From Actinobacillus vicugnae (lineage in GTDB: Bacteria; Pseudomonadota; Gammaproteobacteria; Enterobacterales; Pasteurellaceae), in the NCBI RefSeq assembly GCF_901687125.1, contig NZ_CABFJY010000046.1, positions 62,001 to 126,000 on the forward strand: a stretch of 64,000 nt of DNA, written 5' to 3'. This document shows, one piece after another, positions 1-64,000 of this stretch. Position 1 is the first letter of the stretch; each line of letters begins with the position of its first letter. Under the pieces are notes generated by a model. The model searched no databases. It had not been told where the DNA came from and worked only from the letters and a program-made list of their open reading frames with translations. The position numbers and the translations under genes are program-made.

Positions 1-27
1 TATGTTAGTAAAATTTTACCAAAACCA

Positions 28-36
28 ACCGCACTT
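28..36 (-). repeat. Haemophilus-type DNA uptake word
   Basis: The minus strand reads AAGTGCGGT, the 9-base core of the Haemophilus influenzae-type uptake signal. It overlaps the stop end of the dehydrogenase gene. Nearly all other uptake words in the window are of the ACAAGCGGTC type, so this one is foreign in style. Confidence 0.8.
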
Positions 37-914
37 TACTCACCCTGAGGAAACCTCACCCCAGATAACTGCTCACAACGTGCCAACAATTCTTCTTGAA
101 AATCCACATTATAAGCATCAGGGTTGGTGCCACTTTCCCGCATTCGGTTAAACGATTTGCCGCTAACCAATACGGCTTTATCGTCCGAGCCCGCCAACCA
201 GATTTGCGTTGCCGCGCCCTCTTCCACGCTGCCGGGCGCGTAGGCGCCGCCCATTTTGGTACGAACCCAACCGGGATCAACGGTATTTGATAACACGTTT
301 TGCCATTTTCTCGCCACCGCAAAGGCAAGCATTGAGTCGAATAATTTGCTTTCCGAGTAGGCTTGGTTACCGTTATAACGGCGTTTTTCCCATAATAAAT
401 CCGCCAATGCCTGTTTGCCCGATACCCCTTGTTGCATACCTGAGGTGATGTAAATCAGTCTGTCGGGGCGTTGGGTAAGGGCGGTGAGCATATAAGGAGC
501 GAGGACGTTTACCATAAAGGTGCGAGGCAAGCCTTGTGGGGTGCGGACAAGCTCGTCTTCCAATATACCCGCATTGTGAATAACGCTGTCGAACTTGCCT
601 AAGGCATTGATTTGTTCTGCCATTTTCGCCACTTGTTCGATGTCGGCAAAATCGCCGAATACCGAACAGATAGCATTCGGTACGGCTTTTAAGGCTTCTT
701 CCGCACGTTTCGGGTTACGACCGTGTACCACTACGCTATGCCCTTGTTTTGCTAAGGTTTGAGCCGCTTCCAAGCCTAAACCTGATGCCGAACCCGTAAT
801 TAAAATACGTTTTTTACCCGTTTGATTTGCCATTGCCATTTTGCCTACTCCTAAACTGATTGCCACTGCCCCTGCTAATTGCAGAAACTGACGGCGTGAG
901 ATAATGGATTTCAT
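36..914 (-). CDS. SDR-family oxidoreductase with Tat-type signal
   Basis: A short-chain dehydrogenase/reductase of 292 residues. The Rossmann motif TGSASGLG is at residues 40-47, the NAG motif near 114-116, the catalytic serine probably at 158 and the YxxxK pair at Y186/K190. The N-terminus has a twin-arginine-like signal, SRRQFLQ at 6-12, followed by a hydrophobic stretch, so export of the folded, cofactor-loaded enzyme is likely. The frame stays open up to 1142, but the start at 914 has a strong AAGGAG ribosome site and the upstream part is the tail of another gene. The start codon overlaps that gene's TGA (ATGA). The substrate is unknown. Base composition is richer in GC than most of the window, and a Haemophilus-type uptake word sits at its end. 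Confidence 0.85.
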   Translation of the reverse strand: MKSIISRRQFLQLAGAVAISLGVGKMAMANQTGKKRILITGSASGLGLEAAQTLAKQGHSVVVHGRNPKRAEEALKAVPNAICSVFGDFADIEQVAKMAEQINALGKFDSVIHNAGILEDELVRTPQGLPRTFMVNVLAPYMLTALTQRPDRLIYITSGMQQGVSGKQALADLLWEKRRYNGNQAYSESKLFDSMLAFAVARKWQNVLSNTVDPGWVRTKMGGAYAPGSVEEGAATQIWLAGSDDKAVLVSGKSFNRMRESGTNPDAYNVDFQEELLARCEQLSGVRFPQGE

Positions 915-1142
915 TGAAATTCTCCTTGATGAATGCGTTGTTGCTGTGCTTTGCCAAGCCATAAGCGTAGCCCCAAGCCACACTGCACAAAGCGGCACAG
1001 CAAGTACGGCAATATTGCCTAAACTTAAGTCTAACGCCAATAAACCTGCATAGCCCCAACTGCCGATTTGATCCCCCGAGCGGTAGACCACGGTGTCGAT
1101 AAAACTTTTCAATGTACACCATTTGAATTTATTGTATGCCAC
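911..1142 (-). pseudogene. C-terminal remnant of an NTP/NDP-exchange (MFS-like) transporter
   Basis: The frame entering at 1142 encodes FIDTVVYRSGDQIGSWGYAGL followed by hydrophobic residues, which resembles the last part of the bacterial ATP/ADP (NTP/NDP) exchange transporter family. At the GGGG run (plus-strand CCCC 971-974) the frame must shift by one base; the shifted frame then reads LRLWLGKAQQQRIHQGEFQ and stops at a TGA overlapping the ATG of the dehydrogenase. Everything N-terminal of this segment is missing. I infer a truncated gene with an additional one-base frameshift that was once translationally coupled to the dehydrogenase. The family assignment rests on recall of the motif, not on a search. 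Confidence 0.55.
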
Positions 1143-1248
1143 TTAACCAGCGAAATATATTTGTTTATTTTTATATCAGTATTCGTTTGAGTTATAGTAA
1201 AAAAATAGGCTATGATGTGCCAATGATAAGTAATAACCGAGATCCGCA

Positions 1249-1878
1249 ATGAATTTTCTTGCCCACAGTATGATTTCCTTTGAGCTGAGAAAGATAACCT
1301 CGAACCGACCTTCACCTACGGCACATACCTTATTTGGCAATTTTGCGGGGGATTTTTATAAAGGACGTGTTGAAAACTTAGCCGTCGCACGCCCTATTCA
1401 AGATGGTGTAATGTTACATCGACTCATCGACAGCACCACTGATAGACGGGAGAATTTCTTGAATCCATTGCTTGCCAAGGAATTCGGGCTATTTAAAGGC
1501 ATTGTATCGGATATTGTGATTGATCATTTTATCGCTAAAAATTTTAGCCGTTTGTTCAGCCAAGCGCTTAAATCTGTTGAAAGCGACATTTTCGCAACAG
1601 TCGGACAATATCAAGCGATCTTTCCGCAAGGATTTCCGTCATTATTTAATTGCTTGGCACAAAACAACGCGTTATCCAATTATGCGGAATTAGATTTTTT
1701 AGCCGAGCGTGTGTTTTCAGGAATGGCACGGCGAATCAAACGCGGCGAAGTGTTGCTTTCGGCAGTTGATGTGTTACAAAATCACTATGCAGAACTTGAG
1801 GTATTGGCAATACGGGAATTTAGCTACACCCAAGAAGAAAGTATCCGTAAATATTTAGCGTTAAATCCCATCAGCTAA
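1249..1878 (+). CDS. acpH: Acyl carrier protein phosphodiesterase
   Basis: AcpH (old name YajB, DUF479) hydrolyses the 4'-phosphopantetheine arm from holo-acyl carrier protein. The start MNFLAH, the GNFAGDF motif at 30-36, HRLIDSTTD at 57-65 with its acidic/histidine metal ligands, and SDIVIDHF at 87-94 are all family hallmarks of this HD-like fold. The length of 209 residues is slightly above the usual 193. Residues 11-24 (before the GNFAGDF block) differ from the typical family sequence. It stands alone between two decayed gene ends in the segment that carries Haemophilus-type uptake words, so it may be part of the imported block or an old resident next to it. Confidence 0.85.
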   Translation: MNFLAHSMISFELRKITSNRPSPTAHTLFGNFAGDFYKGRVENLAVARPIQDGVMLHRLIDSTTDRRENFLNPLLAKEFGLFKGIVSDIVIDHFIAKNFSRLFSQALKSVESDIFATVGQYQAIFPQGFPSLFNCLAQNNALSNYAELDFLAERVFSGMARRIKRGEVLLSAVDVLQNHYAELEVLAIREFSYTQEESIRKYLALNPIS

Positions 1879-1912
1879 GCAGTTGCGGATAGCGAAAACA
1901 TCTCAAAATTTG

Positions 1913-1921
1913 ACCGCACTT
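1913..1921 (-). repeat. Haemophilus-type DNA uptake word
   Basis: The minus strand reads AAGTGCGGT. This is the second Haemophilus-type core within the first 2 kb, sitting between acpH and the esterase remnant. Confidence 0.8.
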
Positions 1922-1925
1922 TTGA

Positions 1926-2162
1926 TCAATACAACCCTATTTTATCCCAGAAATCGCATTGGTGCTGTTTGGCATATTGCCCCTCGCTGATTTCAGCGGT
2001 TGGCTGTTTCAGCACGAGATAATTGCCTTTGGCTGGATCGAATTTCTGCCATTTGGTTTGCTCGGCATTGGCTAAGTTTGCCTATAAGCCAATCATTTTG
2101 CTGGATAATTTATCTTGCAACGGATTGAGGTTTGTCAGAGAGGTAGGGAATAAAATGTGTGT
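1926..2162 (-). pseudogene. C-terminal remnant of a type-B carboxylesterase
   Basis: Reading the minus strand, an open segment encodes a run ending NPLQDKLSSKMIGL, then a TAG at 2082-2084, then ANLANAEQTKWQKFDP and, near the end, HQCDFWDKIGLY and a TGA at 1926-1928. The layout (hydrophobic 'MIGLWANF'-like stretch, then W.KFDP, then a terminal CDFWD) is that of the C-terminus of PnbA-like carboxylesterases, where a tryptophan normally stands at the position of the TAG (TGG to TAG). No start or catalytic region is present upstream: from about 2180 the sequence turns into the terminator of the next gene. It is a decayed gene end. Confidence 0.6.
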
Positions 2163-2197
2163 TTTGTAAAAATTAAGGAAAAACAGCGAGTTAAAAA

Positions 2198-2237
2198 ACA
2201 AGCGGTCGTAAATTTTTTATTTTTTACAACCGCTTGT
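2198..2237. terminator. Paired uptake words forming a terminator
   Basis: ACAAGCGGTCGTAAA is followed after a T-rich loop by its near inverted copy TTACAACCGCTTGT. The hairpin lies just after the stop of the outer-membrane protein gene and marks the edge between the foreign-looking first 2.2 kb and the native-looking rest. Confidence 0.75.
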
Positions 2238-2250
2238 TATTTAGGAAAAA

Positions 2251-2769
2251 TTAGAAACGGTAACCTACATTTGCAGTAAATTCATTACCTTTTAATTTTT
2301 CACCGCTTTTCTTCAAGTTACTACGTGTATATTCTGCGCCTACTTCAATATTGCTTGATACCGCATATTTCGCTCCTGCGCCAAAGCCATAGCCACGGAA
2401 ATTAGTATCACCAACTTTGCTTTGTGCTACATCTACTTTTACATATGGAAGTAAATCTGAGCCTACACGATAACCTTGTTGGTATGCTACTGTATATTTA
2501 GTTTTTTGTTTTACATCGCTAAATACTTTGGTGCTACCTGTTTTTACTTTACCTTGCACTACCCCAACCAAGTTATTGCCATAGTCCATACCATAATCAA
2601 CCACAATTGCAGGGCCTGTAGACTGTTTACCTTTAACACCATCTACTTCGTATTTTACAGTTGTTAAATCTACACTCACACCCACACCAGTAAATGTGTT
2701 ACCAACTGGCGCAGCAAATGCTGATGCTGAAAATAAACCTGCTAATGCTAATACTGTTAACTTTTTCAT
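2251..2769 (-). CDS. Outer-membrane beta-barrel protein, OmpX/opacity-like
   Basis: A 172-residue protein with a clear Sec signal (MKKLTVLALAGLFSASAFA, cut after residue 19) and a mature part of alternating beta strands ending in ...TANVGYRF; a terminal phenylalanine is the usual signal for insertion by the BAM complex. Size and strand pattern fit an eight-stranded barrel of the OmpX/Ail/opacity superfamily. An AAAGG ribosome site precedes the start. It is a single-gene unit ending at a paired-uptake-word terminator. The function is not deducible: such proteins serve in adhesion, serum resistance or membrane stability. Confidence 0.75.
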   Translation of the reverse strand: MKKLTVLALAGLFSASAFAAPVGNTFTGVGVSVDLTTVKYEVDGVKGKQSTGPAIVVDYGMDYGNNLVGVVQGKVKTGSTKVFSDVKQKTKYTVAYQQGYRVGSDLLPYVKVDVAQSKVGDTNFRGYGFGAGAKYAVSSNIEVGAEYTRSNLKKSGEKLKGNEFTANVGYRF

Positions 2770-2846
2770 AGAATATACCTTTTTTGTTGTATCAGGATCT
2801 TTATTATATGCAAAAAGATCTCAGAAAGATAGGCGCTAGAAAATCC

Positions 2847-3563
2847 TTACTCTAATTCACCGCAGAAGCGATAACCTTCACCATGAATCGTTACTATGAT
2901 CTCTGGCGTGTTTGGATGATCTTCGAAATGTTTACGAATACGACGGATTGTTACATCCACCGTGCGATCATGCGGTTTTAATTCACGCCCTGTCATCTTA
3001 AGCAATAGATCTTCACGAGTTTGAATTTTGCCAGGGTTTTCACAGAAATGTAACAATGCTCGGAATTCACTACGAGGTAGCTTATTCACCACGCCTTCTG
3101 GAGTAATTAAACTACGGCTATTAACATCAAGCTCCCAACCATTAAAACGATAGCTTTCAACTGAAACATTTCCCTTCGTTGGTTTCTCTTTTTCGCTCAT
3201 TGTACGGTGTAATAGATTACGAGCACGAATCGTTAATTCACGAGGATTGAATGGCTTGGTGATATAGTCATCCGCCCCGATTTCTAAACCAAGGATTTTA
3301 TCGACTTCGTTATCACGCCCCGTTAAAAACATTAATGCGACTTTGGTATTTTCACGTAATTCACGCGCCAACATTAAGCCATTTTTCCCTGGTAGATTAA
3401 TATCCATAATCACGAGATTAATCGTTTTTTCCGCGAGAATTGCGTTCATTTCAACGCCATCTATTGCTTCAAAAACCTCATAACCTTCTGCTTCAAAAAT
3501 ACTTTTTAGCGTGTTACGAGTCACGAGTTCATCTTCAACAATCAAGATTTGTGGATTTTGCAT
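2847..3563 (-). CDS. arcA: Aerobic respiration control response regulator ArcA
   Basis: ArcA is the DNA-binding partner of the sensor ArcB and represses respiratory genes when the quinone pool is reduced. The receiver domain (1-120) has the acidic pocket E10/D11, the phosphoacceptor D54 in [10 protein letters not shown]81 and K103. The OmpR-type winged helix (about 135-232) ends with the typical TIHGEGYRF. At 238 residues it has the family length and reads as an intact ArcA. It is transcribed alone; the 190 bases upstream are AT-rich and may hold its promoter, but no clear Fnr site was seen. Confidence 0.95.
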
Positions 3564-3750
3564 TGTATAAGCCTTCTAAGTAATTTTAAAAATCTGTTAT
3601 TGCAATGTGTTGCATTATTGTTGCAAAGTTGTGCTAATTCTAGCGCTGTTCTAACTTACTAAAAAGAGTTAATTCCAATTTTGTTATATTGAGTCAAATT
3701 TTTCAGCATAATCAGTTAGAACTCGCTAACAACCGCACAATAAATAAACA

Positions 3751-5786
<2,036 letters not shown>

Positions 5787-5954
5787 TTATTTATGCACAG
5801 GTTCCGCTGTATATGCGGTATTTTTGCAAATTTTTTGGCTAATTTAACCGCTTTTTTATAGAAAAAACGCCTCAAATACGCTTCACAAAAGCAACTAAAA
5901 AATAGACTTTTACCAGCCCACTAGAAGAAAATCCGCGAAATAGCCTCCCTTACC

Positions 5955-5984
5955 TTTCCATTTTTGCCTGATAAACGTTATAAT
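5955..5984 (+). promoter_or_regulatory. Putative sigma-70 promoter of ribF
   Basis: TTTCCA (5955-5960), an 18-base spacer and a perfect TATAAT (5979-5984), 38 bases before the ATG of ribF. The divergent nadR promoter must lie in the same 290-base gap. Confidence 0.5.
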
Positions 5985-6022
5985 CACAGCAATTTTCTAT
6001 TTAAATTTTGGCAAAATTCTTA

Positions 6023-6985
6023 ATGCAATTAATTCGAGGCTTTCATAACTTAGAGAGGGTTCACGCTCTACAAAAAGGCTGTGTGCTGACTATTGGGAAC
6101 TTTGACGGTGTTCATCTTGGACACCAAAATATTTTGGCGCGTTTATGTGATAAATCGCTGGAATTAGGTTTGCCTTCAGTGGTCATGCTGTTTGAACCAC
6201 AACCTCGTGAATTTTTTGCAAAAAAATCAGAAAATTTGACCGCTTCTCACGTCCCCGCCCGCCTCATGCGCTTGCGAGACAAACTCAAATATTTACAAGA
6301 AGCAGGCGTGGATTTTGTGCTTTGCGTGCGCTTTAGCAATAAATTTGCTGCGCTTTCTGCTGATACCTTTATTCGCGAATTACTAGTCAAACGCTTACAA
6401 GTACGCTACCTCAGTATTGGAGATGATTTTCGTTTTGGAGCCAAACGAGCGGGTAATTTTGAAATGTTGCATAATGCGGGGTTAAAATACCGTTTTGCCG
6501 TAGAAGAAAGCCACACACATAGCTTTGACAGCGAACGCATTAGCAGTTCGCTGATTCGCCAAGCGCTACAAAAAAATGAACTTTCATTAGCCTGTAAACT
6601 GTTAGGTAAACCTTATTCAATTGCTGGACGTGTAGCACACGGCAACAAGCTCGGTAGAACCATTGGTTTCCCAACTGCTAACATTATGTTGAATCGCTTA
6701 GTGATCCCACTACAAGGGGTTTTTGCTGTACAAATTCAAACCAAAACAGGGAAATATAATGGCATTGCTAATGTGGGTAACCGCCCCACTATCAACGGAA
6801 CCAAACCTTTACTTGAAGTGCATATCTTTGAATTTAACCATTCAATTTATGGCGAAGCGATAGAAGTTTTCTTTATGCACAAAATTCGAGATGAAGTGAA
6901 ATTCCCAAGTTTTGAAGCGCTGAAAACACAAATCGCAAAAGACAGAGAACAAGCGGTCGAATTTTTTAAGGAATTTGCAAGTTGA
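6023..6985 (+). CDS. ribF: Bifunctional riboflavin kinase/FAD synthetase
   Basis: RibF phosphorylates riboflavin to FMN and adenylates FMN to FAD. The N-terminal nucleotidyltransferase domain has GNFDGVHLGH at 25-34; the C-terminal flavokinase domain holds the PTAN block (GFPTANI) and the NVGNRPTI segment. The start ATG at 6023 gives MQLIRGFHNL, matching the normal N-terminus; an upstream in-frame TTG at 6008 would add five residues. No strong ribosome site precedes either. Length 320 is usual. In many gammaproteobacteria ribF is followed by ileS and lspA; ileS follows here after 167 bases, lspA does not. An uptake word lies inside its 3' end. Confidence 0.93.
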   Translation: MQLIRGFHNLERVHALQKGCVLTIGNFDGVHLGHQNILARLCDKSLELGLPSVVMLFEPQPREFFAKKSENLTASHVPARLMRLRDKLKYLQEAGVDFVLCVRFSNKFAALSADTFIRELLVKRLQVRYLSIGDDFRFGAKRAGNFEMLHNAGLKYRFAVEESHTHSFDSERISSSLIRQALQKNELSLACKLLGKPYSIAGRVAHGNKLGRTIGFPTANIMLNRLVIPLQGVFAVQIQTKTGKYNGIANVGNRPTINGTKPLLEVHIFEFNHSIYGEAIEVFFMHKIRDEVKFPSFEALKTQIAKDREQAVEFFKEFAS

Positions 6986-7026
6986 TGTAAGCAATATGCT
7001 ACCAAGCATTGTTGAAAAAGACGTGA

Positions 7027-7137
7027 TTATTCGAATTGGCAGAAAATTATCAAGCTGTACTAAATCAATTAAGAAATGATCGTGCAATTGAAATAAAAGC
7101 GCTTCCATTCCAATTCAGTGACTTTACTAAATTTTAA
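7027..7137 (+). other. Short open segment, possible decayed gene end
   Basis: Between ribF and ileS a frame entered after a TGA at 7024 reads LFELAENYQAVLNQLRNDRA and on to a TAA at 7135, with protein-like composition. A second frame just upstream reads MLPSIVEKDVIIRIGRK. Joined by one frameshift they would give a short protein end, but I do not recognise it and no start is convincing. Confidence 0.25.
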
Positions 7138-7152
7138 TAAACGGAAAACAAA

Positions 7153-9966
7153 ATGACAGACTACAAAAACACTTTAAACCTGCCTGAAACAGGCTTTCCT
7201 ATGCGTGGGGATCTCGCAAAACGTGAACCTGATATGCTCAAAAATTGGTATGACAAAAACTTATACCAAAAAGTACGTGAAAGCTCGAAAGGGAAAAAAT
7301 CTTTTATTCTACACGATGGTCCTCCGTATGCGAACGGTAATATTCACATTGGTCACGCAGTTAATAAAATTTTAAAAGATATTATTATGAAATCGAAAAC
7401 TGCTTTAGGTTTCGATACACCGTATGTACCAGGTTGGGACTGTCACGGTTTGCCAATTGAATTAAAAGTAGAAGGTATTGTTGGTAAACCAAATGAGAAA
7501 GTATCAGCGGCAGAATTCCGCCAAGCTTGTCGTAATTATGCTTCAGAGCAAGTTGAAGGGCAAAAAGCCGACTTTATCCGTATGGGTATTTTAGGTGATT
7601 GGGAAAATCCATATTTAACCATGAACTTCAATACCGAAGCACATATTATCCGCACTTTAGGTAAAGTGATTGCAAACGGTCATTTATATAAAGGCTCTAA
7701 ACCCGTTCACTGGTGTTTAGACTGTGGCTCATCATTAGCAGAAGCAGAAGTAGAATACGAAGACAAAGTGTCTCCGTCTATTTACGTACGTTTTAAAGCG
7801 GTTGATAGTACTACTGTTGAAGCTGCATTTAATGCTCAAGGCAAAGGAAACGGTCAAATTTCAGCAGTAATTTGGACAACAACACCTTGGACATTGCCTT
7901 CAAATAAAGCGATCTCAATTAATCCTGAATTTGACTACCAACTGGTTCAGTTCGGTGACGAGCGTGTCATTTTAGCTAAAGATTTAGTAGAAAGTGTACA
8001 AAAAGCGGCTGCGGTAGAATCTATTACTGTATTGGGTGAAGTAAAGGGCGAAGTATTAGAATTAATGCAATTCCGACATCCATTCTATGATTATAGCGTG
8101 CCATTAATCCTAGGCGATCACGTGACAACAGATGGCGGTACAGGTTTAGTTCATACTGCGCCAGATCATGGTCAAGACGACTTTGTAGTATCGAAAAAAT
8201 ATAACATCGAAATGGCAGGCTTAGTTGCCAATGACGGTAAGTTTATATCAAGCACGCCATTCTTTGCGGGCTTAGGTGTGTTTGATTCAAACGAAAAAGT
8301 ATTAGAAAAATTAAAAGAAACAGGTACGCTATTAAAATTAGAGCGTATTAAGCACAGCTACCCGCACTGCTGGCGCCATAAAACTCCAATTATTTTCCGT
8401 GCAACTCCACAATGGTTTATCGGCATGGAAACTCAAGGCTTACGTAAACAAGCCTTAGGTGAGATCAAATCAGTACGTTGGATCCCAAGCTGGGGTGAAG
8501 CACGTATTGATACCATGGTAGCAAACCGCCCAGACTGGTGTATCTCACGCCAACGAACTTGGGGCGTACCAATGACCATGTTTGTACACAATGAAACCGA
8601 AGAGCTACATCCGCGTACATTAGAGATCTTAGAAACTGTTGCAAAACGCGTAGAAGAAAAAGGCATTCAAGCGTGGTGGGATCTCGATCCTGCAGAAGTG
8701 TTAGGTGAAGATGCGAAAAACTACCATAAAGTACCAGATACCTTAGACGTATGGTTCGATTCAGGATCAACTTACGCATCAGTGGTAGAAGCTCGCCCAG
8801 AATTTAACGGTAAAAGTGCAGATATGTACCTTGAAGGCTCAGACCAACACCGTGGTTGGTTTATGTCATCATTAATGTTATCCACTGCAACCAACGGTAA
8901 AGCACCATATAAACAAGTGCTTACTCACGGTTTCGTGGTAGATGAAAAAGGTCGTAAAATGTCAAAATCTTTAGGCAACGTAATCGTGCCTTCAGAAGTT
9001 TGGAACAAAAATGGTGCCGATATTTTACGTTTATGGGTTGCTTCAACTGACTACACAGGTGAAATCGCTGTTTCACACAATATCTTAAATAGTGCGGGTG
9101 AATCTTATCGCCGTATCCGTAATACGGCACGCTTCTTATTAGCTAACTTAAACGGTTTTGCTCCAAAACGTGATCTCGTGAAACCAGAAGAGATGATCGC
9201 ATTAGACCGCTGGGCAGTTAGCTGTGCATTAGAAGCGCAAAATGATATTAAAGAAGCATACGACAACTATCAATTCCATGCGGTAGTACAACGTTTAATG
9301 CGATTCTGCTCAATCGAAATGGGGTCATTCTATTTAGATATTATTAAAGACCGCCAATACACCACCAAAGCAGATAGTCTTGCTCGCCGTAGCTGTCAAA
9401 CAGCTTTATGGCATATTGCTGAAGCACTCGTGCGTTGGATAGCACCGATTTTATCATTCACAGCAGATGAAATTTGGGGCTATTTACCACAAGTAGAAGG
9501 ACGTGCAGAGTTTGTCTTTACTGAAGAATTCTATGAAGGCTTATTCGGCTTAACCGAAGCGGATAAATTAGATGATACATACTGGCAACAAGTATTAAAA
9601 GTACGTGCTGAATCAAACCGTGTATTAGAGCAAGCTCGTAAAGACAAAGTAATCGGTTCAGGCTTAGAAGCGAAAATAACCCTTTACGCCAATGATGAAA
9701 TTCGTGCTATGTTAGAACAACTTGGCAATGAACTTCGTTTTGTACTGATCACATCACAAGCCATTATCAAACCGCTTAGCGAAGCAGATGTTGCAGAAGG
9801 TGAAGTAGCTGGCTTAGCGGTGAAAGTTGAACGTGCCGAAGGGGAAAAATGTCCTCGCTGTTGGCACTTCGCCACTGATATTGGCGCACATGCAGAACAT
9901 AGTTCAATATGTGGTCGCTGTGTAGAAAACGTAGCAGGAAACGGCGAACAACGTTCATTTGCATAA
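7153..9966 (+). CDS. ileS: Isoleucyl-tRNA synthetase
   Basis: A class Ia synthetase of 937 residues charging tRNA-Ile with isoleucine. The HIGH motif is at residues 65-68 and the KMSKS loop at 602-606; the long insertion between them is the editing (CP1) domain that removes valine. The C-terminal zinc knuckle CPRCWH...CGRC is intact. Length and start ([21 protein letters not shown]) match the gammaproteobacterial form, so it is the housekeeping type and not a mupirocin-resistance type. It probably shares a transcript with ribF. Confidence 0.97.
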
Positions 9967-10003
9967 GCAACAAGCGGTCGAATTTTGTAAAAATTCAGCA
10001 TTA

Positions 10004-10041
10004 TGTAGCTGTTACACAAGCATTTTTGTGTATTGGCTACA
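10004..10041. terminator. Hairpin after ileS
   Basis: TGTAGC...TACACAA and TTGTGTA...GCTACA form an imperfect hairpin 38 bases downstream of ileS, flanked by an inverted pair of uptake words (9970-9979 and 10068-10076). There is no long T-run, so terminator strength is uncertain. Confidence 0.45.
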
Positions 10042-10114
10042 TAATTTCGAAAAAAATGGCAAAAGTTGACCGCTTGCTAAATTAAAAATAGTAAGACACA
10101 ACAGCTTGGTCTGT

Positions 10115-10157
10115 ACTTTGAAACAATAAAACAACTTCGCTTTAGTTGTTTCAAAGT
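10115..10157 (+). promoter_or_regulatory. 12-bp perfect inverted repeat in the pssA leader
   Basis: ACTTTGAAACAA at 10115-10126 is repeated exactly inverted as TTGTTTCAAAGT at 10146-10157. The hairpin ends 18 bases before the pssA start, close to the GGAG ribosome site, so in RNA it could affect initiation; as DNA it could be an operator. Confidence 0.5.
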
Positions 10158-10175
10158 GTTAAATGGAGCAATAGA

Positions 10176-11540
10176 ATGCTTATTTTAAACAAACCCAATC
10201 ATGCCAAAAAATATCTAGAAACCCTCTGCTATCTACCACAAAATGCAGAGAAAGTAGATTTTTTAAGCAGTAGCCGAGCGTTTAAAGACCGCATTTTAAC
10301 GCTTATCAAAAATGCAAAAAAACGCATTTATTTGACTGCTTTATATTTCGAACAAGATGAAGCGGGGCAAGAAATTTTGAATGCTCTTTATCAAGCAAAA
10401 TTAGCTAATCCAAATTTAGAAATCAAAGTATTAGTCGATTGGCACCGTGCTCAACGAGGTCGTATTGGCGAGGAAACGCTTAGTTCAAATGCCGATTGGT
10501 ATGCGCAAACCAAACAGCAATATCATTTGCCAGCCGAGCAAGAAATTGAATTTTGGGGAGTGCCTATTAACGGTAGAGAGATTTTTGGTGTATTACATCT
10601 GAAAGGCTTTATCTTTGATAATACTCTACTGTATAGTGGTGCAAGTATTAATAACGTTTATCTACACCAGTTTGAACGTTATCGCTACGATCGCTACCAT
10701 GTAATTGAGAATCAGCAGTTAGCAGATAGTATCGTTAGCTTTACGCAGCAGCATATTTTAACTAACCCAGCGGTAAATCGCTTAGATCAAACAGAACGTC
10801 CTGCAACGGTAAAAATTCGCCCATTAATTAAAGCGTTTCGCAAGCAACTAAGCCAACAAAGCTATCAATTTGCAGGGCAAACGCAAAATGGTGAACTTTG
10901 TTTAGCGCCTATTATGGGATTAGGACGTAAAAACCGCTTAAATAAAACTATTGAGGCCCTGTTTTATCAAGTACACAATAAACTGACGATTTGTACACCA
11001 TACTTTAATTTCCCACGTTCATTACTAACACGTATTGCATGGTTACTTAATAACGGAAAACAGGTGGAAATTATTGTTGGCGATAAAACCGCTAATGACT
11101 TTTACACGCCGCCAGAAGAAAAATTCACCATGGCATCAGCGTTGCCTTATTTATATGAAAAAAACTTGCGAGCCTTTACTAAACGCTTTAGCTTTTACAT
11201 TCAAAATCAGCAACTTACAGTAAGATTATGGAAAGATGGCGATAATACTTACCACTTAAAAGGGGTATGGATTGATGATCGTTATATTCTCCTAACAGGT
11301 AACAATTTAAACCCAAGAGCTTGGGGCTTAGACGCAGAAAATGCCGTGTTAATTCACGATCCAAAAGCGGAGCTCGCAAATAAAGCCCAACAAGAGCTAA
11401 ATCAAATTCGAACCTATACCCAACAGCTTAGCCATTACAGCGATTTAGAAATGATTAAAGATTATCCATATAACGTACAAAAATTACTGAAAAAATTTGG
11501 GCGTGTAAAACTGGATAAAATCGTGAAAATGCTGTTATAA
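10176..11540 (+). CDS. pssA: CDP-diacylglycerol--serine O-phosphatidyltransferase (phosphatidylserine synthase)
   Basis: PssA makes phosphatidylserine from CDP-diacylglycerol and serine, the first step to phosphatidylethanolamine. This is the phospholipase-D-type enzyme: two HKD motifs are seen, H141-K143-D148 and H360-K362-D367, the second followed by LLTGNNLNPRAWG. At 454 residues it matches the E. coli type (451). The start at 10176 is chosen because GGAG stands seven bases before it; ten upstream codons in frame start with TTG and overlap the leader hairpin. No membrane segment; the family is ribosome- or membrane-associated. rlmB follows after 70 bases. Confidence 0.93.
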   Translation: MLILNKPNHAKKYLETLCYLPQNAEKVDFLSSSRAFKDRILTLIKNAKKRIYLTALYFEQDEAGQEILNALYQAKLANPNLEIKVLVDWHRAQRGRIGEETLSSNADWYAQTKQQYHLPAEQEIEFWGVPINGREIFGVLHLKGFIFDNTLLYSGASINNVYLHQFERYRYDRYHVIENQQLADSIVSFTQQHILTNPAVNRLDQTERPATVKIRPLIKAFRKQLSQQSYQFAGQTQNGELCLAPIMGLGRKNRLNKTIEALFYQVHNKLTICTPYFNFPRSLLTRIAWLLNNGKQVEIIVGDKTANDFYTPPEEKFTMASALPYLYEKNLRAFTKRFSFYIQNQQLTVRLWKDGDNTYHLKGVWIDDRYILLTGNNLNPRAWGLDAENAVLIHDPKAELANKAQQELNQIRTYTQQLSHYSDLEMIKDYPYNVQKLLKKFGRVKLDKIVKMLL

Positions 11541-11610
11541 CGATTTAATTAACTACGGATAACTTGGAGTGAATTCTTTGTTATCCGTCGCTTATTTATA
11601 AGGAACAAAA

Positions 11611-12354
11611 ATGAGTGAACAAATTTATGGCATCCATGCCGTAAAAGCTTTCTTAGACAACGCACCAGAGCGACTAATTGAAGTACTGGTACTAAAAGGA
11701 AGAGAAGACAAACGTTTAACGCCATTATTAAATGAGCTACAACGTTTAGGCATATCGATTCAACAAGTAAACCGCCAAACGCTAGATAACAAAGCGCAGG
11801 GTGAAGTTCATCAAGGAATTATTGCCAAAGTGATTCCGCAAAAAGAATTAAACGAACAAGATCTTGATGCAATTCTGGCACAAAAACAAAATCCATTTTT
11901 ATTAATTCTGGATGGCGTAACTGATCCTCACAATTTGGGTGCTTGTTTGCGAACCGCAGATGCTGCTGGTGTTGATGCTGTGATTGTGCCAAAAGATAAA
12001 TCTGCACAGCTGACTTCAACTGCGCGTAAAGTAGCATGTGGTGCAGCTGAAACAGTACCTTTAATTCGTGTAACTAACCTTGCTCGCACCATGCGAGAGC
12101 TACAAGAACAACACAATATTTGGATTGTTGGTACAGCTGGCGAAGCAGATTCTGGTATTTATCAAGCAAAATTGACTGGCGCAATTGCGTTAGTGATGGG
12201 GGCGGAAGGCGATGGTATGCGTCGTTTAACCCGTGAACATTGCGATCAGCTAATTAGCATTCCAATGGCAGGGTCAGTTTCATCGCTTAATGTTTCAGTG
12301 GCGACAGGCGTGTGTTTATTTGAAATTGTACGCCAAAAACTCGCTATGCAATAA
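11611..12354 (+). CDS. rlmB: 23S rRNA (guanosine-2'-O-)-methyltransferase RlmB
   Basis: A SpoU/TrmH-family enzyme that 2'-O-methylates G2251 in the peptidyl-transferase P loop. The N-terminal L30e-like substrate domain (1-75) is followed by the knotted SPOUT domain with [31 protein letters not shown] and [17 protein letters not shown], the three family motifs that bind AdoMet and form the trefoil knot. The 247-residue length is normal. AAGGAAC precedes the ATG. It lies downstream of pssA on the same strand and may be cotranscribed. Confidence 0.93.
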
Positions 12355-12360
12355 TAGATT

Positions 12361-12428
12361 AAAAACGGAAGAAATCAGCGTCTTTTGCAAAATTTTTGCC
12401 GAATTTGACCGCTTATCTTTTCCGTTTT
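12361..12428. terminator. Convergent-gene terminator
   Basis: AAAACGGAA near 12362 pairs with TTCCGTTTT near 12420, enclosing an uptake word. It lies between the convergent rlmB and the minus-strand gene ending at 12439. Confidence 0.4.
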
Positions 12429-12438
12429 CAATAGAAAA

Positions 12439-13053
12439 TCACTCACAATGGCACGCTTCATAAAGCGGTAATAACTGGCGAATAGTTTGGTAAATAAATT
12501 CTACAATATCAATCTGTTCGAGATCCGCTTTCTCAATATTCCGCCCGATACACCAAAAATCTTCATCATCTTTAAGCGATAACTCACTGACCTCAGCGAG
12601 CTTTTTAACATCAGCATATTCACTCTCTGTACCACGCCACACCTCAAAAGCTTGGTACTGCAAGCGGTCTAATTTTTCTAACCACTGATTATATTGTGCT
12701 AACGAAATTTGGGAACGATCCGCACGGTAGCAATGCCAATCCAAACAGACTTGTAAACGACGACGGTTTAAAATCACCGATAAAATCGCCGCCGAGTTTT
12801 GATTAAATTCATATTTATAGTAAGCAAAAAAATGCGCCCGCACCTGCCAACCATTACACCATCTCTCTATATGCGGATCAGCAAAAGGTGCGCCTAACTG
12901 ACGAGCGACCTCTTGATGCAACGCCTTCCACTGCGCCCACTGTGCTTTATAATTCGCTTTAATCAATGGAATATCTTCAGGACAATACTTTTTCATTTGC
13001 GCAAATTGGAAAAACGGAATTTCAAATAATTCACAGCTTTTAGCATTAAGCAT
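12439..13053 (-). CDS. Conserved protein of unknown function
   Basis: A 204-residue soluble protein without signal peptide or membrane segment; tryptophan, tyrosine and cysteine are unusually common. The middle block HFFAYYKYEFNQNSAA followed by a V-rich strand and CLDWHCYRAD suggests a globular alpha/beta domain; the C-terminal part is helical and acidic (ELSLKDDEDFWCIGR). I do not recognise a catalytic motif. It has a good AAGGAG ribosome site. It is convergent with rlmB and lies downstream of obgE on the same strand but is separated from it by a hairpin of uptake words, so it is likely its own unit. Confidence 0.7.
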   Translation of the reverse strand: MLNAKSCELFEIPFFQFAQMKKYCPEDIPLIKANYKAQWAQWKALHQEVARQLGAPFADPHIERWCNGWQVRAHFFAYYKYEFNQNSAAILSVILNRRRLQVCLDWHCYRADRSQISLAQYNQWLEKLDRLQYQAFEVWRGTESEYADVKKLAEVSELSLKDDEDFWCIGRNIEKADLEQIDIVEFIYQTIRQLLPLYEACHCE

Positions 13054-13072
13054 CTTTTTACTCCTTAAAAAA

Positions 13073-13116
13073 ACAAGCGGTCAAATTCGCAACTTTTTTT
13101 GCAAATTCAACCGCTT
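13073..13116 (-). terminator. Paired uptake words after obgE
   Basis: ACAAGCGGTCAAATTCGCAA and TTGCAAATTCAACCGCTT form an inverted pair with a T-run between, directly after the obgE stop. Confidence 0.65.
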
Positions 13117-13130
13117 ACCATTAGTAGAAT

Positions 13131-14366
<1,236 letters not shown>

Positions 14367-14389
14367 TTATCTAAAAGAGAGGAAACGTG

Positions 14390-16117
14390 TTACATTTTTT
14401 CTACCGTTTTAATACCTAATAAATCTAAACCTTGCTTTAAGGTTTTTGCGGTTAAAGCAGCTAAATTTAAACGGCTGTTTTTCACACTGTCTTCAGCATT
14501 TAACATTGGACAAGCCTCATAGAAACTTGAGAATGTGCCTGCTAATTCATAGAGATATTGGCAAAGAATATGTGGCATACCGTCTTTTACCACACCATTT
14601 AACGCTTCTTCAAATTGCAATAACTTCACAGCTAATGCACGTTCTTTATCTTCGGTTAAGTGAATTTCACCGTTTAAGCTATTTGCATCAATACCTGCAC
14701 GGTTGAAGATTGAACGAATACGAGTGTAAGCATACTGCATATACGGCGCAGTGTTGCCTTCAAAAGTCAGCATATTATCCCAATCGAACACGTAATCTGT
14801 GGTACGATTTTTCGAAAGATCCGAATATTTCACCGAGCCAATTGCGACTGCTTCTACTACCGCTGCTTTTTCTTCTGCGGTCAAATCGGTTGAACGTGCT
14901 GAAATTAATTTATTTGCACGCTCTACTGCTTCATCTAGCAAATCTTTTAGTTTAACGGTTCCACCTGAACGGGTTTTAAATGGTTTGCCATCTTTACCTA
15001 ACATCATACCGAAGAACGGGTGTTCAAGGCTGAAACTGTCTGGCACATAACCTGCTTTACGAGTGATAAGCCACGCTTGTTGCATATGCTGTGCTTGGCG
15101 AGAATCTGAGAATACCAGCGCGCGATCTCCCTTCAAGGTTTCATAACGATATTTCGCTGCAGCAATGTCAGTTGTAGTATATAAGAAACCACCGTCTTTT
15201 TTCTGTACAATAACGCCCATTGGATCGCCATCTTTGTTCTTAAATTCATCTAAAAACACCACTAATGCACCGTCATCTTCTACCGCTAAACCTTTTGCTT
15301 TTAAGTCTGCCACGATTTCAGGCAACATTGGGTTGTACAGGCTTTCACCCATCACATCTCTTTCGGAAAGGGTTACATTTAAGCGGTCGTAATTTTCTTG
15401 GTTGTGGTGCATGGTAATATCGACCAATTTTTTCCACATTGTGAGGCAATATTCATCACCACTTTGTAATTTCACCACGTAATTACGTGCTTTTTCGGCA
15501 AAGGCTTCATCACTATCATAATGCTCTTTTGCGGCACGGTAGAAGGCTTCTAAATCACTTAATTCCATCGCACTTGCGTGTTCATTTTCCATTTTTTCTA
15601 GGTAGGCGATTAACATACCGAATTGTGTGCCCCAGTCGCCCACGTGATTCGCTCGGATTACGTTATTACCTAAAAATTCTAAGGTACGCACCACGGCATC
15701 ACCAATAATCGTTGAACGTAAATGACCAACGTGCATTTCTTTTGCTACGTTTGGCGAAGAATAGTCGATAACAATCGTTTGTGGATTTGCAGTTTTAATC
15801 CCAAAATTAACCGCTTGTAATGCTTCGCTGGCTTGAGCTGCTAACCAAGTTTGGTTTAAGAAAATATTAATAAAACCAGGGCCTGCGATTTCTAATTTAT
15901 CGGCGATACCACTTAAATCTGCGTTATCTAAAATTTTCTGCGCAAACTCACGCGGGTTCATGCCTAGTTTTTTCGCAGCGCCCATAGCGCCATTTGCTTG
16001 ATAATCGCCAAATTCGGGTTTGCTTGATTGACGAACGAGCGCTTCCACATTTTTATCTGCGCCTGCTACAATCATTGCTTGTTTGATTTTGTCTGATAAA
16101 ATTTGTTGAATATTCAC
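14390..16117 (-). CDS. argS: Arginyl-tRNA synthetase
   Basis: A class Ia synthetase charging tRNA-Arg. The HIGH-type motif is HVGH at residues 129-132 within [17 protein letters not shown]; the KMSK-type loop is replaced by KTRSGG as usual for ArgRS. An N-terminal Add-1 tRNA-recognition domain and a C-terminal DALR anticodon domain are present by position. The N-terminus [15 protein letters not shown] aligns with MNIQ-type starts, so a GTG start at 16117 with an AAGG site is preferred to the ATG 12 codons upstream. 575 residues is normal. Confidence 0.94.
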
Positions 16118-16213
16118 GAATATATAACCTTTTTTAACGTGCACTATTTGCACAACTCTAATTTAAGAAATCCGAATAGCGTCTAAAAACGCACCCTAAA
16201 GGGAAAACGCTCT

Positions 16214-16810
16214 ATGATACAAGAAAATGCAAAATTTTACGAGAAAATGACCGCTTGTTTTGGCGATTTTTCTGAATTTCAACAAAAAATTCAGCAAATT
16301 GCACAACTGGCAATGCTCGATTTAAATCAATTTAAGATCGATCATTTAGCCGTCAGAATGAATGATTGGCAAACCGCAGAAAATTGGAAAGAAATCTTGC
16401 TTGAACATGGACAATTACTCAAGCAAAGCGAGGTAAACGGGCGTCCAATTACGCTTATTAAGCTCAATCAGCCAATTTCGTTTTTAGGGCAAGCGGTGTC
16501 AATTATCGAATTGCCGTTTCCTAAAGATAAAGTTTATCCGCAGCAAGGCTGGGAACATATTGAAATTGTGCACCCAATGCAACAAAATGAAACGGTTGAG
16601 CAATGGGCTCAACGTAGTTTGAAGCAGTTTCATTTGTCAATTAACGCGAATCTTTCGATCAAAATCAGCCAGCCTAAAGTTGAGGGAGAGCAATTACCAA
16701 ATCCAAGTATTGCAATTACAGTAAAGAATGCAACTTATTGCAATCCTTATTGTCTAAAGCTCCACCCTTATGATATAAATGAGGTTATTCGTTCAGAAAG
16801 CAATTTCTGA
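16214..16810 (+). CDS. yecM: YecM-family VOC-fold protein
   Basis: A 198-residue homologue of E. coli YecM, of the vicinal-oxygen-chelate superfamily. Recognisable are KIDHLAVRMND near 41-51 with the histidine used as a metal ligand in VOC enzymes, the SIIELPFPKDK strand and GWEHIEIVHP near 112-121. The reaction is unknown. It is divergent from argS; the start is only 97 bases from the argS start, so the two promoters share this gap. The lipoprotein pcp follows after 23 bases. Confidence 0.8.
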   Translation: MIQENAKFYEKMTACFGDFSEFQQKIQQIAQLAMLDLNQFKIDHLAVRMNDWQTAENWKEILLEHGQLLKQSEVNGRPITLIKLNQPISFLGQAVSIIELPFPKDKVYPQQGWEHIEIVHPMQQNETVEQWAQRSLKQFHLSINANLSIKISQPKVEGEQLPNPSIAITVKNATYCNPYCLKLHPYDINEVIRSESNF

Positions 16811-16833
16811 GCAATTTTTCATTGGAGAATAAT

Positions 16834-17298
16834 ATGAAAAAATTTAGTTTCGCAGCAGCTTTAATGGCAAGTTTAACACTTGTTGGTTGTGCAAATACCG
16901 ATATTTATAGCGGTAGCGTATATAGCTCAAACCAAGCAAAAGAAGCGCGTTCAATTAGTTATGGTACTATCGTTTCTGTGCGTGATGTAAAAATCCAAGC
17001 AGATAACCAAGGTGTATTAGGTACAGTTGGTGGTGGCGTACTTGGCGGCGTAGCAGGTTCAACAATCGGTGGTGGTAGCGGTCGTGCCGTTGCAAGTGCA
17101 GTAGGTGCAATTGCAGGTGCAGTGATTGGTAGCACGGTTGAAGAAAAAGCGACTCAGGTTTCTTCATTAGAAATGGTGATTCGCAAAGATGACGGCAAGG
17201 AAATTGTTGTCGTACAGAAAAAAGAAGAGGGTTTCGTACCAGGTAAACGCGTTCGTATCGTAGGATCAAATGCTGACCTGAATGTATCACTTCTTTAA
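16834..17298 (+). CDS. pcp: Outer-membrane lipoprotein, Pcp/SlyB family
   Basis: A 154-residue lipoprotein with the lipobox LVGC (acylated C19) and the glycine-zipper segment (GTVGGGVLGGVAGSTIGGGS, about residues 69-88) of the rickettsia 17-kDa antigen/SlyB family, a hairpin that inserts into membranes. In Haemophilus the homologue is the PCP cross-reacting lipoprotein. The start at 16834 has GGAG; an in-frame TTG at 16822 would add four residues. A small lipoprotein gene follows after 29 bases and probably shares the transcript and the terminator at 17617. Confidence 0.9.
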   Translation: MKKFSFAAALMASLTLVGCANTDIYSGSVYSSNQAKEARSISYGTIVSVRDVKIQADNQGVLGTVGGGVLGGVAGSTIGGGSGRAVASAVGAIAGAVIGSTVEEKATQVSSLEMVIRKDDGKEIVVVQKKEEGFVPGKRVRIVGSNADLNVSLL

Positions 17299-17327
17299 TC
17301 TAGCTCTTTTTTAAGGATATTTACATA

Positions 17328-17603
17328 ATGAAAAAATTTTCTCTCGCGCTGTTAGCGACAGTTGCTCTTGCGGCTTGTACACAAGACTTTTATGCAGATA
17401 AAGGTAATGCAACTGTATTAAGTTCTAAAGATCTTTCAAAAGATACGGTAGAACTAACTGTTCGTAAAGATAATGGTGAAGTAGTTACCATGACTCGTAA
17501 ATATGATTCTCATGCTGCTGTTGGTGCAAGAGTAAACGTGTCAGATAATATTGAAAACAAAGATGAAGATGTAAAAACTATTCATCGCTATGAATTTAAA
17601 TAA
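17328..17603 (+). CDS. Small lipoprotein, unknown role
   Basis: A 91-residue predicted lipoprotein with signal MKKFSLALLATVALAAC (acylated C17). The mature part of 74 residues (VELTVRKDNGEVVTMTRKYD, then VGARVNVSDNI) looks like the small C-terminal beta domain of the Pcp protein encoded just upstream (EMVIRKDDGKEIVVVQKKEEGF, then PGKRVRIV), without the glycine zipper. It may have arisen by partial duplication of pcp. AAGGATATTTACATA precedes the start. Confidence 0.8.
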   Translation: MKKFSLALLATVALAACTQDFYADKGNATVLSSKDLSKDTVELTVRKDNGEVVTMTRKYDSHAAVGARVNVSDNIENKDEDVKTIHRYEFK

Positions 17604-17616
17604 TTTAAATTAGAAT

Positions 17617-17645
17617 GAAGTGCCAAAGTATTTTGGCACTTTTTT
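17617..17645. terminator. Rho-independent terminator
   Basis: AAGTGCCAAA-GTA-TTTTGGCACTT followed by TTTTTG; it ends the pcp operon and can serve the convergent gene on the minus strand. Confidence 0.85.
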
Positions 17646-17652
17646 TGTCTTT

Positions 17653-18099
17653 TTATAGCCAACGGCGTACCTCAGCACAATATTCTACAAACGTTTGCCC
17701 AAACTTTTCCTTGAGTATTCGCTCTTCTGGTTTAATTTGAAAACGATTTAAATAGTAAACAAAGCCAATAATTACGAGAGTACCAAAGTAACGATTTAAC
17801 CAAATCAACCACGCAATCAAACAGAAAAGCAAACTTAGATACATTGGATTACGACTGAAACGATAAATCCCCCTTTGCACTAACACAGATGTTTTTTCTG
17901 GATTCTGAGGGCTAATCGTAGTGCTCTGCTGATAAAAAGCATAAAGACTGGCAATTGCTATAGCAACACCGATGAATAAAATCGGATAACTTAACCATTG
18001 CGGAACGGGATAATGTTCTGCTTTAGGCAATAAATAAATCAAGCCAGCGCAGATCATAAAAAGTAATGGTGGAGGAAGTTTGAGTTCTAAATGATCCAT
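17653..18099 (-). CDS. Isoprenylcysteine-methyltransferase-like membrane protein
   Basis: A 148-residue integral membrane protein with about four hydrophobic segments and the C-terminal block VQRGIYRFSRNPMYLSLL ... KPEERILKEKFGQTFVEYCAEVRRWL. The R.P.Y and EE...F..Y..Y.....R patterns are those of the ICMT/PEMT-type membrane methyltransferase superfamily, which binds AdoMet between the last helices. The bacterial substrate is unknown. The ATG at 18099 is preferred; an in-frame TTG at 18111 is the only longer start. Separated from ychF upstream by a hairpin. Confidence 0.75.
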   Translation of the reverse strand: MDHLELKLPPPLLFMICAGLIYLLPKAEHYPVPQWLSYPILFIGVAIAIASLYAFYQQSTTISPQNPEKTSVLVQRGIYRFSRNPMYLSLLFCLIAWLIWLNRYFGTLVIIGFVYYLNRFQIKPEERILKEKFGQTFVEYCAEVRRWL

Positions 18100-18125
18100 A
18101 AACTTTACCAAAATAGCTAAAAAAA

Positions 18126-18152
18126 GACCGCTTGCAACGAATACAAGCGGTT
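18126..18152 (-). terminator. Paired uptake words after ychF
   Basis: GACCGCTTG-CAACGAATA-CAAGCGGTT is a compact inverted pair of uptake words between the stop of ychF and the next minus-strand gene, with T-rich flanks. Confidence 0.65.
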
Positions 18153-18174
18153 GATTTTATTGAAAATTTCACAA

Positions 18175-19266
18175 TTATACGTTAAAGCGGAAGTGCATTA
18201 CATCACCGTCTTGAACGATATAATCTTTACCTTCTAAACGCCATTTACCCGCTTCTTTCGCACCTGCCTCACCTTTATTATCGATAAAGTCTTGGTAGCC
18301 GATCACTTCTGCACGGATAAAACCTTTTTCGAAATCAGTATGGATCACAGCCGCTGCTTTTGGCGCTGTCGCACCAACCGAAACAGTCCAAGCACGTACT
18401 TCTTTCACACCAGCGGTGAAATAAGTTTGTAGATTTAATAAACGATAACCTGCACGAATTACGCGGTTTAAACCTGGTTCTTCAATGCCTAAATCTTGTA
18501 AAAATTCTACTTTTTCTTCGTCGTCTAATTCGGCAATTTCAGATTCAATCGCTGCACATACAGGCACAACCACGGCACCTTCTTTTTCTGCAATCTCACG
18601 CACACGATCTAAATATGGGTTATTTTCAAAACCGTCTTCATTCACGTTTGCAATGTACATTGTTGGTTTTAAGGTTAAGAAGTTATAACCTTTGATTGCG
18701 TGTAATTCATCTTTATCTAAATCTACCGAACGAATCATGCCCGCATTTTCAAGTACAGGTAAGATTTTTTCCATAATCGATAATTCAAATTTCGCATCTT
18801 TATCGCCACCTTTAGCACGTTTTTGTAAACGTTGAATAGCACGTTCACAGCTATCTAAATCGGCAAGTGCTAGTTCGGTATTGATAATTTCGATATCATC
18901 TGCTGGGTCAATTTTACCTGCAACGTGTACGATATCATCATTTTCGAAACAACGCACGACATGACCAATCGCATCTGTTTCGCGGATATTCGCTAAGAAT
19001 TTATTACCTAAACCTTCGCCTTTGCTTGCCCCCGCTACAAGGCCTGCAATATCCACAAATTCCATTGTAGTTGGAAGCACTCGCTCAGGTTTTACAATTT
19101 CTGCTAAAGCATCTAAGCGAGGGTCTGGCATTGGCACCACACCTGTGTTTGGTTCAATTGTACAGAACGGATAGTTAGCCGCTTCAATACCTGCTTTTGT
19201 TAATGCGTTGAATAGTGTTGATTTACCTACGTTTGGTAAACCTACGATACCACATTTAAATCCCAT
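18175..19266 (-). CDS. ychF: Redox-responsive ATPase/GTPase YchF
   Basis: YchF (OLA1 family) is a ribosome-binding P-loop NTPase that prefers ATP. The P-loop GLPNVGKS at 8-15, [10 protein letters not shown] as the switch region, a coiled-coil insertion in the middle and the C-terminal TGS-like domain ending in [24 protein letters not shown] are intact. 363 residues is the family length, and AAAGGAAAAATT precedes the ATG. In many relatives pth lies directly upstream, as here, with only the broken lipoprotein gene between. Confidence 0.95.
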
Positions 19267-19345
19267 AATTTTTCCTTTATTAGAACGAACTAAAGTCCGC
19301 CATTACTATCAAAAAAGTTTAGTGCGTTTATACGCATACTTTAGA

Positions 19346-19933
19346 TTAATTAATACATTTTTGGTAAGGAACTTCCTTACCTAATTTCGCAGTTGCTTTA
19401 GATGTACTCGATGTTGTAGCTTCTAACTCATTAATATACATTCGACAAGTTGAGTGATCTGAATCATACGAAACCTCATAGTCTTTGCCTGCTTCAGGCA
19501 TAAACTCACCTCGAATTTCACAAGAGTAAACATAAAATTGGCTACCTCGGACAACAGCTAATTTCCCTGCAGTAATAACTTGTTCCGTGAATGAGACCGT
19601 ATCTGTAAATTCATCACTGTTGATGGCTTCTTCACTCATATTAGTTAGCGGCATTCCAACACTGATATTTTTTAATGTTCGACGTAGCAGATCATTATGT
19701 ATATTGTCTCTACTAAATGGATTACGGCTAATACCTTTCTTAGATTTGTTGGTGAGGTCTTGACAACTTGTATCATTTAATACTTTAGTTGTAGCATTAC
19801 CATTCGAATTATAAACACGAATACGCGCTTCTGTTTTTGGATCATAATCAACATTTTTTGTCACTAAAACTGCTCAAGCAGAACAGGCTGATAAGACTAC
19901 AGTACAGATTAAAGTGAATGCCAATTTTTTCAT
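19346..19933 (-). pseudogene. Lipoprotein gene interrupted by an in-frame TGA
   Basis: From the ATG at 19933 the frame reads MKKLAFTLICTVVLSACSA, a full lipoprotein signal with lipobox LSAC (C17), then TGA at 19874-19876, and continues in the same frame AVLVTKNVDYDPKTEARIRV for another 176 codons to 19346. The continuation has four cysteines and ordinary codon use, so decay is recent or the codon is read through. The part after the stop could start at a GTG at 19864, but that product would have no signal and no good ribosome site. Function unknown. It lies between ychF and pth. Confidence 0.8.
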
Positions 19934-19943
19934 TATTTTTCTC

Positions 19944-20528
19944 TTAGTTTTTAAAACTATTTAACCGATTTGTTGCTTTAGTTACACCCTCTTTAAACCA
20001 AATTTCCACACAGCGACTTGCTTCATCAATAGCAGCATTTATTTTTTCTTGATCTTGTGACGCAGGTTTGCTTAATACATAACTGGCGACTAATTCTTTA
20101 CTACCTGGATGTCCAATCCCAATTCGAACACGATAAAAATTATTGTTATTAGCCAGTGCTGCAACAATATCTTTTAAGCCATTATGACCGCCATGACCGC
20201 CACCTTGCTTGATTTTTGCCACGCCAGCAGGTAAATCCAACTCATCGTGAGCAACTAAAATCTCTTCGGGTTTAATTCGATAGAAATTGGCCAAAGCACC
20301 TACGGCTTTACCACTTAAATTCATAAAAGTGGTTGGAACTAATAAGCGAACTTCACCGCTTGCAGTATTAATTTTTGCCACTTTTCCGAAAAATTTAGCT
20401 TCTTCTTTTAAGCTAACATTAAACTGACGAGCAATTTCATTAACCAGCCATTCGCCTGCATTGTGGCGAGTGTCTTCGTATTTAGCCCCTGGATTGGCAA
20501 GACCAACGATAAGTTTAATTTGCGACAT
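19944..20528 (-). CDS. pth: Peptidyl-tRNA hydrolase
   Basis: Pth frees tRNA from prematurely dropped peptidyl-tRNA. The catalytic histidine is in DTRHNAGEW (about residue 22), with the conserved N12 in GLANPGAKY, the HDELDLP block, and [12 protein letters not shown]. The start at 20528 ([14 protein letters not shown]) has AGGACAG; the open frame reaches 23 codons further but the family begins at MSxIKLIVGL. 194 residues is normal. The downstream lipoprotein gene starts 10 bases after its stop. Confidence 0.95.
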
Positions 20529-20631
20529 TTTCTGTCCTATTTGATTAATAGCGGAAAGCCCTAAACGAAAAACGTCTATTGTAGGCAAAAAGGGCATTTT
20601 CTACAAGGAAAAAGCCCTTTTTTCACTGAAT

Positions 20632-21147
20632 TTATACGCTTAATGAATTTGTAACCTCAGTCTCGTTTTTAACCGCTTTCGGATCTTCGCCATATTTATT
20701 TGCAAAGCGTTGTCCATCTTTAAACATCAAAATTAATGAGAAAATAAGGGCTCCGATTACAATCACTAGCGTGAATATATAAAGTGTACTTTCTAGTGCG
20801 CTAATTGTGCCACCTAATTCAACATCTATCGCAAATAAGCTCGCCAATACAAAAACGATGAGCAGCGCATAAGGAAACAATTGCCACCAACCAGACCAAC
20901 CTAAATCATGTAAGCGACGAGCGGCTAGACTAATTGAGGTAATAGAAATCACCAACTGGTAAAGTACAAATAAAATATCTAAACCAGATGCTAAACTTTC
21001 TAGCCCTAACGCACTAGCAACGCCTGCTAACAAGCCAACTACCAAGCCAATCAGCATATTGATCAGGACAAACCAGCCATATTCTCTACGTCTAGCACGA
21101 CCATTAAAATTAAATGTATTTTTAAGCGAATGTAAAAACCAATTCAT
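20632..21147 (-). CDS. DUF805 inner-membrane protein
   Basis: A 171-residue YhaH-type DUF805 protein. It begins MNWFLHSLKNTFNFNGRARRREYGWF, the family's cytoplasmic lead-in, followed by about four membrane segments, with ARRLHDLGWSGWW between segments 2 and 3 and DGQRFANKYGEDPK at the end, both typical. The role is unknown. It lies 15 bases downstream of a second, related DUF805 gene, so the pair arose by tandem duplication. Confidence 0.85.
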   Translation of the reverse strand: MNWFLHSLKNTFNFNGRARRREYGWFVLINMLIGLVVGLLAGVASALGLESLASGLDILFVLYQLVISITSISLAARRLHDLGWSGWWQLFPYALLIVFVLASLFAIDVELGGTISALESTLYIFTLVIVIGALIFSLILMFKDGQRFANKYGEDPKAVKNETEVTNSLSV

Positions 21148-21162
21148 AATGTTTCCTTAATT

Positions 21163-21655
21163 TTAGTCATTTTGATTTAATACTGAATTTTTCGGGCTTT
21201 TGCCATACTGATTAGTAAATGGTTGCCCATCTGTAAAGGTAAGATAGCAGAAATGAGCTAATATAATCATAAAGCTACTAGAAATAACTAATTCGCCTTC
21301 TTTTGAAGCGTATATTTCATCAATAATTTCCATAGGCACAAAAACCAATATGCACATTAGAATATTTACGATAACGAATAACGATTGATACCACCCCGAA
21401 TAACCTAAATCATGAAAGCGACGTGCTGTCACACTGGTAAGCGGAAATAAAAGTAAAATATCTAGAGCATCATTAACAAGGTTAGCCATATCAGCAATAT
21501 GTGGTAAACGTAGCGCAAATAGCACTTTCGCCAAAAAGGAAATTAACCAACTACTCCCTTCGTAAAACAGAATAAACCAACCAAATTCTAAGCGTCTTGC
21601 ACGTCCTGAATAATCAAATGTATGGCGCAACACATACATACATAAACCATAGCAT
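21163..21655 (-). CDS. DUF805 membrane protein, frameshifted at an ATGT repeat
   Basis: A paralogue of the next gene (ARRFHDLGYSGWYQ, TDGQPFTNQYGKSP at the end, about four membrane segments). The ATG at 21655 has a consensus AGGAGG ribosome site five bases upstream, but translation runs MLWFMYVC and ends after 13 codons. Removing one of the three ATGT units (plus-strand ACAT 21632-21643) gives MLWFMYVLRHTFDYSGR, which aligns residue for residue with MNWFLHSLKNTFNFNGR of the paralogue. As sequenced, only a weak start at 21639 would give the long product (MYVLRHTF). So the gene is off or poorly translated in this state. Confidence 0.75.
21632..21643. repeat. Tetranucleotide repeat (ACAT)3 in a coding start
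   Basis: Three perfect ACAT units (ATGT on the coding strand) just inside the DUF805 gene. Two units would put the strong start in frame with the body; three do not. Confidence 0.8.
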
Positions 21656-21848
21656 CTATGCCTCCTATGCATTCAAATAATAATTATTCGTTTTTTGTAA
21701 ATTTTGAAGCAAATTAGACCGCTTGTCACACAATTTGAATAAATTTACCTGCGTAGGTTGTTCTAAATGCATAAATCAGCGAAAATAACCCCGTATTTTT
21801 AGGTGGCTTGCCACCCTTTTTTGTTTTAATTTTAATCTAGAGAAAAGC

Positions 21849-23429
21849 ATGTCATACCCACAAGAAGTCAATAAACGTCGCACCTTTGCGATTATTTCTC
21901 ACCCCGATGCGGGTAAAACCACCATCACTGAAAAAGTCCTACTTTACGGCAATGCAATTCAAACGGCGGGGTCGGTAAAAGGTAAAGGTTCTAGTGCTCA
22001 TGCAAAATCAGACTGGATGGAAATGGAAAAACAACGTGGTATCTCAATTACCACCTCTGTAATGCAATTCCCTTACAATAATTGTTTAGTAAACTTACTT
22101 GATACACCAGGACACGAAGACTTCTCTGAAGATACTTACCGCACCCTCACCGCTGTAGATAGCTGTTTAATGGTTATCGACAGTGCAAAAGGTGTTGAAG
22201 AACGTACCATTAAACTTATGGAAGTTACGCGCCTGCGTGATACACCGATTTTAACCTTTATGAATAAACTCGACCGAGATATTCGTGATCCAATGGAATT
22301 ATTAGACGAAGTAGAAAGCGTGCTAAAAATCCGTTGTGCGCCTATTACTTGGCCGATTGGCTGTGGTAAATTGTTTAAAGGCGTGTATCACATTGCTAAA
22401 GATGAAACTTATCTTTATCAGTCAGGTCAAGGTTCCACTATTCAAGAAGTACGTATTGTAAAAGGCTTAAATAGCCCAGAACTTGATGCTGCCGTAGGTG
22501 ATGATTTAGCTAACCAATTACGTGAAGAATTGGAACTTGTACAAGGTGCATCAAACGAATTTGATCACGAAGCATTTATTAACGGTGAGCTAACCCCTGT
22601 ATTTTTCGGTACTGCATTAGGTAACTTTGGTGTAGATCATTTCCTAGATGGCTTAACCGAATGGGCGCCAAAACCACAAGCACGCGAAACTGATCTTCGT
22701 ACGGTTGAATCAAGTGAAGAAAAATTCTCTGGTTTTGTGTTTAAGATCCAAGCAAATATGGATCCAAAACACCGTGACCGAGTTGCCTTTATGCGAGTGG
22801 TATCTGGCAAATATGAAAAAGGCATGAAGCTAAAACACGTACGTATTGGCAAAGATGTGGTGATTTCTGATGCGCTAACCTTTATGGCTGGTGACCGCTC
22901 ACACGCAGAAGAAGCCTACGCAGGTGATATTATTGGTTTACATAACCACGGTACTATTCAAATTGGCGATACCTTCACCCAAGGTGAAATGATGAAATTC
23001 ACGGGTATCCCTAACTTCGCACCCGAGCTTTTCCGTCGTATTCGTTTAAAAGATCCGCTCAAACAAAAACAATTACTGAAAGGTTTAGTGCAACTTTCTG
23101 AAGAAGGTGCGGTGCAAGTATTCCGCCCTCTAATGAATAACGACCTGATTGTAGGTGCCGTGGGCGTGCTCCAGTTTGATGTGGTTGTATCACGTTTAAA
23201 AACGGAATATAACGTAGAAGCGATTTATGAAACTGTGAATGTTGCAACCGCTCGTTGGGTTGAATGTAAAGACGCGAAGAAATTCGAAGAATTTAAACGC
23301 AAAAATGAGCAAAACCTTGCATTAGATGGTGGTGATAATCTGACTTATATCGCTCCAACCATGGTAAATTTAAACTTGGCACAAGAACGCTATCCTGATG
23401 TTGATTTCTTCAAAACTCGTGAACACTAA
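21849..23429 (+). CDS. prfC: Peptide chain release factor 3
   Basis: RF3 is the GTPase that recycles RF1/RF2 from the ribosome. G1 HPDAGKTT at 18-25, G3 [14 protein letters not shown], and G4 NKLDRD are intact; the C-terminal part has the RF3-specific domain ([22 protein letters not shown]). The family length of 526 residues is exact, and a short AGAGAAAAGC leader stands before the ATG. Monocistronic: divergent from the DUF805 pair, closed by the terminator at 23493. Confidence 0.97.
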
Positions 23430-23492
23430 CTAAAACTAGCGGTCGAATTTTGCAATTTTGTTGCAAAAAATCACCGCTTATTTTGCAACAAA

Positions 23493-23520
23493 AAATGCGA
23501 CCCTAAAGGTCGCATTTTTA
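23493..23520. terminator. Bidirectional rho-independent terminator
   Basis: AAAAATGCGACC-CTAAA-GGTCGCATTTTT: perfect stem with A- and T-runs on both sides, between the convergent prfC and the adhesin gene. Confidence 0.9.
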
Positions 23521-23543
23521 TTATCTGTGGTTAAAAGGAGAAA

Positions 23544-26414
23544 TTACCAGAAGTACCCCATACCTACCGAGCCACCAAGCTCTTTACGGGTGTTAGCACT
23601 GAAAGAGACTTTCACTCCAACGCCACTTGGTAACGATTGTGAATAACCTACCGCTACCGCTGTTTGGCTTTCATATTGACCTACAGCCGCAGTTACACCT
23701 GATTGACCTGCTGGCGCTTGTAATAAGCCTGCGGTTGCAATCGCAGATGCTGTACCTGCTTTACGATCTTTGTTTAAACGGTTTAAACGTCTGTCAAAAT
23801 CATTACGTGTTTGATTTAACTGACGAACATTTACTGCGTCTGTCGCATTTACCCCGTCTGCAACGTTAGTAATACGTTTGTTATTCATATTAATGCCGTT
23901 GCTATCAATTGTCGGTCCATTGTTTACTGAAACCGAATCCGCAACTACTTTCGCAAATGTTGGATTATCTACAGTTGCCACCGTAATTGTGTTTGCATCT
24001 TGGGTAATTGCAATATTTTTACCTGAATTTACCGCTACTGTTTCACCTGGTTTCACATTATGACTTGTTACTGTGCCATCAGCAGCTTTTGTAGAAACCG
24101 TTACGCCTTCAGTTGCGGCTGCTGCAGTATCAATCTTAGATTTAATTTCTTCAGATAACGCGTAGACGACTTTGCCTTTGCCATCCGTAGTTACATTTAA
24201 ATCTGAGGTTGCACCAAATGTTAAGCTATCGCCTTGTTCTAATGTCCAAGTATCCGCTAAACCATCAGCGTTTAATGCAGTTTCATTGTTGCTCACATTG
24301 AAAGTATAAGCGGTTGATTTATCTGCTTTTTCATCAAGCTGTGCTTTATTTACTGCATCTGTTGCATTTACCCCAGCTGATACATTACTGATCGTGTTAT
24401 CCGCAGCATTAATGCCTTCTGTTGTAAGTTTTGGACCATTCGTTACGCCAACAGAAGTTGTTACTGCCACTTGATTCGCATTTATAACATCACTGTCTAT
24501 ATGCGCAATATCTGAAGAACCTGCAACAATTTGATCCGCATTAACACGAGAAATATTACCTGTGCCAGCATTAATTTGATCGACATTAATGAGTGCAGTA
24601 TCAGTGGTACCTGCAACAATTTGATCCGCATTAATATGAGAAATGTTACCTGTACCAGCATTAATTTGATCGGCATTAATAAGTGCGGTATCAGTGGTAC
24701 CTGCAACAATTTGATCCACATTAATATGAGAAATATTACCTGTGCCAGCATTAATTTGATCAGCATTAATGAGTGCGGTATTCGTTGTGCCTACAACAGC
24801 TTGCTCTGAAGGAGAGGCAGCGACAAGCTCAGAAATTAACTCATCTGTTGAAATAGCTGAGGTTGTTGCTGTCGCTAAGCTTGTAGAAAGCAATGATGCT
24901 ACATCTAAAGTATAGCTACTTGCGCTATCAGCGCTTTCAGATGCACTCGTTAAACCTGTGCTACTTACTAGTTCTGATACCGTAGCACTTGGATAATAAA
25001 TCAACGAATTACTTGCTAAGATTTGATATAACTGAGCCCCATTAATTGCATCAGTACTAAATTCAGAAATATCACCTGCAGCTAAATTCGTAATACCATT
25101 AGCACTGATAGTAGGACCATTTGAAACATTGATCGTATCTACTACATTTAAATTATCCGTATCGATCGTATTTGAAGATAAACCAACTGTACGAATACGA
25201 TATGCATCAACCACACCTGAAACAGCAAGTGATTCTGTTCTTACACGCGCAGCGTCCACAATACCTGTTGCTGATAAAGAGCCAGTTCTAATACGAGCAG
25301 CATCAATCACCCCTGAAGCCGCTAATGAACCTGTTCTTACACGCGTTGCATCAATAATACCTGATGCAGATAAATAACCTGTAGTTACATTTTCCGCATT
25401 CATTTGTTTTGAATTTACGGCATTTGAAGCGGTTAAATTTGCTGTATTTACTTGGGTTGCATTCACGGCATTTGAAGCCGTTAATGAAGCCGTATTAATT
25501 TGCGTTGCATTTACCGCATCTGAAGCCGTTAATGAAGCCGTATTAATTTGCGTTGCGTTTACTGCATCTTTTGCCGTAATTGAATCGCTGTTTACTTGAG
25601 TTGCATTGACCGCTTTTGCATCAATTACTGTTGATTTCACATTTTCCGCATTCACTTGTTGTGAATTTACAGCATTTGAAGCGGTTAAATTCGCCGTATT
25701 TACTTGGGTTGCATTCACGGCATTTGAAGCCGTTAATGAAGCCGTATTAATTTGCGTCGCATTTACTGCATCTGAAGCTGTTAATGAAGCGGTATTAATT
25801 TGCGTTGCATTTACTGCATCCGAAGCCGTTAATGAAGCGGTATTAACTTGTGTTGCGTTTACGGTTTTTGCATCAATTTCATTTGTACTTACCGTAAATG
25901 TATTTAAACGATTCGTATTTGATGTGGTTGCATTCAGCACATTTGCAGCCACATTAAGCGCATTGATTTGTGCTGAATTTACAGATTCTGAAGCGGTTAA
26001 TGCGATAGTATTTACTTTAGTTGCATTTACTGCGCCTGACGCTGTTAATGCGGCAGTATTAATTTGGGTTGCATTTACCGCATCTGAAGCCGTTAATGAA
26101 GCGGTATTAATTTGGGTTGCATTTACCGCACCAGATGCAGTAATAGATCCCGTATTAACTTGCATTGCATTAACTGCATCGCTATGTAATGTGGTGGTAT
26201 TTATTGATGAAAACTCAACATTATTCGCAGAAGAAATATTTAATGTATTTCCTTCTGCTGCAAGGTTGATATTATTATCTGAATTAACAACAACTTTATT
26301 TGCATTATCTGCAGTAACCGTTGCGGTGTTTAATTCATTTGCCATTGATGTTGCATAAAAAGATGATAATGCTAAGGCAATTATCGTTTTAGTCATTTTA
26401 TTATGTACACACAT
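23544..26414 (-). CDS. Trimeric autotransporter adhesin with 16-residue repeat passenger
   Basis: A 956-residue surface protein of the YadA type. The start at 26414 has GAGGTGG; a hydrophobic signal (TKTIIALALSSFYATSMA) follows. Residues about 60-430 consist of some twenty copies of a 16-residue unit, typically ASLTASDAVNATQINT, with variants VNSQQVNA and IDAARIRT. After a neck (STDAINGAQLYQ) and a Ser/Thr-rich stretch comes an array of about three copies of a 30-residue unit built on INADQI and VAGTTDTAL. Two more necks (NATDAVNKAQL, NATDAVNVRQL) lead into a short coiled coil and the C-terminal anchor (AGQSGVTAAVGQYESQTAVAVG ... GSVGMGYFW) that forms the trimeric outer-membrane pore. Repeats suggest length variation by recombination. 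The ligand is unknown. Confidence 0.88.
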   Translation of the reverse strand: MCVHNKMTKTIIALALSSFYATSMANELNTATVTADNANKVVVNSDNNINLAAEGNTLNISSANNVEFSSINTTTLHSDAVNAMQVNTGSITASGAVNATQINTASLTASDAVNATQINTAALTASGAVNATKVNTIALTASESVNSAQINALNVAANVLNATTSNTNRLNTFTVSTNEIDAKTVNATQVNTASLTASDAVNATQINTASLTASDAVNATQINTASLTASNAVNATQVNTANLTASNAVNSQQVNAENVKSTVIDAKAVNATQVNSDSITAKDAVNATQINTASLTASDAVNATQINTASLTASNAVNATQVNTANLTASNAVNSKQMNAENVTTGYLSASGIIDATRVRTGSLAASGVIDAARIRTGSLSATGIVDAARVRTESLAVSGVVDAYRIRTVGLSSNTIDTDNLNVVDTINVSNGPTISANGITNLAAGDISEFSTDAINGAQLYQILASNSLIYYPSATVSELVSSTGLTSASESADSASSYTLDVASLLSTSLATATTSAISTDELISELVAASPSEQAVVGTTNTALINADQINAGTGNISHINVDQIVAGTTDTALINADQINAGTGNISHINADQIVAGTTDTALINVDQINAGTGNISRVNADQIVAGSSDIAHIDSDVINANQVAVTTSVGVTNGPKLTTEGINAADNTISNVSAGVNATDAVNKAQLDEKADKSTAYTFNVSNNETALNADGLADTWTLEQGDSLTFGATSDLNVTTDGKGKVVYALSEEIKSKIDTAAAATEGVTVSTKAADGTVTSHNVKPGETVAVNSGKNIAITQDANTITVATVDNPTFAKVVADSVSVNNGPTIDSNGINMNNKRITNVADGVNATDAVNVRQLNQTRNDFDRRLNRLNKDRKAGTASAIATAGLLQAPAGQSGVTAAVGQYESQTAVAVGYSQSLPSGVGVKVSFSANTRKELGGSVGMGYFW
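24490..24790 (-). repeat. About three 90-bp direct repeats inside the adhesin gene
   Basis: Units carrying 'gtacctgcaacaatttgatc' and 'ccagcattaatttgatc' recur every 90 bases and encode a 30-residue repeat. Copies are almost identical at the DNA level, which suggests recent expansion. Confidence 0.8.
25190..26180 (-). repeat. About twenty 48-bp direct repeats inside the adhesin gene
   Basis: Units centred on 'gcatctgaagccgttaatga' recur every 48 bases and encode the 16-residue motif. A block of four to five units occurs twice, around 25390-25560 and 25650-25860, indicating a larger segmental duplication on top of the unit repeat. Confidence 0.85.
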
Positions 26415-26718
26415 ATTCCACCTCAATATAAGGAAGTTGATTTTTTCAGTTAAATTTCTTTCATTATTCTTTATGGTAAAAATCATAAATAACACTCACA
26501 CTTATTTATATAAATACCCAATAAAGACTTAATAGAATATATACCCTTAAACCTATATTTACTAACTAATCGGATCTGGCAATAGAAATATGTTTTTTAT
26601 TACAGATCAGATGTGTACACATAGCTTTACAAAATAAACCTATACTTTTTTTATGGTTTTTATGTTAGAATCTGCGCCTCATTCACCAAATACCTGACTA
26701 AATTAAAGGGAGATTATA
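26415..26718. promoter_or_regulatory. Divergent control region, adhesin / ABC importer
   Basis: About 300 AT-rich bases separate the two divergent starts. Visible elements: the inverted pair GATCTG/CAGATC around 26574-26614, the palindrome TGTGTACACA around 26617-26626, and a TTAGAAT element near 26665 that could be the -10 of the importer operon. No known regulator site was recognised. Confidence 0.35.
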
Positions 26719-28293
26719 ATGAAAAAATGGCTATTTCCGTTACTTGCTTCAGCTTTGTTAATCAGTGGCTGTAATGAAGATTCAGCACCTCAAAGCAATA
26801 CCCAAAACACTTCAAATTCCGAAAAAAACACATTTAAAAACAATGAATTAAAACAAGTTACCGTAATCGCCCCCTGGGAGTTAAATAGCCTACACCCGAC
26901 CCAATCTGGTGTTATTTTTCAACGAATGAATTTGGCAGAAACTTTAGTAGAAGCAAATGAACAAGGTGAATTAATTCCAGGATTAGCAACGGAATGGTTT
27001 AGCAATCAGGACGCTACAGAATGGACTTTTACCTTGCGAGATGCCACTTTCCACAATGGCGAAAAATTGGATGCTAAAATTGTTGTAAAGAATTTAAATT
27101 TATTAATGAATCAACCTAGTATTCTAAAAAAAGCATTTATTAAAGAAATTAATACAAAAGGCAATAATCAGATAACTTTTAAATTAACTAAACCATTCGT
27201 TCCATTTCCATCTTTTTTAACACACTACTCAACAATTATTTTAGCGAATGAGTCATTTAATGAAAAAGATGAAATTACTCAGCTAATTGGATCAGGGGCA
27301 TTTAAAGCGACTAAAGTTGAAGCTCCCCAAAAAATAGAAGCAATTCGTTTTGAACAATATTGGGGTAACAAACCTCAAGTGATGCAAGCTAATTATTTAG
27401 CAAGTAGCCGAAGTGAAACTCGTGTATTAATGGCACAAAGCGATGCGACTTCATTGGTATTTAATTTAGATACGGCAAGTATGGCTCGTTTAAAAACTGA
27501 TCCTAATTTAACATTAACCAGTGGATCTATCGCTCGTACGATTCAGTTAAAAATGGATGTAGCAAAACCATTTTTTAATGACTTAGCCATTCGTAAAGCG
27601 CTTTCTCAAGCAATCAATCGCAAAGCAATTGCGGAGCAAGTATTAAAAATTGAAGATGGTATCGCTGATCAAATTTTGCCGAAAGCCTTTGCGGACTGGC
27701 GGGTAGCAAGTAAAGATGAACAACTTGATATTGCAAAAATCAAGCAAAATTTGACCGCTTCTGGTTACAAATTTAATCAGGACGGTAAGCTCACCGACAG
27801 CTCAGGCAAACCATTTAGCTTTACACTCAGAACCTTTTCTGATCGTCCAGAGCTTCCGCTTATTGCAACGATTTTGCAAGCGCAATGGAAACAAATTGGG
27901 GTTGATGTGAATGTTTCAGTCGGAAACTTTAGTGAGATTCCTGCAGGTCATAAAGATGGTAGTTTAGAAATGGCGCTATATGCCTTAAATTACGGTAAAA
28001 CCATCGATCCATTCGGTGTAATTGTGCAAGATTACGCAAAAGGTGGTAGTGATTGGGGGGTGATGAACTGGAACAATGAACAGCTTGCACAAACACTAGA
28101 TCAAATTGAGACTGAACGAGATGCACAAAAAGTGAAACAGCTAAAACAAACCGTTAGTCAAATTATTCATGACGAGTTACCGATTATTCCAATTGTGTAT
28201 TATCAACAAAATGTTGCGACACATAATGATATTCAAGGCGTGAAGCTCGATCCATTTGAAAGAAGATTTTTTTTAGAAACACTTAAAAAATAA
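26719..28293 (+). CDS. ABC importer substrate-binding lipoprotein, peptide/nickel family
   Basis: A family-5 solute-binding protein of 524 residues (the DppA/OppA/NikA fold). The lipobox LISGC puts the lipid on C18, followed by a Ser/Asn/Gln linker (to about 45), then the lobes: ELIPGLATEWF and WTFTLRDATFHNGEKLDAKIVVKNL are the signature of this family. It begins an operon with two permeases and a double ATPase, but a strong hairpin follows its stop. Ligand: NikA-type binding of nickel or a metallophore and peptide or haem binding are all possible; the sequence does not decide. Confidence 0.85.
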   Translation: MKKWLFPLLASALLISGCNEDSAPQSNTQNTSNSEKNTFKNNELKQVTVIAPWELNSLHPTQSGVIFQRMNLAETLVEANEQGELIPGLATEWFSNQDATEWTFTLRDATFHNGEKLDAKIVVKNLNLLMNQPSILKKAFIKEINTKGNNQITFKLTKPFVPFPSFLTHYSTIILANESFNEKDEITQLIGSGAFKATKVEAPQKIEAIRFEQYWGNKPQVMQANYLASSRSETRVLMAQSDATSLVFNLDTASMARLKTDPNLTLTSGSIARTIQLKMDVAKPFFNDLAIRKALSQAINRKAIAEQVLKIEDGIADQILPKAFADWRVASKDEQLDIAKIKQNLTASGYKFNQDGKLTDSSGKPFSFTLRTFSDRPELPLIATILQAQWKQIGVDVNVSVGNFSEIPAGHKDGSLEMALYALNYGKTIDPFGVIVQDYAKGGSDWGVMNWNNEQLAQTLDQIETERDAQKVKQLKQTVSQIIHDELPIIPIVYYQQNVATHNDIQGVKLDPFERRFFLETLKK

Positions 28294-28326
28294 ATAATGG
28301 CAATTGCCAAATAAAATTCAATTTAA

Positions 28327-28372
28327 AAAACACGGAAACAGCACTAATGCTGAACAGATTTCCGTGTTTTTT
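28327..28372 (+). terminator. Strong hairpin with T-run between binding protein and permease
   Basis: AAAACACGGAAA and TTTCCGTGTTTT form a perfect 12-bp stem; inside it CAGCA-CTAA-TGCTG makes a second stem. A run of Ts follows. It is a textbook intrinsic terminator placed inside the operon, likely to lower transcription of the membrane part relative to the binding protein. Confidence 0.85.
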
Positions 28373-28394
28373 ATATACTTTAATGGTCAAAAAT

Positions 28395-29333
28395 ATGTTT
28401 AATATTATTCTTCGACGCCTATTTCAAATCATTTTGGTGGTTTGGTCAGTCGGCACTCTCACCTTTATTCTCACCCGTCAACTCTCTGGAGATATGGCAT
28501 ATCGCATTGCTGCCAGTCGTTACGGCTATGATCAAACCGATAGCCTCGCAGCTGAATTAGTACGAGCAGAACTTGGGCTTGACCAACCATGGTGGCAAAG
28601 CTATGGAAATTGGCTACTTGATCTTTTACAACTTAATTTAGGCAAATCATTAGTCACTGGCGATTTGGTCTGGAACGAAATTGCACATCAATTTGGGTAT
28701 ACCCTTAGCCTGGCAATCGTCGCATTATGTATCGCACTTATGATTGGGCCTACGCTTGGTATTCTTGCTGCTCGCAAAGAAAACGGCTTTTTTGACCGCT
28801 TAACCTTAGTATTCAGTACCTTATTCCGCTCTGTTCCTGCATTTATTATTGCAATTGGATTGATTACGATTTTTTCTGCCACATTGCGCTGGTTACCTGC
28901 AGGCGGATATGGAAAATGGCAGCACTTTATTTTACCTGCTTTCACCCTCGCACTTGGCTTAAGTGCAGTTTCGGTAAGGGTCACTCGCGCAGCAATGTTG
29001 CAAGTGAAACAATCTGAATATTACCAATTTGCTCGTTTAAAAGGGCTATCGAAATGGAAAACTTTTACACGCCACGGACTACGTAATATTGCGATTCCTA
29101 TCATTGCTTATCATGCGGTACAGCTGGTTTATCTGATTGAAGGTGTAGTAGTAGTGGAAAGCTTATTTGCTTGGCCTGGCAGCGGACACGCATTAGTTCA
29201 TGCGATTATTGCGCGAGATGTGCCAATGATCCAAGGTACATCTCTAGTGATGGGTGGCTTATTTGTACTGCTAAATATGGGAGCAGATATGTTAAGCGCA
29301 TGGATTGACCCACGAATTACCGATAAACGTTAA
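28395..29333 (+). CDS. ABC importer permease, DppB/NikB family
   Basis: The first inner-membrane subunit, about 312 residues from the ATG at 28395 (MFNIILRRLFQIILVV). It has an N-terminal membrane segment, a periplasmic loop (ELGLDQPWWQSYGNWL..LNLGKS, as in DppB), then five more segments with the EAA coupling loop (AMLQVKQSEYYQFARLKGLSKWKTFTRHGLRN). ATGs at 28347 and 28383 in the same frame overlap or abut the terminator hairpin and have no ribosome site, and the chosen start also lacks a strong one. It pairs with the next permease. Confidence 0.85.
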   Translation: MFNIILRRLFQIILVVWSVGTLTFILTRQLSGDMAYRIAASRYGYDQTDSLAAELVRAELGLDQPWWQSYGNWLLDLLQLNLGKSLVTGDLVWNEIAHQFGYTLSLAIVALCIALMIGPTLGILAARKENGFFDRLTLVFSTLFRSVPAFIIAIGLITIFSATLRWLPAGGYGKWQHFILPAFTLALGLSAVSVRVTRAAMLQVKQSEYYQFARLKGLSKWKTFTRHGLRNIAIPIIAYHAVQLVYLIEGVVVVESLFAWPGSGHALVHAIIARDVPMIQGTSLVMGGLFVLLNMGADMLSAWIDPRITDKR

Positions 29334-29344
29334 GAGGCATAAAG

Positions 29345-30130
29345 ATGAATAACATTACATTAAGTCAAAAAATTGGTGGCGTGATGTTAGCTTTGCTAGT
29401 CGCATTCGCTTTTTTACAGCCATATTTTTATCCGATGGATATCGGCTTTCAAGATCTTAGCAATATATTAGCAAAACCTAATGAATTAGCATGGTTTGGC
29501 ACCGATCATCTCGGGCGAGATATGTTAGCACGTCTTGCTTCTGCGATTCGTTTATCATTCGGCTTATCATTGTTCAGCGTGTTTTGTGCGTTAGTTGCAG
29601 GTCTAGTATCTGGTATCTTAGCAGGCTTTTTTGGTGGCTGGCTTGATCGTTTATTTAGTTTTATCTGCGATTTAGTGATGGCGCTACCTGGTCTATTACT
29701 AATTTTATTGTTCGCTTCCCTAGCACCTGGTGCATTTTGGACACTTTATTTAGGGATTGCGTTAGTGATGTGGGTAGAATTTTTCCGTGTAATTCGAGCC
29801 GTGAGTCAAACACTTGCCTCTAGTGCAGAAATCGAGTCATCTCGTTTAATGGGGATGGGCTTATTTTATAGCTTTAAACGTCATCTTTTTCCTCGTTTAT
29901 TGCCACTCATCGTTACCCTAAGTGCTTTCTCTCTAGGCAATGCAATTTTAGCACTCGCAACGCTTGGCTTTGTAAATGTAGGCTTACGTCCGCCTACAGC
30001 TGAATTAGGTTTAATGATGACGGAATTATTCCCTTATTACTATGAAGCACCATGGATTTTTATGCAGCCCGTTATTGCCGTCTTTTTAATGGTTTTAAGC
30101 CTGCAACTTTTGTCTGGGAGAATCAAATAA
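29345..30130 (+). CDS. ABC importer permease, DppC/NikC family
   Basis: The second inner-membrane subunit, 261 residues, with a segment near the N-terminus, the LAWFGTDHLGRDMLARL block typical of DppC-type permeases, and five further hydrophobic segments. The EAA loop is at SSAEIESSRLMGMGLFYSFKRHLFPRLLP. It starts 11 bases after the first permease and its stop overlaps the start of the ATPase gene (TAATG), so subunits are made together. Its C-terminus ends a little earlier than in many family members. Confidence 0.87.
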   Translation: MNNITLSQKIGGVMLALLVAFAFLQPYFYPMDIGFQDLSNILAKPNELAWFGTDHLGRDMLARLASAIRLSFGLSLFSVFCALVAGLVSGILAGFFGGWLDRLFSFICDLVMALPGLLLILLFASLAPGAFWTLYLGIALVMWVEFFRVIRAVSQTLASSAEIESSRLMGMGLFYSFKRHLFPRLLPLIVTLSAFSLGNAILALATLGFVNVGLRPPTAELGLMMTELFPYYYEAPWIFMQPVIAVFLMVLSLQLLSGRIK

Positions 30131-31536
30131 TGACTTTACTGCGCATTGAAAATGTTGGCGTTCAAACCAGCACAGGTTTAACTTTAGTGGAGCCGATCAG
30201 CCTCAGTTTGGTACAAGGCAAAAATATTACCATTCTTGGCGAAACAGGCTCAGGCAAAAGCCTATTAATTCAAGCGATTATGGGCGCTTTACCTAATGGG
30301 CTTGTGACAAGCGGTCAAATTTTTGTAGAAAACTGCAAAATGGAAACGCATTCGCTTGAATCATTATGGGGTAAAACCTTAGTAATGTTGCCACAAGAGC
30401 CTCGCCGTTCGCTGGATCCAATTATGGCGATCGGAAAACAACTTTGGGAAAGTTTGTTCTTTGTTGCTAAAAAAACGAAACAAACCGCTAGAAATGAAGC
30501 AACACAAGCATTAGATCATTTAGGTTTAAACGCATGGCAAGCGGCTTATCCACACCAATTATCGGGTGGCATGGCACAACGAGCGTCTTTTGCGATCGCT
30601 ACTGCAGCAGGTGGTAAAATTTTACTCGCTGATGAACCCACAAAAGGGTTAGATCCACACAGCAAAGCGAATGTGATCAAACTGCTTAAACAAGCCTATC
30701 AAAACCAAGGTGGTTTACTAACTATTACTCATGATATTGAGGTTGCCGAACAGTTAGGCGGTGAAATTTTAGTCATGAAAAAGGGCAAATTGTTAGAGAA
30801 AGGTTTGGCAGAAGATTTACTAAAAAATCCACAGCATCCTTATACAAAAGCCTTGATTGCAGCCGATCCAAAACACTGGCCAGCGGTCAAAAGTGTGCAA
30901 AATTTTGCAAAAAATCAACCGCTTGTCTCCGTAAAAAATTTAGCCGTCGCACGAGGTAAACGCACACTTTTTAGCGGACTTTCATTTGAATTGCATCAAG
31001 GCGAAATTTTAGGGCTGGTTGGACACAGTGGAATAGGTAAAAGCACTTTAGCTGATCTGCTATGCGGTTTACTCAAACCTAAAGCGGGAGAAGTGATTTG
31101 GCACAGTCAGCAACATAAGAAACATCAAGTACTAAAACTTTACCAAGATCCACCAGAGGCTTTTGCGCCAACAGTGAGCTTGCAAACATTATTAGATGAC
31201 GTGATTAACAAGCACAAACTAGATCGTTCTCAAATTCCAAACTTATTGCAACAGCTTGCTCTTTCACCAGAAACTTTAGCGCGTAATGCTGAAAATGTAT
31301 CAGGAGGAGAATTGCAACGAGTGGCGATCTTACGTGCCTTATTGCTCGAACCCGTTTTGCTGTTTGCAGACGAAGTCACATCTCGATTAGATCCAATTAC
31401 CCAAAAAGAAACGATTGAGTTATTAATCAATCAATGCCGTGCCCGCCATTGCGCATTAGTGATTGTCAGTCATGACCCATATTTGATTGAGAAAAGTTGC
31501 GATAAAGTGATTGATTTAACCCAATTCGTGAAATAA
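30130..31536 (+). CDS. ABC importer double ATPase (DppD-DppF/NikD-NikE fusion type)
   Basis: One 468-residue chain holding both nucleotide-binding domains. Domain 1: Walker A GETGSGKS at 37-44, signature LSGGMAQR, Walker B ILLADEPT, TITHD switch. Domain 2: Walker A GHSGIGKS at 298-305, signature VSGGELQR, LLFADEVTSRLD. In domain 2 the usual glutamate-proline pair after the Walker B aspartate is E-V, still with the catalytic Glu. The start at 30130 overlaps the preceding stop and has GGGAG. Two-domain fusion occurs in YejF, DdpD-type and CntDF-like systems; here it does not define the ligand. Confidence 0.88.
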   Translation: MTLLRIENVGVQTSTGLTLVEPISLSLVQGKNITILGETGSGKSLLIQAIMGALPNGLVTSGQIFVENCKMETHSLESLWGKTLVMLPQEPRRSLDPIMAIGKQLWESLFFVAKKTKQTARNEATQALDHLGLNAWQAAYPHQLSGGMAQRASFAIATAAGGKILLADEPTKGLDPHSKANVIKLLKQAYQNQGGLLTITHDIEVAEQLGGEILVMKKGKLLEKGLAEDLLKNPQHPYTKALIAADPKHWPAVKSVQNFAKNQPLVSVKNLAVARGKRTLFSGLSFELHQGEILGLVGHSGIGKSTLADLLCGLLKPKAGEVIWHSQQHKKHQVLKLYQDPPEAFAPTVSLQTLLDDVINKHKLDRSQIPNLLQQLALSPETLARNAENVSGGELQRVAILRALLLEPVLLFADEVTSRLDPITQKETIELLINQCRARHCALVIVSHDPYLIEKSCDKVIDLTQFVK

Positions 31537-31680
31537 GCAGAAAAAGCTAGCTTCAGCAAAAGTTGCTGTTCTGATAAAACTTAAGCGGTCATTTTTAGAA
31601 GAGATTTTACATATGTAATGGATAAATTCACATAATTTATTTCTTACTTATTGCAAATACTCATTAAAATGACCGCTTGA

Positions 31681-33354
31681 TTACTCAACTAAATCTAACA
31701 TTTCTTGGGCATTCGCCAATACGGCATCAGTAATCTTACTTCCCCCTAACAATCTAGCTAACGCTTGCACTCGTTCTGTTTGCGTTAATAACGACATTTG
31801 CGTTTCAGTTTGGTTATTTTCTACATACTTCTGAACATTAAAATGATGATGGCCATAGCTCGCAACTTGCGGTAAATGCGTTACACAAAGTACTTGGCAT
31901 TTTTTGCCTAATTGGCGTAATAATTTTCCTACTGTTGTCGCAGTTGGTCCACTAATCCCTACATCTACTTCATCAAAAATAATAGTTGGTGTAGATAATT
32001 TATTTGCGGTTAGCACCTGCACAGCTAATGAAATACGAGATAACTCCCCGCCAGAGGCAATTTTTGCTAATGGCTGCGCTTGCTGCCCCAAATTACTACG
32101 CAAATTAAACTCAACAAAATCGGCACCATTATTTGATAGCTTCTTAGGATCATGTTGCACTTCAATAAAAAATTCACCATTTTCCATTGAAAGATGTTTA
32201 ATCTGAGCTGTTACTTGTTCTGCGAGTTTATTTGCCGCTTCAAGGCGTTTTTGATAAATCTTTTCAGCAAGCTGAACAGATAGCTGATAAGCGGCTTGTT
32301 CATCTGACATTAATTGATCTTCGTTATCTGCAAAATCGACTAATTTTTGTAGCTCTTGCTGTAAGAACGAGTGATGTTGCCATAACTTTTCAGGTAAAAC
32401 ATGATGTTTACGCGCTAGTTGAATCGTCTTACTGATTCGTTCATCTAATTCATTTAGTAGATCTGGATCTTGTTCGATTTTACTGACTAAATCACTTACT
32501 TCAGAACTCGCTTCTTGAACCTGAATCAATGATTCATTCAACATATTTAATGCCGATTGATAGCGTGTATCTACTTCAACTAAATCTTCTAAATGACGAA
32601 TCGCCTTATACAGCATTGAATCCACATTTAATTCATTCTCGCTCAACAAATCACTTACTTCCTGAGAAAGTACCGTAAGCGCTTCTGAATTTGATAAGCG
32701 ACTATGCGTTTCTTCCATCTCCTCAAATTCACCTCGCTTAATCGCAAATTCATCTAGCTCATCTACTTGATATTGCAATAGCTGTCTACGAGCTTCATTT
32801 TCTTGGCATTGCTGACGGAAATTCTTCACTTGTTGATGCAATTTTCTCCAGCTGTGATATTGGCAACTCATTTCATGTAACAGTTGCTGAATACCCGCGT
32901 AATTATCCAATACTTCTAATTGATATTCACTTTTTAGTAATAACTGTGGCGCATGCTGACCATTTAAATGAATAAGGTATTGCCCCAATTCTCGTAATTG
33001 AGAAATGGGCAGGGGGCGATTATTAACAAAAGCTTTAGAGCGACCTTCCTGATTAATCATTCGGCGTAAAATACATTCTTGAGGATTATCTTCATCTAAT
33101 AACTCATGCTGCTGCAACCACAAATAAGCAGGGCTTGTCGGCTGCATCGTAAAAGTAGCAGTAATATCTGCTTTATCTGCACCATTGCGAATCATACTGC
33201 TTTCGGAACGATAACCTAAGCAAAGGCTTAACGCATCAATGGCAATTGATTTACCAGCTCCCGTTTCACCTGTGATGACGGACATTCCTTCATTCAGATC
33301 TAGCATTAAATGACGGACAATCGCAAAATTATTAACGGTTAATTGAGTTAGCAT
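31681..33354 (-). CDS. recN: DNA repair protein RecN
   Basis: RecN is an SMC-like ATPase that holds broken DNA ends together during recombination repair. The Walker A motif GETGAGKS near 29-36 lies in a head domain; a long antiparallel coiled coil (about 150-370) with few prolines separates it from the C-terminal head containing LASGGELSRISLA (signature) and TIIFDEVDVGISG (Walker B). 557 residues is the family length. AGGTG precedes the ATG. A LexA box upstream shows SOS control. Confidence 0.96.
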   Translation of the reverse strand: MLTQLTVNNFAIVRHLMLDLNEGMSVITGETGAGKSIAIDALSLCLGYRSESSMIRNGADKADITATFTMQPTSPAYLWLQQHELLDEDNPQECILRRMINQEGRSKAFVNNRPLPISQLRELGQYLIHLNGQHAPQLLLKSEYQLEVLDNYAGIQQLLHEMSCQYHSWRKLHQQVKNFRQQCQENEARRQLLQYQVDELDEFAIKRGEFEEMEETHSRLSNSEALTVLSQEVSDLLSENELNVDSMLYKAIRHLEDLVEVDTRYQSALNMLNESLIQVQEASSEVSDLVSKIEQDPDLLNELDERISKTIQLARKHHVLPEKLWQHHSFLQQELQKLVDFADNEDQLMSDEQAAYQLSVQLAEKIYQKRLEAANKLAEQVTAQIKHLSMENGEFFIEVQHDPKKLSNNGADFVEFNLRSNLGQQAQPLAKIASGGELSRISLAVQVLTANKLSTPTIIFDEVDVGISGPTATTVGKLLRQLGKKCQVLCVTHLPQVASYGHHHFNVQKYVENNQTETQMSLLTQTERVQALARLLGGSKITDAVLANAQEMLDLVE

Positions 33355-33398
33355 AAAAACACCTGTAAAAATATCACCTGTATAGATATATACTACAA

Positions 33399-33414
33399 CT
33401 GTTTTTTTACACAG
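33399..33414 (-). promoter_or_regulatory. LexA box of recN
   Basis: CTGTTTTTTTACACAG fits CTGT-N8-ACAG exactly on both strands, 45 bases upstream of the recN start. A weaker half-matching copy, CTGTATAGATATATAC, lies at 33378-33393. Tandem LexA sites are known at recN in E. coli. Confidence 0.8.
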
Positions 33415-33460
33415 TAAAGTGCTTTATAATTTTTTTGCAAAATTAGACCGCTTACCATAA

Positions 33461-33498
33461 AAAAATCCTCGCTGATTTTCATCAACGAGGATTTTTAA
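33461..33498 (-). terminator. Terminator at the end of the dcw cluster
   Basis: AAAAATCCTCG-CTGATTTTCAT-CAACGAGGATTTTT, a strong stem with T-run after lpxC. It closes the minus-strand division/cell-wall cluster. Confidence 0.88.
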
Positions 33499-33510
33499 AA
33501 TTAAAACATA

Positions 33511-34431
33511 TTAAATAAATACTTGTTCACCAATACGGTAACCTTGTGGAGCTTGTTCTTTATCCTCAAAGGTCACAAATTCCCAAGCATTTTCATTCGC
33601 AAGTATTGCACGCAATAATTTATTATTTAAACCATGACCTGATTTATACGCACTGAAATCGCCAAGAATATTATAGCCACACATAAATAAGTCACCGATT
33701 GAATCTAACATTTTATGTTTAACTAATTCATCTTTATAGCGTAAGCCTTCTTCATTTAGAATACGATATTCATCTAATACAATCGCATTATCAAGGCTTC
33801 CACCTAGTGCTAAACCAATTGATTGAAGATATTCAACATCTTTCATAAAAGTAAAGGTTCTTGCACGGCTAATCTTGTGAATAAAGCTCTCAGCAGATAA
33901 TTCCATTTTGAAATTGCGTACATCTTTACTAATTGTTGGATGGTTAAAATCAATTGTGAAATCTAATTTTAAACCTTTGTCGTAAGGTTTAATTTCTGCC
34001 CATTTATCGCCCTCCTCTACTCGTACAGTTTCTTTAATACGAATAAATTTTTTCGGCGCATCTTGTTCTTCAATGCCTGCATCTAACAATAAATAGATGA
34101 ATGGGCTAGCACTACCATCCATAATTGGAATTTCAGGTGCATCCACTTCAACAATTAGGTTATCTAAACCTAATGAAGCCATTGCTGCATTTAAATGCTC
34201 AACAGTTGAGATACGTACCCCATCATCATTAATCATACAAGTACAAAGTTGCGTGTCACGAATAGATTCAGCACTTGCAGGAAAATAGACCGCTGGCTCT
34301 AAATCTGTACGTGCATAAATAATACCCGTATTTGCTGGAGCAGGACGTAACGTTAAAGTTACTTTTTTACCGCTGTGCAAGCCAATACCCGTCACTTTGG
34401 TTGCTTGTTTTAGCGTTCTTTGTTTAATCAT
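33511..34431 (-). CDS. lpxC: UDP-3-O-acyl-N-acetylglucosamine deacetylase
   Basis: LpxC catalyses the committed step of lipid A synthesis. The zinc ligands H79 (STVEHLNAA), H239 and D243 ([13 protein letters not shown]) and the catalytic H266 (KSGHGLNN) are in place, as is the MDGSASPF loop. 306 residues is normal. It is the last gene of the dcw cluster, 33 bases after ftsZ, the usual position in Gammaproteobacteria, and precedes the cluster terminator. Confidence 0.97.
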
Positions 34432-34464
34432 TATTCTCTCCTTATTCCCTACATTGGGCGGTCA

Positions 34465-35679
34465 TTACTGACCATTTCTCATAAACCCAGGAATTGAGTT
34501 TGGAGACCAAACTTGAGAAGAATCTACCTGTTGTGGTTTTGGTGCAGCCTGCTGTGGCTGGCTAAATTGTGTTGGTTGTTGCGCATAACCTTGCTGAGGT
34601 TGAGCAAATGCTGGTTGAGCAGGTTGTGCCTGTGGCTGATATGCTGTTTGCACTTGTTGCTGAACCTGTGGTTGCAACACTGGCGTTCTCGGTAAAGTTA
34701 ATTCTTCTGCTTGACCAATACCTGTTGCAACTAAAGTTACACGAATTTTACCTTCCATATCTGGATTTACTGAAGTACCAAACACGATAGTTGCATCTTG
34801 TGCCGCAAAACTATGGATATAATCCATAATTACATCAACTTCATTTAATTCAATATCTAAACCAGACGCAATACTTACTAAAATACCTTTAGCACCTGAC
34901 AAATCAACATCTTCTAATAACGGGCTTGCTACTGCATCATGTGCTGCTTTTTCTGCACGATCTTCACCTTCAGCAATACCTGTACCCATCATCGCACGCC
35001 CCATTTCAGACATTACTGTTTTCACGTCTGCAAAGTCCACGTTGATTAAACCAGGAGAAGTAATCATATCTGTGATCCCTAAAACAGCATTACGTAAAAT
35101 GTCGTTTGCTGCTTTAAAAGCATCCATCATTTTTGTATTTTTTGGTAATACTTTTAATAATTTATCGTTAGGGATGATAATTAATGAGTCCACGTGCTTA
35201 GATAACTCTTGGATGCCTTGCTCCGCATAACTCATACGTTTGTTACCTTCAAAACGGAACGGCTTAGTTACGATAGCAACAGTTAATGAACCTTGTGATT
35301 TTGCAATATCTGCAATAACAGGTGCAGCACCAGTACCAGTACCGCCTCCCATACCAGCAGAGATAAATACCATATCTGCACCAGCAATCATATTAGACAA
35401 TGCTTCACGGTCTTCTTCGGCTGCTTGGCGACCTACATTCGGGTTTGCACCAGCGCCTAAACCTTTAGTGATATTAGCACCAATTTGAATGGTTTGACGT
35501 ACAGAGCTTGTACGTAATACTTGTGCATCAGTATTTACTGAGAAAAACTCAACACCGCCAACCCCTTCACTATTTAGGTTGCCATCAACCATATGGTTTA
35601 GCGCATTACCGCCACCGCCGCCAACGCCAACAACCTTGATTACCGCATCTTGCGTTGTTTCATAAATAGGTTCAAACAT
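34465..35679 (-). CDS. ftsZ: Cell division GTPase FtsZ
   Basis: FtsZ polymerises into the Z-ring. The tubulin signature GGGTGTG is at 111-117, the N-terminal GGGGGNALNHM loop at 20-30, and the T7 loop NVDFADVKTVMSEMG carries the catalytic aspartates. The C-terminal linker (about 318-385) is extremely rich in Gln, Pro and Ala, and the conserved tail reads VWSPNSIPGFMRNGQ, a divergent version of the DxPxFLR peptide that binds FtsA and ZipA. 404 residues. It lies 39 bases after ftsA. Confidence 0.97.
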   Translation of the reverse strand: MFEPIYETTQDAVIKVVGVGGGGGNALNHMVDGNLNSEGVGGVEFFSVNTDAQVLRTSSVRQTIQIGANITKGLGAGANPNVGRQAAEEDREALSNMIAGADMVFISAGMGGGTGTGAAPVIADIAKSQGSLTVAIVTKPFRFEGNKRMSYAEQGIQELSKHVDSLIIIPNDKLLKVLPKNTKMMDAFKAANDILRNAVLGITDMITSPGLINVDFADVKTVMSEMGRAMMGTGIAEGEDRAEKAAHDAVASPLLEDVDLSGAKGILVSIASGLDIELNEVDVIMDYIHSFAAQDATIVFGTSVNPDMEGKIRVTLVATGIGQAEELTLPRTPVLQPQVQQQVQTAYQPQAQPAQPAFAQPQQGYAQQPTQFSQPQQAAPKPQQVDSSQVWSPNSIPGFMRNGQ

Positions 35680-35718
35680 TTTTTATCTCCCTACGTGCCA
35701 ATTTTCTGATCAGCACTA

Positions 35719-36996
35719 TTAAAAACTCGATTTTGCCCAATTAACAGCTTTCTTCACGCCTCTGCCTAAAACATCAAGCAGCGTATCTACTTTCTCGCCA
35801 ATTTCACCACCGCTACTCTTTTCGTCAGAATTGTAATGGCTATACTGTAAAAGACCGAGTACTGTTGCATATTGTGGTTTATTTACATAGTCCGTTAATC
35901 CTGTAATATTCAACGGATATCCAACTCTTACTTGAGAGCCAAAGATATTTCTTGCACATTCTACAATATCTTCGATTTGTGAACCACCACCAGTAAGCAC
36001 AAAACCTGCAATTAATTCCTGTTTTATGCCTTTCTGGAACAATTCATTGCGTAATTGGGTTAATTCATTCTCTACAACCTTTAATAAATCACTATAACAT
36101 TGTGAAGTTACCGTCGCAACTTGCGCTTTGGTAAAGGTTCTAGGCATTCGGCCGCCAAGTCCAGCTACCTCAATTTTTTTCTCTGCATTATGTGCTGGAG
36201 GATTAATCGCACTACCATAATTCATCTTAATGCTTTCAGCCTCACTGCGCGAAGTAGTGAAAACATGTGCAATATAGTCAGTCACATTATTACCAGCGAA
36301 TGGAATCACTTTACTAAAACGCAAGGCACCATCGGTATAAACTAATACATCCATTGTGCCACCACCGATATCAATGAGGCAAACGCCTAACTCTTTTTCA
36401 TCTTCGGTTAGCACTGAATAACTTGAGGCAAGTCCAGAAAAAACGACCTTATCTACTTTTAATTTTGCGCGCTCTACCGCATTTTTTAAGTTACGCAACC
36501 AGTCTTGGTGGCAAGCAATAAGATGAGCTTGTGCCTGTAAACGCATACCAGATAAACCAACTGGGTTTTTGGTCGCTGGCAGGCGATCAACTTTATATTC
36601 TTGTGGAATAATATGTAACGTTTCTAAACCATCAGGCAATTTAATTGAGCGAGCAATATGAATCGCGGAATCAATATCTTCATTTGTTACCGTACCTGCA
36701 AGTGGCACAGTGCCACTTTCATTTAAAGCAGTGATATGTTGTCCAGAAATAGCAAGCGTTACACCAATAATTTGACAGTCTGATACCGACTCTGCTTGTT
36801 CAATCGCACGTTGGATCGAATTGACTGCGGCATCTAAATCAATCACTCCGCCTCGGTCAACACCTTTAGCTGGGCAAACACCCGAGCCAATTACATTTAT
36901 CACGCCATCTGGCAAAACTTCACCCACTACGGCGACAACTTTTGACGTGCCGATATCTAAACCGACAATTATTTTGGATTCTGCTATTTTTGTCAT
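35719..36996 (-). CDS. ftsA: Cell division actin-like protein FtsA
   Basis: FtsA tethers FtsZ to the membrane. Actin-fold phosphate loops are visible as [10 protein letters not shown] (near 11-20), [14 protein letters not shown] and [12 protein letters not shown]. The C-terminus ends in an amphipathic helix ([15 protein letters not shown]), the membrane-targeting sequence. An ATG at 36996 and a GTG two codons upstream (37002) are both possible; neither has a strong ribosome site. 425 residues from the ATG. It follows ftsQ by 31 bases. Confidence 0.95.
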
Positions 36997-37027
36997 ATTC
37001 ACTATACTATATTATGCTTGCCAAGAA

Positions 37028-37822
37028 TTATTGATGTACAGAACTAAAACCGACAGCTGCACCATGTTCATAGCGCAGATCCACATAAGCAAGTCGTTGT
37101 CCTTCTGGAACATTAATTTCTGGAAAAATTGTTACAAAGCGGTCAATTTTGGGCGTCCATTCTCCTCGACCAAGGCGCAGTTCTACATGATTAGACAACG
37201 TGATCTTCCAAGATCCTCTATTATCCACTGCAACAGACTGAAGCTCTAAATTTCGAGCTTTTAAATCTGCTTTAATTTTACTCCACGCATCTAGAACCAC
37301 TTTTCCTTCCGAATCAGGACCATATAGTACAGGAAGCCCTGTTTTATCCATTCGATCGGCTGGTAAACTAAATACCACACCATGGTCAGAAAGAAACTGA
37401 GTGTCATTCCAAATAGCAACTGGATTATGCTCAATCAAAGTAATGCTTAAACGATCTGGGTAAAGCTTTCTCACTACCACATCTCGTACCCAAGATATAC
37501 CAAGTAATTTTTCTTTTACTTGCTGGATATCTTGACCGAAATATCCTTTTAGAACAGGCTTTTGCGATAAAGTTTCCCGAACATCAGCATTTGTCGTAAA
37601 TCGAGTTTTATGGGTTAGCGCATAGGCACGAATCGGAGTCTTATCCAAACTCTCTAACCACGGTTGCCAATTACTATAAATAATAAACGCGAAGATTACG
37701 CATAATAACACAATCAACGGTTTAATTAATACTAACCTATTAAAGGGATTTGCTGTAGATTTTGCTTTTAGCGGCTTAAAACGCACCGAAGGTGCCGTTT
37801 TTTTGCGTAAAACAGAAACCAT
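37028..37822 (-). CDS. ftsQ: Cell division protein FtsQ
   Basis: FtsQ is the bitopic scaffold of the FtsQLB complex. A basic cytoplasmic tail (1-48) precedes one membrane helix (PLIVLLCVIFAFIIYSNW, about 50-67); the periplasmic part contains the POTRA domain (RAYALTHKTRFTTNADVRETL) and the FtsQ domain (GISWVRDVVVRKLYPDRLSITLIEHNPVA). Length 264 residues. Its start and the ddl stop share one base (TAATG). Confidence 0.93.
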   Translation of the reverse strand: MVSVLRKKTAPSVRFKPLKAKSTANPFNRLVLIKPLIVLLCVIFAFIIYSNWQPWLESLDKTPIRAYALTHKTRFTTNADVRETLSQKPVLKGYFGQDIQQVKEKLLGISWVRDVVVRKLYPDRLSITLIEHNPVAIWNDTQFLSDHGVVFSLPADRMDKTGLPVLYGPDSEGKVVLDAWSKIKADLKARNLELQSVAVDNRGSWKITLSNHVELRLGRGEWTPKIDRFVTIFPEINVPEGQRLAYVDLRYEHGAAVGFSSVHQ

Positions 37823-38733
37823 TAGGCGCTTAACTCCAATACACGTTCAACTAATTTCTCAAACGAAATACCCACTGTTGCCGCTGATTTAGGGAAAATA
37901 CTGTGGCTTGTCATGCCTGGGCAAGTATTCACTTCAACTAAATTAAAGCGACCGTTTGCATCTTCCATGATATCAATACGACTCCAGCCACGGCAACCAA
38001 CAACATCGTAAGCAGCTTTAACTAATTCTGCCACTTCTGCTTGGCGCTCATCATTTAAGGCAGGTACAATATATTGCGTATTATCTGATACGTATTTAGC
38101 GTGGTAGTCGTAGAATTCACCATCTGGAATCACTTGCACTGCAGGTAATACTTCGCCGCCTAATACTGGCACTGAATATTCTTTACCCGCAAGAAATGCT
38201 TCTACTAATACAATAGAATCAAACTTTAATGCTTCTTCTACTGCTGGTAATAATTGTTCCACAGATTTAACTTTGGTTACCCCCACACTTGAACCTTCGC
38301 TCGAAGGTTTAACAAACACAGGTAAACCTAATTTTGCAATAATTTGCTCAGTATCAACCGCTTCCCCACGGCGTACTACAACCATTTCAGCGGTTGGAAG
38401 CCCAACGGCTTGCCACATTAATTTAGTGCGAAATTTATCTAAAGTTACCGCTGAAGCCATTACACCACAACCAGTATAAGGAATCCCCATTTGTTCTAAA
38501 GCACCTTGTAATACGCCATTTTCACCAATTCCACCGTGTAAAATATTAAACACACGCTGAATGCCTTTTTCTTTTAATTTTTCAATTGGGAAATCTTTAG
38601 TGTCAATGCCTTCGACATTATAACCAAGTGATTTTAATGCTTCTGTTACTGCAGCACCTGAATTTAGCGAAACTTCACGTTCTTGTGAAACGCCACCAAA
38701 TAACACCGCAATTTTTTCGTTTTTAATACTCAT
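37822..38733 (-). CDS. ddl: D-alanine--D-alanine ligase
   Basis: Ddl makes the D-Ala-D-Ala dipeptide added by MurF. It has an ATP-grasp fold: [15 protein letters not shown] at the N-terminus, [10 protein letters not shown] as the omega/phosphate loop, and [31 protein letters not shown] with the metal ligands at the C-terminus. The start at 38733 ([14 protein letters not shown]) has GGAAAAC; an ATG four codons upstream lies on the ribosome site itself. 303 residues, DdlB-like. It is separated from murC by 157 bases with two hairpins. Confidence 0.95.
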
Positions 38734-38800
38734 TTTGTTTTCCATTATTCATTTATTGGTAGGATAAGCTAGCTCATCATTTAAATTATCATCTCTTTTA

Positions 38801-38821
38801 GTAGGCTAAAGCCCATCCTAC
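38801..38821. repeat. Small palindromic repeat between murC and ddl
   Basis: GTAGGCTAAAGCCCATCCTAC; outer arms GTAGG/CCTAC and inner arms GGCT/AGCC pair. It resembles short dispersed palindromes with GGGCTT...CCC cores, such as the hairpin at 44189. Confidence 0.55.
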
Positions 38822-38842
38822 GACTAATTAACAAATTTATTT

Positions 38843-38886
38843 ACAAGCGGTCAAACTTGTAAAAAATTCTGCAAATTTGACCGCTT
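38843..38886 (-). terminator. Paired uptake words after murC
   Basis: ACAAGCGGTCAAACTTG ... CAAATTTGACCGCTT, an inverted pair directly after the murC stop, inside the dcw cluster. Confidence 0.6.
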
Positions 38887-38890
38887 ATTA

Positions 38891-40318
38891 TTACGCTTTC
38901 CAGCTTTCTGCTAAACCACGGGAAATGCGACTTACACTGCCCGCACCTTGTGCAAGAATTAAATCGCCGTCTTGAATAATTTGATCTAACACTTCGCCAA
39001 GCTGTTCAGTATCTGATACTAAAATTGGATCAACTTTACCTAAATTACGAATAGAACGCGCTAAAGCTTTACTGTCAGCCCCGACAATCGGCACTTCGCC
39101 CGCGGCATAAACATCTAATAAAATTAAAGCATCAACCTTAGAAAGCACTTGTACGAAATCATCAAATAAATCACGAGTACGTGAATAACGGTGTGGTTGG
39201 AATACCATTACTACACGTTTATTTTCCCAGCCTGAACGCGCTGCTTTAATAGTTACATCCACTTCCGTTGGATGATGACCATAATCATCAACCAACATTA
39301 CTTTACCATTTGGACGAATAAACGAACCTAATTGGTCAAAGCGACGACCAGCACCTTGGAAATCAGCAAGCGCGGCTAAAATTGCTTCATTAGCAATATT
39401 TTCTTCTTTTGCTACCGCAAGCGCTGCTGTTGCATTTAACGCATTATGTCTACCAGGTACGTTAAGTAGCACATCAATACGCTCACCATTTGGGCATACC
39501 ACGGTGTAATGACCCTGGAAGCCTGTTTGTTGATAATCTTCAATACGGTAATCCGCTTTTTCGCTAAAGCCATAGGTGATCACTTGGCGGCCAACCTGTG
39601 GCGCAATTTCCATTACCGTTTCATCATCAGCGCACATTACTGCCAAACCGTAGAATGGTAAATTACGTAAGAATTTCACATAAGTCGCTTTCATTTGCTC
39701 AAAGTCACCACCGTAAGTATCCATATGATCAGGTTCAATATTGGTTACCACCGAAACCATTGGCTGCAAATGTAAGAATGAAGCATCACTTTCATCCGCT
39801 TCTGCAATTAAATAGCGACTTGCACCTAAATGCGCATTTTTACCTGCTGATTTAACTAAACCACCATTTACGAAAGTTGGATCCAATTTCGCCTCAGTGT
39901 AAATCATTGAAATCATTGCAGTTGTGGTGGTTTTACCGTGCGTTCCAGCCACCGCAATACCATGACGGAATCGCATAATTTCTGCCAACATTTGCGCACG
40001 TTGAATCACAGGAATGCGCGCTTCTTTTGCTGCTTGTACTTCTGGATTACTATCATCAATCGCACTGGAAGCAACAACTACGCTTGCTCCAGCAATATTT
40101 TCCGCCTGATGCCCAATAAAGATATTTGCCCCTGCATCCGCTAGACGTTTAGTCACTGCGCCTTCTGCAATATCAGAACCTGAAATTTGGTAACCTTCGT
40201 TTAATAAGACCTCCGCAATACCGCTCATCCCAGCGCCACCAATACCGATAAAATGAATTTGATTCACTCGGCGCATTTCAGGTACTAACTTTTTAACTTT
40301 ATCTTGGAAATTTTTCAT
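38891..40318 (-). CDS. murC: UDP-N-acetylmuramate--L-alanine ligase
   Basis: MurC adds L-Ala to UDP-MurNAc, the first peptide step. Rossmann-like N-terminal domain with [18 protein letters not shown] (about 21-38), the central ATP loop [11 protein letters not shown], and the C-terminal domain with FQPHRYSRT. The start at 40318 ([18 protein letters not shown]) matches the family; the open frame begins ten codons earlier at a GTG. 475 residues. It lies 102 bases downstream of murG. Confidence 0.96.
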
Positions 40319-40419
40319 TTTGTGTTGCCATTTTAGTAAGAACACCACATTTGGCGTCCATTTGCAAATTAATAATAAAATCTGACCGCTTGTAAAAGTA
40401 GGAACTAAACAGAGCGTAC

Positions 40420-41484
40420 TTACAATGATGATTTTGCTTCTTGAATAATCACTTCCGCTACGCGTTGTGCCGCAGTTGGTGTAGCTTTTGCTCGTGCTTT
40501 GATTGCCATTTCAGTAAGTTTTTGACGATCTGCAATTAACGGTTGTAATGCATTTAACAAACTTTCAGGGGTAAAATCTTGTTGTTCAATAATCATTGCC
40601 GCCCCATCGTCCGCTAAATAAGTCGCATTTAAATATTGTTGGCGATCTTTATGTTGATAAGGCACAAAAATTGCGGGCAAACCTGCGGCTGCAATTTCAC
40701 ATACTGTGAGAGCGCCAGCGCGACAAATCACTAAATCTGCCCAACTATACGCCTCTGCCATATCATCAATAAATTCCGCAGCGACGCCATTCCCCACAGT
40801 GTTATAAATTTCAGCGACGCCGCCTAGGTTCCCTTTTCCTACTTGGTGACTAATATAAACCTGATTCCCCAGCTGTTTTGCAACTTCTGGCACGGTTTGG
40901 TTGATCACTTTCGCGCCTTGACTGCCTCCCATCACTAAAATATTGATCGGATAGTCACGATCTGCGAAACGAATTTCTGGTGCAATAAGTTGTGACAGAT
41001 CTTCTCGAACAGGATTACCAACTACTTCTGCATTAGCAAATGCAGTTGGAAATGCTTGTAAAACACGGCGTGCAATTTTAGATAACCAAACATTAGTTAA
41101 ACCTGCGACTGCATTTTGTTCATGTAAAATCAGAGGTATGCCACACAATTTAGCCGCAATACCCCCTGGCCCAGACACATATCCACCCATCCCCAGTACT
41201 GCATCAGGTTGATAATTTTTAATGATTTTACGGGCTTGCATCACAGCTTTCAAAATAGCAAACGGCGCTTTTAGCAATGCGCCAATTCCCTTGCCTTTAA
41301 GCCCAGAAATTTGGATAAACTCAATTGGAATACCATGCTTTGGCACAAGATCCGCTTCCATACGATCTTGCGTACCTAGCCAGCGGATCTCCCAACCTTG
41401 TTTTTGAAGTTCACGTGCAACAGCAATTGCGGGAAAAACGTGTCCGCCTGTTCCACCAGCCATAACAAGAAGTTTTTTAGTCAT
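40420..41484 (-). CDS. murG: UDP-GlcNAc:lipid I GlcNAc transferase MurG
   Basis: MurG turns lipid I into lipid II on the inner face of the membrane. The GT-B fold is shown by the N-terminal [18 protein letters not shown] loop, the [14 protein letters not shown] motif, the [14 protein letters not shown] loop and the donor site [30 protein letters not shown]. Length 354. It is preceded by ftsW with a 150-base gap that holds a hairpin of uptake words. Confidence 0.97.
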
Positions 41485-41587
41485 TTTGATCTCTTTTGCA
41501 AAATTTTGAGCGGAATCAACCGCTTTTTAGATTTTTATAGACAAATTGTTGTTATTGTACAGGAAATTGGTTATTTACGGAAAAAGA

Positions 41588-41630
41588 AAGCGGTCAGTTT
41601 TTGCAAATTTTTTGCAAATTCCGACCGCTT
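41588..41630 (-). terminator. Paired uptake words after ftsW
   Basis: AAGCGGTCAGTTTTTGCAAA ... TTTGCAAATTCCGACCGCTT, an inverted pair immediately after the ftsW stop. Confidence 0.6.
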
Positions 41631-41636
41631 GTTTAG

Positions 41637-42815
41637 CTAGATTTCTTTGATTTGTGCATGGCCAATTAAAGCAAGACGATTTTCGTAATCAATTCGCAAT
41701 AAAATCGCAATTGCAATCGACATAATCACCAAACTGGATCCACCATAACTCACCAGTGGGAAGGTTAAGCCTTTGGTTGGTAATAAACCTGAGGCAACGC
41801 CTAAATTTACAAAGCCTTGTAAGAAGATCCAAATCGCAATCCCGAAGGCTAAAAAACCACGGAAACGCTCTTCTAATTTCAGGGCATCTTTACTGATTTT
41901 TAGCGCACGTAATGCTAAAGCAACCAATAAGATAACTATTGCAACAATGCCAATAAAGCCAAATTCTTCGCCGATAACTGCCATGACAAAGTCAGTATGT
42001 GCTTCAGGTAAATATTCCAATTTTTGCACCGAATTACCCAAACCTTGCCCCCAAAACTCTCCTTGTCCAAACGCCATTTGTGAATTTGAAAGCTGGAAAC
42101 CATCACCATAAGCATCCGCAAATGGATCCATAAATGAGGTTACACGTTTTAATCGATATTCCGAAGTTAGCACTAAAAAAGCAAATAAGATCGCCGCTGC
42201 AATACCTAAAAACAGGAACTGAATAATTCTTGCGCCCATAATAAACAGCATCGCAAAGGTTAAAACGAATAATACAAATGTACTACCAAGATCGGGCTGC
42301 AACAGTAACAAGATACCGAAAATGGCCAAAATCACCATAGGACGAATAAAGCTTGCTCGTTTGGTACGCATTTCGTCATATTTACGCACATAGAAACTTG
42401 CGAAATAACAAATAATCGCAAGTTTTGCCAATTCTGCAGGCTGAAAGTTGATCGGCCCTAATGGAATCCAACGGGTTGCGCCATTCACATTGCGCCCAAA
42501 CACTAGTACGACAACTAAAAAGATAATTGAAATTAAAAAAAACGGCACATTACGTTTTTCCCAACTTTCCGCTGGAATCTGCACCACAATTGCAAACGCA
42601 AATAATGAAGCAGCCAAATACATTCCGTCACGTACAGCAAAATAAAAGGGATCATTATTTAAACGGGTACTTACTGGAATGGAGGCTGAAGTTACCATCA
42701 CAAAACCAATGATCAACAACCCGAAAAAGATCCAAACCAACGTACGATCATAAAGTGAATTACTCGGTGTTAATCGCACCCATTTATCCCATTCTGTCTT
42801 AAATTTTTCTAACAT
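41637..42815 (-). CDS. ftsW: Septal peptidoglycan glycosyltransferase FtsW
   Basis: FtsW is the SEDS-family polymerase paired with FtsI. About ten membrane segments; key blocks are FGRNVNGATRWIPLGPINFQPAELAKLA with the catalytic-type region, PEAHTDFVMAVIGEEFGFIG in the large periplasmic loop, and GLLPTKGLTFPLVSYGGSSLV near the end. 392 residues is usual. Its start lies one base after the murD stop, so translation is coupled. Confidence 0.96.
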   Translation of the reverse strand: MLEKFKTEWDKWVRLTPSNSLYDRTLVWIFFGLLIIGFVMVTSASIPVSTRLNNDPFYFAVRDGMYLAASLFAFAIVVQIPAESWEKRNVPFFLISIIFLVVVLVFGRNVNGATRWIPLGPINFQPAELAKLAIICYFASFYVRKYDEMRTKRASFIRPMVILAIFGILLLLQPDLGSTFVLFVLTFAMLFIMGARIIQFLFLGIAAAILFAFLVLTSEYRLKRVTSFMDPFADAYGDGFQLSNSQMAFGQGEFWGQGLGNSVQKLEYLPEAHTDFVMAVIGEEFGFIGIVAIVILLVALALRALKISKDALKLEERFRGFLAFGIAIWIFLQGFVNLGVASGLLPTKGLTFPLVSYGGSSLVIMSIAIAILLRIDYENRLALIGHAQIKEI

Positions 42816-42816
42816 A

Positions 42817-44127
42817 TTAAGCGGTTACTTCCTGAGCTAATTTTACAAATACTTGTCCACGTTCTTCGAAGTTTTTAAATTGATCAAGGCTTGCACAAGC
42901 GGGCGATAACAGCACCATATCGCCTTTTTTCAGTTGTGGACGAATCTGTGCTATCGCTTGTTGCATCGTTTCAACTAACACACTTTGGCTAGATAATTCC
43001 GCTAATTGTGCGCCATCTTGCCCAAAACAATAACAAACAATATTTGGTTTATTAATCAAATGGTTAAGCTCTGAGAAATCGGCAGCCTTACCGTCACCGC
43101 CCAATAATAAATAGAGCGTGCCTTCCACCTGTAAACCATTAAGTGCCGCCACGGTGCTACCAACATTGGTCGCCTTGGAGTCATTTACCCAGCGCACACC
43201 ATCATTGGTTTTAACCGCTTGGAAGCGATGTTCCAAACCGCCATAAACTTGTAGCGCTTTCACAATACCTTCACGAGAGATACCCGCTGCTTCCGCCAAT
43301 GCAATAGCTGCTAACGCATTCATTTCATTATGACGTCCAGAGATCAACATTTCTTTGCTTGGAATAATAGCGTTATCTGCTGAATATAAAATACCGTTAC
43401 GCATACTGTATTCTGCATTATGTTCTGCAAAACGAATCAATTTTTTGACCGCTTGTGCCTCAAGTGGGTAAGTCTGCATGTCTTCACCGTTTACGATAAC
43501 ATTTTCGGCATTATCGTAAATGCGTAATTTAGCTGAGCGATACTCCTCAATCGAATGATTGTAACGATCCATATGATCTTCACTAATATTGAGAATAGTT
43601 GCCGCCACTGCTTTAAGCGATGATGTTGTTTCTAATTGGAAGCTTGATAATTCCAATACAAATAGCTGATAATCTTCACGTAATAGACTCAACACTGGCA
43701 CGCCAATATTTCCCCCCATACCAACTTTAATCCCCGCTTGTTTCGCCATTTCAGTAACTAAAGTTGTTACCGTGCTTTTTCCGTTTGCGCCTGTAATCGC
43801 AATAATCGGCGCTTTTGCTTCACGTACAAATAGCTCAATATCGCCGACAACTTCCACACCTGCATGGATTGCTTGTTGAATTGCTGGGGTTGCTAGCGCA
43901 AGTCCTGGGCTGATTACGATTAAATCTGAAGCTAATAACCACTCACTATTTAAGCTTCCTGTGTGTAATGGCACATTCGCAGGCAATTGATCTGCACCTG
44001 CAGGGTTTTCACGGGTATCAATAACTTGTACTTTGGCTTGCTTATCAGCAAAAAACTCGACACAGGATAAGCCCGTTTTACCTAAGCCAATAATTGTAAT
44101 CACTTTATCTTTATATTGGTTTTGCAT
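42817..44127 (-). CDS. murD: UDP-N-acetylmuramoylalanine--D-glutamate ligase
   Basis: MurD adds D-Glu to UDP-MurNAc-L-Ala. The N-terminal IIGLGKTGLSCVEFF, the ATP loop ITGANGKSTVTTLV, and the HRFQAVKTNDGVRWVNDSKATNVGST block of Mur ligases are present. The start at 44127 (MQNQYKDKVITIIG) has a GAGA-type site and gives 436 residues; 12 in-frame codons upstream have no support. It follows mraY after 85 bases that contain a terminator-like hairpin. Confidence 0.95.
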   Translation of the reverse strand: MQNQYKDKVITIIGLGKTGLSCVEFFADKQAKVQVIDTRENPAGADQLPANVPLHTGSLNSEWLLASDLIVISPGLALATPAIQQAIHAGVEVVGDIELFVREAKAPIIAITGANGKSTVTTLVTEMAKQAGIKVGMGGNIGVPVLSLLREDYQLFVLELSSFQLETTSSLKAVAATILNISEDHMDRYNHSIEEYRSAKLRIYDNAENVIVNGEDMQTYPLEAQAVKKLIRFAEHNAEYSMRNGILYSADNAIIPSKEMLISGRHNEMNALAAIALAEAAGISREGIVKALQVYGGLEHRFQAVKTNDGVRWVNDSKATNVGSTVAALNGLQVEGTLYLLLGGDGKAADFSELNHLINKPNIVCYCFGQDGAQLAELSSQSVLVETMQQAIAQIRPQLKKGDMVLLSPACASLDQFKNFEERGQVFVKLAQEVTA

Positions 44128-44188
44128 AATTTGAATCTCTTTATAATTTGTAAAAAATTGCACAAATCAGACCGCTTGCAAGCGAAAA

Positions 44189-44207
44189 AGGTGGGACAAG
44201 CCCACCT
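44189..44207 (-). terminator. Terminator-like hairpin between mraY and murD
   Basis: On the minus strand: AGGTGGG-CTTGT-CCCACCT followed by TTTTT, five bases after the mraY stop. A perfect 7-bp GC-rich stem with a T-run is a classic intrinsic terminator, unexpected inside the dcw cluster. Confidence 0.7.
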
Positions 44208-44212
44208 ATTGA

Positions 44213-45295
44213 TTAACGAAGTTTTAGCGTAACTAAGCCAACTAACACCAACATTAAAGTAATGATCCAGAAACGCACAATCACACGAGGTTCTGGCCAG
44301 CCTTTTAATTCAAAATGGTGATGAATGGGTGCCATACGGAAAATACGTTTTTGGCGAAGTTTGTATGAGCCCACCTGTAAAATTACTGAAAGCGCTTCTA
44401 CCACAAACACACCGCCCATAATTACCAGCAATAACTCTTGGCGTACTAACACCGCTATCGTCCCTAATGCACCGCCTAATGAAAGCGAGCCAACATCCCC
44501 CATAAACACTTGTGCTGGATAAGTGTTGTACCATAAGAAACCTAAACCAGCGCCTACAATTGCGGTACAAAGAATAACTAACTCCCCCGCGTTTGGCACA
44601 AATGGAATATGTAAATATTGCGCAAAATTAAAGTTACCCGTTGCCCATGCAATTAATGCAAACGCAGATGCAACCATAATCGTTGGCACAATCGCTAAGC
44701 CGTCTAAACCGTCCGTAAGGTTTACTGCATTTGAAGTACCAACAATCACAAAATAAGAAAGAATAATAAAGAAAATACCAAGCTGTGGCATAAAATCTTT
44801 AAAGAATGGCACGACTAACTGTGTTGCTGCCGTGTCTTTACCTACTGCATAAATACTAAACACAGCAATTAACGCAATGACTGACAGCCAAAAATATTTC
44901 CAACGAGCAATTAAGCCATCGGTATTTTTGCGTTTAATTTTCCAATAATCATCCACAAAACCAACCGCACCATATCCAAATAACACAAACAGCACAAACC
45001 ACACATAGCTATTGCGTAAATCTGCCCAAAGCACTGTACTTACCCCGATTGCGATTAAAATCATAATACCGCCCATCGTTGGCGTACCACGCTTTTTAAA
45101 ATGGCTTTCAGGACCATCATTACGCACTTCTTGACCAAATTTTAAAAGTTGTAAACGGCGAATCACTTCAGGCCCGATCCACAAACCGATGCCTATTGCG
45201 GTTAGCAACGCCATAATCGCACGAAAAGTAATATAAGAGACAACGTTAAATGCAGTATTGTATTGGACTAAATACTCAGCAAGCCAAACTAACAT
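44213..45295 (-). CDS. mraY: Phospho-MurNAc-pentapeptide translocase MraY
   Basis: MraY transfers phospho-MurNAc-pentapeptide to undecaprenyl phosphate, giving lipid I. Ten membrane helices; the Mg-binding and catalytic blocks GFVDDYWK (D in the first cytoplasmic loop), [10 protein letters not shown] and [14 protein letters not shown], plus the [19 protein letters not shown] loop, are all present. Exactly 360 residues as in E. coli. Its start lies 155 bases from the murF stop, a gap without a gene. Confidence 0.97.
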
Positions 45296-45450
45296 AAAAA
45301 ACCCTTGTAAAAAATTAAAATAAAAAAATGATTTTCCTCTGGCTCAGCAATGCGCCCATAAATTCTAAATAATTTGCACACTTGCTCTTAGCAGGAGAAG
45401 CGGATAACAGAACTTAACAACCTAACTTCGCCTCAGAGGATTTGGGGAGC

Positions 45451-46842
45451 TTAAATATTCCCTAACGATTGGCGAAGCGCCTCAATTAATGTTTCCATTT
45501 TTTGGCTACGAGAGCCTTTTGCCAACAACACAAGCGGTTGTTTTTCTGCAATTTTTTGCAAAATAACAGCTAATAAGAAATCGTGCATTGCTTGTTTATC
45601 GGTAAAGTGATGTGCAGAATCACGACTAATCACTGCGCTTTGTTTGCCAAAGCTCACAACTAAATCTAACTTTGCTTCATTCACAAAATCAGCTACTTGT
45701 TGGTGACAAGCTGCACTTTCTTCGCCCAGCTCAGCCATATCTCCCACGGCAAAAATACGGAATGCTGGATAATTTTTTAACACTGCCACCGCAGATTTCA
45801 TTGAATCGACATTCGCATTATAGGTGTCATCAATTAACAAACAATTTTCATTAATTTCAATCGGATATAAGCGTCCTTTCACTTGCGAATGCTGTTCTAA
45901 GCCAGCTTTTACAGCCTGTAAATCTGCCCCAACTGCCATTGCCAGTGAAGTGGCGGCTAATGCATTACTAATATTGTGTACGCCTAAATACGGCAAATTA
46001 ATCTCTAATTCGCCTTGTGGCGTATGTAACGAAAAACGAGAACCCGCTAGGCCTAATTCAACATTTTCTGCCCAAAAATCTGCATACGAATCTTGGTCTG
46101 AATCTGTATAGCTAAAAGATTGCAATTCGTGATCGCCAATTTCTGTTTGCCATTGTGGATAATAGTACGCTTGGTTCACAATCGCTTTACCACCTACTTT
46201 TAAGCCTCGGTAAATTTCACCTTTTGCTTGCGCCACGCCCTCAAGCGAACCAAACCCTTCTAAATGCGCTGCTGCAACATTATTTACTAAGCAAGCATCA
46301 GGCTGGGTCATTGCCGTGGTATAAGCAATTTCGCCAATATGGTTAGCGCCCAACTCTATTACAGCAAATTTATGTTTTGGTGTTAAACGCAATAAGGTCA
46401 TTGGCACGCCTAAGTCATTGTTTAAATTACCAAAAGTATAAAGCACTTCATCTTCACTCGCGGTCATTTTTTGCAAAATTTTTGCAGTCATTTCTTTTAC
46501 AGTTGTTTTGCCAGAAGAACCTGTCATCGCCACCGTTTTCGGATTGAGTTCCGTTTTCAACCATTTTGCTAATTCACCAAGAGCTAAGCGTGTGTCTTGC
46601 ACCACAATTTGTGGTACCGTAGTTTCACATTCACGCTCCACCACAACAGCCACACAACCTTGTTCCACTGCGTTAGCTAAATAATTATGTGCATCAAAAT
46701 TTTCACCTTTTAATGCAAAAAACAGCCCATTTTCGACCGCTTGTCGAGTATCAGTACTGATAGTTTCCACTGAAATTTCACATTCGCCAATTAAACGAGC
46801 ATTTAATATTTCAGCAATTTTTTGAATTGTGAGTTTTATCAT
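45451..46842 (-). CDS. murF: UDP-MurNAc-tripeptide--D-alanyl-D-alanine ligase
   Basis: MurF adds D-Ala-D-Ala to make the pentapeptide. The substrate-binding N-terminus (STDTRQAVENGLFFALKGENFDAHNYLANA), the ATP loop MTGSSGKTTVKEM, and LLIDDTYNANVDSMKSAV in the third domain are typical. 463 residues. An uptake word is embedded near the 3' end. 52 bases separate it from murE. Confidence 0.96.
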   Translation of the reverse strand: MIKLTIQKIAEILNARLIGECEISVETISTDTRQAVENGLFFALKGENFDAHNYLANAVEQGCVAVVVERECETTVPQIVVQDTRLALGELAKWLKTELNPKTVAMTGSSGKTTVKEMTAKILQKMTASEDEVLYTFGNLNNDLGVPMTLLRLTPKHKFAVIELGANHIGEIAYTTAMTQPDACLVNNVAAAHLEGFGSLEGVAQAKGEIYRGLKVGGKAIVNQAYYYPQWQTEIGDHELQSFSYTDSDQDSYADFWAENVELGLAGSRFSLHTPQGELEINLPYLGVHNISNALAATSLAMAVGADLQAVKAGLEQHSQVKGRLYPIEINENCLLIDDTYNANVDSMKSAVAVLKNYPAFRIFAVGDMAELGEESAACHQQVADFVNEAKLDLVVSFGKQSAVISRDSAHHFTDKQAMHDFLLAVILQKIAEKQPLVLLAKGSRSQKMETLIEALRQSLGNI

Positions 46843-46894
46843 TTAAATCTATCTTCAAATTTTTGTTACTTTTTATACCGTTCAACGCATAGGC

Positions 46895-48397
46895 TTACAA
46901 ATACTTCTTCGCCGTTTCCTGATCAGAGAAATGATGCTTCGTTGTACCAATAATCTGATAATCCTCATGCCCTTTGCCCGCAATTAAAATCACGTCTTTG
47001 CTATTTGCTTGTTCAATTGCCGTTTTAATTGCCTGTTCACGGGCGTGAATCACTTGCACTTTTTCGGGTTGAATAAAACCTTTTAGAATATCCGCCATAA
47101 TTTTAGCGTTATTTTCTGTTCTTGGGTTATCGTCCGTCGCAATCACTTTATCCGCCAATTGTTCCGCAACCGCCGCCATCATGGGACGCTTACCCGCATC
47201 ACGATCACCACCACAGCCAAAAATACAATAAAGTTCGCCTTCGGTATGTAAACGAGCAGCTTGTAACGCTTTTTCTAATGCATCTGGTGTATGTGCATAA
47301 TCTACTAATACCAGCGGTCGATTTTCTGGATTTTTTGGCGAGAATACGCATTCCATACGTCCTGCCACCCCTTGCAGAAGCGGTGCAGTTTCAATCAGTT
47401 TTTGCAAATCATGTCCAAGTACTAATAAGCTTGCCAATGCTGTAAGTAAGTTATTTACGTTAAAAGCACCGATTAAGCGACTTTGTAGCTCACCGTTACC
47501 CCAGCTTGATGCAAAACTGATATTTACGCCTTGTAAGCTAAAGCTTACCTTGGTTACTTTTACAAATTTATGTTCACTGCTGAAGTTAGCGTCAGTACTT
47601 ACCGCTACTGCATTTGGTAATTTTGCCAACCATTGGCGCCCGATTTCATCATCGGCATTCAGCACTTGCGCTTTGGTATTTAACTCGCTAAACAAACGGA
47701 ATTTTGCTTGTGCGTATTCTTCCATCGTGTTGTGGTAATCAAGGTGATCACGACTTAAATTGGTAAATACCGCTAGATCGTAACTTAATGCTTCAGCACG
47801 ATACTGCGCTAAACCATGTGATGAAACTTCCATCGCACAAAAATCCGCGCCCAATTCAACAAAATCAGCTAAATTGCGTTGCACTTCAATTGCCGAACCT
47901 GTGGTATTTGTCGCTTCTTGCACCTTGCCATACAACCCATTGCCAATCGTGCCCATGACCGCCGATTTTCCGCCTAATAGATTGTGCCATTGTGCAAGTA
48001 GCTGTGCACTGGTGGTTTTACCGTTAGTGCCAGTTACGCCAACTAATGTAAGTTTATCCGATGGATTAGCATAAAATGCGCCCGCAATTTCCGATAAAAT
48101 TCTCGGCAAATTTGGTACTGAAATCACCTTACAAGCGGTGCGATCTAAATTATATTTTGCAAATTTAGCATCTAATTCAATTTCATCCTGCCCTTCATCC
48201 GCTTCTGCCAATACTAAAGCAGCGCCTTGCTCAATCGCTTTTTGGATAAATTGGCGACCATCTACTTGATGACCATTTAGCGCAACAAATAAATCGCCTT
48301 CCGAAACTTGGCGAGAATCAAGCGTCATTTGCTTTAGCGGTTTCAATTCTGCAACCCACGCATCAAGTTCGGTAAGAAAAGGAAGTAAACGTTTCAT
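46895..48397 (-). CDS. murE: UDP-MurNAc-L-alanyl-D-glutamate--2,6-diaminopimelate ligase
   Basis: MurE adds meso-diaminopimelate. [24 protein letters not shown] at the N-terminus, the ATP loop [15 protein letters not shown], and the C-terminal [10 protein letters not shown] motif are seen; DNPR (about residue 410) is the signature of enzymes selecting meso-DAP instead of lysine, so the wall is the A1-gamma type expected for Gram-negatives. 500 residues. It starts nine bases after the ftsI stop. Confidence 0.96.
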
Positions 48398-48406
48398 ATT
48401 TGTTCC

Positions 48407-50467
48407 TTAATTTACTTTTTGTTCTGATTTTATTTCACGTACAGCGCTTTCGTTGTCTGTGAGGTTATCAGGTTTGATATTTCTTGCTTTAAGTGTATAG
48501 CCCATAATACTTGAGAATAATGGTGCCGACACCGAACCACCATAATAAGCACCTGCTTTAGGTTCGTTAATCAACACAACTAACGCAAAGCGAGGATCAC
48601 TTGCTGGCGCTACACCTGCGGTATAAGCGATATATTTTTCTACGTACTGTCCCTTTTCTAACTTACGTGCCGTACCTGTTTTTACTGCCACTCGGTAACC
48701 ATCCACTGCGGCTTTCTGACCACCTTCGCCTTTTTGTGCTACGCTTTCCATCATATGTACCACATCACGAGTGATTTTCTCGGGTAACACACGTTCACCA
48801 ATAACAGGCGGATCCACGCGAGTAATAGAAAGTGGACGATAAATACCGAAGCTACCCAAGGTTGCATACGCTCGTGCTAGCTGTAATGGCGTAACATTTA
48901 AACCATAACCGTATGCCATAGTGGCACGCTCAATATCTGACCAACGCTTCCGATCACCATTCGTCCCTTTTTGTTCGCCTAAACCTAGTCCCGTATCTTT
49001 ACCAAAGCCGACTTTGGTATAAGTATCAACCAAAGCGGTAGATGGCATACGCAATGCCAAACGACTCACCCCAATATTACTCGATTTTTGCAAGATTCCT
49101 GTTAGCGATAAGCTTTCACGAGGTGCAACATCTTTGATAGTATGTCCATTAACTACGAACGGACGAGTATTAATCACTTCATCACGATAAGTTGCGCCAT
49201 TTTGTAAAGCGGTTAAAACGACCAAAGGTTTAACCGTTGAACCTGGTTCAAAGGTATCGGTAATCGCACGGTTACGCATTAATTCAGGCTTAAAGCTATT
49301 GCGTTTATTTGGATTAAATGAAGGCGCATTTGCCATTGCTAAAATTTCGCCCGTTTGTACATCAACTAATACTGCCGTACCTGATTCCGCATTATTAGCA
49401 ATCACCGCTTCTTTAATCTTTTTATACACTTCCGATTGTAATTCTTCATCAATGCTTAACATTACGTCTTGCGGATCGTATTGTTTTTCATCTCGAATAT
49501 TTTCAATCACATTACCTCGTGCATCTTTACGGATCACTTGACGGCCATTTTTACCAATCAATAGCGAATCAAAACTACGTTCCAAACCTTCTGTACCATG
49601 TACATCATCAATATCGGTAAAACCAATCAGCTGTGAAGCTTCTTCTGCTAATGGATAAAAACGGCGAGATTCTGCTTTTAATACCATGCCATCAATCTTG
49701 AGATCTTGAGCGTAATTAGCAATGCTTTCCGATTCATGACGGGCAATATAAATAAAACGCTGGCGAGCAACTTTATACAAACGCCCCATTAAATCACTAT
49801 ATTTTTCACCAATTGCTTTAGCGATGGCTTCTAGTTTGGAACGATCTAATTGTGCAGCAGCAATCTCCTGTGCTACAAACTGTGAATTAGGATTATTACG
49901 TACATTCGCAATTAGTGTGTTGTAATCCAAACCTGTAGCTTGAGCGAGTAAAGTCCAATAACCTTCGCTTTTGGTGTTTAAAATATCACGAGGGTCAAAT
50001 TCAACTTTTTCTTTCGATTTATTTTTCTTTTCAATAAAATCGCTCACACTTTTTTCAATTTTACTTTTAGAACTACCTGTTTCCATTGCAAGCAATTTCC
50101 AACGTTCCGATGAGCGCTTTAATTTGCTATCAAAATATTCACGAGGGTCTAAAGTGAGCGAGTACATTGGTACACTAATAGATAAGAAACGCCCGTCACG
50201 ATCTAAAATGCGACCACGAGTAAATGGAAGTTCTTTAGTGCGAAGAGAGCGATTATTAGCTTCATTGATAAGGCGTTCAGAATCAAATAATTGAATATGT
50301 GCGACTTTTGCAATTAACGCACCTGCCATAATGAGAATAAGCAAGCTAACGACGCCAAAACGAATAGGTAAATAACTGGGTTCATTTTTTACGTTAACTT
50401 GTTTTTTTGTGTCGGTACTTAGTTCCTTCGGAACAGATTTACGCTTTAGTTTAACTGATTTTGCCAT
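48407..50467 (-). CDS. ftsI: Septal transpeptidase FtsI (penicillin-binding protein 3), enlarged pedestal
   Basis: FtsI cross-links septal peptidoglycan with FtsW. One membrane helix (about 36-55) follows a basic 35-residue tail. Active-site motifs: S410-T-V-K413, S462-S-N464 and K596-T-G598. At 686 residues it is about 100 longer than the E. coli protein (588). Most of the extra length is between residues 112 and 235, where a segment seen once in E. coli appears in three related copies: ERWKLLAMETG, GYWTLLAQATG and LEAIAKAIG, each followed by a charged helix. The transpeptidase domain is ordinary. It starts three bases after the ftsL stop. Confidence 0.95.
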   Translation of the reverse strand: MAKSVKLKRKSVPKELSTDTKKQVNVKNEPSYLPIRFGVVSLLILIMAGALIAKVAHIQLFDSERLINEANNRSLRTKELPFTRGRILDRDGRFLSISVPMYSLTLDPREYFDSKLKRSSERWKLLAMETGSSKSKIEKSVSDFIEKKNKSKEKVEFDPRDILNTKSEGYWTLLAQATGLDYNTLIANVRNNPNSQFVAQEIAAAQLDRSKLEAIAKAIGEKYSDLMGRLYKVARQRFIYIARHESESIANYAQDLKIDGMVLKAESRRFYPLAEEASQLIGFTDIDDVHGTEGLERSFDSLLIGKNGRQVIRKDARGNVIENIRDEKQYDPQDVMLSIDEELQSEVYKKIKEAVIANNAESGTAVLVDVQTGEILAMANAPSFNPNKRNSFKPELMRNRAITDTFEPGSTVKPLVVLTALQNGATYRDEVINTRPFVVNGHTIKDVAPRESLSLTGILQKSSNIGVSRLALRMPSTALVDTYTKVGFGKDTGLGLGEQKGTNGDRKRWSDIERATMAYGYGLNVTPLQLARAYATLGSFGIYRPLSITRVDPPVIGERVLPEKITRDVVHMMESVAQKGEGGQKAAVDGYRVAVKTGTARKLEKGQYVEKYIAYTAGVAPASDPRFALVVLINEPKAGAYYGGSVSAPLFSSIMGYTLKARNIKPDNLTDNESAVREIKSEQKVN

Positions 50468-50470
50468 TAT

Positions 50471-50785
50471 TTATTCAACCAAAATAACTTCTTGCTCTTT
50501 TTTAATTTGTTGTAACCCAAAACTTGCTGCAGCGGCTTCAACACGAGATTTCTGGCTTTTCGCATGTTCTTCTAACTGTAAATGGATATATTGATTTTCC
50601 AATTTACGATTTTGTTGAACTAACTTTCCTTGCTCTGCAGTAAGCAAGCGTGTTTGATGAGTAATCCAAATTGTTCCAATTGCAGTGAGCACTGTTGCGA
50701 TCATTAAAATCAGCGCAACTTTATTATTTCCAGTTAAATCATCCAAAATAATTTGATGAAGCGGGTAACGTTCATTACTTGCCAT
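50471..50785 (-). CDS. ftsL: Cell division protein FtsL
   Basis: FtsL is a small bitopic member of the FtsQLB complex that activates FtsWI. 104 residues: a short cytoplasmic tail, one membrane helix (VALILMIATVLTAIGTIWIT, about 23-42) and a periplasmic leucine-zipper-like coiled coil (about 45-92). Sequence is poorly conserved, so the call rests on size, topology and position between rsmH and ftsI. Confidence 0.92.
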   Translation of the reverse strand: MASNERYPLHQIILDDLTGNNKVALILMIATVLTAIGTIWITHQTRLLTAEQGKLVQQNRKLENQYIHLQLEEHAKSQKSRVEAAAASFGLQQIKKEQEVILVE

Positions 50786-50797
50786 TCGTTAAATCCT

Positions 50798-51739
50798 CTA
50801 TCTTTTTTCCGCAATACGTAGCACTGCACTACGTGAGCGAGGGTTTGCGGCAATTTCAGCCTCGCTTGGCATAATTGCTTTACCAATTGTTTTAAGCGGA
50901 ATATTTTTATTCAATTCTGATTCTAAAATTGGCAGACCTTTTGGTACATCAGCCCCCTTACTATTCTTTCTCATAAACTGTTTTACCATTCGGTCTTCCA
51001 GAGAATGGAAACTAATAATCGACAACCGCCCTTCTGGTGCAAGCACACTTAATGCAGACTGTAACGCCTTTTCTAGTTCATCCAATTCACTATTAATAAA
51101 AATACGAATAGCCTGAAACGAACGTGTCGCAGGATGTTTGTGTTTATCTTTAAACGGCACTGCCTCTGCAATAATTTGTGCTAATTGCAATGTGCGAGAA
51201 ATTTTGTCTGTTGCAGATTTATTATAAGAAACGACCGCTTGTGCGATACGTTTCGCAAAGCGCTCTTCGCCAAAAGTTTTCAATACCCAAGCTAAATCAT
51301 CCACCGAAACTTGTGCCAGCCATTCTGCTGCGGATAAACCTTTTGTTGTGTCCATTCGCATATCAAGTGGCCCATCTCGCATAAAGCTAAATCCACGTTC
51401 CGCATCATCCAATTGTGGAGAAGAAACCCCTAGATCTAACAATATACCGTCGATTTTACCCACTAACCCTAATTGCTCACACACTTCTGGAATCGCAGAA
51501 AATGCGGTATGCACAATTTGAAAACGGCTGTCATGAATGGTATTTGCCTCTGCTATCGCTCGAGGATCTCGGTCGGTCGCAATTAAGCGCCCGCGTTCGG
51601 AAAGTTTGGAAAGAATGAGTCGAGAATGACCGCCTCGCCCAAAAGTACCGTCAATATAAATACCGTTTGGCTTAATCGCTAACCCCTCAACGGCTTCATT
51701 TAATAACACGGTAATATGCTTATGGACTGTCTCATTCAT
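50798..51739 (-). CDS. rsmH: 16S rRNA (cytosine-N4)-methyltransferase RsmH
   Basis: RsmH (MraW) methylates C1402 in the decoding centre. [13 protein letters not shown] at the start, the AdoMet-binding [33 protein letters not shown], and [25 protein letters not shown] are family blocks. The start at 51739 (MNETVHKH) has TTGGAAC as ribosome site; a TTG four codons upstream lies on that site. 313 residues. It is the first gene of the dcw cluster here because no mraZ precedes it. Confidence 0.96.
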
Positions 51740-52081
51740 TATTTGTTCCAACTTACTGATTTAGCTATAAAGAAAAGGTTTCTAAGGCTTTGCAATTCAA
51801 AATTTTATAAACCCACAACGCCAAGTAAAAGACCCAAATTTTATCGGTTAGTTGTTCATCGGGCAAGCTGTTTTACCGTTTTGTTAGGTAAAGATAAGTA
51901 GAAAAGAAAATTCCCTTATTTATTTCAAAATCTGGATTGTTTTAACCGTTCCAATCCCAAATTGTTCAATACTATCAAACGGTTTCATTCATTAGTAATA
52001 AACAACTTTGAGGGCTGATCAAAAAAGCGGCCGAATTTGTAAAAAATTTTGCAAATTCGACCGCTTATAAAAGGATTGAAA
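51740..52081. other. Gene-free leader upstream of rsmH; no mraZ
   Basis: 340 bases between rsmH and dcuB on the same strand. It contains the dcuB terminator (52023-52066), a possible promoter for the dcw cluster (minus strand TTGCAA, 18 bases, TTTATA around 51771-51800), and otherwise AT-rich DNA with no open frame that resembles MraZ. Confidence 0.6.
52023..52066 (-). terminator. Paired uptake words after dcuB
   Basis: AAGCGGCCGAATTTG ... CAAATTCGACCGCTT: long inverted pair (stem about 15) right after the dcuB stop. Confidence 0.75.
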
Positions 52082-53416
52082 TTAGATAATTACATTTGCT
52101 AAAGCAATACCTACGCAACAAGCAGTAATTACGCCGACTAAACCTGGTGCCATAAAGCTGTGGTTGAAGTAGTATTTACCAATTTTTGTAGTACCTGTTA
52201 CGTCAAAGTTTACTGTTGCAATATCTGATGGATAGTTTGGAATAAAGAAGTACGCATAGGTTGCTGGCATTAAACCGACTAATAATGGCGCGGGTAAGCC
52301 AATGGCGATACCAACTGGTAATAACATTTTTGCGGTTACTGCTTGGCTGTTTACCACCACTGACACTGCAAATAAAGCAAAGGCGAATGTCCACGGTTGC
52401 GCTTTAATCATTTCCGTTACACCTTCTTTAAATGAAGGCATCGCATAACTAAAGTAAGTATCACTCATCCAAGCAATACCGAAAATCGCAATGGTTGCCA
52501 CCATACCTGATTTAAACACTACACCATTCGGTACTTTTTTCACATCTGTTTTGGTTAGCACTAAAATTAAACCACCAAAAGTCAGCATCACAATTTGAAT
52601 GATTTTATCCATACCAGCGGTTTTGCCCGTGTCTGCCATAACAGGTTTGATTGATGGAATCATTGCAATAATCACAATCGTTGCAATCGCTGCTAAGAAA
52701 AGATATACCGAATTTTTCGCACTTGAAGGTAATTGCTCATCTAATGAAGTTGAACTCGTTTCTTCAATTTGTTTACGCAATACAGGATCTTGCATACGGC
52801 GTTGATATTCTGGATCATCCTCAAGCTCTTTACCACGGCGTAAGCTATATAAAGACATAGCAAGCACACCCACAAATGTGGCTGACATGGTTACTGCCAC
52901 AATATTTAACAATGTTACCCCTTCAAAGCCAGGTAATTTAGTGATTTCCGTTAAATAATATGCAACAGCAGCAGAAAGTGGGCTACCTGTGATCCCTAAT
53001 TGAGAAGCAACGGAAGCGGCTGCCATTGGACGTTCTGGACGAATTTTATTTTTTAAAGCAATATCGCCGATAATTGGCATGATTGAATAAACAGAATGGC
53101 CTGTACCTAACATTAAGGTCATAATATAGGTCACGAGCGGACCAAGAATGGTAATACGTTTAGGATTGCTACGTAAAATACGTTCAGCAATTTGTAACAT
53201 AAATTTCAAGCCGCCAGCAGCTTCAAGTACAGAGGCACAAGTAACTACAGCTAAAATCACCAACATTACATCAATTGGTGCTTTTGAAAGTGGCATACCA
53301 AGGAAAAACACTTCCACGAATAAACCAATTCCTGAAACTACCCCCAAGCCGATACCACCGTAACGGCTCCCCGCATAAAGAAATGCTAATAAAAGCAAAA
53401 ATTCTGCATAAAGCAT
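52082..53416 (-). CDS. dcuB: Anaerobic C4-dicarboxylate antiporter, DcuB family
   Basis: Dcu carriers exchange external fumarate, malate or aspartate for internal succinate during fumarate respiration. 444 residues with about ten to twelve membrane segments; typical blocks are GTGHSVYSIMPIIGDIALKNKIRPERPMAA, SQLGITGSPLSAAVAYYL, a charged cytoplasmic loop (about 195-235), and LLVGLMPATYAYFFIPNYPSD near the end. The last block and the length favour DcuB over DcuA. GGAG precedes the ATG. An Fnr-like site lies upstream. Confidence 0.9.
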   Translation of the reverse strand: MLYAEFLLLLAFLYAGSRYGGIGLGVVSGIGLFVEVFFLGMPLSKAPIDVMLVILAVVTCASVLEAAGGLKFMLQIAERILRSNPKRITILGPLVTYIMTLMLGTGHSVYSIMPIIGDIALKNKIRPERPMAAASVASQLGITGSPLSAAVAYYLTEITKLPGFEGVTLLNIVAVTMSATFVGVLAMSLYSLRRGKELEDDPEYQRRMQDPVLRKQIEETSSTSLDEQLPSSAKNSVYLFLAAIATIVIIAMIPSIKPVMADTGKTAGMDKIIQIVMLTFGGLILVLTKTDVKKVPNGVVFKSGMVATIAIFGIAWMSDTYFSYAMPSFKEGVTEMIKAQPWTFAFALFAVSVVVNSQAVTAKMLLPVGIAIGLPAPLLVGLMPATYAYFFIPNYPSDIATVNFDVTGTTKIGKYYFNHSFMAPGLVGVITACCVGIALANVII

Positions 53417-53480
53417 ATAATCTCCAAAAATAATAAATAATCACCGTTTGCCAGTTTACTTGAGCTCGGATGATGATTCC

Positions 53481-53494
53481 TTGCACTTGATCAA
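53481..53494. promoter_or_regulatory. Possible Fnr site upstream of dcuB
   Basis: TTGCACTTGATCAA: the right half ATCAA matches the Fnr consensus fully, the left half has two mismatches. It lies about 65 bases before the dcuB start, a fitting distance for an Fnr-activated promoter. Confidence 0.4.
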
Positions 53495-53710
53495 AACTGC
53501 ATAACACTTTAGTAGTAGTCATACGAAATTTTGCACAAATATAACTACCTTTGACACACTTCAGTGGCTCTGCTGTTTCAGCTACTACAATAACCGATAT
53601 TTTGTCGAATAAAAACACCCTAAAACATATGAATCTGTTGATAATTTATTCATTTTACAAAATAAATATTACCTATTTTATTTATGGTATTTTCGTCTTA
53701 CAATAATAAA

Positions 53711-53723
53711 GAGTATCATACTC
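53711..53723. promoter_or_regulatory. Palindrome in the aphA leader
   Basis: GAGTATCATACTC is a perfect 13-base palindrome about 54 bases before the aphA start. It could be an operator; the rest of the 360-base dcuB-aphA gap shows only AT-rich DNA. Confidence 0.35.
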
Positions 53724-53776
53724 ATTAATTATCTTTATTTATAACTTTAATACAATAAAATATAAAAGGATGACAT

Positions 53777-54490
53777 ATGAAATCTAACATTAAATATATT
53801 GCTATTGCAGTATTCACAAGCTTGCTTTCTCTTTCTAGCCAAGCTTCTGGTGAGAAAGAACCTTATACTCAAGCAGGGTTTACCGTACGCCAAGCAGAAC
53901 AGCAAGCTCCAATCCACTGGGTATCAATCGAGCAAATTAAAAACAGTTTAAAAGATACTCCACCTATGAATGTAAGCTTTGATATTGATGATACTGTTGC
54001 TGCAACGAGTGGATGCTTTTATTATGGTCAGCAGAAATACTCTCCCAATGATCATAGCTATCTAAAAAATCAGGATTTCTGGGATGAAATTAATGCAGGG
54101 TGTGATAAATATTCAATTCCTAAGCTCTCTGCAAAAGCATTAATTGAAATGCACCAAGCTCGAGGCGATCAAGTTTTCCTCATCACAGGCCGTACAGCGG
54201 GTAAAGATGATCAAGTTACGCCAATTCTCGCAAAAGCACTCGGTATTAAAAATATGCAACCTGTTAATTTTACAGGGGGACAAAAATCAGAATATAAACA
54301 AGGTAAAACCGCTGCTATAATTAAATACAAAGTACAATTGCACTATGGCGACAGCGATGATGATATTCTTGCAGCCAAAGAAGCAGGTATTCGAGGCATT
54401 CGTGTATTACGTGCAGCTAACTCAACTTATATTCCTCATCCACAAGCTGGAGGCTATGGCGAAGAAGTTTTAATTAACTCAAGCTACTAG
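53777..54490 (+). CDS. aphA: Class B acid phosphatase AphA
   Basis: A periplasmic phosphomonoesterase of the HAD superfamily that releases phosphate from nucleotides and sugar phosphates. Signal peptide 1-23 (cut near SQA-S). The catalytic FDIDDTV with nucleophile D69 and acid D71, the TGRT block and the metal loop GDSDDDI are intact. 237 residues matches E. coli AphA. In Pasteurellaceae such enzymes can dephosphorylate NMN or 5'-nucleotides before uptake, which would connect to nadR; that link is inference. AAAGGATGACAT precedes the start. Confidence 0.93.
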   Translation: MKSNIKYIAIAVFTSLLSLSSQASGEKEPYTQAGFTVRQAEQQAPIHWVSIEQIKNSLKDTPPMNVSFDIDDTVAATSGCFYYGQQKYSPNDHSYLKNQDFWDEINAGCDKYSIPKLSAKALIEMHQARGDQVFLITGRTAGKDDQVTPILAKALGIKNMQPVNFTGGQKSEYKQGKTAAIIKYKVQLHYGDSDDDILAAKEAGIRGIRVLRAANSTYIPHPQAGGYGEEVLINSSY

Positions 54491-54502
54491 TAATACGCTA
54501 CA

Positions 54503-54537
54503 ATAAAAGCTGTTGATATTGTTCAACAGCTTTTTTG
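54503..54537 (+). terminator. Terminator of aphA
   Basis: AAAAGCTGTTGA-TATTG-TTCAACAGCTTTTTTG: stem with T-run 13 bases after the aphA stop. Confidence 0.85.
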
Positions 54538-54549
54538 TTGGAGCCTCTT

Positions 54550-54723
54550 ATGATCGAAGTTTATCTACTTGTTATTCCATTTTGTTTCTTTATCAGCCTT
54601 TGTTCTTCATTTGCTCGCAAAGGTTTTTTAAGAGCAGTTCTACATAGTTTATTACTGGCACTAAGCTGGCCTATTTCACTTCCGTTGCTTGCGCTAAAAC
54701 GCTTGTTTAAGCGCTCTCACTAA
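54550..54723 (+). CDS. 57-residue membrane protein, GhoT/OrtT-like
   Basis: A small protein starting at 54550 with GGAG six bases upstream. It has two hydrophobic segments (3-19 and 27-49) separated by a basic turn (FARKGF). The second ends LLALSWPISLPLLALKRLF. The W-P-x-S-x-P pattern followed by hydrophobic residues, two-helix topology and the exact length of 57 residues are those of the GhoT/OrtT membrane toxins, which depolarise the inner membrane. No GhoS-like antitoxin gene is beside it, as with orphan OrtT. It follows the aphA terminator directly, so it may be read from read-through or its own weak promoter. Confidence 0.55.
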   Translation: MIEVYLLVIPFCFFISLCSSFARKGFLRAVLHSLLLALSWPISLPLLALKRLFKRSH

Positions 54724-54738
54724 TATTTTTGAATTTAT

Positions 54739-54792
54739 AAGCGGTCAGATTTTTGCTTATTTTTGCAAAAAAATCAGCAAAACAGACCGCTT
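54739..54792. terminator. Paired uptake words
   Basis: AAGCGGTCAGATTTTTGC ... ACAGACCGCTT: inverted pair closing the small membrane protein unit. Confidence 0.55.
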
Positions 54793-54848
54793 TCCTCTTC
54801 TCTTCTTTGTATTATCTATTTCTTTTTCTAAAAAAACACTTGCATACA

Positions 54849-54887
54849 ACTGAATAAAAATGCAAAATAAAAGCATAAATAATCAAT
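54849..54887 (+). promoter_or_regulatory. Tandem ArgR (ARG box) operator of arcBC
   Basis: Two copies of the ARG-box pattern: TGAATAAAAATGCA at 54851-54864 and AGCATAAATAATCA at 54872-54885. Their centres are 21 bases apart, the normal spacing of 18-bp boxes with a 3-bp gap bound by one ArgR hexamer. The site lies about 80 bases upstream of the presumed transcription start, a place that would suit activation. Confidence 0.7.
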
Positions 54888-54915
54888 TATGTTAATTTGG
54901 CATTGGATTAACAAC

Positions 54916-54944
54916 TTGATGGCAAACGTTTGCTTTGTTAGAAT
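54916..54944 (+). promoter_or_regulatory. Putative arcBC promoter overlapped by a PurR-type operator
   Basis: TTGATG (54916-54921), 17 bases, TAGAAT (54939-54944). The spacer contains GCAAACGTTTGC (54922-54933), a perfect 12-base palindrome that equals the core of the PurR operator. A repressor bound there would block RNA polymerase. Confidence 0.6.
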
Positions 54945-54972
54945 TATGTGCCTACTTCTACAAGAAAGGTTA

Positions 54973-55206
54973 ATGGCGACTCTCAAGTACCAACCCCATA
55001 AATTTTTAGGAGTAAAAATGTTTAACCCTACCCTTGTTATATCTGCATTTGGTATAACTCATTCGATAGCAAATGCTTTTGCTATTACAGCGCAATTCAT
55101 TTTAAAGCATTCACGCCTTACCATTTCCAATTTCAATCACTCACGATCCCGAATAAGTTATTTCACTTATACAAGCGGTCAAATTTTTAAAACTTTTTAC
55201 TTATAG
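54973..55206 (+). other. Possible leader ORF before arcB
   Basis: An open frame of 77 codons (MATLKYQPHKFLG...) preceded by AAAGG, with an internal ATG at 55018 that has a better AGGAG site. It ends 20 bases before the arcB start. The tail is translated from an uptake word, and the sequence looks unlike a conserved protein; four arginines cluster near codon 50-60. The same stretch holds a small hairpin TAGCAAA/TTTGCTA near 55067-55085. It may be a regulatory leader or simply untranslated. Confidence 0.25.
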
Positions 55207-55225
55207 CAGACACAGGAGCAATATC

Positions 55226-56230
55226 ATGGCATTTAATCTTAAAAATAGACATTTACTCAGCCTTGTAAACCATACCGAACGTGAAATTAAATTTTTACTA
55301 GATTTAGCTCAAGATCTCAAACGTGCGAAATATGCAGGAACAGAACAACAACAATTAAAAGGCAAAAATATTGCATTAATTTTTGAAAAAACCTCCACCC
55401 GTACCCGCTGTGCATTTGAAGTGGCGGCTTACGATCAGGGTGCTCATGTCACTTATATCGATCCAACTTCTTCACAAATTGGTCATAAAGAATCAATGAA
55501 AGATACCGCACGTGTGCTGGGTAGAATGTACGATGCGATTCAATATCGTGGCTTTAAACAATCTGTAGTGCAAGAACTTGCTGACTACGCAGGCGTGCCA
55601 GTATTCAATGGTTTAACCGATGAATTCCACCCAACCCAAATGTTGGCGGATGTGCTGACTATGATCGAAAATTGCGAAAAACCACTTAGCCAAATTAGCT
55701 ATGTATATATCGGTGATGCACGTAACAATATGGGTAATTCGCTCTTATTAATTGGTGCAAAATTAGGTATGGACGTGCGCATTTGTGCGCCAAAAGCGTT
55801 ATTACCAGAAGATAGTTTAGTTGAGATGTGCCAAAAATTTGCTGAGCAAAGTGGGGCAAGAATTACTGTTACAGAAGACATCGACAAAGCAGTAAACGGT
55901 GTGGATTTTGTGCATACCGATGTTTGGGTTTCAATGGGCGAACCGCTTGAAACTTGGGGCGAGCGTATCGAGATGTTAATGCCGTATCAAGTAACGCCAG
56001 CATTAATGAAACGCACAGGCAATCCTAAAGTGAAATTTATGCACTGCTTACCCGCATTCCATAACAGCGAAACTAAAATTGGTAAACAAATTGCTGAAAA
56101 ATACCCTGCACTCGCAAACGGTATTGAAGTAACTGAAGACGTATTTGAATCGCCAGCAAACGTAGCATTTGAACAAGCTGAAAACCGTATGCACACCATT
56201 AAAGCAGTAATGGTAGCGAGTTTGGCATAG
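55226..56230 (+). CDS. arcB: Catabolic ornithine carbamoyltransferase
   Basis: ArcB interconverts citrulline plus phosphate and ornithine plus carbamoyl phosphate. The carbamoyl-phosphate motif [11 protein letters not shown] (about 56-66), the HPTQMLAD block and the ornithine-site [11 protein letters not shown] are intact; 334 residues. Pairing with carbamate kinase, 78 bases downstream, marks it as the catabolic enzyme of the arginine deiminase route, although no arginine deiminase (arcA of that route) or antiporter gene is in the window. AGGAGCA precedes the ATG. Confidence 0.93.
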
Positions 56231-56266
56231 TTTCGAGATTATAGTATTACACAAAGGTAATCCATA

Positions 56267-56285
56267 GGGCGAATACGGTTCGCCC
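56267..56285. repeat. Short palindrome between arcB and arcC
   Basis: GGGCGAA-TACGG-TTCGCCC: perfect 7-bp arms. Without a T-run it is not a terminator; it has the look of a dispersed small palindromic repeat. Confidence 0.6.
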
Positions 56286-56308
56286 TTACATTAAAACAGG
56301 AATATAAA

Positions 56309-57256
56309 ATGAAAATCGTTGTAGCGCTTGGCGGAAACGCTTTATTAAAACGTGGCGAGCCGATGACCGCCCAAAATCAATCGGCAAATATCAAAATTGC
56401 GGCTGAACAATTAGCTAAAATCAAACCGAATAATGAATTAGTGATCTCACATGGTAACGGTCCACAAGTAGGCTTACTTGCCTTACAACACGCAGCATAT
56501 CACACCCAAAATGCACAAATCGAACCCTATCCACTTGATGTATTAGTATCACAAACCGTCGGTATGATCGGCTATATGTTGCAACAAGAACTGACTAATT
56601 TAGTGCCAGATCACCCAACCATTACTGTGCTTACTCAAGTAATCGTTGATCCAAAAGATCCCGCCTTCCAAAAACCAAGCAAACCCATTGGTCAAGTTTA
56701 TACAAAAGAAGAAGCAGAAGCATTAGCTGCTGAAAAAGGCTGGACAGTGATGCCAGATGGTCAATACTATCGCCGTGCCGTACCAAGCCCATTACCAAAA
56801 GGCGTAACAGGGATGGATTCAGTAAAAGCATTATTGGCAAACAATAATATCGTGATCTGTGGTGGTGGTGGCGGTATTCCAAGCTACTATAATGAACAAG
56901 GCGATTTACAAGGGGTTGAAGCGGTAGTAGATAAAGATTTATGTACCGCAGTGATTTCACAACAGCTTGATGCCGATTTATTTATTATCGCAACCGATGT
57001 CAAAGCCGCTTGCTTAAACTTCAATAAACCAGGCCAACTTCAAATCGCCAAAGCAAATCCTACTGAATTAGAAAAATTAGCAGATGAATTTGCTGCTGGT
57101 TCAATGGGACCAAAAGTTAAGGCAGTGATTAACTTTGTAAAAGCAACAGGTAAAGATGCGGTTATTGGCTCACTTTCTGAGATTGAAGAAATCGTAAAGG
57201 GCAACGCAGGAACCCGAGTGACCAACAGCATTTCAGGCATTGAGTTCTACAAATAA
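56309..57256 (+). CDS. arcC: Carbamate kinase
   Basis: ArcC transfers phosphate from carbamoyl phosphate to ADP, giving ATP, CO2 and ammonia. The amino-acid-kinase fold is shown by [21 protein letters not shown], the [14 protein letters not shown] loop, [12 protein letters not shown], and [15 protein letters not shown] near the end. 315 residues is normal. AACAGGAATATAAA precedes the start. With arcB it completes substrate-level ATP formation from citrulline. Confidence 0.95.
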
Positions 57257-57278
57257 TAAACGGTCAGATTTCATAATA

Positions 57279-57375
57279 CCTAGCACGAGCCGTGCTAGGT
57301 TAGCAACTCCGTTGGAGCTGGAAATAAGGTAAGCTACTCAACAGCCTAGTCACCACGCACAGCTCGTGTGTGGTA
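57279..57375. repeat. Cluster of three palindromes after arcC
   Basis: CCTAGCACG-AGC-CGTGCTAGG (57279-57299), CTCC-GTT-GGAG (57307-57317) and CCACGCAC-AGCT-CGTGTGTGG (57353-57373) follow each other in the convergent arcC-regulator gap. Arms are GC-rich against the AT-rich background. It resembles a composite REP-like element; the first hairpin may also terminate arcC. Confidence 0.55.
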
Positions 57376-57495
57376 GGAAAGAGGCAAGCGGTCAGATTTC
57401 CTGAAGATTTTGCAATTCTCCCTTCTCTCTCGCAAAGGGCGAGAGTATACAGAAAATCGTGCGTGAGCAATAAAATTTTATCAAAATACGACCGC

Positions 57496-58410
57496 TTACT
57501 GTTTTGCCCAAACGCTATTGCGCAGTTTTTCTGCAAAAAAGTCCATTAACACCTGCACTCGTTTTGGACGAAGTGGATTAGGTGGAGCAAGCAGATAAAG
57601 TGAAATAGGCTCAATTTTCCATTCCGCAAGTACAGACTGCAATTGCCCTCGACGAATCTCATCCGACACCATAAATTCAGGAATCACGCTAATTCCTTTG
57701 CCTGCCAATAACAAAGGCAAAAATACATCTGCTGTATTCGCTTGCATTTTAGGCTGAATCACTTGAGTAAATTCCCCTTGTGTTGCGTGGCGAAAAGTCC
57801 AACTTCGTGCATTTTTAACATTGGTATAAATTAATGCTGTCTGAGAAACAATATCTTTTGGGTGCTGTGGCGTGCCATATTCCGCGAGATAACTAGGTGT
57901 CGCAACCAACAACAACGCAACATTACATAAACGCTTAGCCAATAAAGAAGAATCTTCCAGCCGTGAAATACGTAATGCAAAGTCGAAGCGATCATCAATT
58001 AAATCCACCGTTTCATCCGCCAGATGCATATCAAGTTCAATATTCGGATATTGCTGACAAAACTCAGGCAGAAGTGGGGCAATTTCACGCAGTCCAAACG
58101 ATAGTGGCACAGTAAATCGCACTTTTCCTTGAAATTGATCCACTTCATCACGCAATTGCGCTTCCAACGCCTCACCATCTGCTAATAATTGCTGGGCAAA
58201 AGCCTGCACTGTTTGCCCGCTTTCCGTTAGCACTAATTTACGAGAAGTACGCTGAAATAATGTCGTTTTCATACGTTCTTCAAGCCGAGAAATTGCTTTA
58301 GAAACCGTTGCTTGTGAAAGATTTAATACCTGCGCCGTCGCAGAAAAAGAACCTGTTTCCACCACCTTGGCGAAAATTGCCCAAGCTTCAAAATCAGGAA
58401 GTTTAGCCAT
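57496..58410 (-). CDS. LysR-family transcriptional regulator
   Basis: A 304-residue LTTR of the CrgA/AaeR-like subgroup. The winged helix is at 6-65 (FAKVVETGSFSATAQVLNLSQATVSKAISRLEERMKTTLFQRTSRKLVLTESG), the effector domain from about 95 to 295. It is divergent from a pirin gene 133 bases away, the usual layout for a LysR protein and its target, so it probably controls the pirin gene. The inducer is unknown. Confidence 0.9.
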   Translation of the reverse strand: MAKLPDFEAWAIFAKVVETGSFSATAQVLNLSQATVSKAISRLEERMKTTLFQRTSRKLVLTESGQTVQAFAQQLLADGEALEAQLRDEVDQFQGKVRFTVPLSFGLREIAPLLPEFCQQYPNIELDMHLADETVDLIDDRFDFALRISRLEDSSLLAKRLCNVALLLVATPSYLAEYGTPQHPKDIVSQTALIYTNVKNARSWTFRHATQGEFTQVIQPKMQANTADVFLPLLLAGKGISVIPEFMVSDEIRRGQLQSVLAEWKIEPISLYLLAPPNPLRPKRVQVLMDFFAEKLRNSVWAKQ

Positions 58411-58543
58411 GATTTGCTCCTATTGCATCATTTTTGGAATATATGTTATTCAATACATTCTATTTTATCAATTAAGAAAGCCCTCTATACTGCACTACAT
58501 CAGCCAAACGGCTTATTAACCGCATTTTAGATAAGGAAAAAGT

Positions 58544-59248
58544 ATGATAGAACATCGTCCATTTAATCAATTAGGTCACGCAGACTACGGCTGGTTACAC
58601 GCAAATTATCATTTTTCATTTGCTAACTATTTTGACCGTCACCGTATGCATTGGGGAAATTTACGGGTATGGAATGATGATGTTATCGCCCCGCAAACAG
58701 GCTTTGATACACATCCACATAAAGAAATGGAAATTATCACTTATGTACGTAAAGGCGCTATTACCCACCGTGACAGCATGGGCAACCATGGTCGTACCGA
58801 AGCTGGCGATGTACAAGTGATGTCAGCAGGTTCAGGCGTATATCACTCAGAACACAATCTAGAAAATGAAGATACCACACTTTTCCAAATTTGGATTTTA
58901 CCCACCATGGAAAGCGCAAAAGGTGCGCCTTCGTGGGGAACCCGCCAATTCCCGAAAGCCGATAGAAGCGGTCAATTTGTGGTGTTAGCAAGCGGTGTTG
59001 AAGGTGATGATGCATTACCAATCCGCACCAATGCCCGTGTGCTAGGCGCAACCATTAAAGCAGGCGAAACCGTGGAATACCACTTTGAGGACACAAACCG
59101 TTTTGGTTATTTAGTGCCCGCACAAGGTAAAGTAGCAATCAACGGCGTGCGTCTCGAAACTCGAGACGGTGCAGCAATCCACAATGAAACTGTGATCAAA
59201 GTTACCGCATTTTCTGATGCTGAAGTGGTATTGGTGGATACGGAGTAA
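58544..59248 (+). CDS. Pirin-family bicupin (YhhW-like)
   Basis: A 234-residue pirin. The N-terminal cupin carries the metal ligands H57, H59, H101 and E103 (DTHPHKEMEI, GVYHSEHN); the second cupin lacks a metal site. Homologues such as E. coli YhhW show quercetin 2,3-dioxygenase activity in vitro, the natural substrate is unknown. TAAGGAAAAAGT precedes the start. It is divergent from the LysR gene and ends in a terminator, so it is a single-gene unit. Confidence 0.9.
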   Translation: MIEHRPFNQLGHADYGWLHANYHFSFANYFDRHRMHWGNLRVWNDDVIAPQTGFDTHPHKEMEIITYVRKGAITHRDSMGNHGRTEAGDVQVMSAGSGVYHSEHNLENEDTTLFQIWILPTMESAKGAPSWGTRQFPKADRSGQFVVLASGVEGDDALPIRTNARVLGATIKAGETVEYHFEDTNRFGYLVPAQGKVAINGVRLETRDGAAIHNETVIKVTAFSDAEVVLVDTE

Positions 59249-59254
59249 ATCAAT

Positions 59255-59289
59255 ACAAGCGGTTAAATTTCAACAAAATTTGACCGCTT
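59255..59289. repeat. Paired uptake words after the pirin gene
   Basis: ACAAGCGGTTAAATTT ... AAATTTGACCGCTT: inverted pair directly after the pirin gene, upstream of a second terminator. Confidence 0.65.
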
Positions 59290-59301
59290 ATCACATAAAA
59301 C

Positions 59302-59337
59302 AAAAATCCCCTAAACCATAAGATTTAGGGGATTTTA
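59302..59337. terminator. Bidirectional terminator, pirin / scrA
   Basis: AAAATCCCCTAAA-CCATAAGA-TTTAGGGGATTTT: strong stem with A- and T-flanks between the convergent pirin and PTS genes. Confidence 0.9.
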
Positions 59338-59355
59338 TGTTATTTGTTGCTAAGA

Positions 59356-60774
59356 TTATTTAGCTTGTGCTTTTTTTACCCATACTGCTGAGATAGAGAA
59401 AGCAACGATAAATGAAATTGCCATACCAACGGAGTACATTGCTAAGCTTTCTGGCTTGATTGAAGGCACACCTAAGAAACCTGCTGCACCTAATGCAATT
59501 GCTTTTACATTGAAGAATGCGATAAATGCACTCGCTAAACCTGAACCAATCATTGCCGCGATAAACGCTTGACGGTAACGTAAGTTCACACCAAACATTG
59601 CTGGCTCTGTGATACCTAATAATGCAGAGATACCAGATGGTACAGCCAAACCACGCACTTTAGCATCTTTCATTGCAAAGGCTACACCTAAACATGCAGC
59701 ACCTTGCGCAATATTAGACATTGCTGCGATTGGGAAGATAAATGTACCGCCAGTATTCGCAACTTCTGCTAATAATTGTGTTTCTACCGCAATAAAGGTT
59801 TGGTGCATACCTGTGATTACAATTGGCGCATAGAAAGTACCAAATACCCCCCCGCCGATGAAACCTAATGTGTCATATAACCAAGTTAAACCTGTTGAAA
59901 TGGCAGAACCTGCTTCACGACCAAATGGACCAATTACCGTAAATGCTAAGAAACCCGCGATAAATAAAGACATCATCGGCGTGACAAGGTTATCTAAATA
60001 AGAAGGCACGAATTTACGGAAGCCTTTCTCAAGCGTTGCTAATACCCAAGCAGAAACAATAGTCGGAATAACAGTACCTTGATAACCAACTTTTTCAATT
60101 TCTAAACCAAGTACGTTCCAGTAGGTGATTTTGCCTTCCATTAAGGTTTTTGCATAGTTCCAACCGTCTGCAAGTGCAGGGTGAACTAAAAGCATACCAA
60201 GTGCCGCACCTAAGAATGGGTTACCGCCAAATTTACGGGTTGCTGAGAAACCAAGTAATACAGGTAAGAATACAAACGGCGCGTTCGCAATTGTGTTAAT
60301 AAAATCAACTAAATCTGAATATTCAGGGTATTTACTTACAACAGAATGACCTTCCCAAAAGAAGCCCACAGAAGTCAGCATTGAGTGAATACCCATTAAT
60401 AAACCGCCCGCTACGATTGCAGGGATAATTGGTACGAAAATATCTGCTAAGCCTTTTACTAAACGTTGTAAAAGCGGTTGATTTGCAGCACCTGCAGCAG
60501 CGACTTCTGAAGTACTCATATCGCCGATACCCATTTGTTTTTGCATTTCAGCATGGACTTTATTTACAGTGCCAGAACCAAAAATAATTTGATATTGACC
60601 GCTGGTTGAGAACTGACCTTTAACGCCTTCAATGTTCTCAATTGCTTCTTTATCTACTTTAGATTCGTCCGCAAGGGTTAAACGTAAACGTGTTGCACAG
60701 TGTGCAAGCGTTGTAATGTTGCTTTTTCCACCGAGTTTCTCGATCGTTTGCTCCGCAATTTTCGGGAAGTTCAT
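59356..60774 (-). CDS. scrA: PTS sucrose-type permease EIIBC
   Basis: A glucose-superfamily PTS permease of 472 residues. The EIIB domain (1-85) carries the phosphorylated C26 in AHCATRLRL; the EIIC domain follows with about ten segments, including FVPIIPAIVAGGLLMG, PVLLGFSATRKFGGNPFLGAALG and the GITEPAMFGVNLRY block. EIIB (GGKSNI, EGVKGQFSTSGQYQIIFGSGTVNKV) is closest to sucrose ScrA; trehalose permeases are the main alternative. No EIIA domain, so phosphate must come from a separate glucose EIIA. No scrB or scrR beside it. Two LacI-type operators lie upstream. Confidence 0.82.
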   Translation of the reverse strand: MNFPKIAEQTIEKLGGKSNITTLAHCATRLRLTLADESKVDKEAIENIEGVKGQFSTSGQYQIIFGSGTVNKVHAEMQKQMGIGDMSTSEVAAAGAANQPLLQRLVKGLADIFVPIIPAIVAGGLLMGIHSMLTSVGFFWEGHSVVSKYPEYSDLVDFINTIANAPFVFLPVLLGFSATRKFGGNPFLGAALGMLLVHPALADGWNYAKTLMEGKITYWNVLGLEIEKVGYQGTVIPTIVSAWVLATLEKGFRKFVPSYLDNLVTPMMSLFIAGFLAFTVIGPFGREAGSAISTGLTWLYDTLGFIGGGVFGTFYAPIVITGMHQTFIAVETQLLAEVANTGGTFIFPIAAMSNIAQGAACLGVAFAMKDAKVRGLAVPSGISALLGITEPAMFGVNLRYRQAFIAAMIGSGLASAFIAFFNVKAIALGAAGFLGVPSIKPESLAMYSVGMAISFIVAFSISAVWVKKAQAK

Positions 60775-60820
60775 AGTTTGCCACCTAGTTTTATATAAAA
60801 ATTAAACGATTGCATTTTAA

Positions 60821-60834
60821 CTAAAACGGTTTAG
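60821..60834. promoter_or_regulatory. LacI-family operator copy 1 of scrA
   Basis: CTAAAACGGTTTAG, a near-perfect 14-base palindrome with the central CG typical of LacI/GalR-family operators, about 50 bases upstream of the permease start. Confidence 0.65.
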
Positions 60835-60852
60835 CTAAAAAAGCAAATTTTG

Positions 60853-60866
60853 CTAAAACGTTTTAG
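60853..60866. promoter_or_regulatory. LacI-family operator copy 2 of scrA
   Basis: CTAAAACGTTTTAG, a perfect palindrome centred 32 bases from copy 1, about three helical turns. The pair suggests cooperative binding by a ScrR-like repressor encoded elsewhere. Confidence 0.7.
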
Positions 60867-60939
60867 TTTTGTCGATTGGATCACATTTTTAGCAAGTTTA
60901 GCAAAAAATTACGCTTAATTTTTGCACAAAATATATTTA

Positions 60940-61590
60940 CTAAACACTATTAATTAATTTATCAGAGACTATTCTTCCCTGCTCAACCACTAATACTCGA
61001 TCAAAAAACGCCTGACTTTCTGCTAATTGATGAGTCACCATTAATAAGGTTAGCCCAGCCTGTTCACAAATCGTGGCAACAAGCTGCTGTAGCTCTTCTC
61101 GGCGTTTTGGGTCAAGGGCAGAAAATGGCTCATCTAAAAGCAAAATTGGCTGTTTTCGTAACAAAGTTCTTGCCAATGCTACTCGTTGTTTTTGTCCACC
61201 AGAAAGTTGCTCTGCTCGACGCTTTAGTAAATCTGCAATCCCCATTTGCGTTGCGATATGCTGCACCTGCGTACGTTGTTCGCTATTTAAAATTAAACTC
61301 GGTACTAATGCCAAACCGATATTTTGTTCCACCGTTAAATGTGGAAAAACATTATTATCTTGAAACAACATAGAAACGGGGCGCTCTGCTACTTGAGTGG
61401 CGCTATGATTGCAAGCATTTAGCCAAATTTGACCGCTTGTTGGCATTTCAAACCCTGCGATTAGGTTCAGTAACGTACTTTTCCCCGCCCCACTTTCGCC
61501 CACAACCGCCACTTTTTGTCCTTTGGGAACGGCTAAATTAAAATTCATCGGCATTTGTTCATAGTTAAAATGCACATCTAAGCGAATCAT
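60940..61590 (-). CDS. thiQ: Thiamine ABC importer ATPase
   Basis: ThiQ powers uptake of thiamine, thiamine phosphate and TPP. Walker A GESGAGKS at 31-38, Q-loop LFQDNNVFPHLTVEQN, signature LSGGQKQRVALAR, Walker B ILLLDEPFSALD. The N-terminus IRLDVHFNYEQMPMNF is characteristic of ThiQ and separates it from FbpC-type iron ATPases. 216 residues. Its start overlaps the thiP stop by four bases, so the pair is coupled. Confidence 0.92.
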   Translation of the reverse strand: MIRLDVHFNYEQMPMNFNLAVPKGQKVAVVGESGAGKSTLLNLIAGFEMPTSGQIWLNACNHSATQVAERPVSMLFQDNNVFPHLTVEQNIGLALVPSLILNSEQRTQVQHIATQMGIADLLKRRAEQLSGGQKQRVALARTLLRKQPILLLDEPFSALDPKRREELQQLVATICEQAGLTLLMVTHQLAESQAFFDRVLVVEQGRIVSDKLINSV

Positions 61591-63173
61591 TTTCTTTTCT
61601 CTTTATGTTCGATAAATAAAAACGGTAATAGGGTAAATAACATAAGCACCAGAGCAGTAACCGCTGCATCTTCCGTACGATAGCTCCCCAACTGTTGATA
61701 AAGTAGATAAGGCAGTGAGCTAAAATCAGGACTACCGAAAAAGGCGATGACTGCAAAGCTACCTAAACTGGACGACATCGCCAGCGCAAATGCACTGATA
61801 AGCGGTCGAATTAAATACGCTTTTTCAACAATCCACCAACGCTTAAAACCTGTTAAGCCAAGGCTTCGGGCTAATTTATCTTGCGCCGTTAGGGAATGCC
61901 ACATTGCTGCAAAAATTAACCGATAAATATAAGGCAATAAAATCACACCGTTACACACGCCAACCAGCCACAGCAATTGGGTATGGCTTAATTCAACATC
62001 AATCAATAACATAAATAACCCAACGGCTAATAAAAACACGGGTAAAATCAGCGGGTAAGTCACTACGCTATTCAACAAAACATATTGCCATTTTTTATCT
62101 AAAAAAGCTAAACGGCGAGTTTCTAATGCAATTAAGTAAGCCAGTAATAACACTACACTAGAAGCGATTAGGCTCAATAAAAAAGAGTACCAAGCCGCTT
62201 CCCATAAAGTTTCATTCAACAAGCGTTCACTAACATTAGAAACAGAAATACCAGCCCAGATCACGCTCACAAGCGGTAAAATAATCACAAAAATTTGCAA
62301 AAAAAGTACCGCTTGTAAGCCAAATTTACGCCAGCCAATAGGCTTTGGCTTCCATAAATTGATAAGTGATTGAGGTTGTTTCGATACGTTAAACGCTCGT
62401 TTTGCGGTGAACTCCATCAGTAATTGCAAACCTAGCCCAATAACGAGTTGCACCATAATTAACTGAGTAGCTTTCGCAAAATCGAACTCGAAAGTGACCG
62501 CTTGATAAATAGCAACCTCTAATGTACTGTATTTTGGGCTTCCACCTAACATCAGCACAATCGGGAAACTGGTAAAACAGAGCAGAAATACATTGGTAAA
62601 CGCATAAGGTAGAATATTTTTGAGTGCTGGTAATTCAATGATACGGAAATAGTTCCAACCATGCAAATAAAGCTGAGATGCTAAACGGTGTTGAAAATTT
62701 GGTATAAACTTTAAACCTTCTAAGCTATATTTCATCACTAACGGGATATTTAACATTAAATGTGCGAGTAGAATTCCTTGCAAACCGTAAAGTTGCACCT
62801 CCCACTTCCCCCCCAAAAATTGGATAATTTGTGCCATAAAACCCGTTTTTCCCCAAAAACCGATAATCGCAAAAATAATCACAAGAGAAGGTAACGCCCA
62901 GACAAAGGAAATGATTTTATACAGCGTGGCTTTACCAATAAAATCTAAATAAAAAAAAGCACGCGCTAATAGTACTCCAAATAATGTTGAAAACGCAGCT
63001 GATAAACCTGCTTGTAATAAGCTATATTTTAAAATAGGTAGGGTTTCAGCCAGTTGCCAAACTGTTTCCTCTTGTTGATATCCGACCAATGCAAAGAAGC
63101 TAAAAATATAAACGGAGACAATGGTAATATATATTAACCAAGCGGGGACTTTTGATACCGAATGAAACATCAT
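61587..63173 (-). CDS. thiP: Thiamine ABC importer permease
   Basis: A 528-residue permease with about twelve segments, a duplicated ABC permease module (two EAA-type loops: HGWNYFRIIELPALKNILPYAF and LGLTGFKRWWIVEKAYLIRPLISAF). The blocks YGLQGILLAHLMLNIPLVMKY, LMLGGSPKYSTLEVAIYQAVTFEFD and LPYLLYQQLGSYRTEDAAVTALVL are those of ThiP and not of the similar iron permease FbpB. In most relatives thiB (binding protein) precedes thiP; here thiP is the first gene and thiB is absent. Confidence 0.92.
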   Translation of the reverse strand: MMFHSVSKVPAWLIYITIVSVYIFSFFALVGYQQEETVWQLAETLPILKYSLLQAGLSAAFSTLFGVLLARAFFYLDFIGKATLYKIISFVWALPSLVIIFAIIGFWGKTGFMAQIIQFLGGKWEVQLYGLQGILLAHLMLNIPLVMKYSLEGLKFIPNFQHRLASQLYLHGWNYFRIIELPALKNILPYAFTNVFLLCFTSFPIVLMLGGSPKYSTLEVAIYQAVTFEFDFAKATQLIMVQLVIGLGLQLLMEFTAKRAFNVSKQPQSLINLWKPKPIGWRKFGLQAVLFLQIFVIILPLVSVIWAGISVSNVSERLLNETLWEAAWYSFLLSLIASSVVLLLAYLIALETRRLAFLDKKWQYVLLNSVVTYPLILPVFLLAVGLFMLLIDVELSHTQLLWLVGVCNGVILLPYIYRLIFAAMWHSLTAQDKLARSLGLTGFKRWWIVEKAYLIRPLISAFALAMSSSLGSFAVIAFFGSPDFSSLPYLLYQQLGSYRTEDAAVTALVLMLFTLLPFLFIEHKEKRK

Positions 63174-63227
63174 TTCCTCATTAATAAAATTAATTGCGTC
63201 ATTTTAACATTTTTTTAAACTATTTTT

Positions 63228-63243
63228 ACGCAAACGTTTGGTT
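63228..63243. promoter_or_regulatory. PurR-like operator between thiP and ptsH
   Basis: ACGCAAACGTTTGGTT matches the PurR operator pattern ACGCAAACGTTTGCGT in 14 of 16 positions. It lies 55 bases upstream of the thiP start and 204 bases from ptsH, so thiPQ is the more likely target. Confidence 0.6.
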
Positions 63244-63446
63244 ATATTTTGTCTTACTAAAATTGATATGAGGCAAACTTGACTCATTTTGATTAATAAA
63301 TACGCTAATATTCCAATTTTATCGTAAGTTTTTCTGGTTTTGAGCGTGTTTTTAGATCTGATTTGTAGTAAAGTTAGCACAAATAGTAATAGGTTTGATT
63401 ACCAGAACTGATTTTTTTCACTTTTAAAATTCAAGAGGAATTTTCT

Positions 63447-63704
63447 ATGTACTCAAAAGACGTTGTTATTACTGCACCTAACGGTTTACATACTCGCCCA
63501 GCAGCTGAGTTTGTAAAAGCAGCTAAAGGTTTCGCTTCGGATATTACTGTAACTTCTGGCGGTAAAAGCTCAAGTGCAAAAAGTTTATTTAAACTTCAAA
63601 CTTTAGGCTTAACCCAAGGTACAACAATCACTATTTCTGCGGAAGGTGAAGACGAGCAAAAAGCAGTTGATTTCTTAGTAGATTTAATCCCTACTTTAGA
63701 ATAA
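63447..63704 (+). CDS. ptsH: PTS phosphocarrier protein HPr
   Basis: HPr passes phosphate from EI to the sugar-specific EIIA domains. H15 in [11 protein letters not shown] is the phosphorylated histidine; S46 in SAKSLFKL is at the regulatory position, although the kinase for it is normally absent from this family. 85 residues, as in E. coli. CAAGAGGAATTTTCT precedes the start. ptsI follows after a long hairpin. Confidence 0.97.
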
Positions 63705-63727
63705 TTATTTTTCGCTCCCTATTACAA

Positions 63728-63776
63728 ACAACCCTATCCTACTTAGCTGATTAAAGACGCTGAGTAATAGGGTTGT
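63728..63776 (+). promoter_or_regulatory. Long hairpin between ptsH and ptsI
   Basis: ACAACCCTAT at 63728-63737 pairs perfectly with ATAGGGTTGT at 63767-63776, with inner partial pairing ACTTAGC/GCTGAGT. No T-run follows, so it is more likely an RNA-stability or processing element than a full terminator. Confidence 0.6.
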
Positions 63777-63825
63777 ATTATGCTATATAAGCATCACAGA
63801 ATCACTTTTAAAACAAGGACAGACT

Positions 63826-64000
63826 ATGATTACAGGTATCGCAGCTTCTCCAGGCGTAGTGTTTGGCAAAGCACTCGTATTAAAAGAAGAGCCAATCGTA
63901 CTCAATACTCAAAAAATCACCGCTGATCAAATTGAAGCAGAAAAAGCAAAATTCTTTGCTGGTCGTGAAAAAGCTGCTGCGCAATTAACTGCGATTAAAG
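63826..64000 (+). CDS. ptsI: PTS enzyme I, N-terminal fragment (window end)
   Basis: The first 58 codons of enzyme I, which takes phosphate from PEP and gives it to HPr. MITGIAASPGVVFGKALVLKEE is the standard N-terminus. AAGGACAGACT precedes the ATG. The gene runs out of the window. Confidence 0.95.
   Translation, partial: MITGIAASPGVVFGKALVLKEEPIVLNTQKITADQIEAEKAKFFAGREKAAAQLTAIK

Follow-up and report, generated by a model that had tools for sequence, protein, structure and literature searches.

The window (the whole 64,000-nucleotide stretch analysed) belongs to an Actinobacillus assembly of 2.48 Mb in 49 contigs and contains, between prfC and a gene of an ABC transporter, a coding sequence that coincides exactly with the interval delimited in the first-pass annotation. 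The features of this locus are:

21849-23429, neighbour of the adhesin gene: prfC, named by inspection
23491..23519, between the adhesin gene and prfC: terminator-like hairpin, a consensus match only
23544..26414, minus strand: coding sequence of the trimeric autotransporter adhesin (TAA), 956 aa, with the ATG at 26414 and the stop codon ending at 23544
26719-28293, other neighbour of the adhesin gene: solute-binding lipoprotein gene of a peptide/nickel-type ABC transporter, named by inspection

The ATG at 26414 is taken as the start because of its spacing from a GAGGTGG close upstream and because the orthologues start with MYVNKKMSKTII; residue numbers of the TAA protein are counted from the second methionine (MTKTII, 26396). 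The predicted protein is laid out from its N-terminus as follows:

26340..26414, minus strand: putative signal peptide, short, ending ...SMA (MCVHNK plus residues 1-19, by eye)
26220..26339, minus strand: N-terminal cap, residues 20-59, conserved across orthologues
25164..26219, minus strand: 16-residue repeat array, residues 60-411, with a pentad lattice and about 23 coils
25164..25376, minus strand: basic IDAARIRT-type part of the 16-residue array, residues 341-411, computed pI 10.7
25020..25160, minus strand: neck 1, residues 413-459, matched by the PDB neck chains 2ynz and 3zmf
24798..25019, minus strand: low-complexity linker, residues 460-533, AlphaFold2 (AF2) pLDDT about 30-40
24447..24797, minus strand: 15-residue (30-residue) repeat array, residues 534-650
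24327..24446, minus strand: neck 2, residues 651-690, assigned by sequence and lying within the PDB matches 3wpr and 2yo3
23961..24317, minus strand: ordinary TAA head-proximal domain(s) with WTLEQGDSLTFGA, residues 694-812, in the 3d9x and 4lgo matches
23757..23948, minus strand: neck 3 and short stalk, residues 817-880, the best YadA_stalk stretch being 841-879
23547..23714, minus strand: YadA membrane anchor, residues 895-950 (Pfam YadA_anchor), the last residue being W

Regarding the class of the protein, Pfam detected YadA_stalk (PF05662) in three stretches (8.2e-22, 77.7 bits against a cut-off of 28.4) and YadA_anchor (PF03895) at residues 895-950 (4e-9, 36.8 bits against a cut-off of 22.7), and the necks, head-proximal domains and anchor were matched by PDB chains annotated as Hia, VompD, Adhesin A or other fragments of TAAs, so that the protein predicted from 26414..23544 is identified as a TAA (type Vc), as the first-pass annotation had proposed. 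The Pfam listing at E<=10 had four families, none of them a YadA head-repeat family, which bears out the earlier remark that the usual head repeats are missing; the same remark undersold the remainder of the chain, which does have necks, a short stalk and C-terminal domains of the ordinary kind. The EmaA model (NF033477) reached only 128.9 of the 3000 bits that its cut-off requires, and its best stretch was the last 134 residues. The likeness to EmaA-type TAAs of Pasteurellaceae is thus one of the C-terminus of the model, whereas their passenger is unrelated to that of the Actinobacillus protein; because of this difference and of a score far under the cut-off, the collagen-binding name is not transferable.

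The 16-residue array forms the membrane-distal passenger and the 15/30-residue array lies closer to the membrane. Self-identity at a lag of 16 was 0.53 (residues 61-410), and the unit motif pattern had 22 matches, one of them within the second array and four forming two overlapping pairs (174/179 and 258/263); the strict 5-5-6 spacing is kept by 16 units and the remaining units have diverged, which makes the earlier estimate of about twenty copies a fair one. The drift into IDAARIRT-type units described in that annotation was recovered as four DAxRxRT units at residues 348-411, and the part of the array in which they lie is basic, the computed pI being 10.7 for residues 341-411 versus 4.4 for residues 75-330. 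At the DNA level the closest pair of repeat units is 98% identical, in line with the near-identical repeats reported before, and a 252-bp period was found in 2.0 copies at 89%.

The array follows a lattice of hydrophobic positions. When anchors were set 5 or 6 residues apart along 352 residues, 67 of 68 fell on an aliphatic residue (V, I, L, M or F counted). The score was 66, whereas in 2000 shuffles the median was 11 and the highest 23; this contrast overstates independence because the array units are copies of one another. The lattice is kept in the diverged N-terminal units, in the all-5 spacers and in the units of IDAARIRT type. Of 83 aliphatics counted in a slightly wider region of the array, 15 lie off the lattice. 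Charge positions played no part in anchor placement, and charged residues occupied the anchor or anchor+2 in 0/36 cases in the window protein and in 0/185 over five orthologues, the window protein included. All 16 strict units have A, S, T or V at the anchor+2 position, and glycine occurs in at most 5/16 strict units in any column, so that there is no conserved glycine. Taken together, the lattice and the charge pattern suggest a division of inside and outside positions like that of a three-sided beta-solenoid with turns of 15-16 residues. A coiled-coil stalk was rejected for the arrays by inspection, the hydrophobics being 5-5-6 apart and not 3-4.

The sequence rule of the 16-residue array, an aliphatic residue every 5 or 6 positions and no charge at i or i+2, is new here. 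The array had no Pfam or NCBIfam match above cut-off, and neither it nor the 15-residue array had a match to PDB sequences at E<=0.3 (best E 0.34), in agreement with the earlier view that the unit is not obviously described. Fibrinogen_BP (PF08017), when compared with the 16-residue array alone, scored 29.7 bits, under its cut-off of 50, and was absent from the full-length scan listing; this match looks composition-driven. As to the origin of the unit, it may derive from the conserved neck motif (SLTASDAVNATQIN vs GVNATDAVNVRQLN): the protein score of 38 between neck and repeat unit was reached by 0/16,150 background windows and equalled the maximum of 500 shuffles, but at the DNA level necks 2 and 3 were only 0.38-0.62 identical to ten units, the comparison of neck 1 being left aside because its alignment was out of register.

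The second array was detected as a 90-bp DNA repeat at 24519-24781 (2.9 copies, 93% matches); a sub-period of 45 bp runs within it, and its units are therefore of 15 residues; the 30-residue array of the first-pass annotation stands, with each of its repeats resolved into two such units. A 5-5-5 spacing is visible in this array, and since its lattice score of 10 falls within the shuffle range (maximum 15), a lattice is not claimed for it. Nothing matched it above cut-off in Pfam or NCBIfam; Pentapeptide_2 (PF01469), compared with the 15-residue array only, scored 15.9 bits against a cut-off of 26.4, the other rows being weaker. Five records of phage tail or adsorption proteins (best 4e-11) and the phage families PHROG 26466 (2.4e-5), 32822 (0.0012) and 14105 (0.0018) matched the 15-residue array, the resemblance being to phage tail proteins with DQIxAGT-like repeats, whereas the 16-residue array had no match among phage records (E limit 1). 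This likeness probably reflects a shared repeat grammar, not descent. The AF2 prediction of the region was poor (pLDDT 42.5).

Residues 20-465 were modelled as an AF2 monomer with A. capsulatus and A. ureae rows in the alignment, and the model (mean pLDDT 76.7, pTM 0.71, 155/446 residues at >=90) is a solenoid with strands in register with the repeat and low confidence over the neck. A Foldseek search of the model against the PDB returned nothing at E<=0.001. In VIA-align the top rows by Z were YdcK (18.1 and 17.5), with an rmsd near 11 A (10.9 A for the 18.1 row), and the rmsd fell to 3.3 A for the secretion domain of HMW1 (217 residues, Z 14.2) and to 3.5 A for tapirin (205 residues, Z 14.1); for the BpaC roll and for left-handed helices it was 9-13 A. 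HMW1 and tapirin are right-handed, as is VacA. Since the two structures that fit at low rmsd are right-handed, the AF2 model is inferred, from rmsd values only, to be right-handed as well; the fit of VacA at 9.2 A over 336 residues counts against this assignment. BadA and Hia beta-prism heads were absent among the 50 VIA-align rows listed, an absence that does not by itself exclude the fold, and by sequence the array had no match to these heads among PDB chains. Of the fold suggested in the first-pass annotation, the strict solenoid-like pattern is upheld, whereas a trimeric beta-prism is indicated by neither the pattern nor the model. HMW1 of Haemophilus gave the best low-rmsd superposition but differs in being two-partner secreted, not a TAA, and in having no sequence match with the array.

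AF2 is described as yielding confident but unrealistic solenoids for repeat sequences (PMC11795689), and because of this bias and because the model is of a single chain, the solenoid assignment rests on the lattice first and on the model second. The same bias is what would favour a largely unfolded or loose spacer, modelled as a solenoid by AF2 only because its sequence is repetitive, and the low variety of its composition, with the composition-driven appearance of the PF08017 match, is consistent with it; a spacer would however give no reason for a 5/6 aliphatic lattice across diverged units and five species, nor for the complete absence of charge from two of the five positions, and whereas false solenoids are flagged by buried stacked charges (PMC11795689), none is buried on the array lattice. 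A spacer is accordingly regarded as quite improbable. Still less credence is given to an ordinary left-handed beta-roll (LPBR) head of the YadA type with a lengthened repeat, which appears very improbable. The heads of YadA, EibD, UspA1 and BpaC resemble the predicted array in their distal position ahead of a neck, in having a single beta layer for each short repeat, and in that their repeat number can vary; LPBR layers are also reported to vary in length, that of UspA1 being 15 residues (PMC9543794), and the BpaC head (7o23) was among the structural matches (Z 12.1). This superposition had an rmsd of 9.3 A over 294, though, and no YadA head family was found in the Pfam listing. The published heads have repeats of about 14 residues, or 14-15 residues per layer, and a fully conserved glycine (G@8) (PMC9543794), a combination that is not found in the 16-residue array, with its 15-16 residues in three pentads and glycine in at most five units per column.

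The rival deserving most attention is an intertwined triple beta-helix resembling phage tail fibres, in which three chains would coil about a common axis with consecutive pentads on different faces, and each residue would add about three times as much rod length as in stacked solenoid coils. Published descriptions of TAA trimers have the beta-sheets intertwined and not set apart as domains (PMC7247746), the lattice alone leaves open which chain gives the neighbouring strands, the phage tail proteins and phage families match the 15-residue array, and Foldseek found 16 viral predicted structures matching the AF2 model at E<=0.001 (best 5.4e-13). The TM-scores of these viral matches are low (0.10-0.33), however, the 16-residue array itself lacks a phage match, and the AF2 monomer confidently closes on itself, a point to which the AF2 repeat bias applies; the intertwined helix is considered rather unlikely. 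With a chance somewhat better than even, the protein is a type Vc TAA with a distal array head of three-sided beta-solenoids and a rod length set by repeat number. In terms of function, the sequence argues for a surface adhesin with the array as its distal head and a length governed by the number of repeats, and the 16-residue array is best read as a new variant of TAA head with a predicted fold.

For a solenoid head of this kind, the anchor would trimerise in the outer membrane after export and the passenger would be pushed out, with the N-terminal array as distal head, each chain coiling into a three-sided beta-solenoid of 15-16 residues, or three pentads, per turn. In each turn the aliphatic residue at i and the small residue at i+2 would point inside and the polar or charged residues at i+1, i+3 and i+4 outside; about 23 turns at 4.8 A would give a rod of about 11 nm, below which the three solenoid chains would join via the neck. 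The same architecture may recur, over a shorter stretch, in the 15-residue array. Ligand would be bound by the exposed faces, a candidate site being the basic stretch beside the neck, and the IDAARIRT part there (pI 10.7) would be the likeliest place for binding a polyanion. Gain or loss of repeat blocks would alter rod length with the reading frame kept, and the N-A-T sites could be decorated by the resident cytoplasmic N-glucosyltransferase (NGT). A more far-reaching version, in which the head is a third TAA class, a trimer of right-handed pentad solenoids without the glycine rule, with coil-tuned length and an NGT-decorated N-A-T ladder, is put forward tentatively and is doubtful as a whole. 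Beta-roll and beta-prism are reported to suffice for classifying most TAA heads (PMC7247746), and no TAA whose head is a solenoid, three-sided or right-handed, was recognised in titles and abstract openings retrieved with fold terms. If the reading is correct, the glycine-free pentad solenoid would be a third type of TAA head, recognisable in sequence by a simple rule (an aliphatic residue at every fifth or sixth position, with i and i+2 free of charge), the series of about 15-27 coils in related Actinobacillus species would be a natural one for relating head length to adhesion, and the protein would be a natural test case for the disputed solenoid predictions of AlphaFold.

Regarding distribution, the relatives identified by name are A. 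capsulatus DSM 19761 and A. ureae ATCC 25976, from a contig scan with two patterns that came from the signal-peptide region and are uninformative on the repeat elsewhere. The 16-residue profile was detected in 5/9 genomes of the genus and in the same five among 140 Pasteurellaceae genomes, all Actinobacillus, and the 15-residue profile in the same 5/140. Beyond the family, searches with the 16-residue profile covered samples of the class and phylum, in which absence is not proven. The class search gave 3/369 genomes at E<=0.01, namely the source genome and two (G531, 9.4e-4; G429, 0.0079) dismissed as chance matches, their frames containing stops; the phylum search gave 4/398 at E<=0.001, namely the source genome, G003, G605 (3.4e-6), which on direct reading proved to be an alternative reading frame across a repeat gene that is unrelated, and hence chance, and G656 (7.9e-4), a doubtful match in a 34-aa frame that is likewise put down to chance. 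With the two unit profiles, 91 and 49 stretches of viral contigs fitted the patterns and none was confirmed, and plasmids gave no match.

Array length differs between species, as the first-pass annotation had predicted from the DNA repeats: in a comparison of five species with one genome per species, lattice anchors numbered 69 in the window, 82 in G001, 66 in G003, 76 in A. capsulatus and 46 in A. ureae, corresponding to about 23, 27, 22, 25 and 15 coils. G001 is 7 nt shorter between the signal peptide and the rest and the reading frame is lost there, so its copy is either broken or mis-sequenced. The TAA gene is present or absent at one chromosomal site, the distance from the last sense codon of prfC to the ABC transporter gene being 3292 nt in the window, 3524 nt in G001 and 3231 nt in G003, versus 207, 219, 217 and 196 nt in G002, G004, G007 and G008, four other species, which have no TAA gene there (sequence read in two of these four gaps). 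A probable orthologue, recognised by its description and not by sequence, is A. suis ASU2_07040, a named TAA ('extracellular matrix protein adhesin A') whose best match is reported to be in A. capsulatus, with only a weak match in A. pleuropneumoniae (PMC4644294). A. suis is credited with four TAAs, and the two named in that account for the most notable length differences do not include ASU2_07040 (PMC4644294).

With respect to glycosylation, A. pleuropneumoniae adhesins are described as substrates of the cytoplasmic NGT encoded behind rimO, and HMW adhesins as N-glycosylated in the cytoplasm (PMC5303269). The source genome has a 681-aa frame behind a rimO-like gene with an HMw1_D2 match of 4.0e-54, directly after which no second transferase gene was found. 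PF18254 detects NGT in 8/9; PF13844, tried as the NGT family, proved wrong (0/9). The TAA protein has 28 N-x-S/T sites, 16 of them in the 16-residue array, where 11/16 are N-A-T at one fixed unit position; the array is not enriched in such sites over its composition (16 versus a shuffle mean of 12.5, P 0.14), and the number of sites is compatible with NGT glycosylation, not evidence for it. In the same genome three further long open frames have TAA C-terminal matches (contigs C9, C11 and C48).

Regarding the regular architecture of the adhesin passenger, placement of the 16-residue repeat array on its lattice of aliphatic anchors, spaced five or six residues apart, revealed that the one-residue bulges (the 6 of the 5-5-6 units) are grouped as four runs of four.

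Window 25164-26219, minus strand: 16-residue repeat array with the bulge pattern (residues 60-411)
Window 24336-24377, minus strand: neck motif GVNATDAVNVRQLN (residues 674-687)
Window 23814-23855, minus strand: neck motif GVNATDAVNVRQLN (residues 848-861)

The spacers between the bulge runs measure 10, 7, and 4 lattice steps, each of which fits 3n+1, so that the bulge shifts onto the next face past each spacer. Opposite the repeats, an antisense open frame of 250 aa was detected on the plus strand (window 25606-26358), which is probably a by-product of the 48-bp repeat, since this repeat holds all frames in phase.

The 16-residue unit SLTASDAVNATQIN is similar to the neck motif GVNATDAVNVRQLN in a protein comparison, in which none of 16,150 background windows reached an equal score; at the DNA level, identity between the two is at most 0.62.

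Comparison of the linker between the arrays (window 24798-25019) with four orthologues (L009, L010, L011, and L012) showed that the basic stretch RSSRSRRSLD is present in all four and absent from the window protein. The orthologue in Actinobacillus genome G001 (L011 4440-4640) lacks 7 nt near the gene start, which places the signal peptide out of frame.

The window contains 24 copies of ACAAGCGGT, a DNA uptake signal of the Actinobacillus type, none of which falls within 21718-30307, the stretch containing the adhesin gene.

Regarding other genes in related genomes, prfC, which adjoins the adhesin gene in the window, lies in two separate frames in G002 (G002:C1:1460277-1461855), reflecting either a frameshift or a sequencing error. 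In G006, the match to the cytoplasmic N-glucosyltransferase (NGT; locus L088, G006:C1:167727-167948) falls in an open frame of just 120 aa and ngt is possibly broken; seven further genomes also gave an NGT match, and there the open frames comprise 621-693 aa.
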